Of a DNA stretch of 64,000 bases, positions 1-64,000 are shown piece by piece. The notes below the pieces were generated by a model. That model did no database searches and was not told the DNA's origin. It saw only the letters and a program-made list of their open reading frames with translations. A program made the position numbers and the translations under genes. This DNA is from Mycobacterium pseudokansasii. Its GTDB lineage: Bacteria; Actinomycetota; Actinomycetes; Mycobacteriales; Mycobacteriaceae. Position 1 is the first letter of the stretch. Each line of letters opens with the position of its first letter. The DNA lies in the NCBI RefSeq assembly GCF_900566075.1, contig NZ_UPHU01000001.1, forward strand, positions 62,001 to 126,000. Reading direction: 5' to 3'.

Positions 1-747
1 CACCAGCGTGATGGGTGCCGACAAGGCGTCGACGTCATCCCACAAACTGGCGAAATCCGGGAAGCTGCGGATGGCGTCGTAGCGCCAGGTCCAGTTGCCG
101 TCGTCGAGTCGGCGGGAGTTGTGGAACACGCCGCGGCGCAACGCCTTCACCTCGCGATGCGGCGCCGCGGCGACGGTCACATCGAGCATCGCCTGGAAGC
201 TGGGAAATTCTCGCTCACCGTGCATCAGCGCCACCGTGCCCTGCTGCTGCTTGGTCATCTCGGAGTGTCGCTGCAGCGCCGACGGCGTGACGTCGATGAC
301 GACGAGTTCCTCGACGAGCTCGGGGGCGACCGCACCCAGCCGGATCGCGGTCAGCCCGCCCAGCGACATGCCCACGACCAACTCGGCCGTCGGCGCCAGC
401 TCACGCAGCACCGGGGCCAGGGCGTCGGCATTGTGCTGCGGCGAATAGTCGCCGTCCTCGCGCCAATCGGAATGACCGTGCCCCGGCAGATCCACCGCCA
501 GCGCCGGTTCGCCGAGGCCGACGATCACGGTGTCCCAGGTATGCGCATTTTGGCCGCCGCCGTGCAGGAAGACCACTCGCGGTGACGGGCCGCCCCAGCG
601 CAGCGCACTGATTCTGCCCGCAGCGGTGCCGGCGTCCACCCGCTCGACGTCCGGCAGTGGGCCGGTAGCACCCGCCTGCTCGGCGTTTTCGGCCAGCAGA
701 TCGAACTCGGAGAGCCCGCCGAGTTCGTCGTCGGAAATCTCGGTCAC
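1..747 (-). CDS. alpha/beta hydrolase, Rv0045c-like (3' end outside window)
   Basis: The minus strand encodes an alpha/beta-hydrolase fold protein closely resembling M. tuberculosis Rv0045c, a putative esterase. The N-terminal region has the oxyanion-type turn FLHGGGQNAHTWD, followed by a substrate-pocket GHGHS and the nucleophile elbow GMSLGG with the catalytic Ser. The reading frame is open to the window edge, so the C-terminus with the catalytic His is missing here. I chose the GTG at 747 because VTEISDDEL aligns with the N-terminus of Rv0045c; an in-frame ATG at 768 is an alternative. The gene is next to ino1 in M. tuberculosis, but here about 2.2 kb of foreign DNA separates them. Substrate unknown. 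Confidence 0.85.
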   Translation of the reverse strand, partial: MTEISDDELGGLSEFDLLAENAEQAGATGPLPDVERVDAGTAAGRISALRWGGPSPRVVFLHGGGQNAHTWDTVIVGLGEPALAVDLPGHGHSDWREDGDYSPQHNADALAPVLRELAPTAELVVGMSLGGLTAIRLGAVAPELVEELVVIDVTPSALQRHSEMTKQQQGTVALMHGEREFPSFQAMLDVTVAAAPHREVKALRRGVFHNSRRLDDGNWTWRYDAIRSFPDFASLWDDVDALSAPITLV

Positions 748-900
748 GGCTCTGACTCTACGAGTCATGCCCGAGGGTCACGCGGCGGTGACTGTCGACG
801 TCTGGTCCACGCTGATATCGGGTCGTCATGTCGACCTCGATATTCGCAGTTTCAGGGGCGCTTACGTACGGGTGTAGGTTGCGAAATCTCCGCCCTGGCG

Positions 901-1125
901 TCAGCGGACGCGGTCCTGATCGCTCGGTGTCGCGGGTTGGTCGACCTCGCGTCGCCGGTGCCAGGCGACGGGGGCCGCCGACTCATTGGCATGGCTGACG
1001 GTGTTGTTATCGACGGCGGCCGACGCGCCTGTCGACGCGCGGGCTGAGTTGGCGGTCATATCAAAGGTCACCGAGCCACGCGCCAACCTTTCCGGAACGC
1101 CGTGACCGAGAAGGTGCGGTTTCAT
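901..1125 (-). CDS. possible small leaderless ORF, 74 aa, unknown
   Basis: A 74-codon frame begins MKPHLLGHG and is rich in Ala, Ser and Thr. I recognise no family. Its main support is a TATCCT hexamer (complement of 1132-1137) exactly six bases before the ATG, the spacing of a mycobacterial leaderless transcript. It lies upstream of the Rv0045c-like gene at the edge of the inserted region. It could equally be a chance frame. Confidence 0.25.
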   Translation of the reverse strand: MKPHLLGHGVPERLARGSVTFDMTANSARASTGASAAVDNNTVSHANESAAPVAWHRRREVDQPATPSDQDRVR

Positions 1126-1131
1126 AACCTA

Positions 1132-1137
1132 AGGATA
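1132..1137 (-). promoter_or_regulatory. candidate -10 element of small ORF
   Basis: TATCCT on the minus strand fits TANNNT and ends six bases before the ATG at 1125. No clear -35 is seen. Confidence 0.3.
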
Positions 1138-1219
1138 TGAATCGATTGTTGATCGCAATTGACGCAAGTGAGTATTTGTTCCAGAATTGCGTGACCCTCG
1201 CCGGATTCGAACAGCAACT

Positions 1220-1411
1220 TCTGCCTTACCGAAGTTTATCCAGATGATAATGGCCCAGAGTTTATTTCCCCACAGCTCATTTCCTAGGCACCGCAGTCAT
1301 TTTGCGAAGACAAGTCGGACTGTCCTGCATACGGCAGGAACTCCGTGGAGTAGTAGCTACGTCGAATCATTCAACAGCCGGCTACGGAGCCAATGTGATT
1401 GGAAAGGTTAT
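1220..1411 (+). pseudogene. IS3-family transposase (orfB) remnant
   Basis: Two pieces of an IS3-family DDE integrase core lie in different frames. DNGPEF, around the second catalytic Asp, is read at 1246-1263. The downstream hallmark GTPWSSSYVESFNSRLR, containing the catalytic Glu, is read at about 1337-1390 in the next frame. A frameshift separates them, and everything upstream of the second Asp is missing. The base composition is lower in GC than the surrounding core genome. The remnant ends immediately before the next gene and marks the left side of an inserted segment. Confidence 0.7.
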
Positions 1412-1420
1412 TAGTTAGTA

Positions 1421-2455
1421 ATGTCCAAAGACGGTAACACAGAAAATTGTTTTGGTGTCGGGGCGGCCGAGTCCGATGCTGCTCTGTTCAATCAATCCAA
1501 GGGCAAGGAAGCGACGGCCAAACAGCCTCGGAAGCTTGGTGTTGCAGTTGCAGCTTTAGGGGCGCTAACTTTGTGCAGTGGAGGCGCCGCAGCTACCGCC
1601 GCCGATCTCGATAGCTTCAGTGTTGGCAGACTCGATATCGATTTAACGGCCCACGATGGCTTCAAGCAGCACTTTTGTTCGAGCAGCGACCTCGGCTCCA
1701 CCGACGGTAGTGGTTCCGGCGGAAACTCAGACTCAGTTGGTCCGAGCAGCGGCGGGGGCAATCTCAACGAAATCAATGGCGGAGGCAATAACCCAGAGCC
1801 GGAGCAAGGACGCGTCTTTGTTTACACTGATTATAATCCGAACGACACAAGTTACGATCCGAATAGCATTTACAACCCTCGTATCGAAGAAAGCCATGAT
1901 GAGGTGACCAATCTCGATGCGGTATTTTCAGTAACCCCAATTTCGTCAGTTGATCCGTCCCGATTGATAGAACTGGGTGTGCCCGAGGTCTACTTTGAAC
2001 GCGAGCCGGATAACTTTGACCCGAGCTACGAGAATGGTAGTGTCCGCGCTTCCGATTCAGAACAGATCAACCCATTTTCTTCGCAAGACGTTGGAGGAGA
2101 GAATCCCTGGGCGGGCGAATCACTTCAGGAATACTTCGTCGTAACGACAGAGGAGGGATTGTGGCCGCGTTCCATTTCTAGACCCGGCGCAGACATCGAT
2201 GATCTGAACGAAAATTGGTACAACGAAGTGGTTAGCAATTCTTCAAACAGTCACCGGGCTCACCGGTATGTATATGACCCAGAACAACTAGAGATGCTTC
2301 GCGATTTTGTACGGGGGCGGCCAAACAAACCACAATGGACCGCCTCGGATGAAGAAAGATATTCCCCAGAAAATATCGATAACTTTCTTCGTCCCAATTA
2401 TAATGATCCACGTTATCGTAATTTTGATTCAGATGATGACAATGAAGACGATTAA
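1421..2455 (+). CDS. unknown secreted acidic Asn/Ser-rich protein, 344 aa
   Basis: No family recognised. Residues 1-38 are a long polar, Lys-containing N-region. Residues 39-60 are a hydrophobic, Ala-rich segment ending in AAATAA, which looks like a signal peptide or anchor. Then comes a Gly/Ser/Asn-rich low-complexity linker (about 88-125) and an acidic remainder rich in Asp, Asn, Tyr and Pro, ending in an Asp/Glu tail. There are only three Cys. Codon use is AT-rich at third positions, unlike the neighbouring core genes, which suggests horizontal acquisition. GGAAAGG at 1401-1407 is a possible ribosome site, but spacing of 13 bases is long. It sits between two transposase remnants. Export is inferred from the hydrophobic segment; function unknown. 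Confidence 0.7.
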   Translation: MSKDGNTENCFGVGAAESDAALFNQSKGKEATAKQPRKLGVAVAALGALTLCSGGAAATAADLDSFSVGRLDIDLTAHDGFKQHFCSSSDLGSTDGSGSGGNSDSVGPSSGGGNLNEINGGGNNPEPEQGRVFVYTDYNPNDTSYDPNSIYNPRIEESHDEVTNLDAVFSVTPISSVDPSRLIELGVPEVYFEREPDNFDPSYENGSVRASDSEQINPFSSQDVGGENPWAGESLQEYFVVTTEEGLWPRSISRPGADIDDLNENWYNEVVSNSSNSHRAHRYVYDPEQLEMLRDFVRGRPNKPQWTASDEERYSPENIDNFLRPNYNDPRYRNFDSDDDNEDD

Positions 2456-2560
2456 GAGCCGCACGCAGAAGGCTTAATAAGAAAGCAATCAGCCCTCCGC
2501 ATCTTTGGCTACTTCTGCCATTGGTCGCAATTTTCGGAACATGACTCGCACTGGTAGCGT

Positions 2561-2900
2561 ATGACTGGCTCCCGCAAATCGTTCCTATCGGCGTTGCTGT
2601 TCAGGGTCCCGGAACTGGTTCGCGCGTGGCTTTGTGACGTGCCGCTGGACATGCGCGCTGGGCCGGCTTGCTCGACGCGGCCGAACCAGATCCTGGAGGT
2701 GACGTTGCAGGCGGCCAAGGTGCCGGGGCCGATGGGCCGACGGCGGATGACGTACTCAACCCTGTACGACGCGATGGCCACGATGGACATGATCACGCTG
2801 ATCCGCTCGGCGATCCGGGGGCTGCTGCAGGTGGTTGATGGTGCGTTGAAGCCCCGGTTGCGGGCACGGTTGTCCCGTGACGATGCCTATCAAACCGGCC
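2561..2900 (+). pseudogene. IS1182-like transposase fragment
   Basis: The stretch reading RPNQILEV, then GRRRMTYSTLYDAMATMDMI, then LIRSAIRGLLQVV matches the internal region of IS1182-family transposases (RPNRIFDA..., STVLDDAVATQDTVTQLIAAIRR). The family's N-terminal helix-turn-helix part and the downstream DDE catalytic region are absent. The same frame stays open past 3000, but there it is only the antisense of ino1. It is interpreted as a truncated IS remnant marking the right side of the island. The family assignment is from remembered motifs. Confidence 0.55.
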
Positions 2901-2995
2901 GTAACCAACCACCATGCCGACAGCAACCGCCACGTCAAGTCAACCGCAGCGTAATTACCACCTACCCCACCAAGCCCATTCGGCACCAAGCCGCT

Positions 2996-4105
2996 CTAGT
3001 CGGCTCCGATGATGAACTCTTCGAGCTGAGCGCGCGCGACGTCGTCCGGCAACTGCTGCGGCGGGCTCTTCATCAAGTAGGCCGACGCCGGGATCACCGG
3101 GCCGCCGATGCCGCGGTCCTTGGCGATCTTCGCCGCCCGCACCGCATCGATGATGACGCCGGCGGAGTTCGGCGAGTCCCAGACCTCGAGCTTGTACTCC
3201 AGGTTCAGCGGCACGTCACCGAAGGCACGGCCCTCCAACCGCACATAAGCCCACTTCCGGTCGTCGAGCCAGCCGACATGGTCCGACGGGCCGATGTGCA
3301 CATCCTTGGTCTTGAACTCGCGCTGCAGGTTGGAGGTGACCGCCTGCGTCTTGGAGATCTTCTTCGATTCGAGCCGTTCCCGTTCCAGCATGTTGAGGAA
3401 GTCCATGTTGCCGCCCACGTTGAGCTGCATGGTGCGGTCCAGCTGCACGCCGCGGTCTTCGAACAACTTGGCCAGTACCCGGTGCGTGATCGTCGCCCCG
3501 ACCTGGCTCTTGATGTCGTCACCGACGATCGGCACCCCGGCATCGGCGAACTTCTTAGCCCACACCGGGTCGGAGGCGATGAACACCGGCAGCGCATTGA
3601 CGAACGCCACCCCGGCATCGATGGCGCACTGGGCGTAGAACTTGTCGGCTTCTTCCGAACCGACCGGGAGGTAGGAGACCAGCACGTCGACCTTGGCGTC
3701 CTTGAGCACCTGGACCACGTCGACGGGTTCGGCGTCGGACAGCTCAATGGTGTCGGCGTAGTACTTGCCGATGCCATCCAATGTCGGGCCACGCTGCACC
3801 ACCACGTCGGTCGGCGGCACGTCGGCGATCTTGATGGTGTTGTTCTCCGAGGCGAAGATCGCCTCCGACAGGTCGAAGCCAACCTTCTTCGCATCCACGT
3901 CGAAAGCGGCCACGAACTTCACGTCGCGGACGTGGTACTGACCGAACCGCACGTGCATCAGCCCGGGCACCGTCGAGTTTTCGTCGGCGTTGTGGTAGTA
4001 CTCGACGCCCTGGACCAGCGAGGACGCGCAGTTGCCGACGCCGACAATGGCGACCCGTACCTCAGGCTGCGCCTCCGGCGCCCCTAACGGCTTGTACTCA
4101 CTCAT
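2996..4105 (-). CDS. ino1: inositol-3-phosphate synthase
   Basis: Converts glucose 6-phosphate to 1L-myo-inositol 1-phosphate using NAD in the cytoplasm, the first step toward phosphatidylinositol, PIMs, lipoarabinomannan and mycothiol. The 369-residue product matches M. tuberculosis Ino1 (Rv0046c, 367 aa). The N-terminal NAD-binding turn [16 protein letters not shown] is at about residues 17-32, and the family blocks [22 protein letters not shown] and [12 protein letters not shown] are intact. A GGAG ribosome site precedes the ATG at 4105. The PadR regulator gene lies 73 bp upstream on the same strand, so co-transcription is likely. Confidence 0.97.
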
Positions 4106-4178
4106 TCGGGCGTTCTCCTAACCTCATAGCTTCGGGCAGTGTCTTGTGTGGTTATGTGCAGGGGCTGTTGTGCAGAGT

Positions 4179-4721
4179 TCACGTCTGTTCGGCGTGATTG
4201 GGCGCTGCCCGTTCTGCGGCGATGAGCTCGTTGAGCCACTTGACTTCACGCTCGCTGGACTCGAGCCCGAGTTGGTGCAGTTGCCGGGTATAGCGGTCCA
4301 ACGAGCTGCTGGCCCGCGCCACCGCTTCGCGCAGGCCTTCGCGGCGCTCTTCGACTTGGCGGCGACGGCCTTCCAGGATGCGCATCCGAGCCTCGGCCGG
4401 GGTGCGGTTGAAGAACGCGAGGTGCACCCCGAAGCCGTCGTCGGTGTAGTTGTGCGGGCCGGTGTCGGCGACCAGTTCGGCAAAGCGTCGCCGGCCCTCG
4501 TCGGTCAGCTGGTAGACGCGGCGTGCGCGCCGCACCGGCGTGCCCGCGGGCGCGGCATTCTCCGCGATCAGCCCCTCGGTCTGCATCCGCCGCAGTGCTG
4601 GATATAGCGAGCCGTACGAGAATGCCCGGAATGCGCCGAGCAAGCCGGTCAGCCGTTTACGCAACTCGTAGCCGTGCATGGGCGACTCGATCAAGAGGCC
4701 CAGGATGGCAAGTTCCAGCAT
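4179..4721 (-). CDS. PadR-family transcriptional regulator, Rv0047c-like
   Basis: A 180-residue PadR protein. Residues 1-80 form the winged helix (MLELAILGLL, then MHGYELRKRL, then YGSLYPALRRMQTEGLI). Residues about 95-170 form the Vir_C-like helical dimerisation region. It starts at an ATG preceded by a purine-rich AAAGGGGGT ribosome site. It is transcribed toward ino1, as in M. tuberculosis, so it may regulate inositol synthesis or only itself; the target and ligand are unknown. A short palindrome near 4800-4812 upstream could be its operator. Confidence 0.92.
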   Translation of the reverse strand: MLELAILGLLIESPMHGYELRKRLTGLLGAFRAFSYGSLYPALRRMQTEGLIAENAAPAGTPVRRARRVYQLTDEGRRRFAELVADTGPHNYTDDGFGVHLAFFNRTPAEARMRILEGRRRQVEERREGLREAVARASSSLDRYTRQLHQLGLESSEREVKWLNELIAAERAAPNHAEQT

Positions 4722-4799
4722 CGAGTCACCCCCTTTGTATGGCTGCGTATGGCTGCTGGTTGCGTGAACTACTTAACGATTCGACGCCTCGCGTCATCG

Positions 4800-4812
4800 T
4801 ATCGTTTCGATA
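4800..4812. promoter_or_regulatory. short palindrome upstream of padR gene
   Basis: TATCG-TTT-CGATA is a perfect 5-bp inverted repeat in the 170-bp gap between the PadR gene and the Rv0048c-like gene. It could be an autoregulatory operator, but its position 79 bp from the start codon and small size make this tentative. Confidence 0.25.
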
Positions 4813-4891
4813 TATTTGCCACAACACCACGCGGCGTTGGTGAGTTGTTCGTCACGTGTGGGGGACCTGCCCACGCCGACTGCCGGCTTCG

Positions 4892-5761
4892 CTACGACGG
4901 ATAACTCACCTGTTTGACGGTGCCGTCACCAGCGAAGACGATATAGCCGCCGCCGTAGTCGCTGGAAACATACACCGACAGCGACAGTGCCCCGGGCGTA
5001 GTGGGGTCTTCGGCCGGATCGATGACCAGGTACATGTTGGTGACGTCGGACTGCTTCATGCCCAACGTCTCCGCGGCGCCCCGCATGATCCCCACCGTCG
5101 CCTTCACGTCGAACTTGCCCAGGTCGACCAGGGCAGCATCGGCACCGCCCTTGGCGGAGCTGGTCGGATCGCCCCAGCCGCCGCGGTAGGTGTAACTCAG
5201 CACCCTGCGGTCGTCGGCGGGGTCCTTGCGATCGAGCACCGCGTACGTCGGATAGATCACCAAGCGGTACCCCATGGTGTCGCCGAACCTTTTGCGCGTC
5301 TGCTCCAGCAGACCGGTGAGCCCGCCGAGGGAGTGCAGCTGCTTCGGCGGGGTCAGCACCACGGCCGCGACACCGTCAGGCTTGGCTCCCGGATCCGTCG
5401 TGAAATCCAGCGGTGAGCTGGTGTTGCCGTACAGACCCCAGCCGATGCCGACACCCAACAGCACCGACACCCCGAATGCGGCCGCCAGCAGCCCCAATCC
5501 GTTGCGCCGCGCCCGCGACTTGAGTGCGGGAACCTCCGCGGGTGCACTCTCGGACTGCAGATCGGCGATCAGGTCCTGCAGGTCGCCCAGCGTCACGGCC
5601 TTGGTGGCGGTGCTCACCCGATCGCGGTGCTCTTCCATCGAGAGCTGGCCCTCGTTGAGGGCGGCGTCAAGAATCTGGCAGGCGTCTTGGCGGTCGGTGT
5701 CCTTGGCCCGGGTTGCCGTCGATCCTCCACGAGCAAGCGGTGCGCCCAGCCATTTCGCCAC
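4892..5761 (-). CDS. DUF1707 membrane protein, Rv0048c-like
   Basis: A 289-residue protein, the same length as M. tuberculosis Rv0048c when started at the GTG at 5761 (VAKWLGAPLARG). Residues about 20-70 are a DUF1707 domain (TDRQDACQILDAALNEG, then EEHRDRVSTATKAVTLGDL), a short helical module found on many actinobacterial membrane proteins. Residues about 88-112 form one membrane span. The rest is a predicted extracytoplasmic domain, LTGLLEQTRKRFGDTMGYRL and onward. An in-frame start at 5806 would add 15 residues not seen in the homolog. Function unknown. Confidence 0.85.
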   Translation of the reverse strand: MAKWLGAPLARGGSTATRAKDTDRQDACQILDAALNEGQLSMEEHRDRVSTATKAVTLGDLQDLIADLQSESAPAEVPALKSRARRNGLGLLAAAFGVSVLLGVGIGWGLYGNTSSPLDFTTDPGAKPDGVAAVVLTPPKQLHSLGGLTGLLEQTRKRFGDTMGYRLVIYPTYAVLDRKDPADDRRVLSYTYRGGWGDPTSSAKGGADAALVDLGKFDVKATVGIMRGAAETLGMKQSDVTNMYLVIDPAEDPTTPGALSLSVYVSSDYGGGYIVFAGDGTVKQVSYPS

Positions 5762-5903
5762 GGGGATGATCGTAGAAGTCGAGCTTGCGGGGACGCGATA
5801 GAGCATCGGTTGCAGGTCGGTGGCGCGGGTCGGGGTGCTGCCGCGCCTGCCCGGGATGTGCCCAGGCCGTGCCGGGCTGCATCGTCACGACGCGAAAGCG
5901 ACG

Positions 5904-5909
5904 TACTCT
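5904..5909 (+). promoter_or_regulatory. candidate -10 of the Rv0049-ponA1 operon
   Basis: TACTCT lies seven bases before the GTG at 5917, which would give a leaderless transcript covering the Rv0049-like gene, ponA1 and following genes. Confidence 0.4.
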
Positions 5910-5916
5910 GGTCAGC

Positions 5917-6369
5917 GTGCAACTGCAGCGACAGGTGGTGGACTATGCGCTTCGCCGGCGTTCACTGCTGGCCGAGGTGTACTCGGGGCGCACCGGCGTC
6001 TCCGAGGTCTGTGACGCAAATCCCTATCTGCTGCGCGCCGCAAAGTTTCACGGAAAACCAAGCCGGGTGGTCTGTCCGATCTGCCGCAAGGAACAGCTGA
6101 CGATTGTGTCCTGGGTGTTCGGCGAGCACCTCGGCGCGATCTCGGGCTCGGCGCGGACCGCCGAGGAACTGGTCATGCTCGCTACCCGGTTCACGGAGTT
6201 TGCGGTGCACGTTGTGGAGGTGTGCCGGACCTGCAGTTGGAATCACCTGGTCAAGTCGTATGTCCTGGGCGCAGCACGTCCAGCGCGGCCGGCGCGACCC
6301 CCAAGGGCCCCGAGGGGGGCTGCTCGAACGCGGACGGCGCGCAACGGCGCCCGCACGGCCAGTGAATAG
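5917..6369 (+). CDS. DUF5318 protein, Rv0049-like, two Cys pairs
   Basis: A 150-residue protein very similar to Rv0049 (QLQRQVVDYALRRRSLLAEV at the start). Two Cys pairs, CPIC and CRTC, about 55 residues apart form a probable zinc site. The C-terminus is Ala/Pro/Arg-rich and basic. The GTG start at 5917 matches the homolog and is preceded by a TANNNT box. Its stop overlaps the ponA1 start by eight bases, so the two are translationally coupled. A role with peptidoglycan synthesis is suggested only by this coupling. Confidence 0.88.
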   Translation: MQLQRQVVDYALRRRSLLAEVYSGRTGVSEVCDANPYLLRAAKFHGKPSRVVCPICRKEQLTIVSWVFGEHLGAISGSARTAEELVMLATRFTEFAVHVVEVCRTCSWNHLVKSYVLGAARPARPARPPRAPRGAARTRTARNGARTASE

Positions 6370-8884
6370 CGAAGGGCGTCACCACCAATCGTCGAGTGAC
6401 GCTGCAGGCGGGCCGGCGACTGAGGGTGTGGACCAACCTCGCGGGAACCCCGGTCGCCCAGAGGGGGAGCGTCTGTCGGCGGCCCCCCGCCGCCAGGTTC
6501 CGCCCGACGATCGAATGACCACGATCATCCCGCCGGTGACCGATGACCGGCCTGGGCACTCGAACCCCATCGAGGAAGTCCGGGCCGCGCTGGACAATCC
6601 GCCGTCCACACCCCTGCTTCGCGACCCACTGGAGCAGGTCAAGGCTGCGCTGAACAGTCCTGAGCCGCGCCCTCGGGACGAGCGGCTGAGCGGCGCAGGT
6701 GGTCCCCCGGGGCCACCGGGGCCACCGGGTCGGCCTGGCCAACGCGGGCCGGCGGGCGCTCGGTCGCCCCGGCCGAGGCCCGACTGGGTCCAGCAGGTCA
6801 GCTGGAAGTGGGTTCGACGGTCGGCCGGCCTGGCCGCAGCGGCAATTGTCTTGCTGCCGATCATCACCTTCACCATGGCTTACTTCATCGTCGACGTGCC
6901 CCGGCCCGGGGACATCCGCACGAACCAGGTCTCCACAATCTTGGCCAGCGACGGCTCAGAAATCGCCAAAATCGTTCCCCCCGAAGGCAATCGCGTTGAC
7001 GTCAACCTCAGCCAAGTTCCGGTACACGTACGCCAGGCGGTGATCGCCGCCGAGGACCGCGGCTTTTACTCGAACCCCGGCTTCTCGTTCAGCGGTTTTG
7101 CGCGTGCGGTCAAGAACAACCTGTTCGGCGGCGATCTGCAGGGCGGCTCCACGATCACTCAGCAGTATGTCAAGAACGCGCTGGTCGGTTCCGCGCAGCA
7201 CGGGTGGAGCGGCCTGATGCGCAAGGCCAAGGAGTTGGTCATCGCGACCAAAATGTCGGGGGAGTGGTCCAAAGACGACGTGCTGCAGGCATATTTGAAC
7301 ATCATTTACTTCGGGCGGGGCGCGTACGGAATCTCGGCCGCTTCGAAGGCCTATTTCGACAAGCCGGTCGAGCAGCTCACCGTCTCCGAGGGGGCGTTGC
7401 TGGCGGCGCTGATCAGGCGGCCTTCCACGCTGGACCCGGCGGTCGACCCGGAAGGCGCACTCACCCGGTGGAATTGGGTGCTCGACGGCATGGTGGAGAC
7501 CAAGTCCCTGTCCGCCCAGGATCGCGCCGAACAGCAGTTTCCCAAGACTGTGCCGCCCGAGCAGGCCAGCGCGGAAAACCAGACCACCGGCCCCAACGGG
7601 CTGATCGAACGCCAGGTGACCAAGGAATTATTGGAACTGTTCAACATCGATGAGCAAACCCTGAACACCCAGGGGTTGCAGGTCACCACCACGATCGATC
7701 CGCAAGCCCAACGGGCCGCCGAAAAGGCGGTGGCCAAATACCTCGACGGGCAGGATCCCGATATGCGGGCGGCGGTGGTGTCCATCGACCCGCACAACGG
7801 AGGCGTGCGCGCCTACTACGGCGGCGATAACGCCAACGGCTACGACTTCGCCCAGGCCGGATTGCAGACCGGATCGTCTTTCAAGGTGTTCGCGTTGGTG
7901 GCCGCCCTCGAGCAGGGGATCGGGCTGGGCTATCAGGTCGACAGTTCACCGCTAACGGTCGACGGTATCAAGATCACCAACGTCGACGGCGAGGCTTGCG
8001 GGACGTGCAACATCGCCGAGGCGCTCAAGATGTCGCTGAACACCTCCTATTACCGGCTGATGCTCAAACTGAAGGGCGGCCCCCAGGCCGTCGCGGACGC
8101 CGCGCATCAGGCTGGTGTGGCCACCAGTTTCCCGGGCATATCCCACACGCTGTCCGAGGATGGCAAGGGCGGCCCGCCGAACAACGGGATTGTGTTGGGC
8201 CAGTATCAAACCCGGGTGATCGATATGGCGACGGCGTACGCCACGCTGGCCGCGTCGGGCATTTATCACCGGCCGCACTTCGTCCAAAAGGTAGTCAACG
8301 CCGAAGGTCAGGTCCTCTTCGACGCTGCCAACCAGGACAACTCCGGTGAGCAACGCATCCCGAAGGCCGTGGCCGACAACGTGACTGCGGCGATGATGCC
8401 GATCGCGGGCTATTCACGCGGCCACAGCCTGGCCGGCGGCCGGCCGTCGGCGGCCAAGACCGGCACGGTGCAGTTGGGTGACACCACCGCCAACAAAGAC
8501 GCCTGGATGGTCGGCTATACCCCGTCGCTGTCCACCGCGGTCTGGGTGGGGACGGTCAAGGGCGACCAGCCGCTGGTGACCGCCTCTGGCGCAGCGGTTT
8601 ACGGCTCGGGTCTGCCGTCGGACATCTGGAAGGCGACCATGGACGGCGCCCTGAAAGGGACCGACAACGAGAGCTTCCCCAAGCCCACCGAGATAGGCGG
8701 CTACGCCGGGGTGCCCGCACCGCCCCCGCCGTCTGCCGCGCCGCCGTCGGAGACCGTCATTCAGCCCACCGTCGAAGTAGCACCCGGGATCACCATCCCC
8801 GTCGGTCCGCCCACCACCGTGACGCTCGCGCCCGGGCCGCCGTCGGTGCCACCGCCGGCTGACAATCCCACGCCGCCACCGTGA
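6362..8884 (+). CDS. ponA1: bifunctional penicillin-binding protein PonA1
   Basis: A class A PBP that polymerises lipid II (GT51) and cross-links peptidoglycan. With the GTG at 6362 (VNSEGRHHQSSS, as in the long M. tuberculosis form) it has 840 residues. Residues 1-150 are a Pro/Gly-rich cytoplasmic tail, and about 154-177 the single membrane anchor. The GT51 domain has catalytic Glu231 in AAEDRGFYSNPG and the GGSTITQQYVKN motif. The transpeptidase domain has Ser505-x-x-Lys508 (SSFK), Ser558-Leu-Asn560 and Lys699-Thr-Gly. The tail is Pro/Val-rich. Its stop overlaps the next start (GTGA), so the operon continues. Confidence 0.96.
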   Translation: MNSEGRHHQSSSDAAGGPATEGVDQPRGNPGRPEGERLSAAPRRQVPPDDRMTTIIPPVTDDRPGHSNPIEEVRAALDNPPSTPLLRDPLEQVKAALNSPEPRPRDERLSGAGGPPGPPGPPGRPGQRGPAGARSPRPRPDWVQQVSWKWVRRSAGLAAAAIVLLPIITFTMAYFIVDVPRPGDIRTNQVSTILASDGSEIAKIVPPEGNRVDVNLSQVPVHVRQAVIAAEDRGFYSNPGFSFSGFARAVKNNLFGGDLQGGSTITQQYVKNALVGSAQHGWSGLMRKAKELVIATKMSGEWSKDDVLQAYLNIIYFGRGAYGISAASKAYFDKPVEQLTVSEGALLAALIRRPSTLDPAVDPEGALTRWNWVLDGMVETKSLSAQDRAEQQFPKTVPPEQASAENQTTGPNGLIERQVTKELLELFNIDEQTLNTQGLQVTTTIDPQAQRAAEKAVAKYLDGQDPDMRAAVVSIDPHNGGVRAYYGGDNANGYDFAQAGLQTGSSFKVFALVAALEQGIGLGYQVDSSPLTVDGIKITNVDGEACGTCNIAEALKMSLNTSYYRLMLKLKGGPQAVADAAHQAGVATSFPGISHTLSEDGKGGPPNNGIVLGQYQTRVIDMATAYATLAASGIYHRPHFVQKVVNAEGQVLFDAANQDNSGEQRIPKAVADNVTAAMMPIAGYSRGHSLAGGRPSAAKTGTVQLGDTTANKDAWMVGYTPSLSTAVWVGTVKGDQPLVTASGAAVYGSGLPSDIWKATMDGALKGTDNESFPKPTEIGGYAGVPAPPPPSAAPPSETVIQPTVEVAPGITIPVGPPTTVTLAPGPPSVPPPADNPTPPP

Positions 8885-10515
8885 CGGCCATCCGTACCCA
8901 GCGCGCAACCGTCTCACCCCAGCCGTTGGCCGCCGATCTGCGTAGCGAAGATCACCGCGATTGCCCCAGCCGCACCGATGTTTTGGGCGCTGCTCTGGCC
9001 GACGTCATCGGCGGACCGGTGGGCCGGCACGCGCTGATCGGGCGCGCCCGGTTCATGACTCCGTTGCGGGTGATGTTCGTGATCGCGCTCGTGTTCCTGG
9101 CGCTCGGCTGGTCGACGAAGGCCGCTTGCCTACAGACCACCGGCACCGGGCCGGGCGACAAGAGAGTGGCGAACTGGGACAACCAGCGCGCCTACTACGA
9201 ATTGTGCTATTCCGACACCGTGCCGCTCTATGGCGCAGAGTTGTTGAGCCAGGGCAGGTTTCCCTACAAGTCCAGCTGGGTCGAGACGGACAGCACCGGC
9301 GCACCGCAGATCCAATACAACGGACAGCTCGCGGTGCGCCATATGGAATACCCGGTGCTGACCGGGGTATACCAGTACGTCGCGATGGCTATCGCCAAGA
9401 CCTACACCGCGTTGAGCAACGTCACGCCGCTGCCGGTGATCGCCGAAGTGGTGATGTTCTTCAACGCCGCGGCGTTCGGGCTGGCGATGGCCTGGCTGGC
9501 TACCGTGTGGGCCACCTCGGGTCTGGCCGGCCGCCGTATCTGGGACGCCGCGTTGGTGGCAGGATCGCCACTGCTGATTTTTCAGATATTCACCAACTTC
9601 GACGCACTGGCGACGGCTTTCGCGATGGGTGGACTGCTGGCATGGGCTCGGCGCAAACCGTGGCTGGCGGGGCTGCTGATCGGATTGGGCGCTGGGGCCA
9701 AGTTGTATCCGCTGCTGTTCCTGGGCCCGCTGGTGGTGCTGGGAATTCGGACCGGGCGCCTGGGGGCCGCGGGCCGCACGGCGCTGGCCGCGGCGGTGAC
9801 CTGGCTGGTGGTCAATCTGCCCATCATGGTGCTCTATCCGCGGGGCTGGTCGGAGTTCTTCCGGCTCAACACCCGGCGCGGTGACGACATGGATTCGCTG
9901 TACAACGTCGTGAAGTCCTACACCGGCTGGCGGGGCTTCGATCCCGCGCTGGGCTTCTGGGAGCCGCCGATGGTGCTGAACGCGGTCGTGACGGTGCTGT
10001 TCGCAATGTCTTGTGCCGCAATCGCTTACATCGCACTTACTGCTCCACAGCGGCCGCGGGTGGCGCAGCTGATGTTTCTGTTGGTGGCGGTCTTCCTGTT
10101 GACCAACAAGGTGTGGAGCCCCCAGTTTTCGCTGTGGTTGGTACCGCTGGCCGTGCTTGCCCTGCCGCACCGCCGGATTCTGTTGGCGTGGATGACAATT
10201 GACGCGCTGGTGTGGGTTCCGCGGATGTATTACCTCTACGGCAACCCGAACCGCTCACTGCCCCAGCAGTGGTTCACCACCACGGTGTTGTTGCGCGACA
10301 TTGCCGTGATCGTGCTGTGTGCGTTGATAATTCGACAGATATATCGACCCCGGGAGGATCTGGTGCGCTGGAATGGGCGAATCGACGATCCCGCGGGCGG
10401 TGGTTACGACCGCGCCCCGGACGCCGCACCCGGCTGGCTGCCGAACTGGCTGCGCCCAGTCGCATCGCGGCCGGAGCTGACGGCGCCTGCCGCTATTGCC
10501 GTGCGGGAGCCCTGA
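8881..10515 (+). CDS. GT87-type membrane glycosyltransferase, Rv0051-like
   Basis: A 544-residue polytopic protein with about 10-12 hydrophobic spans, resembling Rv0051 and the DUF2029/GT87 polyprenyl-phosphate-mannose-dependent transferases of Corynebacteriales. The first span is at about residues 60-80. A long extracytoplasmic loop follows, then paired spans such as FNAAAFGLAMAWLATVW and WLAGLLIGLGAGAKLYPLLF. The GAKLYPLL motif is typical of the family. The GTG start overlaps the ponA1 TGA by four bases, linking it to cell-wall synthesis. The sugar transferred and the acceptor are unknown. Confidence 0.85.
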   Translation: MTAIRTQRATVSPQPLAADLRSEDHRDCPSRTDVLGAALADVIGGPVGRHALIGRARFMTPLRVMFVIALVFLALGWSTKAACLQTTGTGPGDKRVANWDNQRAYYELCYSDTVPLYGAELLSQGRFPYKSSWVETDSTGAPQIQYNGQLAVRHMEYPVLTGVYQYVAMAIAKTYTALSNVTPLPVIAEVVMFFNAAAFGLAMAWLATVWATSGLAGRRIWDAALVAGSPLLIFQIFTNFDALATAFAMGGLLAWARRKPWLAGLLIGLGAGAKLYPLLFLGPLVVLGIRTGRLGAAGRTALAAAVTWLVVNLPIMVLYPRGWSEFFRLNTRRGDDMDSLYNVVKSYTGWRGFDPALGFWEPPMVLNAVVTVLFAMSCAAIAYIALTAPQRPRVAQLMFLLVAVFLLTNKVWSPQFSLWLVPLAVLALPHRRILLAWMTIDALVWVPRMYYLYGNPNRSLPQQWFTTTVLLRDIAVIVLCALIIRQIYRPREDLVRWNGRIDDPAGGGYDRAPDAAPGWLPNWLRPVASRPELTAPAAIAVREP

Positions 10516-11153
10516 TGCAGGTCGCGATCCCGCTGTTCCCGCGGTTCACCGCGTTGGACGCCGTCGGTCCCTATGAAGTCCTGCAACGTATTCCGTCGAT
10601 CGACGTGGTTTTTGCCGGGCACCGACGCGGCGAGCTGCGCACCGAAAACGGCATGCTCGGACTTGTCTGCGATGCCACCTTCGACGAAGTCGGCACACCC
10701 GACGTCGTGGTGTTTCCCGGTGGCATCGGAACCCGGGTGTTGCTGGACGATGGCATCATTCGCGGCTGGCTGCAATCGGTCCACCCGCACACCAGATTCA
10801 CCACCTCGGTGTGCACCGGAGCGTTGTTGCTCGCCGCCGCGGGGCTGCTCGACGGCCTGACCGCCACGACGCATTGGCGCGCCGCAGAGCAGCTCAACGA
10901 GCTGGGCGCGCGGTATGTGCCCGACCGCGTCGTCGAACACCTGCCGCAGCGCATCATCACCGCCGCCGGGGTCTCCAGCGGCATCGACATGGCTTTGCGA
11001 TTGGTCGAGCTGTTGGTTGACCGGGAAGCCGCCCAGGCCGCCCAGTTGCTCATCGAATACGACCCGCGGCCGCCGTTCGCCTCGGGATCGCTGGCCGATG
11101 CCGACGAGGCGACGCGGGCGAGGGCCGCCGAATTCCTGCGCCGCCGGAAGTGA
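10515..11153 (+). CDS. DJ-1/PfpI-family protein (isonitrile hydratase-like), Rv0052-like
   Basis: A 212-residue class I glutamine amidotransferase-like fold. The nucleophile Cys100 lies in the elbow TSVCTGALLLAAAGLLDG, and a conserved glycine-rich VVVFPGGIGTR loop precedes it. The TATTHW segment after the Cys is typical of the isonitrile-hydratase/ThiJ subgroup. The ATG at 10515 overlaps the previous TGA, so it belongs to the ponA1 operon. The enzymatic activity is not proven. Confidence 0.85.
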   Translation: MQVAIPLFPRFTALDAVGPYEVLQRIPSIDVVFAGHRRGELRTENGMLGLVCDATFDEVGTPDVVVFPGGIGTRVLLDDGIIRGWLQSVHPHTRFTTSVCTGALLLAAAGLLDGLTATTHWRAAEQLNELGARYVPDRVVEHLPQRIITAAGVSSGIDMALRLVELLVDREAAQAAQLLIEYDPRPPFASGSLADADEATRARAAEFLRRRK

Positions 11154-11281
11154 CTGAATTCATGGCAAGCACCGAGATTGCGGTGCGGGTTGCGATTCGG
11201 CGCCAGACCAAGAACCCGGTCGCAATCTGGGCGCAACCCGCGGCTTCGTTCAGCGATTTTTCTGGTCGGCGCGTTGTCCGG

Positions 11282-11287
11282 TACCCT
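11282..11287 (+). promoter_or_regulatory. candidate -10 of rpsF operon
   Basis: TACCCT in the 214-bp gap after the Rv0052-like gene fits TANNNT and would place the transcript start just before the leader stem-loop. The -35 region is unclear. Confidence 0.25.
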
Positions 11288-11317
11288 GGGACGGTTGCCG
11301 ACGCAGGCGACCCTCCT

Positions 11318-11336
11318 GCCACGGACCGACCGTGGC
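11318..11336 (+). promoter_or_regulatory. stem-loop in rpsF leader (candidate S6:S18-binding element)
   Basis: GCCACGG-ACCGA-CCGTGGC forms a perfect 7-bp stem with an ACCGA loop. It is 12 bases before the GAGGAGG ribosome site of rpsF. Many bacteria control rpsF-rpsR operons through an mRNA element bound by the S6:S18 complex that contains an exposed CCG, and this hairpin exposes a CCG in its loop. Assignment to that class is inference. Confidence 0.4.
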
Positions 11337-11367
11337 CGCTAAGACCAGAGGAGGTGATGAGGTCCCT

Positions 11368-11658
11368 ATGCGTCCATATGAAATCATGATCATCCTCGAT
11401 CCCACTCTCGACGAACGCACCGTCGCCCCGTCCCTGGAGACGTTCCTCAACGTCGTCCGAAAAGACGGCGGAAAAGTCGAAAAGGTCGACATCTGGGGCC
11501 GGCGGCGGTTGGCCTACGAGATCGCCAAGCACTCCGAGGGCATCTACGTCGTCGTCGACTTGAAGGCTGCCCCGGCGACGGTATCGGAACTGGACCGCCA
11601 GCTGAGCCTCAACGAGTCGGTACTGCGCACCAAGGTGATGCGCGCCGACAAGCACTAG
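11368..11658 (+). CDS. rpsF: 30S ribosomal protein S6
   Basis: A 96-residue S6 ([18 protein letters not shown] at the start), the same length as the M. tuberculosis protein. It binds S18 and the 16S rRNA platform. A strong GAGGAGGTGATG ribosome-binding region precedes the ATG at 11368. An upstream frame extension from 11332 is not supported. It is first in the rpsF-ssb-rpsR1-rplI operon. Confidence 0.97.
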
Positions 11659-11807
11659 CCCGGCGACGATGCGGCCGCAAAGTGGGGGCGGAGGAGCCGG
11701 GCAAATCGAGCACCAGCCGTCGGTGTCAGCCCCGTTGCATAGGCTCGAGTCAAAGATGCTCATGACTACCCGCCAGGCGAGGATCGGGCGGAACAAGGAG
11801 AACTATT

Positions 11808-12326
11808 GTGGCTGGTGACACCACCATCACCGTCGTCGGAAACCTGACCGCCGATCCCGAGCTACGGTTCACGCCGTCGGGCGCCGCCGTCGCGAATTTC
11901 ACCGTCGCGTCGACGCCCCGGATCTACGATCGGCAGACCGGTGAGTGGAAGGACGGCGAGGCGCTTTTCCTGCGCTGCAACATCTGGCGGGAGGCCGCCG
12001 AAAACGTGGCGGAAAGCCTGACCAGGGGGGCGCGGGTCATCGTCACCGGCCGGCTCAAGCAGCGTTCGTTCGAAACCCGTGAGGGCGAGAAGCGCACTGT
12101 CGTCGAGGTCGAGGTCGACGAGATCGGGCCGTCGCTTCGATACGCCACCGCCAAAGTCAACAAGGCCAGCCGAAGTGGTGGTGGCGGCGGCGGCGGCTTT
12201 GGCGGCGGTGGCGGATCCCGACCGGCGTCCGCGCCGGCCGGCGGCGCACCCAGCCCCGGCGACGACCCGTGGGGCAGCGCTCCTGCCTCGGGCTCATTCG
12301 GCGGCGACGACGAGCCGCCCTTCTGA
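11808..12326 (+). CDS. ssb: single-stranded DNA-binding protein
   Basis: A 172-residue SSB. Residues 1-115 are the OB fold ([20 protein letters not shown], then [20 protein letters not shown]). A Gly-rich disordered linker follows, then the acidic interaction tip DDEPPF. The poly-Gly run at about residues 125-140 is longer than in M. tuberculosis (164 aa). The GTG start has GGAG eight bases upstream. It sits between rpsF and rpsR1 as usual, after a 149-bp spacer. Confidence 0.97.
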
Positions 12327-12371
12327 TCGAAATCGCTTCCCCTCACCGAGCTACGGAAAGAAAGAAAACCC

Positions 12372-12626
12372 ATGGCCAAGTCCAGCAAGCGCCGCCCGGC
12401 TCCGGAAAAGCCGGTCAAGGCGCGCAAATGCGTCTTCTGCGCGAAGAAGGATCAGAAGATCGACTACAAGGACACCGCGCTGCTGCGGACCTATATCAGC
12501 GAGCGCGGCAAGATCCGGGCACGCCGGGTCACCGGCAACTGTGTTCAGCACCAACGAGACATCGCAACCGCGGTGAAGAATGCCCGTGAAGTCGCGCTGC
12601 TGCCCTTTACCTCGTCGGCGCGCTAG
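12372..12626 (+). CDS. rpsR1: 30S ribosomal protein S18 (Cys-containing, primary form)
   Basis: An 84-residue S18 carrying KCVFCAKK and NCVQHQR, the zinc-ligand pattern of the C+ form. This makes it the primary, zinc-replete paralog rather than the Zur-controlled one. It pairs with S6 on the small subunit platform. GAAAGAAAG precedes the ATG. Confidence 0.96.
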
Positions 12627-12667
12627 CCGACCGTCAGCGCTGCAAGCCCAACGAAAGTACGCAAACG

Positions 12668-13126
12668 ATGAAGCTGATTCTGACGGCCGACGTTGACCAC
12701 CTTGGTTCCGTCGGCGACACGGTGGAGGTCAAGGACGGCTACGGCCGCAACTTCCTGCTGCCCCGCGGCCTGGCGATCACGGCCTCACGCGGTGCCCAAC
12801 GGCAGGCCGACGACATCCGCCGCGCCCGCGAATCCAAAGCGGTGCGCGACCGCGAGCATGCCGACGAAATCAAGGCGGCCATCGAATCGCTTGGCCCGGT
12901 CGCACTGACGGTGAAAACGGCGGGCGACTCCGGCAAGCTGTTCGGTTCGGTGACCGCGGGCGACGTCGTCACCGCCATCAAGAAAGCGGGCGGCCCGAAC
13001 CTCGACAAGCGGATGCTCCGGCTGCCCAAGGCCCACATCAAGGCGGTCGGCACGCATCCGGTGGTGGTGCACCTGCACCCGGAAGTCGACGTCGAGATCG
13101 CGCTCGACGTCGTCGCGGAATCTTAG
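12668..13126 (+). CDS. rplI: 50S ribosomal protein L9
   Basis: A 152-residue L9. The N-terminal RNA-binding domain reads [19 protein letters not shown], then [16 protein letters not shown] long connecting helix (about residues 40-75) leads to the C-terminal domain [17 protein letters not shown]. It is the last gene of the rpsF operon. Confidence 0.97.
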
Positions 13127-13435
13127 CGTCCCTCGGCCGCTCGGTTTCCGCGGCCAGCGAAGTCCTGGGCCGGCAATCGTATCTTTCAGACGGGTCGCTG
13201 GCCGACCTGGTGCACACCACGAACCTGTAGAGACTGATGCGGTCGATAGGAAAGTCGCGGTTGCCCGTAACCGGCCGCCGGCCGGCCCAGCGCGTTGCCG
13301 AACAGGTTGCCGCTGGCGAACTTTTCCGATGGTGTCTTGGCGCGCTCGCCGTTACCGAGGCTTAACTCGCCGAAAATCTCGGCGAAAACCAACACGCCCG
13401 AGGCGGTAACCTGGCCCGACACGCCGGGGAGATTG

Positions 13436-13444
13436 TTGTCCACA
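13436..13444 (+). promoter_or_regulatory. DnaA-box-like nonamer
   Basis: TTGTCCACA is identical to the mycobacterial DnaA-box consensus. It lies 370 bp upstream of dnaB. Confidence 0.45.
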
Positions 13445-13500
13445 CAATACGTGTGCCGTTGTACGGCGTTTATCTGCAGTGATATTGCAACAGCCCGCAT

Positions 13501-13509
13501 TGATCCACA
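13501..13509 (+). promoter_or_regulatory. second DnaA-box-like nonamer
   Basis: TGATCCACA differs slightly from TTGTCCACA/TTATCCACA and is 65 bp from the first box in the same orientation. Confidence 0.3.
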
Positions 13510-13813
13510 GGTTTTGCACACCCCGTTCAACACAGGGGTCAACGGATATGCACACACCATGCACAGGTCCATAAACAACGGCCCCTTGGAGGACCGGCCA
13601 GCAACGTTTAGCGTCGTCCCGGCGCAGGCGATGCGGGCGCCTTCGGGCGGCAAATTGAGCTGGGGCGGTGACGATGTGGGTGGCGTAGCGACCCGTCGGC
13701 TAGCCGGCCAACCGAGCTGGGAGTGGGGATTGTTGTCGGAGCCTTGATTTACGCTCTGATTATCGGCGGTCGAATGTGTGTTCGGATGCTCGTGTCGGAG
13801 GAGGTGAGGACCC

Positions 13814-15625
13814 ATGGCGGTCGTCGACGATCTCGCTCACCCCGGAATGGATGCCCCGCCTCCCAGTGAGGACTTCGGCCGCCAACCCCCGCAGGATCTT
13901 GCCGCGGAACAGTCCGTACTGGGCGGGATGCTGTTGAGCAAGGACGCCATCGCCGATGTGCTGGAAAGGCTACGGCCCGGTGATTTCTATCGTCCTGCCC
14001 ACCAGAACGTCTACGACGCCATCCTCGACCTGTATGGGCGCGGCGAGCCGGCCGACGCGGTGACGGTCGCTGCCGAACTGGACCGTCGCGGGCTACTGCG
14101 CCGCATCGGCGGAGCACCGTATCTGCATACCCTGATCTCGACCGTGCCGACCGCCGCCAATGCGGGTTACTACGCCAGCATCGTCGCGGAGAAGGCGGTG
14201 TTGCGCCGGTTGGTCGAGGCGGGCACCCGGGTGGTGCAGTACGGCTATGCCGGTGCCGAGGGTGCCGATGTGGCCGAGGTGGTCGACCGCGCCCAGGCGG
14301 AAATCTACGACGTCGCCAACAGGCGGCTGTCGGAAGACTTTGTGCCGCTTGAGGATCTGCTGCAGCCGACGATGGACGAGATCGACGCCATCGCCTCCAA
14401 TGGCGGCGTCTCGCGCGGTGTGCTGACGGGCTTTAGCGAACTGGACGAGGTGACCAACGGCCTGCATCCGGGGCAGATGATCATTGTCGCGGCGCGTCCG
14501 GGAGTGGGCAAGGCGCTGGCGCTGGACACGCCGCTGCCCACACCGGCCGGTTGGACCACGATGGGCGACGTCGCCGTCGGCGATGAGTTGCTCGATGCCG
14601 ACGGCTTACCGACGCGGGTCGTCGGAGCGACCGGCGTCATGTTGGGCCACCCGTGCTATCAGATCGAATTCTCTGACGGCACAATCATTGTCGCCGATGC
14701 CGAACATCAGTGGCCGACCGGCCATGGGATCCGAACCTCAACTCAATTGCGTTGTGGGCTGGACACGATCGCACCGACCGGCTCCGGGCTGCGCTGTGCC
14801 GGAGGTCGGCCCACCGCCACGCTGGCACCGGTATTGCGGGTCGTCTCGGTGCGCCGGGTCCCCAGTGTTGCGGTGCGCTGCGTCGAGGTGGACAACGCCG
14901 CGCATCTTTATCTGGCCGGCCGCGGCATGGTGCCGACCCACAACTCCACCCTCGGGTTGGACTTCCTGCGGTCGTGCTCGATCAAACACCGCCAAGCCAG
15001 CATCATCTTCTCCCTGGAGATGAGCAAGTCCGAGATCGTGATGCGGCTGTTGTCGGCGGAGGCCAAAATCAAGCTCTCCGACATGCGTTCGGGCCGAATG
15101 ACCGACGACGACTGGACGCGCCTGGCCCGGCGGATGAGCGAAATCAGCGAGGCGCCACTGTATATCGACGACTCACCGAACATGACCATGATGGAGATCC
15201 GCGCCAAGGCGCGCCGGCTGCGGCAGAAGGCCAACCTGCGTCTGGTGGTGGTCGACTACATGCAGCTGATGACCTCGGGCAAGAAGCACGAGTCGCGGCA
15301 GGTCGAGGTGTCGGAATTCTCGCGGCAACTCAAGCTGCTTGCCAAAGAACTCGAGGTTCCGGTCGTCGCGATCAGCCAGCTCAACCGCGGTCCCGAGCAG
15401 CGCACCGACAAGAAGCCGATGTTGTCTGATCTGCGCGAGTCGGGAAGCCTCGAACAAGACGCTGACGTCGTCATTCTGCTGCACCGGCCGGACGCCTTCG
15501 ACCGTGACGATCCACGCGGCGGAGAGGCGGATTTCATTCTCGCCAAGCACCGTAACGGTCCGACCAAGACGGTGACTGTCGCACACCAGCTGCACCTGTC
15601 GCGGTTCGCCAACATGGCTCGGTGA
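13814..15625 (+). CDS. dnaB: replicative DNA helicase DnaB with mini-intein
   Basis: The 603-residue precursor contains a 459-residue DnaB helicase split by a 144-residue intein (residues 234-377). Residues 1-150 are the N-terminal collar domain (PPQDLAAEQSVLGGMLLSKD). The RecA-like ATPase resumes after the intein with STLGLDFLRSC, Walker B LVVVDYMQLM, AISQLNRGPEQR and the arginine-finger region. The intein splits Walker A between GVGK and STLG, so the helicase cannot bind ATP until splicing. A GAGGAGGTGAGG ribosome site precedes the ATG. M. tuberculosis DnaB (874 aa) carries a larger intein at the same site. Confidence 0.96.
   Translation: MAVVDDLAHPGMDAPPPSEDFGRQPPQDLAAEQSVLGGMLLSKDAIADVLERLRPGDFYRPAHQNVYDAILDLYGRGEPADAVTVAAELDRRGLLRRIGGAPYLHTLISTVPTAANAGYYASIVAEKAVLRRLVEAGTRVVQYGYAGAEGADVAEVVDRAQAEIYDVANRRLSEDFVPLEDLLQPTMDEIDAIASNGGVSRGVLTGFSELDEVTNGLHPGQMIIVAARPGVGKALALDTPLPTPAGWTTMGDVAVGDELLDADGLPTRVVGATGVMLGHPCYQIEFSDGTIIVADAEHQWPTGHGIRTSTQLRCGLDTIAPTGSGLRCAGGRPTATLAPVLRVVSVRRVPSVAVRCVEVDNAAHLYLAGRGMVPTHNSTLGLDFLRSCSIKHRQASIIFSLEMSKSEIVMRLLSAEAKIKLSDMRSGRMTDDDWTRLARRMSEISEAPLYIDDSPNMTMMEIRAKARRLRQKANLRLVVVDYMQLMTSGKKHESRQVEVSEFSRQLKLLAKELEVPVVAISQLNRGPEQRTDKKPMLSDLRESGSLEQDADVVILLHRPDAFDRDDPRGGEADFILAKHRNGPTKTVTVAHQLHLSRFANMAR
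14513..14944 (+). other. class 3 mini-intein in DnaB Walker A
   Basis: The 144-residue intein begins with Ala (ALALDTPLPTPAGWTTMGD), not Cys or Ser, and ends in His143-Asn144 before Ser+1. It carries the class 3 WCT set: Trp67 in block B (DAEHQW), Cys123 in block F (VRCVEV) and Thr142 in block G (VPTHN). It is too short for a homing endonuclease, and no LAGLIDADG motif is present. A second Cys lies at position 48 (HPCYQIEF). The M. smegmatis DnaB intein of this class is reported to be inhibited by oxidation through a disulfide on its catalytic Cys, so similar redox sensing is plausible here. Confidence 0.88.
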
Positions 15626-16151
15626 GCTAGGTCAATGGTTTGCAGGGTCTCACGAACCGTGCCGGAATGTCAGGAATGATGGCGGAGTGATGGCGGATGC
15701 GCCACGTTCGTGAGACACATGGGTTGCTCATTGCCAAGGGTGCGTCGACGCCATGTGACGGGCAGGTCACCAAGGCAGTCCGATCCGATTGCAGGGCCGA
15801 GGTGATCGCCATGGGCCGCAGCAGAGACAAGGCGTCGACAACTCGTCGTCAGACAGATCGGCATCCGCTACGCAGTCTGCGAACCTCCGTGCTGGGACAA
15901 GGGATTTCATTTCCTCGGGGTGACCTCACACAATTTTCGCGCACTTGTTCTTGGGCAACCGGCGTCCATGGCATGGTTGCAGTCGACGGACATAGGATTG
16001 GCGCCGCTGCGCGCGGATGATCGAATGTGGCGCCCGGGACAACTGTGGGCGACGTTGGCCCCGTTCAGAAGCCCTGTTTGGCGACGTAGTCATCGTCTGG
16101 ATTGACCGCAACCACATTGGCGCCGTTGCCCACGGAGACGACGCCGAGCCA
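15626..16151. other. intergenic region after dnaB (about 525 bp)
   Basis: No protein with recognisable homology, RNA gene or strong repeat is seen. A plus-strand frame at 15697-16020 lacks a convincing ribosome site or domain. Confidence 0.4.
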
Positions 16152-16157
16152 TACACT
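16152..16157 (+). promoter_or_regulatory. candidate -10, leaderless
   Basis: TACACT is exactly six bases before the GTG at 16164 and supports that start over longer upstream frames. Confidence 0.45.
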
Positions 16158-16163
16158 TGCCGC

Positions 16164-16880
16164 GTGAACATCAGCAAGGTCATTGTCGGTGCAGCGATAG
16201 CCCCTGTCCGGGCCGGCGTCGCGGTGGCCGACGCCGGACTCGCCGTTGCGGCCATGGCGCTCGGGGCTGTGAAGCAATCCTTGGGCGAGGAAGGCCCGAA
16301 GACCGTTGATCCGATTACCGACCTATTTCCGTTGCGCGGCGCAATCATAGGCGCGAATCGAGTTGCCGAATTGACCGAAAACGACCGGGCGATGGGACGC
16401 GCTCTGGTCCGCGGCGGGCCGGCGGACAAGCTGATGCGTCCGGGTGGGGTTGTCGACCTGTTGACCGCGCCCGGCGGTTTACTCGATCGGGTATCCGTTG
16501 AAGGCACCGCGCTAGAGCGGATCCTGGCGCCCGGTGGGCTTGCAGATCGGCTGCTCGCTGAGGACGGGCCGGTCGAGCGGATGTTCGCGGAGGACGGCAT
16601 TATCGAGCGGATGTTCGCCGAGGACGGCGTCATCGACAAGCTGCTGGCTAAGAATGGACCGCTCGAACAATTTACCGAAGCCGCTGAAATCCTGAGTCGG
16701 CTGCAGCCCGCCGTGGAGACGTTGACGCCCACCGCCGCCACCCTCGAGTCTGCTGTCGATACCCTCAACAGGATGGTCAACACACTGAGTGGCATCACAG
16801 ACCGCATTCCGCGGCGGCGTTCGGCGCGGCCGACTGTGCGCTCGAAGCGCAACATGGACCAGGATGCCGTCGATCAGTGA
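16164..16880 (+). CDS. unknown protein with nine decapeptide repeats, 238 aa
   Basis: No assigned function. Residues 1-40 are an Ala/Val-rich amphipathic or membrane-associating helix (VNISKVIVGAAIAPVRAGVA). Residues 81-170 are nine back-to-back ten-residue repeats of the pattern Leu-x-x-Gly-Gly-x-x-Asp/Glu-Arg/Lys-Leu, the last ones alternating EDGPVERMFA-type units. A Leu-rich coiled-coil-like segment (about 175-215) and a basic Arg/Lys/Pro tail follow. The GTG start is chosen because a TACACT box sits six bases upstream. Similar glycine-spaced repeat proteins occur in mycobacteria as conserved hypotheticals. The repeats suggest a scaffold or solenoid; this is inference. Confidence 0.75.
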   Translation: MNISKVIVGAAIAPVRAGVAVADAGLAVAAMALGAVKQSLGEEGPKTVDPITDLFPLRGAIIGANRVAELTENDRAMGRALVRGGPADKLMRPGGVVDLLTAPGGLLDRVSVEGTALERILAPGGLADRLLAEDGPVERMFAEDGIIERMFAEDGVIDKLLAKNGPLEQFTEAAEILSRLQPAVETLTPTAATLESAVDTLNRMVNTLSGITDRIPRRRSARPTVRSKRNMDQDAVDQ

Positions 16881-17334
16881 GCCGACCGGCTCACTGACTC
16901 ACCACCGCTGAATTCGGCGGCCGACCCGCCACCCGCTCAGTCACAGCAGCGGCATTTTGGTACCTAGCCCTGACCTGGCCCCGGGCACCCTGGGCCACGC
17001 GCCCTCCGCGTGGCCCAGAAGGGATTCTTGAGCTTCATGGAAGGCGGCACGCTCGACTGGTTGGATCACCGGGCATCAGCCGGAAGCATTTGCCCCCACG
17101 CGCACCTATCGCGGATCTGTCGCGGCCGCGGTATGTCAATGGGGCCAATTCACTTGGTGCATCAAGCATTCCCATCAGGGCGCATTTGCGACATGGTGTC
17201 ACCGTGACGAATCGAGGGGACCACTGAGCCGCACTCGGAATGGACGGCCAAGGGGCTGCGCGAGCCTGCTGCACGCAGTTGTCAGACGCTACCGCGGCGA
17301 TCATGGGCGGCGGAAAAACCCTCGCTCCCGCGTC
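16881..17334. other. intergenic region before parDE (454 bp)
   Basis: I see no supported gene. It starts with a CACTGACTCACC-rich stretch after the previous stop and ends at the parDE operator. Confidence 0.35.
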
Positions 17335-17353
17335 GATACCAATAGTTGGTATC
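17335..17353. promoter_or_regulatory. parDE operator, perfect inverted repeat
   Basis: GATACCAA-TAG-TTGGTATC is a perfect 8-bp inverted repeat. Its right arm overlaps the -10 hexamer TATCCT (17350-17355), seven bases before the parD GTG. ParD ribbon-helix-helix proteins autorepress at such sites, so occupancy would block RNA polymerase directly. Confidence 0.7.
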
Positions 17354-17362
17354 CTCGGGTCT

Positions 17363-17614
17363 GTGGGCAAGAATACGTCGTTCAGCCTCGATGAGCATTT
17401 CAGCGCGTTCATCGAGGAGGAGATCGCGTCGGGCCGATACCGCTCGGCCAGTGACGTCGTGCGTACTGCTTTGCGATTGCTTGAAGATCGTGAGACCCGG
17501 CTGCGCGCACTGCGCCAGGCACTCATCGCTGGTGAACAAAGTGGCAAGTCAACACAATTCGACTTCGATGATTTCGTGGCGCGCAAGCAGGCTGAGAAAC
17601 CTCGCCACGGGTGA
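17363..17614 (+). CDS. parD: antitoxin ParD
   Basis: An 83-residue type II antitoxin, the same length as and closely similar to M. tuberculosis ParD1 (GKNTSFSLDEHFSAFI, then GRYRSASDVVRTALRLLEDRE). Residues 1-50 form the ribbon-helix-helix DNA-binding domain. The Phe/Asp-rich C-terminus wraps the toxin. The GTG at 17363 is chosen over upstream starts because it matches the homolog and follows a TATCCT box by seven bases. Its stop overlaps the parE start (GTGA). Confidence 0.93.
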   Translation: MGKNTSFSLDEHFSAFIEEEIASGRYRSASDVVRTALRLLEDRETRLRALRQALIAGEQSGKSTQFDFDDFVARKQAEKPRHG

Positions 17615-17907
17615 GCCGGTATGTACTTTCGCCCGCCGCACGCGCGGATCTAGAACAGATCTGGCATTACACCTATGAGACGTGGGATGGCGATCAGGCC
17701 GAGAAGTACGTTCGTGAGATCCAGCGGGCAATCGAACGAGTCGTTGACAATCCGATGACCGGAAGGGCCTGCGACGAGATCCGCCCCGGCTACCGGAAGC
17801 ACCCTGTCGGATCGCACACGCTGTACTACCGGATTGCCGGCGCCGACATGATCGATGTGGTGCGCATACTCCACCAACGGATGGATGTCGACCGCCAACT
17901 CGACTGA
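17611..17907 (+). CDS. parE: toxin ParE (RelE/ParE superfamily)
   Basis: A 98-residue toxin matching M. tuberculosis ParE1 (YVLSPAARADLEQIWHYTYE, then GRACDEIRPGYRK, then SHTLYYRIAG, then VVRILHQRMD). The compact RelE/ParE fold appears intact, with the conserved C-terminal Arg-Ile-Leu-His-Gln-Arg. ParE proteins of this group poison DNA gyrase. The GTG start overlaps the parD stop by four bases, giving the expected coupled translation with antitoxin first. Confidence 0.93.
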   Translation: MSRYVLSPAARADLEQIWHYTYETWDGDQAEKYVREIQRAIERVVDNPMTGRACDEIRPGYRKHPVGSHTLYYRIAGADMIDVVRILHQRMDVDRQLD

Positions 17908-18162
17908 CCTATGCACCGCGGTGCCGAAGCCAAGACGCCGCGGGACTGCCGGTGGACACGGATCGCTCGCAGGAAATCAACCGGACCGTGAGACGAACTG
18001 GGCGGAACCGCGGTACGACGACCGGGAGCGTCGCAGGTCGCGACGGGCGTGAGTTGCCGCTCGTGGCGAGAACCCACATGGGTTTGCTTGTGCTACTACG
18101 AACGAGCAGAGCAGTAGACGGGGTAGAGTCCCGATACTGATTTCAACCATGCGGGACATGCA

Positions 18163-19211
18163 ATGACTGCCACCATCGACCCGGCCGAGTTCTTCGGCGA
18201 CGCGGCCATCCAGGACCCTTACCCGCTGTATGCCCGGCTGCGGTTCAGGGCGGCGTTCATCGCGTCGGAGATTCGGAGTTCTATTTGGCCAGCAGCTGGG
18301 CGGCGATCACCGATGTGGTCAACCGGCCCGAGCTCTTCTCGTCGAATCTGACCGCGACCATGACATTCACCCCCGCGGGTGGCGTCGTCCCATTCCCGAT
18401 GGACGGCGTGGGCGGCCACCGCTAAACGCGTGCCGGGTTTGCAGCCGCTGATCACGCCGGTATTCGAAATCCTCTGGGCCACAGCAGCTTACGACGGCAC
18501 CATCGAGTGGATGGATGCCGTCGCCAACCGGTTGCCGATGAGCGTTGTCGCCGACCTGATCGGTGTCCCCGAGGCCTATGCCGACCAGCTGGCGCGATGG
18601 GGTTATGCCAGCACCCGACTGCTCGACGGGCTGATGTCGGCCGACGAGCTGGCCGCGTCGATGGCCGCGATTAGCGAGTTGAACGCCTACATCACGACAC
18701 GTCTGCGGGAGGCCGCGACCAGCCCGCGTGACGACCTGATCGGCGTGCTGGCGAAAGCGTGCGCTGCCGGCGAGCTCGACGCCTTCACCGCACAGCTGAT
18801 CCTGGTCTCGCTGTTCAGCGCTGGCGGGGAGTCGACGGCATCGCTGCTGGGCACCGCGGTGTCCATTCTGGCCACCGATGCGGCGCTGCAGCGGCGGCTC
18901 CGCGACCAGCCGGATCTGCTCGGTGTCTTCATCGAGGAGACCCTGCGGCTGGAGCCGCCGTTTCGCGCGCACTACCGCCATGTTCTGGGCGACACCGAAC
19001 TCGCGGGTGCCGCGCTGCCGAGGAACTCCCGGGTGCTGCTGCTGTGGAGCGCGGCGAACCGCGATCCCGCTCATTTCGAGGCCCCGGACGAATTCCGGCT
19101 GGACCGTCCGATCAGCAAGGGGCACATGAGCTTCGGCAGAGGCGTCCACTTCTGCCTGGGGGCGCCGCTGGCCCGGCTCGAGGCCGCGACCGTGCTACGG
19201 ATGCTGCTGGA
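18163..19211 (+). pseudogene. cytochrome P450 pseudogene
   Basis: Homology to mycobacterial P450s runs through three frames. MTATIDPAEFFGDAAIQDPY opens frame one. SEFYLASSWAAITDVVNRPE (from about 18265) is in a second frame and ends at a TAA at 18423-18425. The remainder is in a third. The C-helix region (the usual DDPxHxxHR block, about 20 codons) is deleted near 18420. The I-helix SAGGEST, the ExxR motif EETLRLEPP and the heme loop [19 protein letters not shown] are intact. True homology stops near 19211, after LRMLLDH, where the sequence becomes the antisense of the next gene. A functional enzyme is not expected. Confidence 0.85.
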
Positions 19212-19896
19212 CCACGCGAGCCGCGGTTCGGTCGGACCCGGCAACACGAGACTGCTGTGGCGTTGTTCCCAGACCGAGCGACACCATCCGGTTGCGCCGG
19301 TTCCAGTGGAGACGATCAACCCGGACGACGCCTGCCGTTGGGCACGGCCGTCAGACAAGGAGAGCGTATAGCGGGCGGTTTGATGGCTGGCATGGCCGAC
19401 GAAGATCTCGTTGACGGCCAGTAGTTGCTGCCCGTCATCGGTCACGGCCTCGACCATGGTCCGCGGCTCAACATCGGCGCCGCCTTGCCCCGCGGCCCGG
19501 ATCAGCGCACCGGCGTGGCCGGGGGCGTGCGGCACCAGGACCCCGGCGTTGCGATCCGGTTCCGGATTGACGCCGATCACCGGCTGACCATCAAGGTATT
19601 TGGCGGCGTTGGCCACCAGCCCGTCCTGCCCGACCACGATCACGATGTCGCGGGGCTCGAACAGAAATCTGGGCAGATCTGCCCGTTCGACGCGGCCGCG
19701 TCGCCAGTCCGCCGCAATCGCGGCGGCGACGGCGGCCAGGGCCGATTGGGTGCGGGTGTGCCGGATCTCGAGTTCGTCGATGCTGCGCCCGCGGCTGGAC
19801 AGGAAGAACGCCGCCTGCCCGTGGGTACCGTGCCGGGCCAGGGCATCGTCGAGTTCGGTGCGCCGATGCCACCACCGCCCTGGGTGGAAGCGTCAT
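19212..19896 (-). pseudogene. NAD-kinase-like protein, frameshifted and truncated
   Basis: On the minus strand, MTLPPRAVV starts at an ATG overlapping the SPFH stop codon. One extra base then shifts to the frame reading [17 protein letters not shown], which continues through [34 protein letters not shown] and [16 protein letters not shown]. These are hallmarks of the ATP-NAD kinase/diacylglycerol-kinase superfamily. Homology ends at TEPRLAW (about 19212), where the frame enters the antisense of the P450. The C-terminal beta-sandwich is therefore lost. It is the second gene after the SPFH gene. Both the early frameshift and the lost C-terminus argue that it is dead. Confidence 0.8.
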
Positions 19897-20894
19897 TGCC
19901 CACCCGCCCCGAGTCGGGCCAGCACCGGTGCTAGCAGATCCGGCGTCAACACCAAGTGCTCGATCTTGGGCAGGTTGGCCGCCAGTTCCTTGACCGCCAG
20001 GCCCAGCAGGGTGGCCTCGGACAGGTCACGATAGGCGGCCAGCCGCGCGGACTCGGCGGCCGCCTTGGCGTCGCCGACCAGCCGAGTGGCTTGTGCCCTA
20101 GCCTCGGCCAGCTGGACTTCGCGGCGGGCCTGCGCTTGGGTGGCGATCGCGTCGGCTGCCCAAGATTCCTGAGTTTTCAACCGCTCGTTGGCGCCGTCTT
20201 GGGCCACCAGCTCCTCTTCGCGGCGCGCCAGTTCGATCTTGGTTTGGAGTTCGTTCTCGCCGATGGCGCGTTCCCTTTCCACCGCCAGTGCCCGGCGCTC
20301 GAATGTGGCGCGGTCCGCCTCCTGCTGGACCTGTTCGCGGGCCGGGGTCTGCAGGGCGCGTTCCACCTCCGGCTCGGGGCGAATTGCCACCACGCGAACG
20401 CCGATCACCGCGATGCCGGTTTCGGTGAGTCGGGTGTCGGTGGCGAGCCCCTGAGCCATCCGGTCGCGTACCGCGCTGATTCCGTCCACCAGCGCCGTGG
20501 CCAGCATGGTGCGGGCCAGCAGGTCGAGCCCGTGCTGCTGAGCGGATTGGGTGAGCATTCCGGCCACCTGCTCCAGCGGGGCCGCACGCCAGTAGCCGGT
20601 GTTGGTGTCGATGGAAAAATCGATACGTTGGGCGGCCAGCGCCGGGTCGACGATGCGGTAGGTCACGGAGGCCTGGACGGCCACATCCTGGAAATCGGCC
20701 GTCGTGGCGTGGAACAGCAGCGGCAGTTCGCGGTCGTCGAGCGGAATCTCTGACATCGCCGCGGTCAGCGGCAGAAACCAGAACGCCAGTCCGGGCCCGT
20801 CGTGCACGAGCTTTCCTCGGCGCAGCGCCCGGATGTGCGCGGTCGGTTCAACGCGTAGGTGACGTAGCAGTGGATAGTGGTTGATGACGGCCAT
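19893..20894 (-). CDS. SPFH/band 7 domain protein
   Basis: A 333-residue member of the stomatin/prohibitin/flotillin superfamily. The N-terminal SPFH domain (about residues 20-190) includes PLDDRELPLLFHATTADFQD and a following TYRIVDP. A long charged coiled coil spans about residues 190-300 (ERRALAVERERAIGENELQT). It lacks an obvious transmembrane anchor. The ATG at 20894 has an excellent GAAGGAGGT ribosome site; the longer open frame upstream is not used. It is divergent from the Nudix/NrtR-type gene and was followed by a NAD-kinase-like gene now broken. Confidence 0.88.
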   Translation of the reverse strand: MAVINHYPLLRHLRVEPTAHIRALRRGKLVHDGPGLAFWFLPLTAAMSEIPLDDRELPLLFHATTADFQDVAVQASVTYRIVDPALAAQRIDFSIDTNTGYWRAAPLEQVAGMLTQSAQQHGLDLLARTMLATALVDGISAVRDRMAQGLATDTRLTETGIAVIGVRVVAIRPEPEVERALQTPAREQVQQEADRATFERRALAVERERAIGENELQTKIELARREEELVAQDGANERLKTQESWAADAIATQAQARREVQLAEARAQATRLVGDAKAAAESARLAAYRDLSEATLLGLAVKELAANLPKIEHLVLTPDLLAPVLARLGAGGQ

Positions 20895-20913
20895 GGCGGC
20901 CACCTCCTTCGGG

Positions 20914-20934
20914 TTATCGTCTTGGTGACGATAA
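20914..20934. promoter_or_regulatory. 21-bp perfect palindrome, NrtR-type operator
   Basis: TTATCGTC-TTGGT-GACGATAA has perfect 8-bp arms and contains the GT-N7-AC core described for NrtR operators. It lies in the 80-bp region between the SPFH and Nudix/NrtR starts, so one regulator could control both promoters. Confidence 0.7.
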
Positions 20935-20962
20935 GGGGGATGCTTTTCGTCAATCCGACGAT

Positions 20963-20968
20963 TAGTCT
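20963..20968 (+). promoter_or_regulatory. candidate -10, leaderless nrtR-like gene
   Basis: TAGTCT is six bases before the GTG at 20975. Confidence 0.4.
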
Positions 20969-20974
20969 GCTTTG

Positions 20975-21697
20975 GTGCCGCGTTACGAGTTGAACGACTA
21001 TCCACCGGTGGCGGTGACCGTCGACCTCGTGGCATTGACGATCCGTGACGACACGTTGTGTGCGTTGGTGGTGCGCCGCGGGCAACCGCCCTACGCCGGC
21101 CGCTGGGCCTTACCCGGCGGATTCGTTCGCCCCGGCGAGGACCTTGACGAGGCTGCCGCCCGTGAGCTGATGGAGGAGACCGGTGTGCCGGTCGACCGCC
21201 TACACCTGGAACAATTGGCCAGTTATGGTGCACCGCAACGTGATCCGCGTATGCGGGTGATCACGGTCGCGTATTTGGGCCTGGCACCAGACCTTCCGCT
21301 ACCGTCCGCGGGCGGCGATGCTGCCGGCGCACGCTGGGCACCGGTGGCCGAACTGATGACGGCAAGGCTCGCATTCGATCACCGCCAGATCCTGGCCGAC
21401 GGCGTGGAACGGGCACGCGCCAAGCTCGAGTACACACCGCTGGCGACCACGTTCTGTGCGGGTGAGTTCACCGTCGCCGAACTGCGCCGGGTGTACGAGA
21501 TCGTCTGGGGCACCGAGCTGGACAGCCGGAACTTTCACCGCAAGGTCACCGGAACCGAGGGGTTTCTCGTTCCCACCGGGCGAACCACTACCCGTGACGG
21601 AGGCCGTCCGGCGCAGCTGTATCGGCCGGGCGAACTGCGGTTCCTGCACCCCCCGATGACGCGTGCCAGTATCCCTGAACGCGGCGCGGGCGGGTGA
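20975..21697 (+). CDS. Nudix-domain transcription regulator, NrtR-like
   Basis: A 240-residue fusion. Residues about 10-150 form a Nudix fold with box GGFVRPGEDLDEAAARELME followed by ETGV. Residues about 155-235 form a winged helix of the NrtR type (FTVAELRRVYEIVWG, then DSRNFHRKVTGTEGFL). NrtR proteins sense ADP-ribose or related NAD metabolites and repress NAD-pathway genes. The Nudix box retains its acidic residues, so hydrolase activity is not excluded. The divergent operon had an SPFH protein and a NAD-kinase-like enzyme, in keeping with a NAD theme. Confidence 0.85.
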   Translation: MPRYELNDYPPVAVTVDLVALTIRDDTLCALVVRRGQPPYAGRWALPGGFVRPGEDLDEAAARELMEETGVPVDRLHLEQLASYGAPQRDPRMRVITVAYLGLAPDLPLPSAGGDAAGARWAPVAELMTARLAFDHRQILADGVERARAKLEYTPLATTFCAGEFTVAELRRVYEIVWGTELDSRNFHRKVTGTEGFLVPTGRTTTRDGGRPAQLYRPGELRFLHPPMTRASIPERGAGG

Positions 21698-21927
21698 CAA
21701 TCGCGTGGGCGACAGCGAGTCCGGTCGATGACGCGCCGTGACTTCGAATTCAACCGCCGATCGTCCACATTTTCCCGTGGCGCGCGCAATCTCACGCGTG
21801 CCACGGATGCGGGCGGCCCGCATATTGGGCACGCGGTGTCGTATTCGCGCCACGGGAAGGGCTGCCGGTGGACCGGCAAGGCGCCCTGGCCTGTCGTCCA
21901 GGATTGGCGTTTCTTACATGGCGGCAC

Positions 21928-21933
21928 TATTTT
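21928..21933 (+). promoter_or_regulatory. candidate -10 of celA1, leaderless
   Basis: TATTTT lies six bases before the GTG at 21940. Confidence 0.35.
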
Positions 21934-21939
21934 ACTGGC

Positions 21940-22950
21940 GTGATGTCAATAGCAGCTGGTGCTGTCGCTCGGTGGATCACCCCTTTTCTGGCGGTTGCGA
22001 CCGTCGCCGGCCTGGTTTCTGCCGGTTCCGTGCATGTCGGTGCTGCCCCCGAGGTGCGTCTGGTCGATGCGGGAAACCCGCTCGCTGGACAACCCTTCTA
22101 CGTGGACCCGGCGTCGGCGGCCATGGCCGCCGCGCGTAACGCCAATCCGCCGAGTCCGCAGCTGACCGCCGTCGCCAATACCCCGCAGGCGTACTGGCTT
22201 GACCAGGCATTTCCTGCCGGTTCGGTAGGTGCGAGGGTCGCCGGATACACCGGCGCGGCACAGGCTGCCGGCAGCATGCCGATTTTCGCGCTGTATGGGA
22301 TTCCGCATCGCGACTGCGGTAGTTACGCGTCCGGCGGGTTCGCGTCGGGGGCGGACTACCGCCAGTGGATCGACAGCATCGCCTCCGGCCTGGGCGGCTC
22401 GCCTGCGGCGATCATCGTCGAACCCGATGCGCTCGACATGGCCGATTGCCTGTCGGCTGACCAGCGCCAGGAACGCTTCGATCTGATCCGCTATGCAGTG
22501 GACACGCTGACCCGCGATCCGGCCGCGGCCGTCTACGTCGACGGCGGACATTCGCGCTGGTTGAGCGCCGAGGAAATCGCCGCCAGGCTCAACCAGGCCG
22601 GTGTGGGCCACGCACGGGGTTTCAGCCTCAATGTCTCGAACTTCTTCAGCACCGACGAGGAAACCGGTTACGGCGAGGCGGTTTCAGGGATGACGAGCGG
22701 TGCGCACTACGTGATCGACACGTCGCGCAACGGCGCCGGGCCTGCGCCCGACTCCGCGCTGAGCTGGTGCAACCCCGGCGGCCGCGCGTTGGGCACCCCG
22801 CCCACCACGGCTACTGCGGGCGCGCACGCCGACGCCTATCTGTGGATCAAACGTCCCGGCGAATCCGACGGATCGTGCAACGGGGGCCCTTCGGCGGGTC
22901 ACTTCGTGAGTCAGTACGCCATTGATCTGGCCCAAAACGCGGGCCAATAA
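21940..22950 (+). CDS. celA1: secreted endoglucanase, GH6 family
   Basis: A 336-residue glycoside hydrolase family 6 protein matching M. tuberculosis CelA1 (Rv0062), which hydrolyses beta-1,4-glucan. Residues 1-36 are a signal peptide ending near AGSVHVGAAP. Family motifs include NPLAGQPFYVDP, GIPHRDCGSYASGG, the catalytic-acid region IIVEPDALDMADC, VYVDGGHSRW and FSLNVSNFF. The C-terminus LWIKRPGESDGSC carries the usual second disulfide Cys. I start at GTG 21940 because a TATTTT box sits six bases upstream; ATG 21943 is equally possible. There is no carbohydrate-binding module. Confidence 0.92.
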   Translation: MMSIAAGAVARWITPFLAVATVAGLVSAGSVHVGAAPEVRLVDAGNPLAGQPFYVDPASAAMAAARNANPPSPQLTAVANTPQAYWLDQAFPAGSVGARVAGYTGAAQAAGSMPIFALYGIPHRDCGSYASGGFASGADYRQWIDSIASGLGGSPAAIIVEPDALDMADCLSADQRQERFDLIRYAVDTLTRDPAAAVYVDGGHSRWLSAEEIAARLNQAGVGHARGFSLNVSNFFSTDEETGYGEAVSGMTSGAHYVIDTSRNGAGPAPDSALSWCNPGGRALGTPPTTATAGAHADAYLWIKRPGESDGSCNGGPSAGHFVSQYAIDLAQNAGQ

Positions 22951-23187
22951 GACCACCCGGGGCAGCCAGCCGCCACTGCAGGTCAGGTGCGACGGTATGG
23001 CCAAGACAGATCCGCGACGGCGTCGGGTGAGAAACGACCGGCATTTCACCGTTTGACATGGGTGCGGTCGTGGGCCGGGATACGCCGAAGAAGGCGCCCG
23101 TTCAGCAAGCGGTGGTTGGGACGCGCGCAACGAGCGCAACGGGGACCTATCCGTGGGATGGCGTGGACGTTGGATTAGCGTGGCCAG

Positions 23188-24351
23188 GTGCTGGCTACGG
23201 TCGCGGTGGAGAATTACCGTTCGCTGCGCCAGGTGGTGGTTCCCCTGGGTCAACTCACCGTCGTCACCGGTCCCAACGGCAGTGGCAAATCCAACCTGTA
23301 TCGAGCGTTGCGCCTGCTGGCCGATTCGGCCCGCAACGGCGCGGTGGCGGCGCTGGCCCGCGAGGGCGGATTGCGCTCGACGATATGGGCGGGCCCGGCA
23401 GTGATCGGTAAGTCAGTACGCCAGGGGCGTCATCAGACACAGGGGACGGTCCGCACGGAGTCGGTCAGCCTCAAACTGGGCTTTGCCGGTGACGATTTCG
23501 GCTATGCCCTGGACCTCGGGCTGCCCATCGCCACCCGCACGGCGTTCGGGCTCGATCCGGAGGTCAAGGTCGAGGCGCTGTGGGTCGGTCCGGTGTGGCG
23601 CCCCGCCACCGTGACAGCGCAGCGCGGTGGCCCGACCGCGCGGGTGCGTGACGGGGACGGTGGCTGGCACCTGATTGCCGACGTGCTGCGGCCGTTCGAC
23701 TCGATGCTCAGTGAGCTGGCGGATCCGGTGCGAGCACCGGAGTTGATGCGGCTGCGGGAGCGGATGCGCAACTGGCGCTTTTACGATCATCTGCGCACCG
23801 ACGCCGACGCGCCCGCGCGCCAGCCCCGAATCGGCACGCGCACAACGGTATTGGGCCATGATGGCGCAGACCTGGCCGCGGCCTTGCAAACGATTCGCGA
23901 GATCGGCGACGATGAGGCGCTCAGTGAAGCCATCGAGCGCGCGTTTCCGGGTAGCAGTGTCGATATCCGCAACGCCGATGGCCGCTTCGAACTCGTGCTG
24001 CACCAGCCGGGGATGCTGCGGCCACTGGGCGCTGCCGAGTTGTCCGACGGCACCCTGCGATATCTGCTTTGGGCCGCGGCCCTGCTGACACCACGTCCAC
24101 CCCAGCTGCTGGTGCTCAACGAACCCGAGACCAGCTTGCATCCCGAGTTGTTGCCCGCCTTGGCATCGTTGATCGCCACAGCAGCCGAGTACAGCCAAAT
24201 CATCGTCGTCACCCACTCGGAACCCCTTGTCGCGACCCTGCAACGGGCCGCGGACGTGCACACCGTGCGCCTGATCAAAGAACTCGGTGAGACACGCATT
24301 GCGGGCCAGCGCCTGCTCGACCAACCGCCATGGCATTGGCCGCCGCGCTAG
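23188..24351 (+). CDS. AAA (SMC/RecF-like, OLD-type) ATPase
   Basis: A 387-residue single-gene ATPase of the AAA_21 kind. Walker A is GPNGSGKSN at about residues 29-37 after the typical ENYRSLRQVVVPLG. A signature LSDGTLR is at about 283-289, and Walker B LLVLNEPETSLHP is at about 304-316, followed by the H-loop VVTHSEPL. No TOPRIM nuclease domain is visible, unlike OLD nucleases. The GTG start has TAGCGT six bases upstream. There is no UvrD/REase partner nearby, so a defence role cannot be claimed. A terminator-like hairpin follows. Confidence 0.85.
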   Translation: MLATVAVENYRSLRQVVVPLGQLTVVTGPNGSGKSNLYRALRLLADSARNGAVAALAREGGLRSTIWAGPAVIGKSVRQGRHQTQGTVRTESVSLKLGFAGDDFGYALDLGLPIATRTAFGLDPEVKVEALWVGPVWRPATVTAQRGGPTARVRDGDGGWHLIADVLRPFDSMLSELADPVRAPELMRLRERMRNWRFYDHLRTDADAPARQPRIGTRTTVLGHDGADLAAALQTIREIGDDEALSEAIERAFPGSSVDIRNADGRFELVLHQPGMLRPLGAAELSDGTLRYLLWAAALLTPRPPQLLVLNEPETSLHPELLPALASLIATAAEYSQIIVVTHSEPLVATLQRAADVHTVRLIKELGETRIAGQRLLDQPPWHWPPR

Positions 24352-24352
24352 C

Positions 24353-24373
24353 TTCGCTTGGTGAGGGCGAAGT
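24353..24373 (+). terminator. hairpin after AAA ATPase gene
   Basis: CTTCGC and GCGAAG pair across a nine-base loop directly after the stop codon. No U-tract follows, as is usual in mycobacteria. Confidence 0.35.
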
Positions 24374-24396
24374 TCACAATTAGATCAAGTTGCGGT

Positions 24397-26016
24397 TCAG
24401 GCCGCGGTGAGTGCTGCGTTTGTGAATTGATTGAGGTGTCGTTCGAGTTGGCGCCAGGCGATCGCCAGATCGCTGCGTTTGGCGAGATCATCCGTTGGGA
24501 GCCTTGGGTCTAACTCGGCCAGGCCGGGTGCGAGAACACGTCCGTAGACCTTGGTGAACAGCACCGCGACGCGGCGGCCCAGCGGGGTGAGTTGGTAGCG
24601 GTGGTGGCCCGGCAGCCTGACGATGAGCCCCTTGCGTTTGAGCCGGCGCAGGTCATATGTGGCTTGGCGGCTTGTGTAGGAGCAGCCCAGCAAGGTGGTT
24701 ACCGCTCGAACCAGGGCTGGGTTGTCGAACCCGGCGAGCAGATGGGTGAATCCGACGATAGCGGCCAGCACCGCCATCACCCGCGGATCCCCGAACCGCA
24801 GTCCGGGGGCATGTTGACCGTCGATCTGTGAGGGTCGGGTCACCTCGGTGAAGGTGGCCACATCCGGAGCGGGCCGGGCATCGGTGGCTTGTGCGTCGCA
24901 TAGACGCTGGTTGGCATGCTCGCCAACCGCCCGAAGGGCCTTCCAGTTCTCGGCGGTCACCCGCCGACCGATGCCAAAATCGCGGGTGTCGCAGATGACC
25001 GTCTCGGTGCGCAACGCCCGATGCTCCTTGAAGTATTGCTTGATCCGACTCGACTTGTAGTAGCAGCTGATCTGCGGATCCACACCCTTGGTGATCACTT
25101 GGGTGCGCCAGGTGCCCGGCGTGCGCGAGCTGATGCGCCGGTCGAAGATCAGCGACACCTTCTCCGGGCGTCCGATGTCGAGGTGGTCACGGATGAGCTG
25201 TTCGAAAAACGATCGCCCGGCCGCGGGCCGGTCGAACACCCGGGTATCAGAAACCTCGAATTGGCGAAACGCCAGTTCGTAGACGTAGCCCGCACGCAAG
25301 TCATCGCGGGTGAACGGCGATGGCAACAGCTTTTGCCAGCGCCAAAAGAAGCTCTTCACCGCGCCCGACCCCAGTCGGTCGCAGATGCGCTGCAGCGCGG
25401 CGGGGTCCTCGCAGTCGCGGAACCCGTTGTCTAGAGCGGTGTAGCCGATGCCCAGCCGGTCGCATTGCCGTTGCGCCCAGGTGTGCCCGTTGAGCCAGAT
25501 CCACACCGGCCACGGTGCGTAGGCATTGGTCTTCCAAAACGCGCCACCCCAGTCGGGATCCCACAGGTAAAAGTAGAAATGATTAACAAAGCCCATCTGG
25601 CGAGCCCACTCCATGTGCGGATGAGCCACATGCTCTTGGCCCTTGGCCTTCCACGAGCGCCATATCGGGGTCTTTTCCTGCGCGATCCCGATCAACACCA
25701 CCCGCCCCTCGCCGCCCTCCCTTTCGGCTTCCTCGATCAATGGCCGCGCGATCTCCTCCTTGTTCTCGCCCTTGGCGAAGCGGCGCACCGGGATCGCGTT
25801 CGCCTTAGCCCACCGGTGCACCTCGGCGACGTAGGCGTCGCCGATCTTGCCGAACGCCGCCGACGACGGAATTCCAAACCCCTTCTGCCAGTACAGAAAC
25901 TGGCACACCCCGCCCACCGACTGCAGTTTCGGCACATATGCCTGCAAAAAGATCCGGTCCACCGACCGACAGGTGAGCGTCACATGATCGCACAGTAAAG
26001 TTGCATAGTCGGCCAT
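24397..26016 (-). CDS. conserved protein of unknown function with C-terminal winged helix, 539 aa
   Basis: I recognise this as resembling a widely scattered bacterial family without assigned function. The N-terminal 360 residues hold ungapped blocks rich in Trp/Tyr/Phe and acidic residues (IPSSAAFGKIGDAYVAEVHR, then NHFYFYLWDPDWGGAFWKTN, then YTALDNGFRDCEDP, then VSLIFDRRIS, then CDTRDFGIGRR). The C-terminal 120 residues form a winged helix (SYTSRQATYDLRRLKRKGLI) resembling transposon-linked or regulator domains. Several invariant-looking Asp residues could form a nuclease-like site, but no known catalytic signature is present. AAGGAGG precedes the double ATG. A 13-bp perfect hairpin lies about 45 bases upstream. 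Confidence 0.8.
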   Translation of the reverse strand: MADYATLLCDHVTLTCRSVDRIFLQAYVPKLQSVGGVCQFLYWQKGFGIPSSAAFGKIGDAYVAEVHRWAKANAIPVRRFAKGENKEEIARPLIEEAEREGGEGRVVLIGIAQEKTPIWRSWKAKGQEHVAHPHMEWARQMGFVNHFYFYLWDPDWGGAFWKTNAYAPWPVWIWLNGHTWAQRQCDRLGIGYTALDNGFRDCEDPAALQRICDRLGSGAVKSFFWRWQKLLPSPFTRDDLRAGYVYELAFRQFEVSDTRVFDRPAAGRSFFEQLIRDHLDIGRPEKVSLIFDRRISSRTPGTWRTQVITKGVDPQISCYYKSSRIKQYFKEHRALRTETVICDTRDFGIGRRVTAENWKALRAVGEHANQRLCDAQATDARPAPDVATFTEVTRPSQIDGQHAPGLRFGDPRVMAVLAAIVGFTHLLAGFDNPALVRAVTTLLGCSYTSRQATYDLRRLKRKGLIVRLPGHHRYQLTPLGRRVAVLFTKVYGRVLAPGLAELDPRLPTDDLAKRSDLAIAWRQLERHLNQFTNAALTAA

Positions 26017-26059
26017 CATTGCCTCCTTGGTCTGAACAACCCGAGGCTACGACCGACAC

Positions 26060-26089
26060 GAGGGATCTCCGAACACGGAGATCCCTCGT
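26060..26089. repeat. perfect 13-bp inverted repeat upstream of the 539-aa gene
   Basis: CGAGGGATCTCCG-AACA-CGGAGATCCCTCG is a perfect hairpin 45 bp 5' of the minus-strand gene start. It could be an operator, an attenuator, or a recognition hairpin for the encoded protein. Confidence 0.6.
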
Positions 26090-26144
26090 CTCTACCACCA
26101 CACCCGGCCGAATGGCCGAGCCTCAAAACTCACGTATGAGGACA

Positions 26145-26162
26145 CTCGCTACCGCTAGCGAG
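26145..26162 (-). terminator. hairpin overlapping the stop of the Cys-repeat gene
   Basis: CTCGCTA-CCGC-TAGCGAG forms a perfect 7-bp stem that includes the TAG stop at 26155-26157. It is probably a transcript-end or stability hairpin. Confidence 0.35.
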
Positions 26163-26586
26163 CGCTGGCCTGCACGTGAATGTTTCTGGCGCCCTTGGCA
26201 TTGCGCAGGCCGGAACAATTCACGCAGCCGACGCAGCCGACACAGTCGGTACAACGCACACATCCGACACAGGCCACGCACCGGGCGCAGGCGATGCATG
26301 CCAGGCATGCCAGGCATTCCCGGACGGCTATGCACAACATACTCAGCGCGCTGGCAATCACGGCGACACTGCCCGCGATAGCCGCCGACCCGGCGACCGC
26401 GACACTACCGGCGGTGGCGACCGAACCTGCTACTGCGACACTGCCCGCGGTTGCCGCCGACCCGGCGACCGCGACGCTACCGGCGGTCGCGATGGAGCCC
26501 GCGACCGCCACGCTGTCGCTACTGGCCAGCGAACCGATGATGGTGTCGGTGTCGGCGTTGACCGCCGAGTCCCAGGGAATTGCCAT
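26155..26586 (-). CDS. two-repeat protein: hexapeptide array plus Cys every third residue, 143 aa
   Basis: No known function. Residues 25-76 are about nine hexapeptide units of the form Gly-Ser-Val/Ala/Ile-Ala-Val/Thr-Ala. Residues 91-124 have a Cys at every third position (12 Cys in a row of Cys-x-x triplets, for example CLACLACIACARC), with another Cys at 85. The tail reads SGLRNAKGARN and is basic. The first unit may build a beta-solenoid. The Cys array could bind metal clusters, be modified, or form disulfides. I chose the ATG at 26586 (MAIPWDSAV), preceded by GAAGATGAG, over longer upstream frames. No maturation enzyme is visible next door. Confidence 0.65.
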   Translation of the reverse strand: MAIPWDSAVNADTDTIIGSLASSDSVAVAGSIATAGSVAVAGSAATAGSVAVAGSVATAGSVAVAGSAAIAGSVAVIASALSMLCIAVRECLACLACIACARCVACVGCVRCTDCVGCVGCVNCSGLRNAKGARNIHVQASAR

Positions 26587-26641
26587 GCGCTCATCTTCGC
26601 AGTTACCCAGGCGGAATTGAGAGCGGAATTCAGGGCGGAAA

Positions 26642-26701
26642 GCGAGCAGCCGCAATAGCCCCCGCACGCTCGGCGTGTCGGGGGGTTTTGCGGCTGCTCG
26701 C
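26642..26701. repeat. 60-bp nested palindromic unit
   Basis: The outer arms (26642-26663 and 26680-26701) match at 19 of 22 positions, including GCGAGCAGCCGCAA and its complement. The centre has CACGC-TCG-GCGTG. GCGGAATT is repeated on both sides of the unit (26611-26634 and 26710). It resembles dispersed mycobacterial intergenic palindromes and could end transcription in either direction. The whole gap 26587-26979 holds no supported gene. Confidence 0.55.
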
Positions 26702-26979
26702 GCTATTGGGGCGGAATTGAGGTACCCGGCGCAGACGGGCCAGTGCCGCCGGGCTACCAGGCGCCCACCTACAGCCCCCCGATCCGCTTGGCGCGCAGGG
26801 ACCTTCGGCCCTGGCACATGGTGACGCTGTACCGGCGACGGCCGGCGTAGCCAGCCGTATCGTGACCGCCAGCGATCAACTGGGAGAGGTAGCCTCCGGG
26901 TTCTTCGCTAGGCGACAACCGGATGCCCTACCACCGCGCTAAGGCTAAGCAGCAGCGCGTGTTCCCGTTCTCGCCGCAC

Positions 26980-27894
26980 CTACCGCCGCATGGGAACCGA
27001 TATCCGGGCCAGGTCCTCGGCGATGACCAGGTCGCCGTCGAACACCTCGGCCGCCTCGTCGCGGTAACGCCGGGCGTCGGTGTATCGCTGGGAGAAGTGC
27101 GTCAGCACCAGCCGCCGCACCCCGCACTCTACTGCCACCCGCGCCGCCTGCCGCGCGGTCAGATGCCCGTAATGTGCGGCCAAGTCTGAGTCCTCGCTCA
27201 GGAACGTCGCCTCGATCACCAATAGGTCCACGCCCTCAGCCAGAGCGTAGACCGCGTCGCACAACCGGGTATCCATGACGAAGGCGAATCGCTGGCCGCG
27301 GCGTGCCTCGCTGACTTCTGACAAATCGACAGCGCGCCCGCCGATGTGGACCGACCCGGCCCGGTGCAACTCGCCCACCGCGGGCCCTGCGATGCCGAAG
27401 CGCGCCAGCAGTTCGGGCACGAACCGTCGACCGTCGGGCTCGATCAAGCGGTAGCCGATCGCGTCGACGGAATGATCGAGCTTTCGTGCTTCCAAGACCC
27501 CGAACGCTCCCGTCGCCACCGGGCCGTCTGCGGCAACCGGCTCCGCGTGCACGTTGGCGCGGTCGTGGAAAATGCAGGCGTGGTGCAGCCGCGCGAAGAA
27601 TTGTCGCCCCGAGGCCGGGAAGTAGGCATGCACCCGGTGTTGTGCGTCGTCCAGCGACAGCCGTTGCACCACGCCGGGCACACCCAGGCAGTGGTCGCCG
27701 TGAAAATGCGTAATACATAGCCGCGTCACGGCGGTGAGGGGCACACCGGCGAGCAGCATTTGCCGTTGGGTCCCCTCGCCGGGGTCGAACAGCAGCCGCT
27801 CCTCGTCCCAGCGCAGCAGGTACCCGTTGTGATTGCGGCGCCGGGTGGGCACCTGACTCGAGGTGCCGAGCACAATCAGCTCCCGGACTGACAC
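26980..27894 (-). CDS. rnz: ribonuclease Z-like metallo-beta-lactamase-fold protein
   Basis: A 304-residue MBL-fold hydrolase resembling RNase Z, which trims tRNA 3' ends. The zinc motif HFHGDHCLG is at about residues 63-71, with a following KLDHS, a MDTRLC and a late HLTARQAA and THFSQRY. The length fits the short bacterial RNase Z form; M. tuberculosis Rv2407 is 273 aa. A TAGTCT box ends six bases before the GTG at 27894, which suggests leaderless expression divergent from the Nudix gene. In M. tuberculosis rnz is far from celA1, so this is a rearranged position or an additional paralog. Confidence 0.85.
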
Positions 27895-27900
27895 AGTCCG

Positions 27901-27906
27901 AGACTA
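27901..27906 (-). promoter_or_regulatory. candidate -10 of rnz, leaderless
   Basis: The minus strand reads TAGTCT six bases before the GTG start. Confidence 0.4.
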
Positions 27907-27952
27907 CGACCCGCGCTGAATTCCCTCGCTGGTGACATCCGTGGCTTCGTCC

Positions 27953-27958
27953 TATCGT
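27953..27958 (+). promoter_or_regulatory. candidate -10 of Nudix gene, leaderless
   Basis: TATCGT is six bases before the GTG at 27965 and fixes that start over one 33 bases upstream. Confidence 0.4.
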
Positions 27959-27964
27959 CGAGCC

Positions 27965-28684
27965 GTGACGATCAGCTACGACGATGCGTTACGGAAGAAG
28001 ATCCGGGCACACTTGGCCGGCCACGACCGCCGCGCGGTGACCGACCCGACCAAGCGGCGCGCTGCCGTGGCGGTGGTGCTGGTCGACTCCGAGGTCGGTG
28101 AGGACGGGGTGGATACGGTGCTGGTGGACAAGCGGATCGCCGGCCGGCCACCGCCCGAGTCAGGCCGCGACAGCCGTATGGTAAACGCGTCTGGCGGCGC
28201 CGCGTTTCTCCTGTGCCGCAGAGCATCTCGCCTCACTTCACATGCTGCGCAGTGGGCGCTGCCCGGAGGCCGGGTGGATCGGGGGGAAAGCGCGGTCGAT
28301 GCCGCACTGCGGGAACTCGACGAAGAGGTCGGCATCCGGCTGTCCGACTCGGCTGTGCTCGGCCTGCTCGACGACTACCCGACGCGGTCCGGCTATGTCA
28401 TCACCCCGGTGGTGATCTGGGGCGGCGGGCGGCTCCAACCCCGGCCAGCGCTCGACGAGGTGGTAGCCGTTTACCGGGTGGGACTGCACCAATTGCAGCG
28501 CGAGGACTCGCCGCGATTCATCGCAATCCCGCAGAGCCCGCGGCCGGTCGTGCAAATCCCGTTGGGCAACCACCTGATCCATGCGCCCACGGGCGCGGTG
28601 CTGCTGCAACTGCGGTGGCTGTGCCTGGAAGGTCGCCCCGATCCGGTCGACGAGTTTGAGCAACCGGTATTCGCCTGGAAGTAG
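27965..28684 (+). CDS. Nudix hydrolase (CoA pyrophosphatase-like)
   Basis: A 239-residue Nudix enzyme. The box GRVDRGESAVDAALRELDEE followed by VGI is at about residues 103-125. An upstream TKRRAAVAVVLV and a downstream VITPVVIWGGG resemble CoA pyrophosphatases of the NudL group, which cleave CoA or acyl-CoA to phosphopantetheine and ADP. The long C-terminal part (FIAIPQSPRPVVQIPLGNHL) fits this group rather than MutT. The start at 27965 is supported by the TATCGT box. The product assignment is by pattern only. Confidence 0.8.
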   Translation: MTISYDDALRKKIRAHLAGHDRRAVTDPTKRRAAVAVVLVDSEVGEDGVDTVLVDKRIAGRPPPESGRDSRMVNASGGAAFLLCRRASRLTSHAAQWALPGGRVDRGESAVDAALRELDEEVGIRLSDSAVLGLLDDYPTRSGYVITPVVIWGGGRLQPRPALDEVVAVYRVGLHQLQREDSPRFIAIPQSPRPVVQIPLGNHLIHAPTGAVLLQLRWLCLEGRPDPVDEFEQPVFAWK

Positions 28685-28777
28685 GCAGCACGCCGGCGAT
28701 CGCCCGCCGCACGGCTTCGGCGCGCTCTTCGCCTGAACTCCGTGGCGGCCCTGGGGATTGCGAGCCGGGGGTTTGCC

Positions 28778-29533
28778 TCATGGCATCGGCATGACACCAG
28801 CCACACCAAGCATCAAGATGATGCCCGGCAACAGATTGGTCACCTGGTGCGCGACGATGCTGGCCAACAGACCTCCGGAGTACAACCGCGCAAGCGCGAT
28901 CGGGATCGCCACCACCACCAATAGCGGAGCGCGGGTTAACTCGAGATGAGCCAGCGCGAACACTACGGTGGTTACCCCCAGCGCGGCCCACCGTCCCCAG
29001 CGACGATCCACCGCTCCCCACAGCAGCCCCCGAAATATGATCTCCTCGCCCAGCGGCCCGACGAACACCACAAGCGCAAGCACGGCCACCGCCCATGGCC
29101 AGGAAGCCTGGACGCCACTGAAGACGCTGGCGACAGCGGATTTCGCGCCTGGCCCGGTGACTTTGGCGTAGAGCACCGAGGCGGGCACCGTGACGAACAA
29201 CCCGCCGAAACCGAACAGCAATCCCAGCCCCACACCGTGCCACGACCAGTGCAGCTTCAGGTCGGTGCGGGGACCGTTGCCGCGCAGCGTCGTGATGAGC
29301 ACGGCCAGCCCGGCCGCGATCACTGTCGGGGCTCCCACCGCCAGTGCAAGCATTCCCGCAGACAACGGGCCCCTACCGGCGAGGACGACGACGAATGCGG
29401 CAGAGGCCAGCAAGTAGACCAGCCCCACCAGCAAGAAGGCGCCCAGACCCCAGCGAGGTACCGAATCGGAAACCGGCGCCGAAAACCCTGACGGCCCGGG
29501 CGCAGCCGTCTCATCGACGCGATCTGTTTCCAC
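28778..29533 (-). CDS. CPBP-family intramembrane metalloprotease
   Basis: A 251-residue membrane protein with about seven to eight hydrophobic spans and the CAAX/Abi motifs: GEEIIFRGLLWG (EExxxR), FALAHLE and AHQVTN, whose Glu and His residues bind zinc in the membrane. Members process prenylated proteins or protect against bacteriocins; the target here is unknown. The GTG start follows TAGCGT by seven bases, so it may be independently transcribed although it is the last gene of a same-strand cluster. Confidence 0.85.
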   Translation of the reverse strand: METDRVDETAAPGPSGFSAPVSDSVPRWGLGAFLLVGLVYLLASAAFVVVLAGRGPLSAGMLALAVGAPTVIAAGLAVLITTLRGNGPRTDLKLHWSWHGVGLGLLFGFGGLFVTVPASVLYAKVTGPGAKSAVASVFSGVQASWPWAVAVLALVVFVGPLGEEIIFRGLLWGAVDRRWGRWAALGVTTVVFALAHLELTRAPLLVVVAIPIALARLYSGGLLASIVAHQVTNLLPGIILMLGVAGVMPMP

Positions 29534-29653
29534 GGCCGTGACGCTACCGCTTCACGCCAGTGCGGGCACGTTACGAGCTGGACGGGCAGCCGGTCCGCCG
29601 TCACGCCAAGCATCGCGCTTCGCGTAAGATCTGCGGGGCGAACGCACCGGCGA

Positions 29654-30847
29654 TTACTCGGAACTTCCCAGCCGGGCGGTATCTTCGAGCAGATCAGCGG
29701 CCAGGGCAATGCTTTTCGCCGGTGTGATCAGTTCCGCGGCGACCTCCCGCGCCCGAGCGAGGCGTTGCGGAGTGAGGATGGAACGCAGGTCTGCAACCAG
29801 AGTGTCTTGGGTGGTGGCCGAAAACGCGCGTCCCGCACCGATTCCCAGCTGATTGACCCCGACTGCCCAGACCGGCTGGTCGAGCCAGAGCCACAGGATC
29901 AACGTGGGGATTCCGGCCCGCATTCCCGCGGCCGTGGTGCCGGCACCGCCATGGTGAACGACTGCGCGACAGCCAGGAAAGACGACCGCATGATTCACCG
30001 CGTCTACGATCTTCAGGTGGCCGGCATCGGCGATGCCGCGAAAGTCGTTGACGCCGCTGCAAATCAGTGCCCGCTCACCTAGTTCGGCACAGGCGCCACT
30101 GATCATGGCAACCGTGTCGGCGGGGCGTTCGATAGGTGTGCTGCCGAAGCCGAAATAGATGGGTGGTGTCCCCGCAGCCATCCAGGACAAGACCTCGTCG
30201 TCGGCGCCCGTCGGCAACTGCAGCGTCAGCGCGCCGACGAAGGGCTGCCGCCCATGGGGTGCTAGCCAATCGGCTGCGGGTCCGGGCAGGCAGAGTTCCT
30301 CGTAGGCCTGGATCTCCAGCATCGGTGGTGGTTCGTCGGCCTCGGCTGGCGGTAGCCCCAATGAATGCCGTTGGGCTTCGTCGACCGCTGCGGTGATCAG
30401 CGGCGACATCCCGCCGGAAGCCCACAGACGTGCCGGGAATAAGTGCAGTGCCGCCGCTGGAATACGCTGGTATTCAGCGACGTTGGCGGCCAGACGTTGT
30501 TCGTTGAAGCTGGCCAGCAGCAGATCGGCCCCAGCCGCCAATGACGTCAGAACCGCACTCTTATCCGTGTTGACCCGGCTGACATGCTCGATCACTTGAG
30601 ACAGCAGGCCGATCGGATTGTGGGTCTGGGCCACGAAGTCGCGGACCAGATCCATGGCGGGGTTCATCTGTTCGCGCGAGTCCGGCCCATAGGCCACGCC
30701 GGCGAGGCCCACTGATTCGACAAAGCCCACCATGTTGGGCGGCACCGCCATATAGACGTCGTGACCGCGCCGCAGCAGTTCGAGAGCCACGGCCGTGCAG
30801 GGTTCGATATCGCCGCGGCTGCCATAGCTTGCCACCACGACCTTCAT
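29654..30847 (-). CDS. GT1-family glycosyltransferase
   Basis: A 397-residue UDP-glycosyltransferase-like (GT-B) enzyme. The N-terminal acceptor domain begins MKVVVASYGSRGDIEPC. The C-terminal nucleotide-sugar motif reads VVHHGGAGTTAAGMRAGIPT, then WLWLDQPVWA, where family members usually have a PxxxDQ-type block. Related mycobacterial enzymes (Rv1524, Rv1526c, Rv2958c type) glycosylate lipids such as glycopeptidolipids or phenolglycolipids. It is 23 bp downstream of the acyl-CoA dehydrogenase on the same strand, suggesting a shared transcript. The substrate is unknown. Confidence 0.87.
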   Translation of the reverse strand: MKVVVASYGSRGDIEPCTAVALELLRRGHDVYMAVPPNMVGFVESVGLAGVAYGPDSREQMNPAMDLVRDFVAQTHNPIGLLSQVIEHVSRVNTDKSAVLTSLAAGADLLLASFNEQRLAANVAEYQRIPAAALHLFPARLWASGGMSPLITAAVDEAQRHSLGLPPAEADEPPPMLEIQAYEELCLPGPAADWLAPHGRQPFVGALTLQLPTGADDEVLSWMAAGTPPIYFGFGSTPIERPADTVAMISGACAELGERALICSGVNDFRGIADAGHLKIVDAVNHAVVFPGCRAVVHHGGAGTTAAGMRAGIPTLILWLWLDQPVWAVGVNQLGIGAGRAFSATTQDTLVADLRSILTPQRLARAREVAAELITPAKSIALAADLLEDTARLGSSE

Positions 30848-30870
30848 TGCGGATACCTAATGTGTGGCGG

Positions 30871-32082
30871 CTATCGGATGGGCAGACCGGTCAGCGCCCG
30901 CGAGATCACCAGCCGCTGAATTTCGCTGGTTCCCTCGAAGATGGTGAAGATCTTTGCGTCGCGGTGCATCCGTTCGACGGGGTAGTCGCGGGTATAGCCG
31001 TTGCCGCCGAGGATCTGGATGGCCTCGTCGGTGACGTACACCGCCGTCTCGCTGGCCACCAGCTTGGCCATCGAGCCTTCCGCCGAGTCGAAATTCTGAT
31101 TGTTGCGCGCCATCCAGCCGGCCCGCCACACCAGCAGACGGGCCGCGTCGATCCGGCTCTTCATGTCCGCCAACTTGAACGCCACCGCCTGGAACTCACC
31201 GATCTTTTGGCCGAATTGTTCACGCTGGCAGGCATATTCGAGGGCATATTCGTAGGCGGCGCGGGCCACGCCGACGGCCATCGCCCCGACCGTGGGCCGG
31301 GTGCGCTCGAAGGTCTTCATCGCCGCCTGACCGCGCACGGAAGCACCGGACTTCGCCCGGGCTATCCGTGCCTCGAATTTTTCCCTGCCGCCGAGGATCA
31401 TGTCTGCGGGCAGCCGCACGTCGTCGAGCATCACCTCGGCGGTGTGCGAAGCGCGGATGCCGTGCTTCTTGAACTTCTGCCCCTGGGCGAGACCTTTGGT
31501 GCCTGGCGGGATGATGAACGTGGCCTGGCCGCGGGTACCGAGCTCTGGATAGACCGACGCAACCACGATGTGCACGTTGGCGATTCCGCCGTTGGTTGCC
31601 CAGGTCTTGGTGCCGTTGAGCACCCATTCACCGGCCGCCTCGTCGTAGCGTGCGCGGGTGCGGATGGCGCCGACGTCAGATCCCGCGTCGGGCTCCGAGG
31701 AGCAGAACGCGCCGAGCTTGGGATCGTCGGCCGTGCCGAACATTTCGGGCAGCCAGCGGCCCAGCTGTTCCGGAGTTCCGTTGCCGGCCAACGCCGCTGC
31801 GGCCAGTCCGGTGCCCATGATCGACAGTGCGATGCCGGCATCGCCCCAGAACATCTCCTCGAAGGCGGTGAGCATGCCCAGCCCCGTCGGTTCCGCTGCC
31901 TGCTGCCCGAAGAAATCGGGAGAGTAGAGGCCGACCTTGGCGGCCTCCTGGATGACCGGCCACGGGGTTTCTTCGCGTTCATCCCATTCGGAGGCCGCCG
32001 GGCGGATCACATCGGCGGCGAACTCGTGCACCCAGTCGCGCACCTGGATCACGTCGTCGCTCAGCTGCAGTGAGAATGTCAT
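30871..32082 (-). CDS. acyl-CoA dehydrogenase
   Basis: A 403-residue flavoenzyme catalysing alpha,beta-dehydrogenation of acyl-CoA. It has the N-terminal helical domain, the FAD/substrate motif [17 protein letters not shown] at about residues 131-147, and the C-terminal block [20 protein letters not shown] followed by [15 protein letters not shown] with catalytic Glu in FEGTSE. It follows the TetR gene by 27 bp. TetR, this gene and the glycosyltransferase probably form one regulated unit. The particular FadE number is not assigned. Confidence 0.92.
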
Positions 32083-32109
32083 GGCTCTACTCCTGAAATA
32101 GTTTGGTGC

Positions 32110-32715
32110 TCAGCGGCGATCGGCGTATCGCACGAGAATGCTGACCGTCTGGTTGACCCATGCCTCGAAATAACGCGCGTCCTCGATGTTTCCGGGGGTT
32201 CGGCCGGTCAATGCCTGCAGGGTGGCGGCATGGGACAACGACGCGATGGCGACGGCCGCCGCGGCTTCCGGGTCCGGGATTCGGGTACGGCCGGAGCGGT
32301 TGGACGCGGCCAGTTCGTCGGCGAACCGCTGGTAGGCGTTGTCGGTGATGACCTGCCAGGTCTTCTCGTCGAGATCACCGAGTGCATCGGGTTCGCGCAG
32401 CATGACTTTCAGCAAGTCTTCGCTTTGTTTCAAGTTGTTCCAGATCAGCTGGCCAGCGGTGCGCACCGCCTGCTCGACACTGTCTGGTTGCCCCGCGTCG
32501 TACTGCTCCCGGGCGGCCACGATGCTGTCGATCCGGTGCGTTACCGCGGCTTCGAGCAGTTCACGCTTGGAGCCGAAGTGCTTGTAGAGCGCTCCCGATC
32601 CCGGCGCCAGGCCGGATGCCCGCTGGATATCGGCAACGGACGTGGCCGCATACCCCTTGGCGGCAAAAAGCTTCAGTGCTGCCGACAGCAGCCGGTCGCG
32701 TCCCGATACGGGCAT
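32110..32715 (-). CDS. TetR-family regulator
   Basis: A 201-residue TetR protein. The helix-turn-helix (residues about 8-55) reads GRDRLLSAALKLFAAKGYAA, then ASGLAPGSGALYKHFGSKRE. The C-terminal ligand domain is unassigned. I start at ATG 32715 because the 20-bp palindrome 32717-32736 directly precedes it; a GTG at 32736 would add seven codons made of the palindrome itself. It likely represses itself and the acyl-CoA dehydrogenase and glycosyltransferase genes downstream. Confidence 0.85.
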   Translation of the reverse strand: MPVSGRDRLLSAALKLFAAKGYAATSVADIQRASGLAPGSGALYKHFGSKRELLEAAVTHRIDSIVAAREQYDAGQPDSVEQAVRTAGQLIWNNLKQSEDLLKVMLREPDALGDLDEKTWQVITDNAYQRFADELAASNRSGRTRIPDPEAAAAVAIASLSHAATLQALTGRTPGNIEDARYFEAWVNQTVSILVRYADRR

Positions 32716-32716
32716 A

Positions 32717-32736
32717 GTGAGAGAGTACTCACTCAC
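32717..32736. promoter_or_regulatory. TetR operator palindrome
   Basis: GTGAGAGAGT and ACTCACTCAC form an inverted repeat (9 of 10 positions) centred on AGTACT, abutting the TetR start codon. Confidence 0.55.
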
Positions 32737-32739
32737 CTG

Positions 32740-33205
32740 TGATGTGGCAAGCTTGCGTTTGTCGAGTCGCGCGGCCCGCCGCCGCTTTCCTGGCGGCGCA
32801 CTGGAAGAACATCTGGCGTACCAATCCGGCCCGATTCACACACGTAATCTGTTGCCCGCCCGGCCATCATCGCGGGCTGGCGGAGACCCGTCGACAGGCG
32901 GGCTATCGGACCTCGTCGCCGGTGACCAACGACCCTGTCCCAGGGCGAACGAGTGGCCCATGATCGCCTCTGTCGTGCGGAGAATTCCATGAAAAGCAGA
33001 GTTGGGTGTTGCCGGTCGAACGCCCCAGTAGCCGGATACCCGGCCATCGATCCTCCAGATCTGGGTTTCTGCGTTGTGCGGCACGGCGCTGACTTCGCTA
33101 GCACTGTCGCTCTTCTCCAAATACATGTTGGTAGAGAAGAATGGTTTACGGAAATGAATGCATTAGAACTGGTTTGGTCGCCACACTTTTCCGCTGAGCG
33201 GAGAA
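32740..33205. other. intergenic region before the SagB-like gene
   Basis: No supported gene. GC content falls from about 33100 onward, marking the start of a lower-GC segment that continues through the SagB-like gene. Confidence 0.35.
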
Positions 33206-33214
33206 GGTGATATC

Positions 33215-33301
33215 ATGGCAACAAGTTTTGGTCGCGGTCCCGCTATCTTAACGGCACATACCGCAGTTAGCCGGCCTATTAGGATCGCCGATCATGGTTA
33301 A
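33215..33301 (+). CDS. 28-aa small ORF coupled to SagB-like gene
   Basis: ATG at 33215 follows a good GAGAAGGTG ribosome site (33201-33209) and encodes 28 residues (MATSFGRGPAILTAHTAVSR at the start, ending IADHG). Its TAA overlaps the first codons of the SagB-like gene by eight bases, so the two are likely translationally coupled. It contains Ser and Thr but no Cys. It could be a leader peptide that drives translation, or a small substrate peptide. Too short for family assignment. Confidence 0.4.
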   Translation: MATSFGRGPAILTAHTAVSRPIRIADHG

Positions 33302-34010
33302 ATGGCGTTTGGCGGTTGGATTTATCCTGATCGCAACGATTATATCGGCGGCATGTTATTTGATCGGCAGTAGCGAAGGTGGTCAGCGGCAGCAACGTAT
33401 TGGCGATCATCTTCAACTGCCGCCCGTGCGCCTCGACGGCCCGGTCTCGTTGGAATCAGCTATGCAAAGTCGCCGGTCCGTGAGGAAATATGCAGACGAA
33501 CCGCTGTCGCTGGACGAAGTCTCGCAATTGTTGTGGGCGGCCCAGGGCATCACGCACGAAAACGGTTACAGAACGGCGCCTTCAGCCGGCGGGCTTCATC
33601 CGCTGGAAATTTATCTGCTGGCTGGCGCAGTGGATGGCCTCAGAACTGGCATCTATAAGTACCTGCCATCCGGACACCAACTGCTGGGGGTGTCCAACCA
33701 GGATCAGCGGGACGACCTCTACCTGGCTGCTTTGAAGCAAGACCCCATCCGGCAGGCACCGATTGTGATTGTTTTCGCTGCGGTCTACCAGCGCACACAG
33801 GTCAAATACGGTGATAGAGCGTCGCGCTACGTACATATGGAGGTCGGGAGCGCTGCCCAAAATGTGTACCTGCAGGCCACCGCGCTGGACCTGGGAACCG
33901 TCTTTATCGGCGCATTCTTGGACGACCGGGTAAACGCAATCCTCGGGTTGGCGGAGGATGAGCAGGCGTTGTGCTTGATGCCGGTGGGCATACGGCGCGC
34001 TCCGCAGTAA
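33294..34010 (+). CDS. membrane-anchored SagB/ThcOx-type dehydrogenase
   Basis: A 238-residue nitroreductase-superfamily FMN protein of the SagB type. Residues 6-24 form an N-terminal membrane span (LAVGFILIATIISAACYLIG). The domain contains SRRSVRKYADEPLSLDEVSQ, TAPSAGGLHPLEIYLL, HMEVGSAAQNVYLQATALDL and FIGAFLDD, all standard family blocks. SagB enzymes oxidise azolines in peptide natural products, but stand-alone homologs with other roles are common. No YcaO or RiPP partner is nearby. GC content is lower than its neighbours, suggesting transfer. A small ORF is coupled to its start. Confidence 0.85.
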   Translation: MVKWRLAVGFILIATIISAACYLIGSSEGGQRQQRIGDHLQLPPVRLDGPVSLESAMQSRRSVRKYADEPLSLDEVSQLLWAAQGITHENGYRTAPSAGGLHPLEIYLLAGAVDGLRTGIYKYLPSGHQLLGVSNQDQRDDLYLAALKQDPIRQAPIVIVFAAVYQRTQVKYGDRASRYVHMEVGSAAQNVYLQATALDLGTVFIGAFLDDRVNAILGLAEDEQALCLMPVGIRRAPQ

Positions 34011-34304
34011 AGAAGACAGCTAGGTTACCTCACCACCGACCGCGAAACGACCGCACGAAGAATAGAATTCCGAAGTTACCGAAGGCCCGCACGCCGGCGG
34101 GCCGTCGGTACCTTCTGGAGGCGTCGTTGCAGCTTCATTCGCAGCCGCTGCACCATGCCGATCGCTTACTCTGCCCGGCCGCACGCTGGACGAAGAACTC
34201 CGGGACGTATCCGGTTCACGAGCCCATTGCCGATTTCGAGGATCTCTCGGACGTCGATTTAGATTTAGCTTTAGAAGCGCCCGCCGGTCGGGGCGAAGCC
34301 GACG

Positions 34305-37019
34305 TCAGAGGTGATGCAGCTCTGGGCACTGAAGGTCACCCTTGCGCCCGCGGACTGCGAGCGATGTCTGTCCTGCCGCGAGGGGCAGCACGCTGCATCC
34401 AAGGGCCAGCGCCCATCCTTGGATACCGATCGCCTGGATCTGCAGCGCCTTGGCTAACACGGGGATGGTGAAGGCGGCCGCGATCAGCCCCAGGCAGAGC
34501 GCCAGTGCACACCAGACCAGCCGGTTGCGTGTGACAGCGTTGCACAACACCGCGCTGCGGGGCCCGCGCATGTTGAAAACATGCCATAACTGGGCCAGTG
34601 CGATGGTCACAAACGACACCGTTGTCGTTGTCGCGGTGTCATATTCAAGCCAATACCGGGCAGCGAAGAGCGCCACCAGGGTGCTTACCGCGATCGCCAC
34701 TCCGTAGCCCGCCATCATGCGCCACAAACTGGCCGAAATGATCGGCTCTTTCGGGCGTCGCGGCGGTTGGTCGAGCACATCGCCCTCTCCTTCGCCGGTG
34801 GCCAACGCGAATGCCGGAAACACGTCGGTCACCAGGTTGAGGAACAAAATCTGCAGGGGAAGCAGCGGCAACGGCAGCCCGCCGACCACGGCGAGCGCCA
34901 CCACCAGTACCTCGCCCAGATTGCAGGAGAGCAGATAGAACGCGAAGCGGCGGATATTGTCGAAGATGACTCTGCCCTCGCGCGCGGCGATCACGAGCGT
35001 CGGGAATCGGTCATCGAGCAGCACCATGTCGGCCGCATCGCGCGCCACCTCGGTGCCTCGCTTACCCATCGCGACGCCGATGTCGGCCTTCATCAGTGCC
35101 GGCGCGTCGTTGACGCCGTCACCGATCATGGCCACAACGTGGCCTCCGCGTTGGAAGAGGTCAATGAGGTCAAGTTTCTGACGCGGGCTTACCCGCGCAA
35201 AAACCTGCGTGTGCGCTATCCCATTGGGTACCGACTCGGGCGCGTCCTTCAGGCGCGACAGCTCGTCACCGGTCGTGACGACAGCGTCAGTCGCTGCGAT
35301 GCCGACCTCCCTTGCGACGGCCACCGCCGTGCTGGGATGGTCACCCGTGGCCATGACGACGCCGATGCCCGCTCGGCGCAGCGCGCCTACCGCGCTGGCG
35401 ACGTCATCCCGCGGCGGGTCACGAAATGCCACCAACCCGACAAACACCATCCCATTGCTGAAGAGCTGCTGCGGATCCACGCACGCATGCTCGGCGAGCC
35501 CGAGCACACGTAGCCCGTCAGTCGCCAGTTCCCGGGCCACGTCCAGCCACTGGGCCTTGCGGTCGTCATCGAACGGCTCCGCCGCGACACCGATGCGATC
35601 CGCCAGCGCCAGCACTACTTCGGGCGCCCCCTTCATCGCAGCGAAATACTCGTCGTGATCACGATGCACGGTCGCCATCCATTTGGTAGCGGGGTCGAAC
35701 GGATACTCGGCGACCTCCGGGTACAGGCTCAGCTGATCGCCGCGACTCAACCCGCCGAGCGCACCGGCCTGTAACAGCGCGACCTCCATCGGATCACCGT
35801 CGCCGATCTTGGTTTCGACGTCGTAGTCAGCGTTTCCGCACAACACCCCGACCAACAACACACGCATGAGCTCCGCATCAGCAGAGGGGTCGACGGGCAA
35901 ACCCCTGGCGAGCACGGTGTTGGCCTGGTAGTCGAAATCGAACCCACCGGTGACGGTGACGACGCTGTCAACGGCCATCCGATTTTCGGTCAATGTGCCG
36001 GTCTTGTCGGTAAGGACCACCGTGGTCGAGCCCAGCGTCTCCACCGCCGAGAGGTTCTCCACCAGTGCGCTTTGTCGCGCCATGCGCAGCATTCCGCGGG
36101 CAAGAGCAAGCGTGGCCACGATCGGCAGGCCTTCCGGGATCGCTGCCACCGCAAGTGCGATCGAGGTCTCAATCATCAGCAGCGCCGGCCTGCCGTTGAG
36201 TAGTCCGGCCGCCGCCACGACGGACGCTATTACCAAGGTCAGCCAAATGAGCTGGCGCGACAGGCGCGCCAGGTGATCTTCCAACGGCGACCTGCCCTGT
36301 TGGGCCTCTTCGACCAGCTGGGTGATGCGGCCAAGCTCGGTGGACAGCCCGGTGCCCACCACAATGCCTTCGCCACTACCGCCGACCACATGAGTGCCCT
36401 TGAACAGCATCGCGGCCCGCTCATGAAGGGCTGCCGCCTCCGGGTCTGGCTCCGCGGTCTTGTGAACCGGCACCGACTCACCGGTCAGTGCCGACTCATC
36501 GACACTTAGCCCGGCGCTGTCCGCGCATCGTAGGTCGGCGGACACGACGTCACCTGCCTCCAGGAGTACGACGTCGCCGGGCACCAACGCATCGGCGTTG
36601 ATGACCATGGACCGGCCGTCTCTGCGTACCCGAGCGCTGCGCCCGCCAAGCGCCCGCAACGCCTCCATCGAGCGCACTGCCCTGCGCTCCGTGGCGTAGC
36701 CGATCGCCGTGTTGATCAACAGCACGATGGCGATCGCAGTCGCCTGGTCCCACTCACCGAAAGAAAACGACACGACCATCGCTGTTGCCAGCAGGGCCAC
36801 CACGGGGCTTGCGAACTGGCGAACCAGCAGCACGAAGTCGGAGACCGGCCGACGCGTCGTAAGGAGATTAGGGCCGAACAGTTGTCGGCGCCGCTCGACC
36901 GCCGTCTCGTCAAGGCCGACCTCCATGTCGACACCCAATTCACCCGCAACATCTATGACCGCCGAGGTATGCGGGTGCTGCGGCAATAACTCTGTTGAAA
37001 CCAATGCTGAGCCCATCAT
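34305..37019 (-). CDS. ctpF: cation-transporting P-type ATPase CtpF-like
   Basis: A 904-residue P2-type ATPase, nearly the same length as M. tuberculosis CtpF (905 aa). Order: N-terminal cation_ATPase_N, membrane pair, actuator TGES motif (ALTGESVP), the PEGLP motif in M4, phosphorylation motif DKTGTLTEN, nucleotide domain (KGAPE), hinge GDGVNDAPAL, and six C-terminal spans. PEGLP and the overall order fit calcium-type pumps. CtpF is part of the hypoxia DosR regulon in M. tuberculosis, and a DosR-like box lies 285 bp upstream here, on the side of a divergent universal stress pseudogene. Confidence 0.92.
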   Translation of the reverse strand: MMGSALVSTELLPQHPHTSAVIDVAGELGVDMEVGLDETAVERRRQLFGPNLLTTRRPVSDFVLLVRQFASPVVALLATAMVVSFSFGEWDQATAIAIVLLINTAIGYATERRAVRSMEALRALGGRSARVRRDGRSMVINADALVPGDVVLLEAGDVVSADLRCADSAGLSVDESALTGESVPVHKTAEPDPEAAALHERAAMLFKGTHVVGGSGEGIVVGTGLSTELGRITQLVEEAQQGRSPLEDHLARLSRQLIWLTLVIASVVAAAGLLNGRPALLMIETSIALAVAAIPEGLPIVATLALARGMLRMARQSALVENLSAVETLGSTTVVLTDKTGTLTENRMAVDSVVTVTGGFDFDYQANTVLARGLPVDPSADAELMRVLLVGVLCGNADYDVETKIGDGDPMEVALLQAGALGGLSRGDQLSLYPEVAEYPFDPATKWMATVHRDHDEYFAAMKGAPEVVLALADRIGVAAEPFDDDRKAQWLDVARELATDGLRVLGLAEHACVDPQQLFSNGMVFVGLVAFRDPPRDDVASAVGALRRAGIGVVMATGDHPSTAVAVAREVGIAATDAVVTTGDELSRLKDAPESVPNGIAHTQVFARVSPRQKLDLIDLFQRGGHVVAMIGDGVNDAPALMKADIGVAMGKRGTEVARDAADMVLLDDRFPTLVIAAREGRVIFDNIRRFAFYLLSCNLGEVLVVALAVVGGLPLPLLPLQILFLNLVTDVFPAFALATGEGEGDVLDQPPRRPKEPIISASLWRMMAGYGVAIAVSTLVALFAARYWLEYDTATTTTVSFVTIALAQLWHVFNMRGPRSAVLCNAVTRNRLVWCALALCLGLIAAAFTIPVLAKALQIQAIGIQGWALALGCSVLPLAAGQTSLAVRGRKGDLQCPELHHL

Positions 37020-37303
37020 TTCGAGCGTGACATCGCAGACGCCGCACCGTCAGGAGGCAGAGGTCACACAGCGCAGCGACCACCGCCGATGCTCGGCCAT
37101 CAGGGCGGTCCGGTATGCCAACGATGGCCCCCAGGGCCTGTCATATGACAGGCCGACTGGCGAGTGCCTCGCGTCTGGTCGTCGTGGGCGTGATACTCAA
37201 ACCCGACGCGGCGGCCAATTTCGTTGCGGGCATTGGGTCGGGATCATATTGTGACCCTGTCGGGCCGTCTCTCGTCTGCACCCGGGCGCCAGTGCCCCAT
37301 GAG

Positions 37304-37323
37304 TTAGGGACCAATGCCTACTG
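37304..37323. promoter_or_regulatory. DosR-like box
   Basis: TTAGGGACCAATGCCTACTG retains the GGGACC half and the spaced GCC of the degenerate palindrome bound by DosR. It lies between ctpF and the universal stress pseudogene, whose relatives in M. tuberculosis (Rv1996-Rv1997) are DosR-controlled. The right half is imperfect. The rest of 37020-37411 shows no gene. Confidence 0.45.
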
Positions 37324-37411
37324 TCCCGACCGCGATGGTTGCCTAATATCAGCGGGACGACACGCTTGCCCACGACGTGCCGTAGTTACGGGCTCCAGCA
37401 GGGAGGTCCTC

Positions 37412-37837
37412 ATGTGAGATTCGCACATCCACCCCGGAATTGTGGTCGGTGTCGATGGCTCGCCATCGTCCACAGCCGCTGTCCAATGGGCGGCAAGGGA
37501 TGCTGAGATGCGCAACGTGCCAACTCATTTGGTACATGTCATCGCTCCTATGGCTACCTCGGAGGGGTGGTCAGGCATCCCGATAATCGCCAACTATGCG
37601 GATTGGCAAGAAGAACGCGCGCGCGAAATCATCGAACAGGCCGACAAGGTCGTCGCCGAGGCCACCTCGACAAGCCGCGCCCCGCATGTCACGAGCGAGG
37701 TACTGCACGCCGCGATTGTGCCCGCCCTGGTTGACCTGTCCAAGAGCGCCGACATGGTCGTGGTCGGCTGCCGCGGCCAGGGCGGTGTGGGGCCCCGGCC
37801 ACGGTCGACGGAGGCCCTCCGAGAATTTCGGGGCTAG
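37412..37837 (+). pseudogene. universal stress protein pseudogene
   Basis: Reads IVVGVDGSPSSTAAVQWAAR at the start and MVVVGCRGQGGVG later, the first USP domain of tandem-domain proteins like Rv1996. Two lesions are visible. A GGGAGG ribosome site precedes ATG 37412, but codon 2 is TGA. The second USP domain is missing, because the frame stops at 37837 right after the first domain's ATP-loop. A rescue start at GTG 37442 would still give only half a protein. It is divergent from ctpF. Confidence 0.75.
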
Positions 37838-38100
37838 TTCGTGGTGGAAGCGGGATGCGGCACACGTGCTGACCTGTCGGCCACGATGCTCGCGGTGGTC
37901 GAAAGCACGTCGTCGACGAGGCTCAGCTGCGGGCCGGCGGCCGCGGCGTCGACGATCTGAGGGTCAACGGCCTGATACGTTTCTCCGTGCACTCCGATAG
38001 TGGCATGGTCTCGCAGCCAACACTTTTGAAGCCAATCGGTTTGTGTGCCATAGGGCAGCGGGATGATGGAGCCGTCGCGTGGCCGGCCTGTTCGGTGCCG
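37834..38100 (-). pseudogene. truncated F420-type nitroreductase-family gene
   Basis: The minus strand encodes DGSIIPLPYGTQTDWLQKCW, then HATIGVHGETYQAVDPQIVD, clearly related to the intact gene at 39677-40081. The first half is missing. It ends within four bases of the universal stress pseudogene on the other strand, so both lost sequence at a common boundary. The stretch 38100-38371 upstream shows no identifiable gene. Confidence 0.65.
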
Positions 38101-38371
38101 TGCTGGGGAACTGAATGCGCGCAACGAGTTTTCGATGTTTATCGGCGACGCAAAGCGCGAGCGCATCCTGTGTGGGTTGTTCGACAGCTTCTCGCCGACA
38201 GCGCCGCCGAGATGGTCTTTGACACCAACCACGCCTGGTGCCGGTGGAGCAGCAGGGCGATCGGCTGAGAATGAACGGGTGCCGCCAGCCGCGTTTATCC
38301 CGCGGGCGGCGCGGCCCACCGCGGCGTGGACAGCTTCTGAGCGGCAAGACCGCAGATTCCCCGGCGGCGCC

Positions 38372-39589
38372 TCAGAAAAAGAATCCGGCATGCGGTGCCT
38401 CCGGCACCGCGAACAGCCGATCCGCGGCACCGAGTGCGTTTGTATCGTCGGCCCGGACCAGCCCGGCCATAGCGAGGCTGCGCCAGGTCGTGCCGCCGAG
38501 CAGAACCGCGGCGAGCCCGTCGGCGCCGACGAGTAACTGCGCGCGGCGCTGCGTCGGCTCGGCGCCGTCGCCGGTGATAGTGAAGCGGGTCGAATTACCG
38601 GGCAAGAGTGGATCATTGACCGCGATGGTGACGGAACCGTCGCCCGCATACCGGCGTGCGGAAAGCGCCTGGTAGGCGTCGACGATGCGGAGCCACGTCT
38701 CGTCGTATATCCGGGTGACCTTCGCGGCCCGCCGGTCGACGAGCAGCCACGGCAACGGATCGTCAACTGGGAGCATCCAGAACACCACGCGGTCAATGAG
38801 ATCCAGCCCCAGCAGAAAGCGCAGCAGGCCCAGATAGGCATCCGTGGATGGGGCGAAGAAGTCCTCGACCGCGATGGTGCGTTGTTCGCTGACGAACCAG
38901 TTTTCGGCATCGAGAGGGCGGTAGCGGACGAAGCCGGACTCCGTCCCGGGCTCACCGTGCACCGCGATATACCAAGGCCCAGAGTATGATTCGGTGCGCA
39001 GCCGCAGGCCCCGCCACCAAACCGATGCGCGCTCAACGGTTCCCGGCCGGAAAGACCGGTTCCCGGCGTAGATTCGGGGCAGCACGTCCCATGATTGCGC
39101 GGTATCGAGCAGTCGAACCGGCCCGCCGGTCCCGACGCCCGGACGTAGCGCGGCGCGTCGAGTATCCACCTCCACGCTCTGCGATGAACTCGCCACGCCG
39201 TAGCCAAACCGTTCATAGATCGTCGCCTCGGAGGCGCGCAGTGTCGCGACCGCCTCACCCCGGGCGGCGATGTCGTTCAGCTGATGACGGATGAGTTCGG
39301 TGGCGATACCTCGACGGGTGAACGACGGCAGCACCCCGATGTGCGTCACGGCGGCGTGCCGCACGACCGCTCCGCCGGGAAGTGTCAGTCCGCAGGTGAC
39401 GGCATCAGCAGTGCCGACCAGCTGCCGTCCGGCGAACGCGCCCACCGTACGGCCTGGCTCGAGCAGTGTGGTGATCCGACCCGGCGCCAGGTCCGGCACG
39501 GGCGGCAACCCGATCATGGCGGCGCGGAAAATTCCAGCCGCCGCGACGAGGTCGTCTTCGCTGTCGAGAACACGGATCTCGATGCCCAC
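38372..39589 (-). CDS. Eis-like GNAT N-acetyltransferase
   Basis: A 405-residue protein with the three-part Eis layout: N-terminal GNAT (THIGVLPSFTRRGIATELIR is the acetyl-CoA loop, then ATLRASEATIYERFGYGVAS), a second GNAT-like domain, and a sterol-carrier-protein-like C-terminal domain. It ends in FFF, giving the C-terminal Phe carboxylate that acts as catalytic base in Eis. Relatives acetylate amines of aminoglycosides and Lys residues of proteins. I start at GTG 39589 to match the family length of about 402; a start at 39661 is possible. Confidence 0.85.
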   Translation of the reverse strand: MGIEIRVLDSEDDLVAAAGIFRAAMIGLPPVPDLAPGRITTLLEPGRTVGAFAGRQLVGTADAVTCGLTLPGGAVVRHAAVTHIGVLPSFTRRGIATELIRHQLNDIAARGEAVATLRASEATIYERFGYGVASSSQSVEVDTRRAALRPGVGTGGPVRLLDTAQSWDVLPRIYAGNRSFRPGTVERASVWWRGLRLRTESYSGPWYIAVHGEPGTESGFVRYRPLDAENWFVSEQRTIAVEDFFAPSTDAYLGLLRFLLGLDLIDRVVFWMLPVDDPLPWLLVDRRAAKVTRIYDETWLRIVDAYQALSARRYAGDGSVTIAVNDPLLPGNSTRFTITGDGAEPTQRRAQLLVGADGLAAVLLGGTTWRSLAMAGLVRADDTNALGAADRLFAVPEAPHAGFFF

Positions 39590-39676
39590 AAGGCCATCAT
39601 GGCTGGTGCCCTCGACGGCGGCGCGAGCGCCTCGGCCGGACGATACCGACGCGGCGCCCAACTCGACCGAGCTGAA

Positions 39677-40081
39677 TCACTTCCGAGCCGGCGGCGCGGC
39701 CGCGGGCGCCATTTTCAGATAATGCCTGACATTGAACCGGTCGAAGGCACGTTTCTGGCGAGGGGCCAGTTGCCCGGCCGCAGCCGCTGGGTCGATGATC
39801 TGCGGGTCGACCGCCTCATATGTTTCTCCGTGCACGCGGATGGTGGCGCGCCCCGCAGCCAAGACATTTCGCAGCCAATCGGTGTGTGTGCCGTAGGGCA
39901 GCGGAATGATGAAGCCGTCAGTTACTGGTTCCGCCACCACGGGTGTGGCGTACCTCGTGCCGGTGCGGCGCCCGGTGTGCTCGATGACGCTGGCATACCA
40001 GTACTTTCGGCCAGCCACCAGCATCATGGCCGGATTCAGCAGGTGCTTGTTGAACACTCGCACGGCATCGAGGACCGCCAT
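39677..40081 (-). CDS. nitroreductase-family deazaflavin (F420)-dependent oxidoreductase
   Basis: A 134-residue split-barrel protein of the Ddn/FDOR-A type, which use cofactor F420H2 to reduce quinones, nitro compounds and other acceptors. It shows NPAMMLVAGRKYWYASVIEH, TGRRTGTRYATPVV, FIIPLPYGTHTDWLRNVLAA and the conserved HGETYEAVDPQI block. The ATG at 40081 has AGAAAGAAGG upstream. A truncated paralog lies beyond the Eis-like gene, so the Eis-like gene is bracketed by two copies. Confidence 0.87.
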   Translation of the reverse strand: MAVLDAVRVFNKHLLNPAMMLVAGRKYWYASVIEHTGRRTGTRYATPVVAEPVTDGFIIPLPYGTHTDWLRNVLAAGRATIRVHGETYEAVDPQIIDPAAAAGQLAPRQKRAFDRFNVRHYLKMAPAAAPPARK

Positions 40082-40289
40082 GATGAACCTTCTTTCTCTG
40101 CGGAGCGCCGGTTGTCGACAAATCGAAATACCCTTGCGCAGTGGGGTCTTCAGGCTTGCCCAGGTTAGGTCAGCCGGAGCAGACGGCCTAGGGCCGTTGG
40201 TCCCCGGGCGCGTAACGTGAGTGGGTGTCTGGCCCAGGAGAAGGACGATTATTGGTCGCTACCGGCCGACGTATCCGGTGGGAGGTCCC

Positions 40290-40514
40290 ATGGGCCGCAA
40301 CGTAGGTCCGTTCCTCGTGGTGGCCGGAATCATCATCGCGGTGCTGGGTGTCCTGACGTGGGTCGGCGGCCTCTGGTGGGTCGGACGGCTTCCTGGTGAC
40401 ATCAGAATCGAGCGTGGAAACGTGCGCATCTACATTCCGGTGGTCTCGATGCTGGTCATCTCGATCGTCGGCAGCATTGTCCTGACAATTCTGCTGCACC
40501 TGTTTCGCCGATGA
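40290..40514 (+). CDS. DUF2905 small membrane protein
   Basis: A 74-residue protein with two membrane spans (GPFLVVAGIIIAVLGVLTWV and VVSMLVISIVGSIVLTILLH) separated by the conserved loop GRLPGDIRIERGNVRIYIP typical of DUF2905. The ATG at 40290 follows GGAGG (40281-40285) by four bases; an upstream start at 40221 is less likely. Function unknown. Confidence 0.85.
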   Translation: MGRNVGPFLVVAGIIIAVLGVLTWVGGLWWVGRLPGDIRIERGNVRIYIPVVSMLVISIVGSIVLTILLHLFRR

Positions 40515-40565
40515 CGCCCGGCGGGCCGTGCTTGAGCCGCCGCTGTAGTGCGGCGCGCGAGGGTG

Positions 40566-42803
<2,238 letters not shown>

Positions 42804-42987
42804 CGGTGTGTCTCCCGGCGTCGCTATTGGTCAGATTCGAGGGCTCAGCGTTGGATCGGCGCCTAACCAGTATCGCGGCTCCATTGTGCCGAAAATCATT
42901 CGGGAAGTGTTCGGTGAGCCGGTGAACAGTAAACCCACGTCGGTCACCGCGCGGCGGCCCGGCGAGTGCGACGGCACCCATCACTGG

Positions 42988-44613
42988 TCAACGCGGGCTC
43001 TGTTCGGCCGACGCGGCCGCGGCGTGTGTTCCGGCGCGGCGGCCCGAGAACACGCAGTCGGCCAGCGAGAGCCCGCTGACGTAGGAATTGGAGCAGACGC
43101 CGGCAGCGGTGCGTCCCGCGCTGAACAACCCGGGAATCGGCTCTCCGGATTCGTTGACGACGGCTCCGCTGCGCTCGTCGACTCGGATACCGCCGAGAGT
43201 CAGCATCGGAGTGGGGTTGAGCAGGCTTGGCCGCACCGAAATATTGAGCAGGGTGAACGGCGCCTGGCTGATCCGGCGGACAAACTCGGCGGGCTTTCCG
43301 GCGGGGTCCGGTGCGCCGGTGTCGATCGCGGCGTTGTGCGCCGCGACGGTGGCCACCAAGCCGTCGGGATCGATACCGGCCGCCTTCGCGACCTCGGGCA
43401 GCGACGGCGCTGTCACCGCGTCGGCCAACATCAGCGCCGCAACCTGGGCACGCTGAAACCACAACGGCTGCGTGATCATTTGGCGGCGGGCTTCCCGCAT
43501 CAACGCGGCATCGGCGAGAAGCCACCCGGCGCCCTCGTGCTGTCGGATCATGGCTTGCCCGACCGCGGCTCCGTAGCGACTTTCGTCGATGACGCGATGC
43601 CCGCCCCGGTCAACGATGACGGCGCCGATGAACGCGCTCGGCGGGGTGATAAAGCGCCAGGCCGAGACATTGTCCATCCGGTCGGTGACTGCTCCGACGC
43701 TCTGCGCGAGCGCGATGCCGCTTCCGTCGTCGCCGCTGGTGCCCAGTTGCAGACCGCCCACGTATTGGGGCGCGAACCGCTGCACCCAGTCGGTGTTGGC
43801 GATGAAGCCGCCGGCGCAGATGATCACGGCGCGGCGCGCATGGATGCGGACCGGCTGGGCGTAGCGCCGCTCGAGCCTGCGCAGCTGCCCTTCGATCAGG
43901 CGGCGAAGCGGCGGGTAGTAGATGCCCGGCTTTGCCGAAAGCTTCGCTGCCGCAGCGTAACGGCGCTGGATGAGCGGTGGCGCGAAGTGCATGGTGAGCG
44001 CATCCACTCCGGTCACCCGACCGGAAGAATCCTGGATCAGGTTCGTCACCGTGGTACGGGGCCAGAACCGAACGCCAAGGGCCACTGCGGCTTTGGCCAA
44101 TGGCTCATGCAGCTTCCGGCCCGAGGTGCCGCGGCCCTGGACGCGATGCCCGCGCTGGACGGGCGGGGTGTGGCAGCGAAACGCGCCGGCGTTTTCACTG
44201 CCCGAGTGATAAAGGTAGTAGCGATTGTTCGGAAACGAGGTCTTGTACGGGCACACTGCGGGGCTGAACGGCACCCCGTAGCTGCTCAGCCAGTCGATCA
44301 TCTCGGGGCTGGAGCGTACGAACGACTCCAGGGTTTCCTGGCTGACGGCGTCACCGACTTCGAGGCGGAGATAGGCCAGCATTTGCTCGGGGCTGTCGTT
44401 GACCCCGGCCTGTTGCTGAACTATGGTGCCGCCGCCGGCGTAGATGATCCCGCCCGATATCGCCGTGGCACCACCACCATTGGCGCGGTCCAGCGCGATG
44501 ACATCTGCGCCGCGTTCGCGGGCGGCGATGGCCGCGCACTCACCTGCTGCGCCGAACCCGATCACCACGACATCGGCGGACTCGCCGATGCGCGCCGACT
44601 TGTCACCAGCCAT
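42988..44613 (-). CDS. FAD-dependent dehydrogenase, KstD/fumarate-reductase-like
   Basis: A 541-residue flavoprotein of the FAD_binding_2 family, the family of 3-ketosteroid dehydrogenases. The Rossmann start is ADVVVIGFGAAGECAAIAAR at residues about 12-31, then GGGATAISGGIIYAGGG. The C-terminal FAD block is PMLTLGGIRVDERSGAVV, then GLFSAGRTAAGVCSNSYVSG. The ATG at 44613 has GTGGGAG upstream. A KstR-consensus 14-mer 40 bp upstream suggests control by the cholesterol-catabolism repressor. The substrate is not established; a steroid is plausible. Confidence 0.85.
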   Translation of the reverse strand: MAGDKSARIGESADVVVIGFGAAGECAAIAARERGADVIALDRANGGGATAISGGIIYAGGGTIVQQQAGVNDSPEQMLAYLRLEVGDAVSQETLESFVRSSPEMIDWLSSYGVPFSPAVCPYKTSFPNNRYYLYHSGSENAGAFRCHTPPVQRGHRVQGRGTSGRKLHEPLAKAAVALGVRFWPRTTVTNLIQDSSGRVTGVDALTMHFAPPLIQRRYAAAAKLSAKPGIYYPPLRRLIEGQLRRLERRYAQPVRIHARRAVIICAGGFIANTDWVQRFAPQYVGGLQLGTSGDDGSGIALAQSVGAVTDRMDNVSAWRFITPPSAFIGAVIVDRGGHRVIDESRYGAAVGQAMIRQHEGAGWLLADAALMREARRQMITQPLWFQRAQVAALMLADAVTAPSLPEVAKAAGIDPDGLVATVAAHNAAIDTGAPDPAGKPAEFVRRISQAPFTLLNISVRPSLLNPTPMLTLGGIRVDERSGAVVNESGEPIPGLFSAGRTAAGVCSNSYVSGLSLADCVFSGRRAGTHAAAASAEQSPR

Positions 44614-44652
44614 GCCAGTACTCCCACTGGGGTTGCGCGTTGTGGGGTGAAC

Positions 44653-44666
44653 TGTAACAGGTTCTA
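44653..44666. promoter_or_regulatory. KstR-consensus operator
   Basis: TGTAACAGGTTCTA fits TnnAACnnGTTnnA, the KstR site, at every fixed position. It lies 40 bp before the FAD-dehydrogenase start. Confidence 0.6.
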
Positions 44667-44889
44667 ATTCTGTCTCCGTCTCGGTCGAGCGGGTCGAATC
44701 TGGGGGTGCCGGAGGAGATGTTCGCGGCCGCGGTGTCGCCCCCGGGTGTCCTGGATCATGGCCGCAGCGGAGTGCAGCAGGGGGCGTTGTCGGCGGCCGG
44801 GTCGCCCGATGCGAGGCAAGATCTGACCGGTCCCATTTCCCGAGAAGCTCGACACCAAGCCCACTGTGATCGGGCGCGTCGAAAACAGA

Positions 44890-45284
44890 TGTTTGATGGG
44901 CTGGTCGACTCCGGCACTCGAGCACGAGGCACGTTAAATGGCAAACCAATCGAAGTTGTCGAGACGCGCCTAATAAGCACGCCACATCCTGCGCCCAGCC
45001 CAGGCGCAGGATTGTTCGGCGGCAGCGAGGGATCAACCAGAGGCGCTGGTGGGGCGGCATCGCGTGGGGGCTCGCCTAGCCCGCTTCCAGGACCCCGGGC
45101 GACGGTCGAACCACCACCCGCCACGCGCATGGAGCCACCAACTCGTCTCGGCGGACCCATGGGGGGCGGACCGCTACCGCCAGAGTCCACCCCACATCCT
45201 GTTCAACCGCCGCACAGCCACCACGAACTACCTGTGCTGGGTAAAGACGAGCTACCGGACTTAGATGAATTCAACCCAGGATGA
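44890..45284 (+). pseudogene. probable remnant of a Pro-rich secreted/polymorphic toxin-like protein
   Basis: From MFDGLVDSG the frame encodes 131 residues, mostly a Pro/Gly/Ser-rich linker (APSPGAGLFGGSEGSTRG, then PMGGGPLPPESTPHP) ending in LGKDELPDLDEFNPG and a stop. The same frame is open back to about 44706. Such linkers with a C-terminal LPxLDEFNPG hinge precede variable toxin domains in mycobacterial secreted proteins. Here the toxin domain is absent and no N-terminal WXG/ESX domain is present. Both ends missing points to a fragment; the toxin link is inference. Confidence 0.35.
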
Positions 45285-45747
45285 TAAGGGGCATCGATGC
45301 CGGGCAGCCGTGACACGCAACATCGAGACGTTCATCACCAGATCCCGGATGACCAACGACATAGCGCACCCAATCCGCACCCCATTGTTGGCCGCCGGGC
45401 TCGCGAATTTCGATCGTTATCTTCTCGGGGCTGCTTCCGGCCGCTTGTAGATATTCTGTGGAATAGATGCCGGCTTCCACCATGTCGGCATACTCCATTC
45501 CCGAGGGAAGCGGCGCCAGGGACAAAGCCCATGGCTTTTTCCCGTTGAATCGGTGCAGCGGAGCTGCGAATGTACTGATATCGCTGCGGCTCGAGATCTC
45601 CTCGACTAGGACACCGCCGTCGTATTCAACGAGGTGTGTGTGATGGCCCATGGATAAGAGCCTATCGCCTAGCGCCGACACATCCGCTTCCGCTACATAC
45701 TGCATCGAGACCGGCCAGAGCCACGGGGCCGCCGTCGTCTCTCGCAC
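45271..45747 (-). CDS. hypothetical protein, 158 aa
   Basis: No family assigned. The frame reads MRETTAAPWLWPVSMQYVAE, then GHHTHLVEYDGGVLVEEISS, then ITIEIREPGGQQWGADWVRY. It is soluble and mixed alpha/beta in appearance. Its tail overlaps the 3' end of the Pro-rich remnant on the opposite strand by 14 bases. An internal Met (MQYVAEADVSALGD) is another possible start. The size and neighbour would suit an immunity-type protein, but I see no diagnostic motif. Confidence 0.45.
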   Translation of the reverse strand: MRETTAAPWLWPVSMQYVAEADVSALGDRLLSMGHHTHLVEYDGGVLVEEISSRSDISTFAAPLHRFNGKKPWALSLAPLPSGMEYADMVEAGIYSTEYLQAAGSSPEKITIEIREPGGQQWGADWVRYVVGHPGSGDERLDVACHGCPASMPLIILG

Positions 45748-45871
45748 CTGGCGGACCCGACCAGAAATACGGCCTCATCATAGGCAGCAAGACCGGGCGC
45801 AGAGCTGTCGAATTGCCACTGAGCCGCCATCGGCCGTACCGACTTGTTGCATAGCTCGCCCTCGCTTCCCC

Positions 45872-47644
45872 CTAGCGCGCGCCGCGCACCAGGCGGCCGG
45901 GGCGGGCGCCGGTGTCTACGCCGTCACGGCGGGTGACCGTACCGCTGACGATCGTGGCGGTGTATCCGCTTGCGCCCTGCAATATTCGGTGGCCGCCGGC
46001 CGGCAGGTCGTAGGCCATTGCCGCGGGATGCAATGTCAGCTTGTCCATGTCGATGACATTGAGGTCGGCCTTCTTTCCGGGCTCGATGGTGCCGCGGTCG
46101 GTGAGGCCGAACAGATACGCTGTGTCGCGGGACTGCTTGCGAATCACGTACTCCAGCGCCAACCGCTCGCCGCGGCGGCGGTCGCGCGCCCAATGGGTCA
46201 GCAGAAACGTGGGATAGGAAGCGTCGCAGATCATCCCGCAGTGCGCCCCGCCGTCGGACAGACCCAGAACCCCGGCGGGGTGCAACATCATCTCCCGAAT
46301 CGCATCGCAGTTGCCCTCGGCGTAGTTGAACAACGGCAGCATCAGCATGGCGGTCGCGTCCGCCTCGAGCATCAGGTCATAGAGGGTCGCCAGCGGGTCC
46401 TCGCCCCGCGCTGCCGCGATCGCGGCGACCGTGCGATCGGGAGTGGGCTCGTAGTCGGGCGGATCGCCGAGAGCGTAAAGACGTCCCAGTGCGTGCTGAA
46501 CGAAGGCGGACATGCCGTCGAAGAGCACCGTCGGGTCGATAGGCAGATCTTCTTCGGCGAGAATGGCGGCCTTGACCGCCGGGTCGGCGAGCCGCTGCCC
46601 CACCTCGTCGCGGCCGCATTGCGCCTTGAGTCGTCGGTAGGTGGGCCGATGGCCGAAGGCATGGTGCCCGTGAAAGCCGATCATCATGCCGAAGGGGCGC
46701 GCCGCGATCTGCGGATGCAGGCGGCTGCCCGTCTCGTGCGCGGCCGCAGACAGATCCAGCTGCTCGCGCCACAGGTTGGGGTCGGCGTCGACCTGGATGA
46801 GCGCGAACGATACGGGCCGGTCGATTTCGCCGCTCAACCGCCGCATCCAATCCAGTTCCTTCCTGGGCCCGACGATGTCCTCGCCCGCCGCCCCTTGTGG
46901 GGCCAGCTCGAAGACGGCCTGCCCGCCTGCGGCCATGGCGCGGCCGAGACCGAACAGCTCGTCCTCGGCGGCGAAGGTGCCGGGCACCGGCTCGCCGTCC
47001 ATCGCTCGGTGTGCCAACGTGCGGGATGTCGAAAAGCCCAGCGCGCCGGCTTCGACCGCCTCGGTGACCAGCCGGCTCATCGCCGCGATGTCGTCAGCGG
47101 TGGCCGGCTGGTTGCGGGCCCCGCGCTCACCCATCGTGTACGCGCGCACGGCGCCGTGGGGAAGCTGGCTGCCCACGTCGATCGCGAACGTGCGGCTGTC
47201 GATCGCGTCGAGGTACTGCGGGTAGCTCTCCCAGCCCCAGGTGATGCCCTCGGTCAGCGCGGTGCCCGGAATGTCCTCGACACCCTCCATCAACGTGATC
47301 AGCCAGTCCTCCCGGCCGGGGCGAACGGGAGCGAATCCCACCCCGCAGTTGCCGGTGACCACCGTCGTGACCCCGTGCCCGCTCGACGGTTCGAGCAAGC
47401 CGTCCCAGCTCGCCTGACCGTCGTAGTGGGTGTGGATGTCGACGAAGCCGGGGGCCACCAATTGCCCTGTCGCGTCGATGGTTTCGGCGGCGTCGGCGAT
47501 CTCCAAGCCGTCCGTCGCGGGATCGTTGGAACCACGGCGGACGACGTCGACGATCGTGCCGTCCTTGATGCCGATGTCAGCGCGATAACGCTGTGCGCCG
47601 GTGCCGTCCACGACGGTGCCGCCGACGATCTTCAGATCGAACAT
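45872..47644 (-). CDS. N-acyl-D-amino-acid deacylase-like amidohydrolase
   Basis: A 590-residue amidohydrolase-superfamily enzyme. The N-terminal composite beta-sandwich is followed by the metal motif [14 protein letters not shown] at about residues 69-82, then [15 protein letters not shown]. The late metal Asp is in [11 protein letters not shown], and the C-terminal signature is [15 protein letters not shown]. This arrangement fits D-aminoacylases and dihydroorotase-like hydrolases that remove acyl or carbamoyl groups. A perfect 9-bp inverted repeat is 68 bp upstream and probably controls it. The true substrate is unknown. Confidence 0.88.
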
Positions 47645-47711
47645 GGCGTCCCTCTGCGTCTCATTCCGGTCACCGGCTGCGACGCGCGGCGGCTGGCAAA
47701 CCCCGGATTAT

Positions 47712-47732
47712 TACGCTACGGCGCGTAGCGTA
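47712..47732. promoter_or_regulatory. perfect inverted repeat upstream of amidohydrolase
   Basis: TACGCTACG-GCG-CGTAGCGTA has perfect 9-bp arms, typical of a TetR-family operator. No TetR gene is adjacent, so the regulator would act in trans. Confidence 0.6.
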
Positions 47733-47797
47733 TGTGTCGACGGTAGGCGTCGCGGTCGCTCGAGTCAACGAAGTCAAGTTGCGGGGCCGCGCAAACC

Positions 47798-48175
47798 TCA
47801 CTCCCCGGCCAGGCTGCTGAGGGCGCTATCGAGTGTCCGGTAAAGGGGGAACACGGAATCAATGCCCATGAGTTTGATCGGCCGGCTGGTGGCCGGGCCG
47901 TCGGCCACCACCGCGAAGCGGGTGGGGGGCGCCACCTGAGCGTTGGCGGTAACGAGGACGGTCATTCCGGCCGAGGCCAGGAAGTCCACTTTTGACAGGT
48001 CGACGATGAGGGCGGGGGGGCCGGCGGCCAGCGCGGTCTGTATCGCCTCGACGAGCTGCGGCGCGGTCAGCATGTCCACTTCACCCGAAACGGCCAGCAC
48101 GACAGCATGATCTGCCTGGGATTTCTCGATGCCGAAAGCCGTCGGAGTTACCGGATCGCCAGATTGTTCGGTCAT
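47798..48175 (-). CDS. STAS-domain anti-sigma factor antagonist, RsfB-like
   Basis: A 125-residue single STAS domain. The core reads AVVLAVSGEVDMLTAPQLVE, then LIVDLSKVDFLASAGMTVLV with the phosphorylatable Ser in ASAGM, then GPATSRPIKLMGIDSVFPLY. It resembles RsfB, which binds the anti-sigma factor UsfX/RsbW to release SigF. No anti-sigma gene is adjacent, so the partner is unknown. Confidence 0.87.
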   Translation of the reverse strand: MTEQSGDPVTPTAFGIEKSQADHAVVLAVSGEVDMLTAPQLVEAIQTALAAGPPALIVDLSKVDFLASAGMTVLVTANAQVAPPTRFAVVADGPATSRPIKLMGIDSVFPLYRTLDSALSSLAGE

Positions 48176-48431
48176 GCTCGTATCTCACATCCGTTGCTGG
48201 TGGGACACCGCTAGTTCCCAGACAACCACTACTAAGCCTGGGGCTGTCGTCTCAACCCTGTCGATCGTCGATCCTGCACAGTTAAACGCGGCGCGATGTC
48301 ACCATGACGATGGCGCCCAAAGATCCCACCGGCGACCGAACGCCCATGTTACCTGTGGCGTTCGACGCCGTCGCCAGCCCGGTACGCCGCCTGCCCGGAC
48401 AAAACCTGGACCGGGACGACGGGGACATTGG

Positions 48432-48437
48432 TAGGTT
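48432..48437 (+). promoter_or_regulatory. candidate -10 of ABC operon, leaderless
   Basis: TAGGTT is six bases before the ATG at 48444. Confidence 0.35.
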
Positions 48438-48443
48438 CTGGGA

Positions 48444-49493
48444 ATGCTCTTCGCGGCCCTGCGCGACATGCAGTGGAGGAAACGGCGCCTGGTCATCGCG
48501 GTGTTCAGCACCGGATTGATCTTCGGGATGACGCTGGTTCTGACCGGACTCGCGAACGGCTTCCGGGTCGAGGCCCAGCACACCGTCGACTCGATGGGTG
48601 TGGACCAATTCGTGGTCAAGGCTGGCGCGGCGGGGCCGTTTCTGGGTTCGACGCCGTTTCCCGATGTTGACCTGGCCCGCGTGGCCGCCGAGCCCGGCGT
48701 CACGGCTGCCGCACCGCTGGGCTGTGTCGGGACGATCATGAAAGAGGGCACCTCGACGCGAAACGTCACCGCCTTCGGCGCGCCCGAGCATGGCCCCGGC
48801 ATGCCGCAGGTCTCCGAGGGCCGCGCTCCGTCCAAGCCGGACGAGGTGGCGGTTTCGAGTACGCTGGGCCGCCGCCTCGGCGATACCCTGCAGGTCGGTG
48901 CGCATACCTTGCGGATCGTTGGCATCGTGCCCAATTCGACCGCATTGGCAAAGATCCCCAACATCTTCCTGACCACCGATGGGTTACAGCAACTGGCCTA
49001 CAACGGGCAGCCGATGGTCACCTCCATCGGGGTCGACGGATCCCCCCGACAGCTCCCGGACGGCTATCAGACCTACGACCGCGCGGGCGCGGTCCACGAC
49101 TTGGTACGCCCGTTGCGGGTTGCGGTGAATTCGATCTCGATCGTGGCCGTCCTGCTGTGGATCGTGGCGGCGCTGATCGTCGGATCGGTGGTGTACCTCT
49201 CGGCGCTGGAGCGCATGCGCGATTTCGCGGTGTTCAAGGCGATAGGCACGCCGACGCGTTCGATCATGGCGGGACTGGCATTACAGGCGCTGGTCGTTTC
49301 CCTGCTCGCCGCGGTGGTGGGCGTGATCCTGTCGAAGCTATTGGCGCCGCTGTTCCCGATGATCGTCGCGGTCCCCGGCTGGGCCTACCTGGCGCTGCCG
49401 GTGGTGGCCGCCCTGATCGGCCTGCTGGCCAGCCTTGCCGGATTGAAGCGCGTCGTGACCGTCGATCCTGCGCTCGCGTTCGGAGGTCCCTGA
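48444..49493 (+). CDS. ABC transporter permease (FtsX/MacB type), Rv0072-like
   Basis: A 349-residue permease, the same length as Rv0072. One N-terminal span (VIAVFSTGLIFGMTLVLTGL) is followed by a large extracytoplasmic MacB_PCD-like domain (about residues 40-230), then three C-terminal spans with LERMRDFAVFKAIGTPTRSI, the FtsX coupling region. Transporters of this type act in lipoprotein or drug efflux or mechanotransmission; the old glutamine-transport label is not supported by this topology. It is followed four bases later by the ATPase gene. Confidence 0.9.
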   Translation: MLFAALRDMQWRKRRLVIAVFSTGLIFGMTLVLTGLANGFRVEAQHTVDSMGVDQFVVKAGAAGPFLGSTPFPDVDLARVAAEPGVTAAAPLGCVGTIMKEGTSTRNVTAFGAPEHGPGMPQVSEGRAPSKPDEVAVSSTLGRRLGDTLQVGAHTLRIVGIVPNSTALAKIPNIFLTTDGLQQLAYNGQPMVTSIGVDGSPRQLPDGYQTYDRAGAVHDLVRPLRVAVNSISIVAVLLWIVAALIVGSVVYLSALERMRDFAVFKAIGTPTRSIMAGLALQALVVSLLAAVVGVILSKLLAPLFPMIVAVPGWAYLALPVVAALIGLLASLAGLKRVVTVDPALAFGGP

Positions 49494-49496
49494 GCG

Positions 49497-50489
49497 GTGG
49501 GCGATCTCAGTATTCAGAACCTCGTCGTCGAGTACTACAGCGGCGGCTACGCACTGCGGCCGATCAACGGGTTGAACCTCGACGTGGAGGCCGGTTCGCT
49601 GGTGATCCTGCTCGGGCCCAGTGGCTGCGGGAAGACGACATTGCTGTCCTGCCTCGGCGGCATTCTGCGGCCGAAGTCGGGGGCGATCAAGTTCGAAGAC
49701 GTCGACATCACGACGCTGGAGGGCGCCGCGCTGGCGAAGTACCGGCGTGACAAGGTGGGCATCGTCTTCCAGGCCTTCAATCTGGTGCCAAGCCTCACCG
49801 CCCTGGAAAACGTGATGGTTCCGATGCGGGCAGCCGGGATGTCGCGCGCCGCCTCGCGCAAGCGTGCCGAGGAATTGCTGACGCGGGTCAATCTCGCCGA
49901 ACGAATGAAGCACCGGCCCGGCGATCTCAGTGGCGGACAGCAGCAGCGGGTCGCGGTCGCCCGGGCGATCGCGCTGGATCCGCCGTTGATCCTGGCCGAC
50001 GAGCCGACCGCGCACCTCGACTTCATCCAGGTGGAGGAGGTGTTGCGGCTGATCCGGGAACTCGCCGACGGTGACCGGGTGGTGGTGGTCGCAACCCATG
50101 ACAGCCGGATGCTGCCGATGGCCGATCGCGTGGTCGAGCTGACCCCGGACTTCACCGAGACCAACCGGCCGCCCGAAACGGTGCAACTGAAGGCCGGCGA
50201 GGTGCTGTTCGAGCAGAGCACGATGGGTGACCAGATCTACGTGGTGTCCCAGGGCGAGTTCGAGATCGTGCACGAATTGGCCGACGGCGGCGAGGAATTG
50301 GTGAAAGTGGCCGGACCCGGCGACTACTTCGGCGAAATGGGTGTGCTGTTTCACCTGCCACGTTCGGCGACCGTGCGAGCCCGCACCGACGCGACGGCCG
50401 TCGGCTATACGGCGCTGGCCTTCCGGGAGCGCCTGGGCGCGGGGGGACTGCGCGACCTGATCGAGCACCGCGAGCTGGCCGGCGACTGA
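49497..50489 (+). CDS. ABC ATPase with C-terminal cyclic-nucleotide-binding domain, Rv0073-like
   Basis: A 330-residue protein. Residues 1-220 form the MacB/LolD-type ABC domain: Walker A GPSGCGKTT at about 41-49, Q-loop VFQAFNLVPSLTALENV, signature DLSGGQQQRVAVAR, Walker B LILADEPT and the H-loop ATHDSRM. Residues about 225-325 are a cNMP-binding (CRP-like) domain: AGEVLFEQSTMGDQIYVVSQ, then GPGDYFGEMGVLFHLPRSAT with the phosphate-binding GEMGxLxxxPRxAT motif. Export may therefore be gated by cyclic AMP or a related ligand. GTG start, same length as Rv0073. Confidence 0.92.
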   Translation: MGDLSIQNLVVEYYSGGYALRPINGLNLDVEAGSLVILLGPSGCGKTTLLSCLGGILRPKSGAIKFEDVDITTLEGAALAKYRRDKVGIVFQAFNLVPSLTALENVMVPMRAAGMSRAASRKRAEELLTRVNLAERMKHRPGDLSGGQQQRVAVARAIALDPPLILADEPTAHLDFIQVEEVLRLIRELADGDRVVVVATHDSRMLPMADRVVELTPDFTETNRPPETVQLKAGEVLFEQSTMGDQIYVVSQGEFEIVHELADGGEELVKVAGPGDYFGEMGVLFHLPRSATVRARTDATAVGYTALAFRERLGAGGLRDLIEHRELAGD

Positions 50490-50516
50490 TTTTCGTCGAG
50501 CCCATCCGCGTTAGCG

Positions 50517-51458
50517 TTAGCGATGATGGCCGCTGAAGAATTGCCAGATGGTATCGGTCGCGTCGAGCGCTGTCGACGGTTCGGGCAGACCCAGCCTTTC
50601 CAGCAGTGGGCTGCGGCTACCGCCGGGCCACTGATGGCCGGCCCCGGCTACCGAGATCAATTCGACGGCACGTCCGTCGGGGCAGTCGGCGGTTTCGGTC
50701 GTCACCACCCCGGCAGTGCTCGCCGACGGCGGTCCGCAGCCGTCGATGCTCCGCCAGGTGCCGTTCACCGACGGCACCGACGGACCGTCGACACGAGGAG
50801 TTCCGTTGGCCGTCAAGGCTTTACCAGGTCCCCCGGCGTAGGGAACGCTGTCGTCGGCGGTGCCGTGGATTTGCAGAACCGACGTCGGCTGTGCGCGTGC
50901 GCAGTCGGTCAACAGCGTGCCCGCCACCGGCGCGATGGCTGCGAAAATGTCTGTCTGACAACCCAACCGAAGCGCCAGCATGGCTCCATTGGACATGCCG
51001 GTGGCATAGACACGGGTGGGGTCGAGAGGAATCTGCCGCCCGATGGCGGCGACCATAGCGGTGATGAAACCGACGTCGTCGACGTCGGTTTGTTGCGGCA
51101 GGCCGCAGCACGACCCGGCATTCCAGGCGCGGTTGAGACCGTCGGGATAGGCGACCAGGAAATGTCCGCGGTCGGCTTCGGCATCCCAGTGATAGGCCCG
51201 TTCCGCCTGTGCGCCGTTGCCGTAGCCGCCGTGCATCATCACCACCAGGGGCACCGCATCGGGAAGTTCTGGCGGCCGGTACAGATTGAAAGTCCGGTTT
51301 TCGCCGCCCCATTGGATGCTCTGGCCGGACTGGCCGGTGGGAATCGTCGTCGGGTCGGGGGCTCCGGTCGCGTGTCCGGGGCCGAAGCACCCGCCCACCG
51401 ACGTCACCAGCGCGCCCAGCAGCATCATCGTGCGCACCCACACCCGTCCGCAGGCCAT
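50517..51458 (-). CDS. LpqC-like secreted esterase lipoprotein
   Basis: A 313-residue PHB-depolymerase/feruloyl-esterase-like protein. The N-terminus (MACGRVWVRTMMLLGALVTS) leads to a lipobox-like VGGC at about residue 24, so it is probably lipid-anchored. The core has VVMMHGGYGNG, the nucleophile elbow TGMSNGAMLALRLG, the acid IHGTADDSVPY and the His in GAGHQWPGG. It resembles M. tuberculosis LpqC (Rv3298c, 304 aa). It is divergent from a MarR gene with a perfect inverted repeat between them. Confidence 0.85.
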   Translation of the reverse strand: MACGRVWVRTMMLLGALVTSVGGCFGPGHATGAPDPTTIPTGQSGQSIQWGGENRTFNLYRPPELPDAVPLVVMMHGGYGNGAQAERAYHWDAEADRGHFLVAYPDGLNRAWNAGSCCGLPQQTDVDDVGFITAMVAAIGRQIPLDPTRVYATGMSNGAMLALRLGCQTDIFAAIAPVAGTLLTDCARAQPTSVLQIHGTADDSVPYAGGPGKALTANGTPRVDGPSVPSVNGTWRSIDGCGPPSASTAGVVTTETADCPDGRAVELISVAGAGHQWPGGSRSPLLERLGLPEPSTALDATDTIWQFFSGHHR

Positions 51459-51488
51459 GAGCTCAATGGTGACACCAAGCCCGCACAA

Positions 51489-51505
51489 TGACAAGTAGCT
51501 TGTCA
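51489..51505. promoter_or_regulatory. MarR-type operator between esterase and MarR genes
   Basis: TGACAAG-TAG-CTTGTCA has perfect 7-bp arms. It lies 31 bp before the esterase ATG and within 15-50 bp of the MarR start, well placed to control both. Confidence 0.6.
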
Positions 51506-51535
51506 ATATGGCGGTGAGTGCGACACTCTTCGGTT

Positions 51536-52006
51536 ATGCGACGTCTTCTGGATGCCCAGTGGGAACCGACCGTGCCGGCCTTGGTGCAACTACTGGCCGC
51601 AACCGGGGCGCCGCGGTTGAGAGCGGCATTCGCCGCTGCCGGCCTCGACGGGTTGCGCCCGGCGCAGGCAGTGCTCCTGGTGCCCTTGGCCGCCGGGAGC
51701 CTGCATGCCTCGGATCTGGCTGAGCACCTTGCCGTGAGCCGGCAGGCGGTGGCCCAGGCCGTTGCGGCACTGGAACGCCACGACTATGTCAGCCGGGTAC
51801 CTGACCCGGCGGACTCGCGGGCCCGACTCGTCCAGCTGACGCCCCGCGGTCGTCGGGCGCTTGGCGTGATGCGGTCCAATGCAATCGATGCGGAAGAGCG
51901 CTGGACGCAGATCCTGGGGCAGCGCCGCCTGGCCGAGCTTCGGAAGAGCTTGCAGATGCTGCTCGCCGCGTCGGACGCCGAGGCGCCCGACGCGGCGTCG
52001 CATTAG
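51536..52006 (+). CDS. MarR-family regulator
   Basis: A 156-residue winged-helix protein. The recognition region reads ASDLAEHLAVSRQAVAQAVA, and the wing reads DYVSRVPDPADSRARLVQLT. Flanking helices form the dimer interface. The ATG at 51536 is taken; a GTG at 51518 would add six residues. It probably autorepresses and controls the divergent LpqC-like esterase gene through the intervening inverted repeat. The ligand is unknown. Confidence 0.87.
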   Translation: MRRLLDAQWEPTVPALVQLLAATGAPRLRAAFAAAGLDGLRPAQAVLLVPLAAGSLHASDLAEHLAVSRQAVAQAVAALERHDYVSRVPDPADSRARLVQLTPRGRRALGVMRSNAIDAEERWTQILGQRRLAELRKSLQMLLAASDAEAPDAASH

Positions 52007-52041
52007 GCCAGCCCGTCACACCAGTACCACGAAGGTGGACA

Positions 52042-53418
52042 CTAGCCGCCTTGAGGAGCGCCCAATCCTTCTGAAGCCGTGACCAATTCGGGAAGGCCTC
52101 GGCGACAACCGCTGACGGCAGGACCTGCCCACCGTGCTGCGGCCACGGTCCGAGCAGTCACGAGTGCGCCGAGCATAACGGCCACGCAGGCAAGCCCGTC
52201 GTCCTTGAGGCCCCACTTCACCGCGGCCAGGATCGCTGCCCCGGCCACGCACAGCAGCATGCCCACTACCGTCCCCTGCCGGCGCGATGTGATGGCGGGT
52301 GCGCCATCCCAGCCGGGCAGCGGATTGTTCTCCAGCGGCCGCAGCACGACGAAGAGCAGTGCCATCGCGGTGGCCATGAGCAACAGCTGCTGCACGCTGA
52401 TCGCGAGGAAACCGGGCTGTCCCGGGTAGCGGGGGTGGCCGGCGATGTCGAAGAGCAGCTGCACCCCCAGTAGTACCGGCATGTGCCACAGGTACAACGT
52501 CATGGCGCCGGTATTGCCGATTGCGGTCAGCCACCACACCCGCGGCCGGCGGGCCCAGCGGGCAATCCCGGGTGCGGCCGCGATGGCCAACGCGCTCAAC
52601 GTTATTGCGTGACCGGCCAGCAGCAGCGACGGGGGGCTCATGTTGGGCAGCCGCTGTCCTTCGATACCGACCAGGCTCAGCTCGTACGGCCCCCACCGAA
52701 GCAGCGCTACGTCGACGGCGAATAGTGCCGCGGCGGTGCCCAGCGCGGCGCGCCCGGAGAGCACGTTGCGTCGGTAGGCAACGCCGAACATGCCGGGAAT
52801 CAGCCAGACCGCGAGGTTGAGATAACCGAGCGTCGCGGCGGCGGGCCAGTGCAGCCGAACCGCGTCGATGACCGCGATGACCGCGTAGACCGCGGCCACG
52901 CCGGCGGTCAGACGCCCCGTCGTGCTGATCCGAGAGAGCAGCGGCATCGCGGCCAGCACCAGCACGTAGGCGCCGAGAAACCACAGTAACTGAATGCTGA
53001 TGCCGGCGATGGGCTGGTAAACATGCTGGGGCAGTAGCGGATACAGCAATATCAGGGCGATCGCCCAGAACCCGAGGTAGTAGAACACCGGGCGAAACAG
53101 CCTGCTGCAGCGCTTCAGCAGCCAGTCGCCCCAGTTGGTGCCGGGTCGCCACGACGTCAGGCACGCCGCCGCGCCCGCGAAGAAGAACAGCGGCATGATC
53201 TGGAAGATCCAGGTCAGTGCCTGAAAGACCGCCGAGGTGGTCAGCAGGTTGTCCCAGATGAGTACGCCGCCGCGGATGACACTGATTGCCATCACCGTGT
53301 GGCCGACGATGACTCCAAGCAGGGCCGTGATACGGATGACGTCGATGGCGCGGTCGCGCTCGGCCGGGGTGCGGGCGACCAGTTCGGTGGGGCTGGGAAA
53401 GCCGATGAGCGTTGTCAT
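52042..53418 (-). CDS. membrane acyltransferase (acyltransferase 3 family)
   Basis: A 458-residue integral membrane protein with about ten to eleven spans. The family signature ERDRAIDVIRITALLGVIVG followed by HTVM contains the conserved His (GVIVGH) used for acyl transfer. TLYLWHMPVLLG is the usual last-third motif. Relatives O-acylate extracellular glycans or antibiotics; in mycobacteria Rv0228 is similar. The substrate here is unknown. Start at ATG 53418, four residues inside a longer frame. Confidence 0.83.
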   Translation of the reverse strand: MTTLIGFPSPTELVARTPAERDRAIDVIRITALLGVIVGHTVMAISVIRGGVLIWDNLLTTSAVFQALTWIFQIMPLFFFAGAAACLTSWRPGTNWGDWLLKRCSRLFRPVFYYLGFWAIALILLYPLLPQHVYQPIAGISIQLLWFLGAYVLVLAAMPLLSRISTTGRLTAGVAAVYAVIAVIDAVRLHWPAAATLGYLNLAVWLIPGMFGVAYRRNVLSGRAALGTAAALFAVDVALLRWGPYELSLVGIEGQRLPNMSPPSLLLAGHAITLSALAIAAAPGIARWARRPRVWWLTAIGNTGAMTLYLWHMPVLLGVQLLFDIAGHPRYPGQPGFLAISVQQLLLMATAMALLFVVLRPLENNPLPGWDGAPAITSRRQGTVVGMLLCVAGAAILAAVKWGLKDDGLACVAVMLGALVTARTVAAARWAGPAVSGCRRGLPELVTASEGLGAPQGG

Positions 53419-53569
53419 GTCCGGGAGCATCGCGGATCGACGTACCGCCTGGCCTGCGTAGTTCTACCCGATCCGGCTGGGTACGGCTACCGGGAGTTCG
53501 GTGATGGCGGCTATCGCTGCACGTCCCGCAGGACAGGCTGGGCTGACCGGTGTCCGGCGCGGCGGTGAT

Positions 53570-53950
53570 TCACCACGACGACGCGTGCTGGGTCAACGTC
53601 AGGAACAGGTATCCGATGCAGAGCAGGAAGTTCAACGCGACGATGGCCAAGCCGACCGAGATCAACGCTTGCCGGCAACAGCGCTGAAGGCGTCGTATCT
53701 TGGCGACCCGGTTTTCGTGGTTTATCCGGATGGCGATCAAAGCGAAACTGACACTTGTCATTTCGTCGTCTGAGGCCGGCATGCCGGCCAGCATTTCCCT
53801 TAGCCGTCCCGGTGGGATTTCGACGCCCACCCGGGCGAAGCGCCGGCTCAGCCGTCGTGCCTGGTGACGGCCGAAAAAGTGATCGCGCATCGGAATCTGA
53901 TGCGAGAGTCTCCGTCGTTCGTCGCCCCAGGGGTTCGACGGCGTCGTCAC
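53570..53950 (-). CDS. hypothetical small membrane protein, 126 aa
   Basis: Starts with GTG (MTTPSNPWGDERRRLSHQIP). Residues 1-90 are soluble, strongly basic and Arg-rich, and about 98-118 form one membrane span (LISVGLAIVALNFLLCIGYL). A tail-anchored, cytoplasm-facing protein is predicted. No family recognised. It lies alone between the acyltransferase and the Rv0077c-like gene. Confidence 0.6.
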   Translation of the reverse strand: MTTPSNPWGDERRRLSHQIPMRDHFFGRHQARRLSRRFARVGVEIPPGRLREMLAGMPASDDEMTSVSFALIAIRINHENRVAKIRRLQRCCRQALISVGLAIVALNFLLCIGYLFLTLTQHASSW

Positions 53951-54051
53951 AAAGCGGAATTCTATGCCGTTCTTGCACCGTATCGGTGCTGCCGCGCCAA
54001 ATTTTTCGGCGAAGCTTGACCGGATCGTGGGGCGGACGGGCCCAGGGTGCG

Positions 54052-54882
54052 CTAGGTGCGCACCGCCACCGTGGACAGCAGATCGGCAAGCCGATCCGGC
54101 CGGTCCACCATCGAGAATGTCCGCGCTCCCTCGATCAACTCGAAGCGGGCGTTCGGAATGGTCGCGGCCAGGCGTTCACCGTCCTCGAGCGCAAAGAATT
54201 TGTCGTCGGCCGACCAGGCGATCAGCGCCGGCTTGTCGAACTCGGGCAACCGGGCGGCGACGCCGGTGGTGACATCTGTGCGCAGCGACAGCGAGAAGCG
54301 GCGCAGGTCTTCGGCAACCCGCGGATTGGATAACGCCGGCCGTACCCAGGCCTGGGTCAGTTCGTCGATGTCGGCATATGCCAGGTCGTCGTAGGCGCGC
54401 CGGCGTGCCGCCGGTGCCCGCATGGTTTGGATGGCGGCCCGGAACAGCGGCTTGGACTTGGCCGCGAGGATCACCGGCTTGAGGATGGGTGGAGGAAAGT
54501 GTTCGAACGCATCGCAACTGGTGAGCACCAGAGCGCCGACTCGCTCGCGATGGTGCACCGCGACGAGTTGGGTGACCACCCCGCCGGTGTCGTTACCAAC
54601 CAGCACCGCATCCTCCAGGTCGAGTGCGGCAAGGAATTCGGCGACGATCCCGGCGACACCGCTGATGGATTGGTCCGCGCCGGCGCGCAGTGGTTCCGGA
54701 TGCGCCCCGAGCGGCCAGGTCGGCGCCAGGCACCGCAGACCGCGACCGGCAAGCCGTTCGGCGACTTGCCGCCATAGTTGACCGCCCATCATGTACCCGT
54801 GCACGAACACGACGGGCCGGCCGTGGGCGGGTCCGGTTGCTTCGTAATGGATGGTCCCGGCACTAATGTCGATCGTCGACAT
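54052..54882 (-). CDS. alpha/beta hydrolase, Rv0077c-like
   Basis: A 276-residue alpha/beta hydrolase, identical in length to M. tuberculosis Rv0077c. The oxyanion region is FVHGYMMGGQLW. The nucleophile elbow reads VGNDTGGVV, with Asp in the nucleophile position as in haloalkane dehalogenases and epoxide hydrolases rather than Ser. The second Asp is in IAWSADDKFFA. The expected His is not clear in the C-terminus. It is divergent from its TetR partner with a large inverted repeat between, so induction by a ligand of that repressor is expected. Confidence 0.9.
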   Translation of the reverse strand: MSTIDISAGTIHYEATGPAHGRPVVFVHGYMMGGQLWRQVAERLAGRGLRCLAPTWPLGAHPEPLRAGADQSISGVAGIVAEFLAALDLEDAVLVGNDTGGVVTQLVAVHHRERVGALVLTSCDAFEHFPPPILKPVILAAKSKPLFRAAIQTMRAPAARRRAYDDLAYADIDELTQAWVRPALSNPRVAEDLRRFSLSLRTDVTTGVAARLPEFDKPALIAWSADDKFFALEDGERLAATIPNARFELIEGARTFSMVDRPDRLADLLSTVAVRT

Positions 54883-54904
54883 GGGTGACTCCTAATCCCG
54901 ATAT

Positions 54905-54933
54905 ACTTACAAACAGGCTGTCTGTTCGTAAGT
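54905..54933. promoter_or_regulatory. TetR operator between Rv0077c- and Rv0078-like genes
   Basis: ACTTACAAACAG and CTGTTCGTAAGT form an inverted repeat (11 of 12) around GCTGT. It covers the region between the divergent starts (54882 and 54948). Confidence 0.7.
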
Positions 54934-54947
54934 TACCGACAGGTTGT

Positions 54948-55553
54948 ATGGAAATCAAGAGGCGGACTCAGGAAGAGCGTTCCGCGGCGACCCGCGAGGC
55001 GCTGATCTCGGCCGCCCGCACGCTGTGGGGCGCGCGCGGTTACGCGGAGGTGGGAACGCCGGAGATCGCCAAGCAGGCGGGAGTCACCCGCGGTGCGATG
55101 TATCACCAATTCGCCGACAAGGCAGCGCTATTTCGCGACGTAGTGGAGGCGGTCGAGCAGGATGTGATGGCCCGGATGGCCACCCTGGTGGCGGCGTCGG
55201 GAGCGACCGCACCCGCTGACGCGATCCGCGCCGCGGTCGATGCCTGGCTCGACGTGTCCGGCGATCCCGAGGTGCGGCAGCTGATCTTGCTGGATGCCCC
55301 CGCCGTGCTGGGGTGGAGCGCCTTCCGTGACGTCGCCCAGCGGTACAGCCTGGGGATGACCGAACAGTTGCTCACCGAGGCCATCCGGGCCGGCCAGTTG
55401 GCTGCGCTACCGGTGCGACCGCTGGCAACGGTGATGATCGGTGCCCTGGACGAGGCGGCCATGGCCATCGCCACCGCCGAGGATCAACAACGCGCCCGCC
55501 GCGAGATCGGGCAGGTGCTGCGACGGCTCATCGACGGGTTGCTGCAGGACTAG
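54948..55553 (+). CDS. TetR-family regulator, Rv0078-like
   Basis: A 201-residue protein, the same length as M. tuberculosis Rv0078 and nearly colinear with it (MEIKRRTQEERSAATREALI at the start). The helix-turn-helix is at about residues 10-57 (PEIAKQAGVTRGAMYHQFAD). The C-terminal ligand domain contains VRQLILLDAPAVLGWSAFRD. The ATG at 54948 is taken because upstream starts would run through the operator. It represses itself and the divergent hydrolase in the M. tuberculosis pair; the same is expected here. Confidence 0.93.
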   Translation: MEIKRRTQEERSAATREALISAARTLWGARGYAEVGTPEIAKQAGVTRGAMYHQFADKAALFRDVVEAVEQDVMARMATLVAASGATAPADAIRAAVDAWLDVSGDPEVRQLILLDAPAVLGWSAFRDVAQRYSLGMTEQLLTEAIRAGQLAALPVRPLATVMIGALDEAAMAIATAEDQQRARREIGQVLRRLIDGLLQD

Positions 55554-56500
55554 TTTTCCGCCGATCGGGCGGCGAGTTGTGGATAGTGCCGGTTGAGGTC
55601 TTCGAGGTATCGCGGCGACTCCGCCACGGCAACGTCGAGAAAGCAACGCACACTGGGTGATTGGTTGGCGGTACGCCATGCCAGGGCCAGCGGGCGGTAC
55701 GGCAGCGGGCCGTGCAGCGGGATGAACCGGACTCCCCTTCGGCTGAGGTTGATGAAAGACGTTGGCAATAAGGCGCTTCCGGCGCCGGATGCCACCAGGG
55801 CGAGGATCGTCTGAATTCGCGCTACTTCGTCGACGATCGGCGGCTCGATGTGGTGCACGCGGAACAGCTCGACGACGTCGGCGTAAGTGGTGGCCGCCGC
55901 ACTTCTGGTCCACAGGATCATCGGCTGGTCTGCCAACAGTGCCGGGGCAAGGCGCTGGTGTTCGGCGAGCGGGTGGTCCTCGCAGACGACCGCGGCCAGC
56001 GGGTCGTCGAGCAGGGTCTGGATGGTCAACGACGGCTCGTCAACCGGTCCGCGCAAGAAGCCGATGTCGATACGGTGTGCGACCAGCTGCGTCGTCTGCT
56101 CAGCAGTATCGAGTTCGGCGACTTCGAGTTTGACCTCGGGGTAGCGGTGGCGATGTGCGCGCATCACGTACGCCAAGACACCGTCCACCGCTGCCTGCAG
56201 CGCGCCGACGTGAATGTGGCCGAGCTGGCCGGTGGCGGCCCGGCGAGCCGCGGCAAAGGCGCGCTCGGCGTGGGTGAGCGCCAGTGCGGCTTCCGCGCGA
56301 AGGGCGTGGCCGGCATCGGTGAGCTCGATCGGGCGGCGGGAGCGATCGATGAGCTCCACTCCCAGTTGGCGTTCCAGCTTTTGGATCTGCTGACTCAGCG
56401 GTGGCTGGGCGATGTGAAGTCGCTCGGCGGCGCGACCGAAGTGTCGCTCCTCGGCGACCGTCACGAAGTAACGCAGCAAGCGCAACTCCGGGTCTGTCAT
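55550..56500 (-). CDS. LysR-family regulator
   Basis: A 316-residue LysR protein. The N-terminal helix-turn-helix reads LLRYFVTVAEERHFGRAAER, then LHIAQPPLSQQIQKLERQLG. The C-terminal periplasmic-binding-like co-inducer domain begins near residue 90. Start at ATG 56500 (MTDPELRLLRY). It overlaps the Rv0078-like gene tail by four bases on the opposite strand and is divergent from the UGSC/CoA-transferase operon, which it probably activates through the inverted repeat at 56501-56530. Confidence 0.92.
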   Translation of the reverse strand: MTDPELRLLRYFVTVAEERHFGRAAERLHIAQPPLSQQIQKLERQLGVELIDRSRRPIELTDAGHALRAEAALALTHAERAFAAARRAATGQLGHIHVGALQAAVDGVLAYVMRAHRHRYPEVKLEVAELDTAEQTTQLVAHRIDIGFLRGPVDEPSLTIQTLLDDPLAAVVCEDHPLAEHQRLAPALLADQPMILWTRSAAATTYADVVELFRVHHIEPPIVDEVARIQTILALVASGAGSALLPTSFINLSRRGVRFIPLHGPLPYRPLALAWRTANQSPSVRCFLDVAVAESPRYLEDLNRHYPQLAARSAEN

Positions 56501-56530
56501 ATGTTGAGAATATATTGCCTGTCTCAATAT
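56501..56530. promoter_or_regulatory. LysR-type inverted repeat in divergent promoter
   Basis: ATGTTGAGA and TCTCAATAT form 9-bp arms (8 match) separated by 12 bases, containing the T-N-A type spacing of LysR sites. It directly precedes the LysR ATG and is 69 bp before the operon start. Confidence 0.5.
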
Positions 56531-56598
56531 GTCTTGGACGATGAAGATGTGGCGTCCTACCGTGGTCTCGAAAGCGCCTAGACCAGGAAGGCAACCAC

Positions 56599-57711
56599 AT
56601 GACCTCCGTGCTTACCGACGAACGCGATCTCGTCGAGTACTACTTCAACCAGCCCTGGAGCGACGGCTTGCCGGTGGTTCCGCCGACACCCGAGCGTGTC
56701 GCGACGGTGCTGGGCGTATTGGGCGGGCAGCCCGAGGAACTGGTGGCGCGTATCCCGCCGCGATGGGGCAGCCTGACCCGGGAACTGCTGGCGGTCAATA
56801 TGGTGATGGCCGGATGTAAACCGGAGTACGCCCCCGTGGTGCGGGCAGCCGTGCTGGCGTTGACCGATGCGCGGTTCAACCTCAACGGCATCCAGGCCAC
56901 CACGCATGTCGTCTCGCCGCTGATCGTGGTCAACGGGCCGATAGCCCGCCGAATCGGAATGAACTCCGGCGGCAACGTATTCGGTTCGGGTAACCGCGCC
57001 AACGCAACCATCGGCCGAGCGATTCGCCTGATCATGCTCACCGTCGGCGGCGGTATTCCCGGCGAACTGGACAAGAGCACCCTGGGCCACCCCGGCAAGT
57101 ACACGTTCTGCATCGCCGAAAACGAAGCGGCCAGCCCGTGGGCTCCGTATCACGTGGAGCACGGTTACGCCCCGGACGAGAGCACCGTGCTGGTCATCGG
57201 GGCCGAAGCCCCGCACAGCGTGACCAACCACATTTCCGATGACCCGCAAGGGATTCTGGACTCGATCGCCTCGGCGATGAGCACGATCGCCCACAACAAC
57301 GCGGTGCTCGGCGGCTCCTGCACGGTGGTCATCGGTGTGGAGCACGCGCACACCATCGCCTCCTTCGGCTGGACCCGCGACGACGTCCGTCGTTATCTGT
57401 GGCTCAACGGCACCAACACCTGGGACGACGTGAGCTACGGCAACCGGTACGCACCACCCGGCGGTCGCACCTATAACCGCAACCTGCCGAAGTGGTATCC
57501 GCGCGAGTCGGGCCGGCGGGTGCCGATCGTGTTCACCCCAGACGACATTCACCTGTTCGTCGTGGGCGGATCCGCGGGCCGGTTTTCGGCCTTCCTGCCC
57601 GGCTGGAGCACCGCGACCACCCCGGTGCTGCGCGCCGTTGAGGACGACATCGTCGGCTCCGCCGGAAGCGGACGCGACCTCGAGTGCTCCGACGGCTCGT
57701 GCCGCCTGTGA
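56599..57711 (+). CDS. conserved protein of unknown function in UGSC operon, 370 aa
   Basis: I recognise the N-terminal WSDGLPVVPPTPERV as shared by a family of unknown function often next to UGSC proteins. There is no catalytic signature I can name. Features include PRWGSLTRELLAVNMVMAGC, a Gly/Asn-rich NSGGNVFGSGNRANATIGRA, SCTVVIGVEHAHTIASFGWT and a C-terminal CSDGSC Cys pair. It is predicted soluble. It is first in a three-gene operon, 33 bp before the UGSC gene, and divergent from LysR. Confidence 0.85.
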   Translation: MTSVLTDERDLVEYYFNQPWSDGLPVVPPTPERVATVLGVLGGQPEELVARIPPRWGSLTRELLAVNMVMAGCKPEYAPVVRAAVLALTDARFNLNGIQATTHVVSPLIVVNGPIARRIGMNSGGNVFGSGNRANATIGRAIRLIMLTVGGGIPGELDKSTLGHPGKYTFCIAENEAASPWAPYHVEHGYAPDESTVLVIGAEAPHSVTNHISDDPQGILDSIASAMSTIAHNNAVLGGSCTVVIGVEHAHTIASFGWTRDDVRRYLWLNGTNTWDDVSYGNRYAPPGGRTYNRNLPKWYPRESGRRVPIVFTPDDIHLFVVGGSAGRFSAFLPGWSTATTPVLRAVEDDIVGSAGSGRDLECSDGSCRL

Positions 57712-57744
57712 AATTCCCGACAAACTCGACGAAGGAGAACCCCG

Positions 57745-58332
57745 ATGACCGACTTTGCCTATGACCCGTGCGGCGTGATCGAGGTGGCAGCAATCCCCAT
57801 GGCCCCTCGACCCAACCGGGTCGTCGGGCTGCGCCTGGGCGTGCTGAGCAACACCAAATGGAACGCCGCCAAACTCTTGCGGGCCACCGTGCGTGAATTG
57901 GCAAGCGCCGGGTTGACGTTCACCTCGGTCACCTATTACGACAAGCGCCATTTCTCCTCGGATGCCGACCCCGAGTTGATCCGGTGGATCGCGGCGGAGA
58001 ACGACATCGCGCTCACCGCGATCGGCGACTGCGGCTCATGCTGCTCGGCGTGCGTCAACGACGCGGTGCGGCTGGAACAGGCGGGGGTGCCGACCGTGGT
58101 CATCGTGACCACCGAGTTCGAGCATGAGGCCCGGCTGCAGCGTGAATCGCGCGGCATGTCGGGTCTGGAGCCTGCCGTCGCCACCCATCCGATCAGCAGC
58201 CTGACCCTCGACCAACTCGAGAGTCGCGCCGCCGAGATCGCTCCGCAAGCCCTTCGGATCTGGTTCGGTGTTACTCCGGTGTCGCGCAGTAACGGCAAGG
58301 CGCCGGCGATGTTCGGTCCGGTCGGGACATGA
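57745..58332 (+). CDS. UGSC-family protein (Cys form)
   Basis: A 195-residue protein with GDCGSCCSACVNDAVRLEQA at about residues 93-112. In other bacteria the first Cys of this CGSC motif can be selenocysteine (UGSC), so the pair is presumably redox-active or metal-binding. The rest reads VLSNTKWNAAKLLRATVREL and VPTVVIVTTEFEHEA. A GAAGGAGAA ribosome site precedes the ATG. Its stop overlaps the CoA-transferase start, so they are translationally coupled. The reaction is unknown. Confidence 0.85.
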   Translation: MTDFAYDPCGVIEVAAIPMAPRPNRVVGLRLGVLSNTKWNAAKLLRATVRELASAGLTFTSVTYYDKRHFSSDADPELIRWIAAENDIALTAIGDCGSCCSACVNDAVRLEQAGVPTVVIVTTEFEHEARLQRESRGMSGLEPAVATHPISSLTLDQLESRAAEIAPQALRIWFGVTPVSRSNGKAPAMFGPVGT

Positions 58333-59504
58333 TGAATGGCTCTGTAGGACAGCCGCTTTCGTCGCTGCTGGTGGCCGACTTCTCCCGGGTGCTGGCCGGA
58401 CCGTTCTGCACGATGACCCTCGGTGACCTGGGTGCCGAGATCGTCAAGATCGAACCACCCGGTGGCGACGACACCAGAGCCTGGGGTCCGCCATTCGTCG
58501 CGGACCAAAGCGCCTACTACTTGAGCGTGAACCGCAACAAACGCAGCATCGTGCTCGACCTGCGCGATGCCGAGGACCTGCGGGTGGCCAGGGCCCTTGC
58601 CGAACGCGCCGACGTGCTGGTGGAGAACTTCCGCCCGGGCACCATGGCGCGCTTCGGCCTGGACGAGCCCGTGGTTCGGGCGGCGAACCCGGCGCTGGTG
58701 TACTGCAGCATCTCGGCGTTCGGGACCGCGGCGGGACGCGAACTGGCCGGCTACGATCTGCTGGTCCAGGCGCTCGGCGGGTTGATGAGCATCACCGGGG
58801 CCGACGGCGACAGCCCGACCAAGGTCGGCGCCGCTCTGGTGGACGTCCTGGCGGGACTGTTTGCCACGGTCGGCATCCTCGCTGCGTTGCGCGAGCGGGA
58901 CCGGTCCGGGTGTGGCCAACATGTCGAGATCAATCTGATGTCGGCACTGCTGGCCGCGATGGCCAACCAGTCGGCCGGATTCGTTCTGGCCGAACAGGTT
59001 CCGCGGGCAATGGGCAACGGACACGCCAGCATCGCCCCCTACGACAGCTACCCGACCGGCGACGGGACGATCGTGCTCGCCGTCGGCAACGACAAGCAAT
59101 TCGGTCGGCTCTGCGAAGCGTTGGGTATCCCCGGCCTGGCCCGAGACGCACGATTCGCCACCAACGAATCGCGGGTGCGCAATCGCGCCCTGCTGCGCGA
59201 GCATCTGGAAGGCGCGTTGGCGACCGAATCGGCCGAGCATTGGACGAAAACCCTCCCGGCACGGGGAATTCCCGCCGGCGCCGTCAACAACATCGCCGAA
59301 GCCGTTGCCCTGGCCGAGCGGCTGGGCCTGCACCCGATCCGCGATACCGAGGACGGCGACGCACTCGGTCGCCAGGTGGCCAGCCCGATCAAGCTATCCG
59401 CCACACCGGTGACCTACCGCACCAGGGCACCGCGCCTCGGCGAGCACAGCAATGACATCCGTGCCCGGGTTGCCCGCCTGAAGCCGCGACGCAAGACCGC
59501 GTGA
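58329..59504 (+). CDS. CaiB/BaiF-family (family III) CoA-transferase
   Basis: A 391-residue family III CoA-transferase, which moves CoA between carboxylates via an aspartyl-CoA intermediate. Typical blocks are VADFSRVLAGPFCTMTLGDL, GAEIVKIEPPGGDDTRAWGP, NRNKRSIVLDLRD, VENFRPGTMARFGLD, and the catalytic Asp region LMSITGADGDSPTKVG. The C-terminus has RGIPAGAVNNIAEA. It shares the ATGA junction with the UGSC gene. This suggests activation of a carboxylic acid that the two upstream proteins then process. Confidence 0.92.
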   Translation: MMNGSVGQPLSSLLVADFSRVLAGPFCTMTLGDLGAEIVKIEPPGGDDTRAWGPPFVADQSAYYLSVNRNKRSIVLDLRDAEDLRVARALAERADVLVENFRPGTMARFGLDEPVVRAANPALVYCSISAFGTAAGRELAGYDLLVQALGGLMSITGADGDSPTKVGAALVDVLAGLFATVGILAALRERDRSGCGQHVEINLMSALLAAMANQSAGFVLAEQVPRAMGNGHASIAPYDSYPTGDGTIVLAVGNDKQFGRLCEALGIPGLARDARFATNESRVRNRALLREHLEGALATESAEHWTKTLPARGIPAGAVNNIAEAVALAERLGLHPIRDTEDGDALGRQVASPIKLSATPVTYRTRAPRLGEHSNDIRARVARLKPRRKTA

Positions 59505-59688
59505 TCACCTGTGACACAGCTACCGGACAACTGACTCACAGACTACTCACGGCGTGCAGACACGCTTTCGTAACCCGGCATTCCGCAACAGTTATGTTCG
59601 GTCAGATTTAAAGTCCCGCGGAGGTAATCGGCTGCTCCCGTCGTTGACCGGGTGCCTGCCGTCGACATGGGATGGGAGAGTCTGCACG

Positions 59689-60921
59689 GTGACATCGGGA
59701 GTGGTTCTTGCTGCGCCGGTCTGGACGGCGACGCCGCCGGAGGTGCATTCGGCGTTGCTCAGCAGCGGCGCCGGTCCCGGCCCGCTGCACGAGGCCGCCG
59801 CGGCGTGGACAGCGTTGAGCGACGAATATGCTTCGGTGGCAGAGGAACTCACTGCGGTGTTGGAGATGGTCGAAGCCGGCGCGTGGCAGGGCTCCAGCGG
59901 CCAGCGGTACGCGGACGCTCACCTGCCCTACCTGGCCTGGTTGGTCGAGACGAGTGTCGACAGTGCGCGGCTGTCTGCTCAGCACGAGGTCGCGGCGGCG
60001 GCCTACGTCAGCGCCCTGGATGCGATGCCGACACCGACCGAGTTGGCCGGCAACCACGCCATGCATGCAGCGCTGGTGGCAACGAATTTCTTTGGCATCA
60101 ACACGATCCCGATTGCGCTCAACGAGGCCGACTATGTGCGGATGTGGATCCAAGCCGCCACCACGATGTGCGTCTATGAGGCAGTCGCCGGTACCGCGTT
60201 GGCCTCGGTACCGCCCGCCACGCCCGCTCCGGTGGTGGTCAAACCCGATATCGATTCGAGCGCCGAAGCTGCGGCGTCCGCGGCGGTGGGGGTCCCTTGG
60301 CACCTGCTCGAGGCGGTGGTCATGGACCTGATGCGGGTGTGGGAACTATGCCAGGTATGCACCTCTGCCGACACCTGGAGTTTTCACGAGGCGGTCATGT
60401 TGATGGTGCACCCGGTGGTGAACAAGATCAACGACTTGCTCCTCGATCCGTTCGCCACCTTCGTGAAATTGGCCCCGATGCTTTATCCGTTGATGTACCA
60501 GGCTTTTCAGATCTGGCCGATGCTGGGCGCGGTCATCGCCGGCGCAACCGGCGGGTCGGTTGCGCTTCCGTACGGCCTGCCGGCCGGCATGCTCCCGGCT
60601 ATCGGTTCCGCGGCGGGACTGGGCGCCTTCCCGGCTGTCGGGGCCGTTGCCGCACCGGCCGCGGCGATACCCCAACTCGGCGCGCTGGCCGGATTGGCAC
60701 CGGGTGCTTCTGGTGCGTCGCTCTCGGTGGTAGCTCCCGGTACTGGAACGGCGGGGTTTGCCGGGGCTGGCGGCACGCTCGCTTCTTCCTCGCCCGCAGG
60801 GCTGACTCACTATGCATCGCAAGTGGTCGATGACGGGTTCGGCACCAGTGCCCGGGCTCCGATGCTGCCGGCAACCTGGAATGCGCAGGGTGTCGGCGCG
60901 GGCGGCTACCCGGCTAGCTAA
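59689..60921 (+). CDS. PPE-family protein
   Basis: A 410-residue PPE protein. The domain starts [20 protein letters not shown] with PPE at residues 16-18, followed by the helical hairpin and the WxG turn AWQGSSG. The C-terminal half is Gly/Ala-rich and hydrophobic, and it ends with the common [10 protein letters not shown] start at GTG 59689, preceded by GGGAGAG, because the longer upstream frame lacks PPE homology. No PE partner precedes it, so a distant PE protein would be needed for type VII secretion. Confidence 0.92.
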
Positions 60922-60957
60922 AACACATTGGATGGCAACGCTTTACGCGCGTACCGA

Positions 60958-61773
60958 CTACGGGGTTCTCAGGAATACGTCGTTGAGAGTGACGGTACGA
61001 AGATCGCGGGCGCGGATGATCTCTACGAGTTGCGGATAGACGTGGGTCACCGGCAGATGGTTGAGGTGGCCGATAACGATGGCCTGCGGGACGAAATACT
61101 GATCGGCCATCTTGACGATGTATTCCTCGGTGATCAATGTCGAATCCGACAACGAGCCCGACCACAGCACGGGGACCGTGTAGCCCAGGTCGGCGGCCAC
61201 CGCGTCAACTGCGGCATTGTGCTTTGCATACGGCGGACGCCAATACGGTTTCGCACCAATGCCGTACGTCTTCTTCAGAAATTCGTCGTTACGGGTGAGC
61301 TGTTGAGCGATCTCGCCTTTCGACAGCGTCGTCAGATCCGGGTGCGACCAGGTGTGGTTGCCGAGTTGGATCTGCCCGGAGTCGACGAGCGGCCGAAGCA
61401 GCGCCATGTTGTCGGTCCAGGAGTCGTACGTTGCGTTGACGAAGAACGTCAACCGCACGCCGGTGTCCTTGGCGAATTGCGTGTAGGCGCGGACCACCTC
61501 GGTATTGACACCGTCGTCGACCGTCAGCGCAAGCAAGTCGCCGTTACCGGGAAGCTGGCTCAATACGCCGCCGCCGGGCAACCGGATGCGCGCACTCGGC
61601 GGTGGCGGTGGCAACAAACCGGCGACGGTCGGGCCGGAAGTCGGCGTGGCAGCCACCGGGGTCTGCGCGAAGGTGCGCGGCTGGGGCTCGACCATGCACC
61701 GGGCCGCACCCACGCCGACGACCGTTGCGGCGGCGAGCGACCCCAGGAAGCGGCGACGATTCAGCTCTGACAT
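60958..61773 (-). CDS. Tat-exported polysaccharide deacetylase-like protein
   Basis: A 271-residue protein. The signal peptide has the twin-arginine NRRRFLGSLAAATVVGVGAA at residues 5-24. A Pro-rich linker leads to a NodB homology domain: motif 1 LTVDDGVN (Asp pair), motif 2 GNHTWSHPDLTTL (zinc His), RPPYAKHN (motif 3) and a late VIGHLNHLP. These residues support zinc-dependent deacetylation of a cell-envelope glycan such as peptidoglycan GlcNAc. The ATG at 61773 is chosen for the Tat signal. Confidence 0.88.
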   Translation of the reverse strand: MSELNRRRFLGSLAAATVVGVGAARCMVEPQPRTFAQTPVAATPTSGPTVAGLLPPPPPSARIRLPGGGVLSQLPGNGDLLALTVDDGVNTEVVRAYTQFAKDTGVRLTFFVNATYDSWTDNMALLRPLVDSGQIQLGNHTWSHPDLTTLSKGEIAQQLTRNDEFLKKTYGIGAKPYWRPPYAKHNAAVDAVAADLGYTVPVLWSGSLSDSTLITEEYIVKMADQYFVPQAIVIGHLNHLPVTHVYPQLVEIIRARDLRTVTLNDVFLRTP

Positions 61774-61960
61774 TTGACGGTCGCAATCGAACGCCCGCGC
61801 AGCCGGGCAGGTGGCGAACCGGGCATACCCACATCGGGGATGCCGATAACGAAGAACGGAGCCACCACAGCAGCGAACCGTACCATTACCAGCATCGATA
61901 TGTCGTGTTGAACGCGGCTGGGTCGGCATCCTGTTATCTGGAGCACGCCGTCAGGCCGCG

Positions 61961-62938
61961 TCAGACGTGGGGCAAGACCTCGTCAGTCAGCAGCTGCAGG
62001 CTGGCCCAGCCGGCGTCGAGCGGAAGCCCGCCGACGAGGGGGTTCATCACGACTTCCCTTCGGCCGCTGCGAATCTGGCCGATCAACTGCTCGGGTGTGA
62101 GGATCTCGACGTTGTTCAGGCCCCGCAGCTCCTCGACCGAGCCGGCCGGCTGCTCGTTGGGTCGGGGCACGCCCGACCGCTTCCAGGCGCTGTATTCGGC
62201 GGTCTCGTTCATGATGTAACTGCCGTAACGGGACCAGGCCTCGTCCGGGTCGGGGTGCAGGAGGGTGACGGTACTGCCGTTTTCGGGGTGATAGACAAAG
62301 CCCTGTTTGCCCTGGTTGCGCAGCTCACGCTGATACACCGCCGCAAGTTCGGGCATCGCCATCGGCGGCGAGAACGGCAGCCCGAAGCGCGCGGCTCTCT
62401 TGGCTGCCGCCGCCGTCATGCCGCCGACGAAGACGATCGGATGGGGGCGGGTATGCGGCTTCGGCGTGACGTTGATGAGTGCGCCCTCATACTCGAAGGG
62501 CTCATCGCGCCACGCCTGGAGCATCACCGACAGACAGCGATCCATCAATGCGCCGCGTTGCGGCCAGTCCTTGCCGACGGCGTGGTATTCCTCAGGCCGG
62601 TAACCCATTCCGGCTACCACGCTGAAGCGGCCCCGGGCCAGGTTGTCCAGCACGGCGATATCCTCGGCGAGCCGAATCGGATCGTAGAGCGGGACGATGA
62701 GGGCGTTGATGCTGATCCGCACGCTGCGGGTGCGCCCGGCGACCGCAGCGGCCAGAATCAGCGGCGAGGGCAGCCAACCGGTCCTGGACAGGTGATGTTC
62801 CTCGCCGCTGACCGCGGTGACGCCGTGGGTATCGGCGAACTCGGCCATCTCCAGTGCGGCCTGGTAGCGACCGGTGTGGCGGCCGGCAGGATCGGCGATA
62901 TTGGTCATGTTCAGCCGTAGTGCGGTGAGCAGGCTCAT
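61961..62938 (-). CDS. LLM-class (luciferase-like) flavin/F420-dependent oxidoreductase
   Basis: A 325-residue TIM-barrel bacterial-luciferase-family protein. Features are GVTAVSGEEHHLSRTGW near the N-terminus, INALIVPLYDPIRLAEDIAV, LDNLARGRFSVVAGMGYRPE and HPIVFVGGMTAAAAKRAARF. The family reduces or monooxygenates varied substrates using FMN or, in mycobacteria, often F420. The ATG overlaps the TetR stop (TGATG), so it belongs to the operon headed by the TetR gene and is likely controlled by it. Confidence 0.9.
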   Translation of the reverse strand: MSLLTALRLNMTNIADPAGRHTGRYQAALEMAEFADTHGVTAVSGEEHHLSRTGWLPSPLILAAAVAGRTRSVRISINALIVPLYDPIRLAEDIAVLDNLARGRFSVVAGMGYRPEEYHAVGKDWPQRGALMDRCLSVMLQAWRDEPFEYEGALINVTPKPHTRPHPIVFVGGMTAAAAKRAARFGLPFSPPMAMPELAAVYQRELRNQGKQGFVYHPENGSTVTLLHPDPDEAWSRYGSYIMNETAEYSAWKRSGVPRPNEQPAGSVEELRGLNNVEILTPEQLIGQIRSGRREVVMNPLVGGLPLDAGWASLQLLTDEVLPHV

Positions 62939-63597
62939 CACTGCCCGCTGACCGGGTGGCTGGCACCCGTGAACAAGGTGCCCCGGATCAGTCTCTTTGC
63001 CGAGCCCAGCGTGGCTTCGTATGCCTCCGGCGCCAAACTGGCCGCCTGCTCGGACAGGCCGCGCGTCAGCGCGCAGATGGCCTCCACCGCTCCGGTCGGA
63101 CCGGTGTCCGGGGACAGCGCACCTTGCCCGTGCGCGTCCGCGACGATCTCGCTGACGACATCGCGCAGCGCCTTGGAACCCGGATACTTCGGACCTCCGC
63201 GCGACGACCGCGCATTGCTTTCGATGCGGACGGCGCGCAGGAACGCCGCCAGGTATGGGTAGTCGTGAATCAGCCGTGTCGACTCGTCCAGCACCGCATC
63301 GAGTCGGTCGACGACGTCGTCGGATTGGGCTGCGGCCGCACGCAGCCTTGGCAACACGATCTGCTCGATCTCCTCGCCGGTCGCGTTGAGCAGCTCGGAC
63401 TTGTTGGGGAAATAGTGATAAAGGCTGCCGCTGGTCATGTCGGCCGCTCGGGCGATCTCGCGGATCGTCGCCTGCGAGTAGCCGACCTCGGCCACGCAGC
63501 GCATGGCCGCGGCGATGATCCGTTGCCGAGTCTGCTCACCATGTGCGCCCACCGGTCGGCCCAATTGAGACCCCGACGCAGAAGAGCTAACGGTCAT
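62938..63597 (-). CDS. TetR-family regulator (paralog 1)
   Basis: A 219-residue TetR protein. The helix-turn-helix reads RQRIIAAAMRCVAEVGYSQA, then TIREIARAADMTSGSLYHYF. The C-terminal domain contains STRLIHDYPYLAAFLRAVRI. Its stop overlaps the start of the luciferase-like oxidoreductase. Upstream and divergent is a very similar TetR gene, and the 149 bp between holds a perfect 16-bp palindrome, likely bound by one or both. Confidence 0.92.
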   Translation of the reverse strand: MTVSSSASGSQLGRPVGAHGEQTRQRIIAAAMRCVAEVGYSQATIREIARAADMTSGSLYHYFPNKSELLNATGEEIEQIVLPRLRAAAAQSDDVVDRLDAVLDESTRLIHDYPYLAAFLRAVRIESNARSSRGGPKYPGSKALRDVVSEIVADAHGQGALSPDTGPTGAVEAICALTRGLSEQAASLAPEAYEATLGSAKRLIRGTLFTGASHPVSGQ

Positions 63598-63670
63598 GCC
63601 GCGCGGCGTCCTCCGTTGGTCTGTCGGTCACCCACCGTCCGCCTGCGCGGACGCCGGAACTAATCGATCA

Positions 63671-63686
63671 GTCGAATATATTCGAC
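63671..63686. promoter_or_regulatory. perfect 16-bp palindrome between divergent tetR genes
   Basis: GTCGAATATATTCGAC is fully symmetric. A second hairpin-forming repeat (GCCGCCCT-CC-AGGGCGGC, 63700-63717) lies beside it on the leader side of the right-hand gene. Confidence 0.65.
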
Positions 63687-63746
63687 CGTGTCGAACCATG
63701 CCGCCCTCCAGGGCGGCCAACCATGCCAGTGAGGAACACCCCCACC

Positions 63747-64000
63747 ATGACCCGGGCACAGCTTGGTCGCCCCGTCGGCGCCAGCGGCGAGGAGACCCGC
63801 CAGCGCATCATCGTTGCGACGATGCGGTGCGTGGCCGAGGTCGGCTACTCGCAGGCGACGATCCGCGAGATCGCCCGGATGGCCGACATGACCAGCGCCA
63901 GCCTGTACAACTACTTTCCGAACAAGTCGGAACTGATCAAGGCGACGATCGCGGCCAGGGCCGAGGCCGCCATGCCACGGCTGCGAACGGCGGCGCAAGG
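63747..64000 (+). CDS. TetR-family regulator (paralog 2), 5' part
   Basis: The frame from ATG 63747 (MTRAQLGRPVGASGEETRQR) is open to the window end, so only about 84 residues are seen. They cover the helix-turn-helix (TIREIARMADMTSASLYNYF, then PNKSELIKA). It is closely similar to the divergent TetR gene over the whole visible part, so the two arose by inverted duplication. An in-frame ATG at 63723 is possible. Confidence 0.88.
   Translation, partial: MTRAQLGRPVGASGEETRQRIIVATMRCVAEVGYSQATIREIARMADMTSASLYNYFPNKSELIKATIAARAEAAMPRLRTAAQ

What the first reader, a model, noticed from the sequence alone, without database searches (positions are those of the whole stretch)
26155..26586. Protein combining a hexapeptide repeat array with a cysteine at every third residue
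Nine Gly-Ser-x-Ala-x-Ala units are followed by twelve consecutive Cys-x-x triplets (residues 91-124). Such strict three-residue Cys spacing is not a zinc finger, ferredoxin or disulfide toxin pattern. A triplet period would place all Cys on one face of a polyproline-like helix or tight solenoid, suggesting multi-metal binding, extensive modification, or a cross-linked structural element.
Basis: partly seen in the sequence, partly recalled or inferred. Interest (0 to 1): 0.72.

Follow-up and report, generated by a model that had tools for sequence, protein, structure and literature searches.

The report
Conserved orphan protein with cysteine-lined solenoid
A small mycobacterial protein of unknown function, with a cysteine at every third position, is a real and conserved family whose repeats look like a narrow coil lined on the inside with cysteines, perhaps to hold metal ions.

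Summary
Window 26155-26586 (minus) encodes 143 aa: Gly-Ser hexads, 12 cysteines exactly three residues apart (C91-C124) and a 19-residue tail. It is a real gene: 141 of 297 sampled genus genomes match (7 weakly), a GTDB scan found 136 relatives (80 kept). Over 79 homologues, 944 of 948 array positions are Cys, 1 of 1738 intervening ones is, and synonymous changes favour this frame. The window protein has no Pfam hit at E 1; TIGR03601 and phrog_15341 match the array weakly. Hexads and Cys triplets share one register (715 of 718 GS), and residues between the cysteines repeat every 12: the 'in-out-out' pattern of the beetle antifreeze coil (passage), the nearest though weak PDB match. I infer a narrow beta-solenoid with an all-Cys core, probably cytosolic, reduced and metal-binding; 57 of 59 N-termini tested do not look like signal peptides. 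No neighbour is shared by more than 29 of 80 loci. A YcaO-modified RiPP is unlikely as a rule: 118 of 141 carriers lack YcaO. Function is untested.

The parts
26155..26586 (-). Whole ORF, 143 aa, ATG start at 26586
   Evidence: homologues
26533..26586 (-). Variable N-terminus, residues 1-18
   Evidence: alignment A1; AF2 pLDDT below 50
26371..26532 (-). Gly-Ser hexads, residues 19-72 (12-residue repeat of the kind SVAVAG + SIATAG)
   Evidence: (36-bp tandem repeat); AF2 strands of three residues every six residues, low pLDDT
26317..26370 (-). Apolar linker, residues 73-90; AF2 makes residues 76-87 a helix at low confidence; the six-residue register runs through it (S73, S79, C85, C91)
26215..26316 (-). 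Cys-x-x array, residues 91-124, 12 Cys
   Evidence: 944 of 948 cells Cys over 79 loci
26173..26214 (-). Conserved tail, residues 125-138 (SGLRNAKGARNIHV); the triplet pattern goes on with L127, A130, A133, I136 in place of Cys, read as a capping coil
   Evidence: AF2 bridges every third residue
26155..26172 (-). Variable C-terminal end, residues 139-143, and stop

Best explanation
An orphan, conserved actinobacterial protein that folds (inferred) as one continuous, narrow beta-solenoid: hexapeptide coils, then about three 12-residue coils in which every inward position is Cys, closed by a 12-residue cap coil (LRNAxGxRNxHx) whose inward positions are aliphatic. With no signal peptide it should stay in the cytosol, where the cysteines are reduced. 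The 12 thiolates would form a tube that takes up soft metal ions (Cu(I) or Zn), working like, though not related to, the Cys-lined core of the Csp3 copper storage proteins. Shown here: the gene, the Cys conservation, the shared register, the 12-residue period within the array, the lack of a neighbour shared across the family. Inferred: the fold, location, redox state and metal.
Confidence: 0.38

Rival explanations
1. Disulfide-ladder solenoid: the Cys pair across the coil, as C2-C8 do in beetle antifreeze proteins, giving a very stable rod that is structural, surface-binding or ice-binding, exported by a route without a classical signal peptide.
Confidence: 0.25
2. Precursor of a modified peptide (RiPP): an azole or thioether is made on each Cys, as proposed for heterocycloanthracin, whose precursor is likewise mostly encoded far from its enzymes.
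For: Cys-Xaa-Xaa arrays mark heterocycloanthracin (PMC2674419, whole text read). TIGR03601 gives weak hits in 70 of 74 members, best E 0.0019. The window's genome has three full-length YcaO genes and a fragment; the one tested lies beside a TfuA gene. Of 28 genus genomes with YcaO above cut-off, 23 carry this family (naive Fisher p 1e-4; 4e-5 without the 7 weak family hits).
Against: 118 of 141 carriers have no YcaO above cut-off, so it cannot be a constant partner. YcaO genomes G075, G116, G226, G236 and G249 lack the family. The window scores 10.6 bits against the TIGR03601 cut-off of 35, array part only. The array keeps one length in 79 loci where the bacteriocins vary by Cys-Xaa-Xaa indels. 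No neighbour shared across the family. Other maturases were not tested.
Confidence: 0.15
3. Membrane-associated or self-assembling protein: the very apolar repeats insert or stack, and the Cys serve acylation, cross-linking or redox.
For: GRAVY 1.04, 7 K+R, 6 D+E and one aromatic residue in 143 aa; AF2 helix over residues 76-87.
Against: Gly-Ser turns every six residues and predicted short strands are not a membrane helix pattern; register conserved through the linker.
Confidence: 0.12
4. Not a protein gene: an open frame left by DNA repeats or by a gene on the opposite strand (146-aa ORF at 26180-26620, plus strand).
For: An opposite-strand ORF is open in 73 of 80 loci and shares the wobble base; the hexad stretch is a 36-bp DNA repeat.
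Against: Synonymous fraction 0.708 for this frame against 0.497 for the opposite ORF; Cys kept while codons vary; strong matches also outside the genus.
Confidence: 0.02

Closest known systems
Tenebrio molitor type insect antifreeze protein (1EZG; TCTxSxNCxxAx)
   Different: All four inward positions per coil would be Cys here; PF02420 is not among the 22 Pfam families listed for 77 members at E 10 or below (filters lose weak hits); no TxT rows; no signal-like N-terminus in 57 of 59 tested
Heterocycloanthracin / sonorensin precursor (TIGR03601)
   Same: Cys-Xaa-Xaa array in a small bacterial protein; precursor gene mostly away from enzymes (PMC2674419); weak profile hits in 70 of 74
   Different: Window far below cut-off, match to the array part only, fixed array length, YcaO missing in 118 of 141 carriers
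Csp1/Csp3 copper storage proteins
   Same: Works-like analogy: many Cys pointing into one core, cytosolic Csp3 (PMC5171941, outline and abstract)
   Different: Four-helix bundles; no such Pfam family listed for the window or the 77 members; copper binding not tested here
Hexapeptide left-handed helices (LpxD type) and YadA-like heads
   Different: Score far under the cut-off (10.5 against 207 bits); no Cys array known to me in those families (recalled)
Cys-triplet protein of Campylobacter phage CC_R7 (XLL17427.1); structure hits H6SUK4 (Campylobacter virus IBB35) and A0A5B8IEK9 (Mimiviridae)
   Same: CC_R7: 63 of 67 triplets start with Cys. H6SUK4 (E 1.1e-3) and A0A5B8IEK9 (E 2.2e-3) are the top viral structure matches; their sequences were not looked at
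   Different: CC_R7 has no hexads or tail and no 12-residue period (lag 4 p 0.48; lag 8 p 0.04 of eight lags); likely convergent

Membership tests
Heterocycloanthracin bacteriocin (TIGR03601) | profile score above the 35-bit curated cut-off | tested here: not met
   10.6 bits, E 0.66 for the window's Cys domain; bits of the other members not shown, best E of 74 is 0.0019; full-length window protein not listed at E 1
Heterocycloanthracin bacteriocin (TIGR03601) | maturation enzymes in every genome with a precursor | tested here: not met
   YcaO above cut-off in 23 of 141 carriers; YcaO only, dehydrogenase and other enzymes not tested
Heterocycloanthracin bacteriocin (TIGR03601) | Cys-Xaa-Xaa array | tested here: met
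Insect antifreeze protein (Tenebrio type) | sequence family match in Pfam (PF02420) | tested here: not met
   no such hit at E up to 1 for the window or among the 22 families listed for 77 members at E up to 10
Insect antifreeze protein (Tenebrio type) | 12-residue right-handed beta-helix, inward residue every third position | tested here: inconclusive
Insect antifreeze protein (Tenebrio type) | ice binding through TxT rows | not testable with these tools
   needs thermal hysteresis assay
Csp copper storage protein | four-helix bundle with inward Cys | tested here: inconclusive
   AF2 gives bridges over the array, not helices, but at modest confidence
Csp copper storage protein | binds many Cu(I) | not testable with these tools
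   needs purified protein
Hexapeptide-repeat transferase (left-handed helix) | profile above cut-off | tested here: not met
   PRK00892 10.5 bits against 207

The most novel reading that the evidence does not exclude
A previously unnamed family in which nature has filled every inward position of a 12-residue beta-solenoid with Cys: a thiolate tube for polynuclear Cu(I) or other soft metal, a beta-solenoid counterpart of metallothionein and of Csp, possibly polymerising through the apolar hexad coils.
Probability: 0.3. Interest if true: 0.82.

Novelty: new variant of a known kind. Interest (0 to 1): 0.6.

Why it matters
Many mycobacteria and some other actinobacteria carry a strictly conserved 12-cysteine protein that matched no curated family above its cut-off in the window's case. 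If its cysteines line a solenoid core, it would be a new architecture for metal-thiolate or disulfide chemistry, and a ready test of how a reducing cytosol keeps twelve neighbouring thiols. If instead the cysteines are modified, it would be a very widespread stand-alone RiPP precursor.

Tried and rejected
Phage or plasmid cargo: no hit for the whole protein in viral contigs, plasmids or phages, none for the Cys domain alone in plasmids. The Cys domain found 18 phage records at E up to 1 (17 Campylobacter, 1 Flavobacterium). The Flavobacterium match lies over a gene annotated in another frame as VAP/IAP repeats, probably an out-of-frame artefact. The CC_R7 one is a long C-x-x ORF without 12-residue period.

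RiPP enzyme partner: YcaO co-occurrence looked promising (23 of 28) but fails the other way (118 of 141 carriers without). The Fisher test ignores phylogeny, and both traits may simply mark one group of species. In the five fetched regions a full-length YcaO gene has beside it a gene of like sequence start in all five; it was confirmed as TfuA by Pfam for L180 only. A scan of those regions for short Cys-rich ORFs gave three, none convincing.

Operon partner: contexts differ. A shared short-chain dehydrogenase cluster in 29 of 80 loci, a succinate/fumarate dehydrogenase flavoprotein cluster in 19, a Nudix cluster in 17 (identities by Pfam on one member each). In divergent genomes I recognised by eye PDH and lipB genes (L156) and groEL (L162, L168), not Pfam-tested. 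Upstream gene on the same strand in 53 of 70, downstream in 42 of 70 by my own simple gene caller. So no guilt by association.

Regulatory site: in 80 upstream stretches (mononucleotide shuffles, one shuffle each) the best Zur-like match has 5 mismatches, RicR- and CsoR-like 2, IdeR-like 7, all reached by shuffles. Zur- and Fur-like matches are shifted slightly closer than in shuffles (15 against 7 at five mismatches for Zur) and LexA-like too (26 against 11 at three); not followed up. No promoter-like site, one terminator-like site (25954-25969, minus) against 0.5 expected, about 190 bases past the stop; no Rfam hit in the window.

Weak hits discarded: in the order sample 36 of the 40 matching genomes outside the genus have E 3e-9 or worse, mostly Ala/Gly repeats; 6 of 12 in the family sample likewise. 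G948 and G1021 are Cys-Pro/Gly and Cys-Ser-Gly frames. Seven of the 141 genus hits (G035, G060, G115, G145, G194, G252, G282; E 2.7e-6 to 1e-3) may be repeat-only. One of 80 loci (L056) was dropped because my array search did not find it.

Literature: searches; I saw no title or abstract there that describes this family, and one search returned no paper. In the Campylobacter phage papers PMC3322345 and PMC2853527 only term passages were seen; 'cystein' did not occur.

Full report
What is there. Window 26155-26586 on the minus strand is a 143-aa ORF starting with ATG at 26586. The window lies at 62001-126000 of the larger contig of a 6.43-Mb genome. The closest named relatives by this protein are M. 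persicum, M. attenuatum, M. innocens and M. gastri, so this is probably a member of the M. kansasii complex (inference). Anatomy: variable residues 1-18; Gly-Ser hexads to about residue 72; an apolar linker 73-90; twelve Cys-x-x triplets 91-124; the tail SGLRNAKGARNIHVQASAR. Seven hexads are perfect GSxAxA; Cys are at 85 and 91-124.

Is it real? Yes. 141 of 297 genomes of the genus match at E 0.001 or better, seven of them only at 2.7e-6 to 1e-3. In wider samples, which include genus members, 19 of 201, 56 of 298 and 10 of 396 genomes match (family, order, phylum). Outside the genus the strong ones are 6 of 12, 4 of 40 and 2 of 4; the rest are weak repeat or low-complexity hits. The two strong ones of the phylum sample lie outside the class. 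The scan of GTDB contigs found 136 relatives, the best 80 of which were kept: Mycobacterium, Mycolicibacterium, three Pseudonocardia species and uncultured actinobacteria, with one contig labelled Bifidobacterium breve. In 79 of these 80 loci (L056 dropped) the 12 array positions are Cys in 944 of 948 cells, and 1 of 1738 in-between cells is Cys; both Cys codons are used (738 TGC, 206 TGT). In 327 pairs of 80-97% DNA identity, not independent of each other, the synonymous share of codon changes is 0.708 in this frame, 0.497 in the opposite-strand frame that shares the wobble base, and 0.05-0.13 in the other four. Divergent members have 8 to 11 Cys in a row and tails that are still partly recognisable.

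No known family. For the window protein Pfam at E up to 1 gave nothing and NCBIfam only a weak LpxD-type hexapeptide hit, 10.5 bits against a cut-off of 207. Pfam scans of 77 members at E up to 10 gave scattered hits (collagen triplets 18 of 77, best E 1.2e-6; silk, bactofilin, FapA), which I take as low complexity. PHROGs gave nine families at E up to 10, of which one is significant: phrog_15341, unknown function, E 3e-7, on the array. PADLOC gave none and the PDB by sequence nothing better than E 0.39. TIGR03601 (heterocycloanthracin) hits the Cys domain of 70 of 74 members weakly, the window at 10.6 bits against a cut-off of 35.

How it is built. Two sequence facts point to one continuous solenoid. 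First, register: of 718 GS dipeptides in the 90 residues before the array, 715 lie a multiple of six residues from the first Cys, in all 79 sequences, although the number of GS units ranges from 4 to 12 (the 4 is L092, whose upstream frame looks shifted). Of 13 divergent members 12 have GS, and 11 of these keep the main register to the last Cys (arithmetic; L153 differs). So a Cys triplet pair takes the place of one hexad, with Ser and Val/Thr at the positions that become Cys. Second, period: the hydropathy of the two residues after each Cys repeats every four triplets, i.e. 12 residues (r 0.60, p 0.006, best-of-six-lags p 0.024; r 0.66, p 0.005, best-of-six p 0.016 on 26 nonredundant rows); triplets 4, 8 and 12 are the polar or least apolar ones. 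Against this, adding three tail triplets removes significance (p 0.11), and conservation itself has no lag-12 signal (p 0.57). The tail continues the triplets for 12 residues with mostly Leu/Ala/Leu/Val at the Cys positions, as a capping coil would.

What it probably does. No neighbouring cluster is shared by more than 29 of 80 loci, and the contexts of divergent members differ again, so no operon tells the function. Of 59 N-termini that a simple rule could test, one passes it as signal-like and a second, L105, just misses; 20 of 79 had no ATG in range and were not tested. So the protein is most likely cytosolic and its thiols reduced. Twelve inward thiolates in a small protein suggest soft-metal binding, by analogy with Csp3 (outline and abstract of PMC5171941). 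This last step is inference. A scan for recalled metal-regulator motifs upstream found no convincing site, which counts against a metal-induced gene, at least with those regulators.

Rivals. A disulfide ladder is chemically natural for the fold, but needs an oxidising place. A RiPP precursor has a real precedent: heterocycloanthracin is a Cys-Xaa-Xaa protein encoded 1.27 Mb from its enzymes in B. anthracis (PMC2674419, whole text read). I therefore tested YcaO. The window's genome has three full-length YcaO genes and a fragment; the one examined by Pfam is followed by a TfuA gene. In the genus 23 of the 28 genomes with YcaO over the cut-off carry this family, but 118 of 141 carriers have no YcaO over the cut-off. 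YcaO is thus no constant partner; other maturases were not tested. The fixed array length also differs from the bacteriocins' Cys-Xaa-Xaa indels.

Verdict. Best mechanism, metal-thiolate solenoid, 0.38.

Noticed in passing
window 26642-26701 and 26055-26092: Two strong inverted repeats flank the gene (23-nt arms 91% complementary upstream; 17-nt arms 94% complementary downstream). Neither was flagged as terminator-like. Role unknown.
   Followed up: partly
window 24397-26019 (minus): 540-aa ORF downstream with no Pfam hit over cut-off, no NCBIfam hit at E 1 and no PADLOC hit. In M. persicum (L031) the AAA ATPase gene follows the Cys gene directly, so this ORF may be an insertion in the window's lineage.
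   Followed up: no
window 23188-24351 (plus): AAA_21 ATPase with best PADLOC hits to HEC-01A and AriA models: possible stand-alone OLD/Abi-like gene.
   Followed up: no
L180:8570-11235; L181:16002-18721; also L182, L183, L184: YcaO followed by TfuA (Pfam for L180 only; the others look alike), up to seven YcaO matches per genome in part of the genus and no evident precursor beside them: possible thioamidation system (recalled role of TfuA) with an unknown substrate.
   Followed up: partly
L144:3626-4348 (Campylobacter phage CC_R7): 240-aa phage protein made largely of Cys-x-x triplets (63 of 67 in the array), between portal protein and DNA ligase genes.
   Followed up: partly
L086 (CAMCWJ010000270.1): A contig labelled Bifidobacterium breve carries a typical member of this family; probably a mis-binned contig.
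   Followed up: no
window 26180-26620 (plus): Opposite-strand ORF sharing wobble positions is open in 73 of 80 loci; a by-product of codon choice, but a trap for gene callers.
   Followed up: yes
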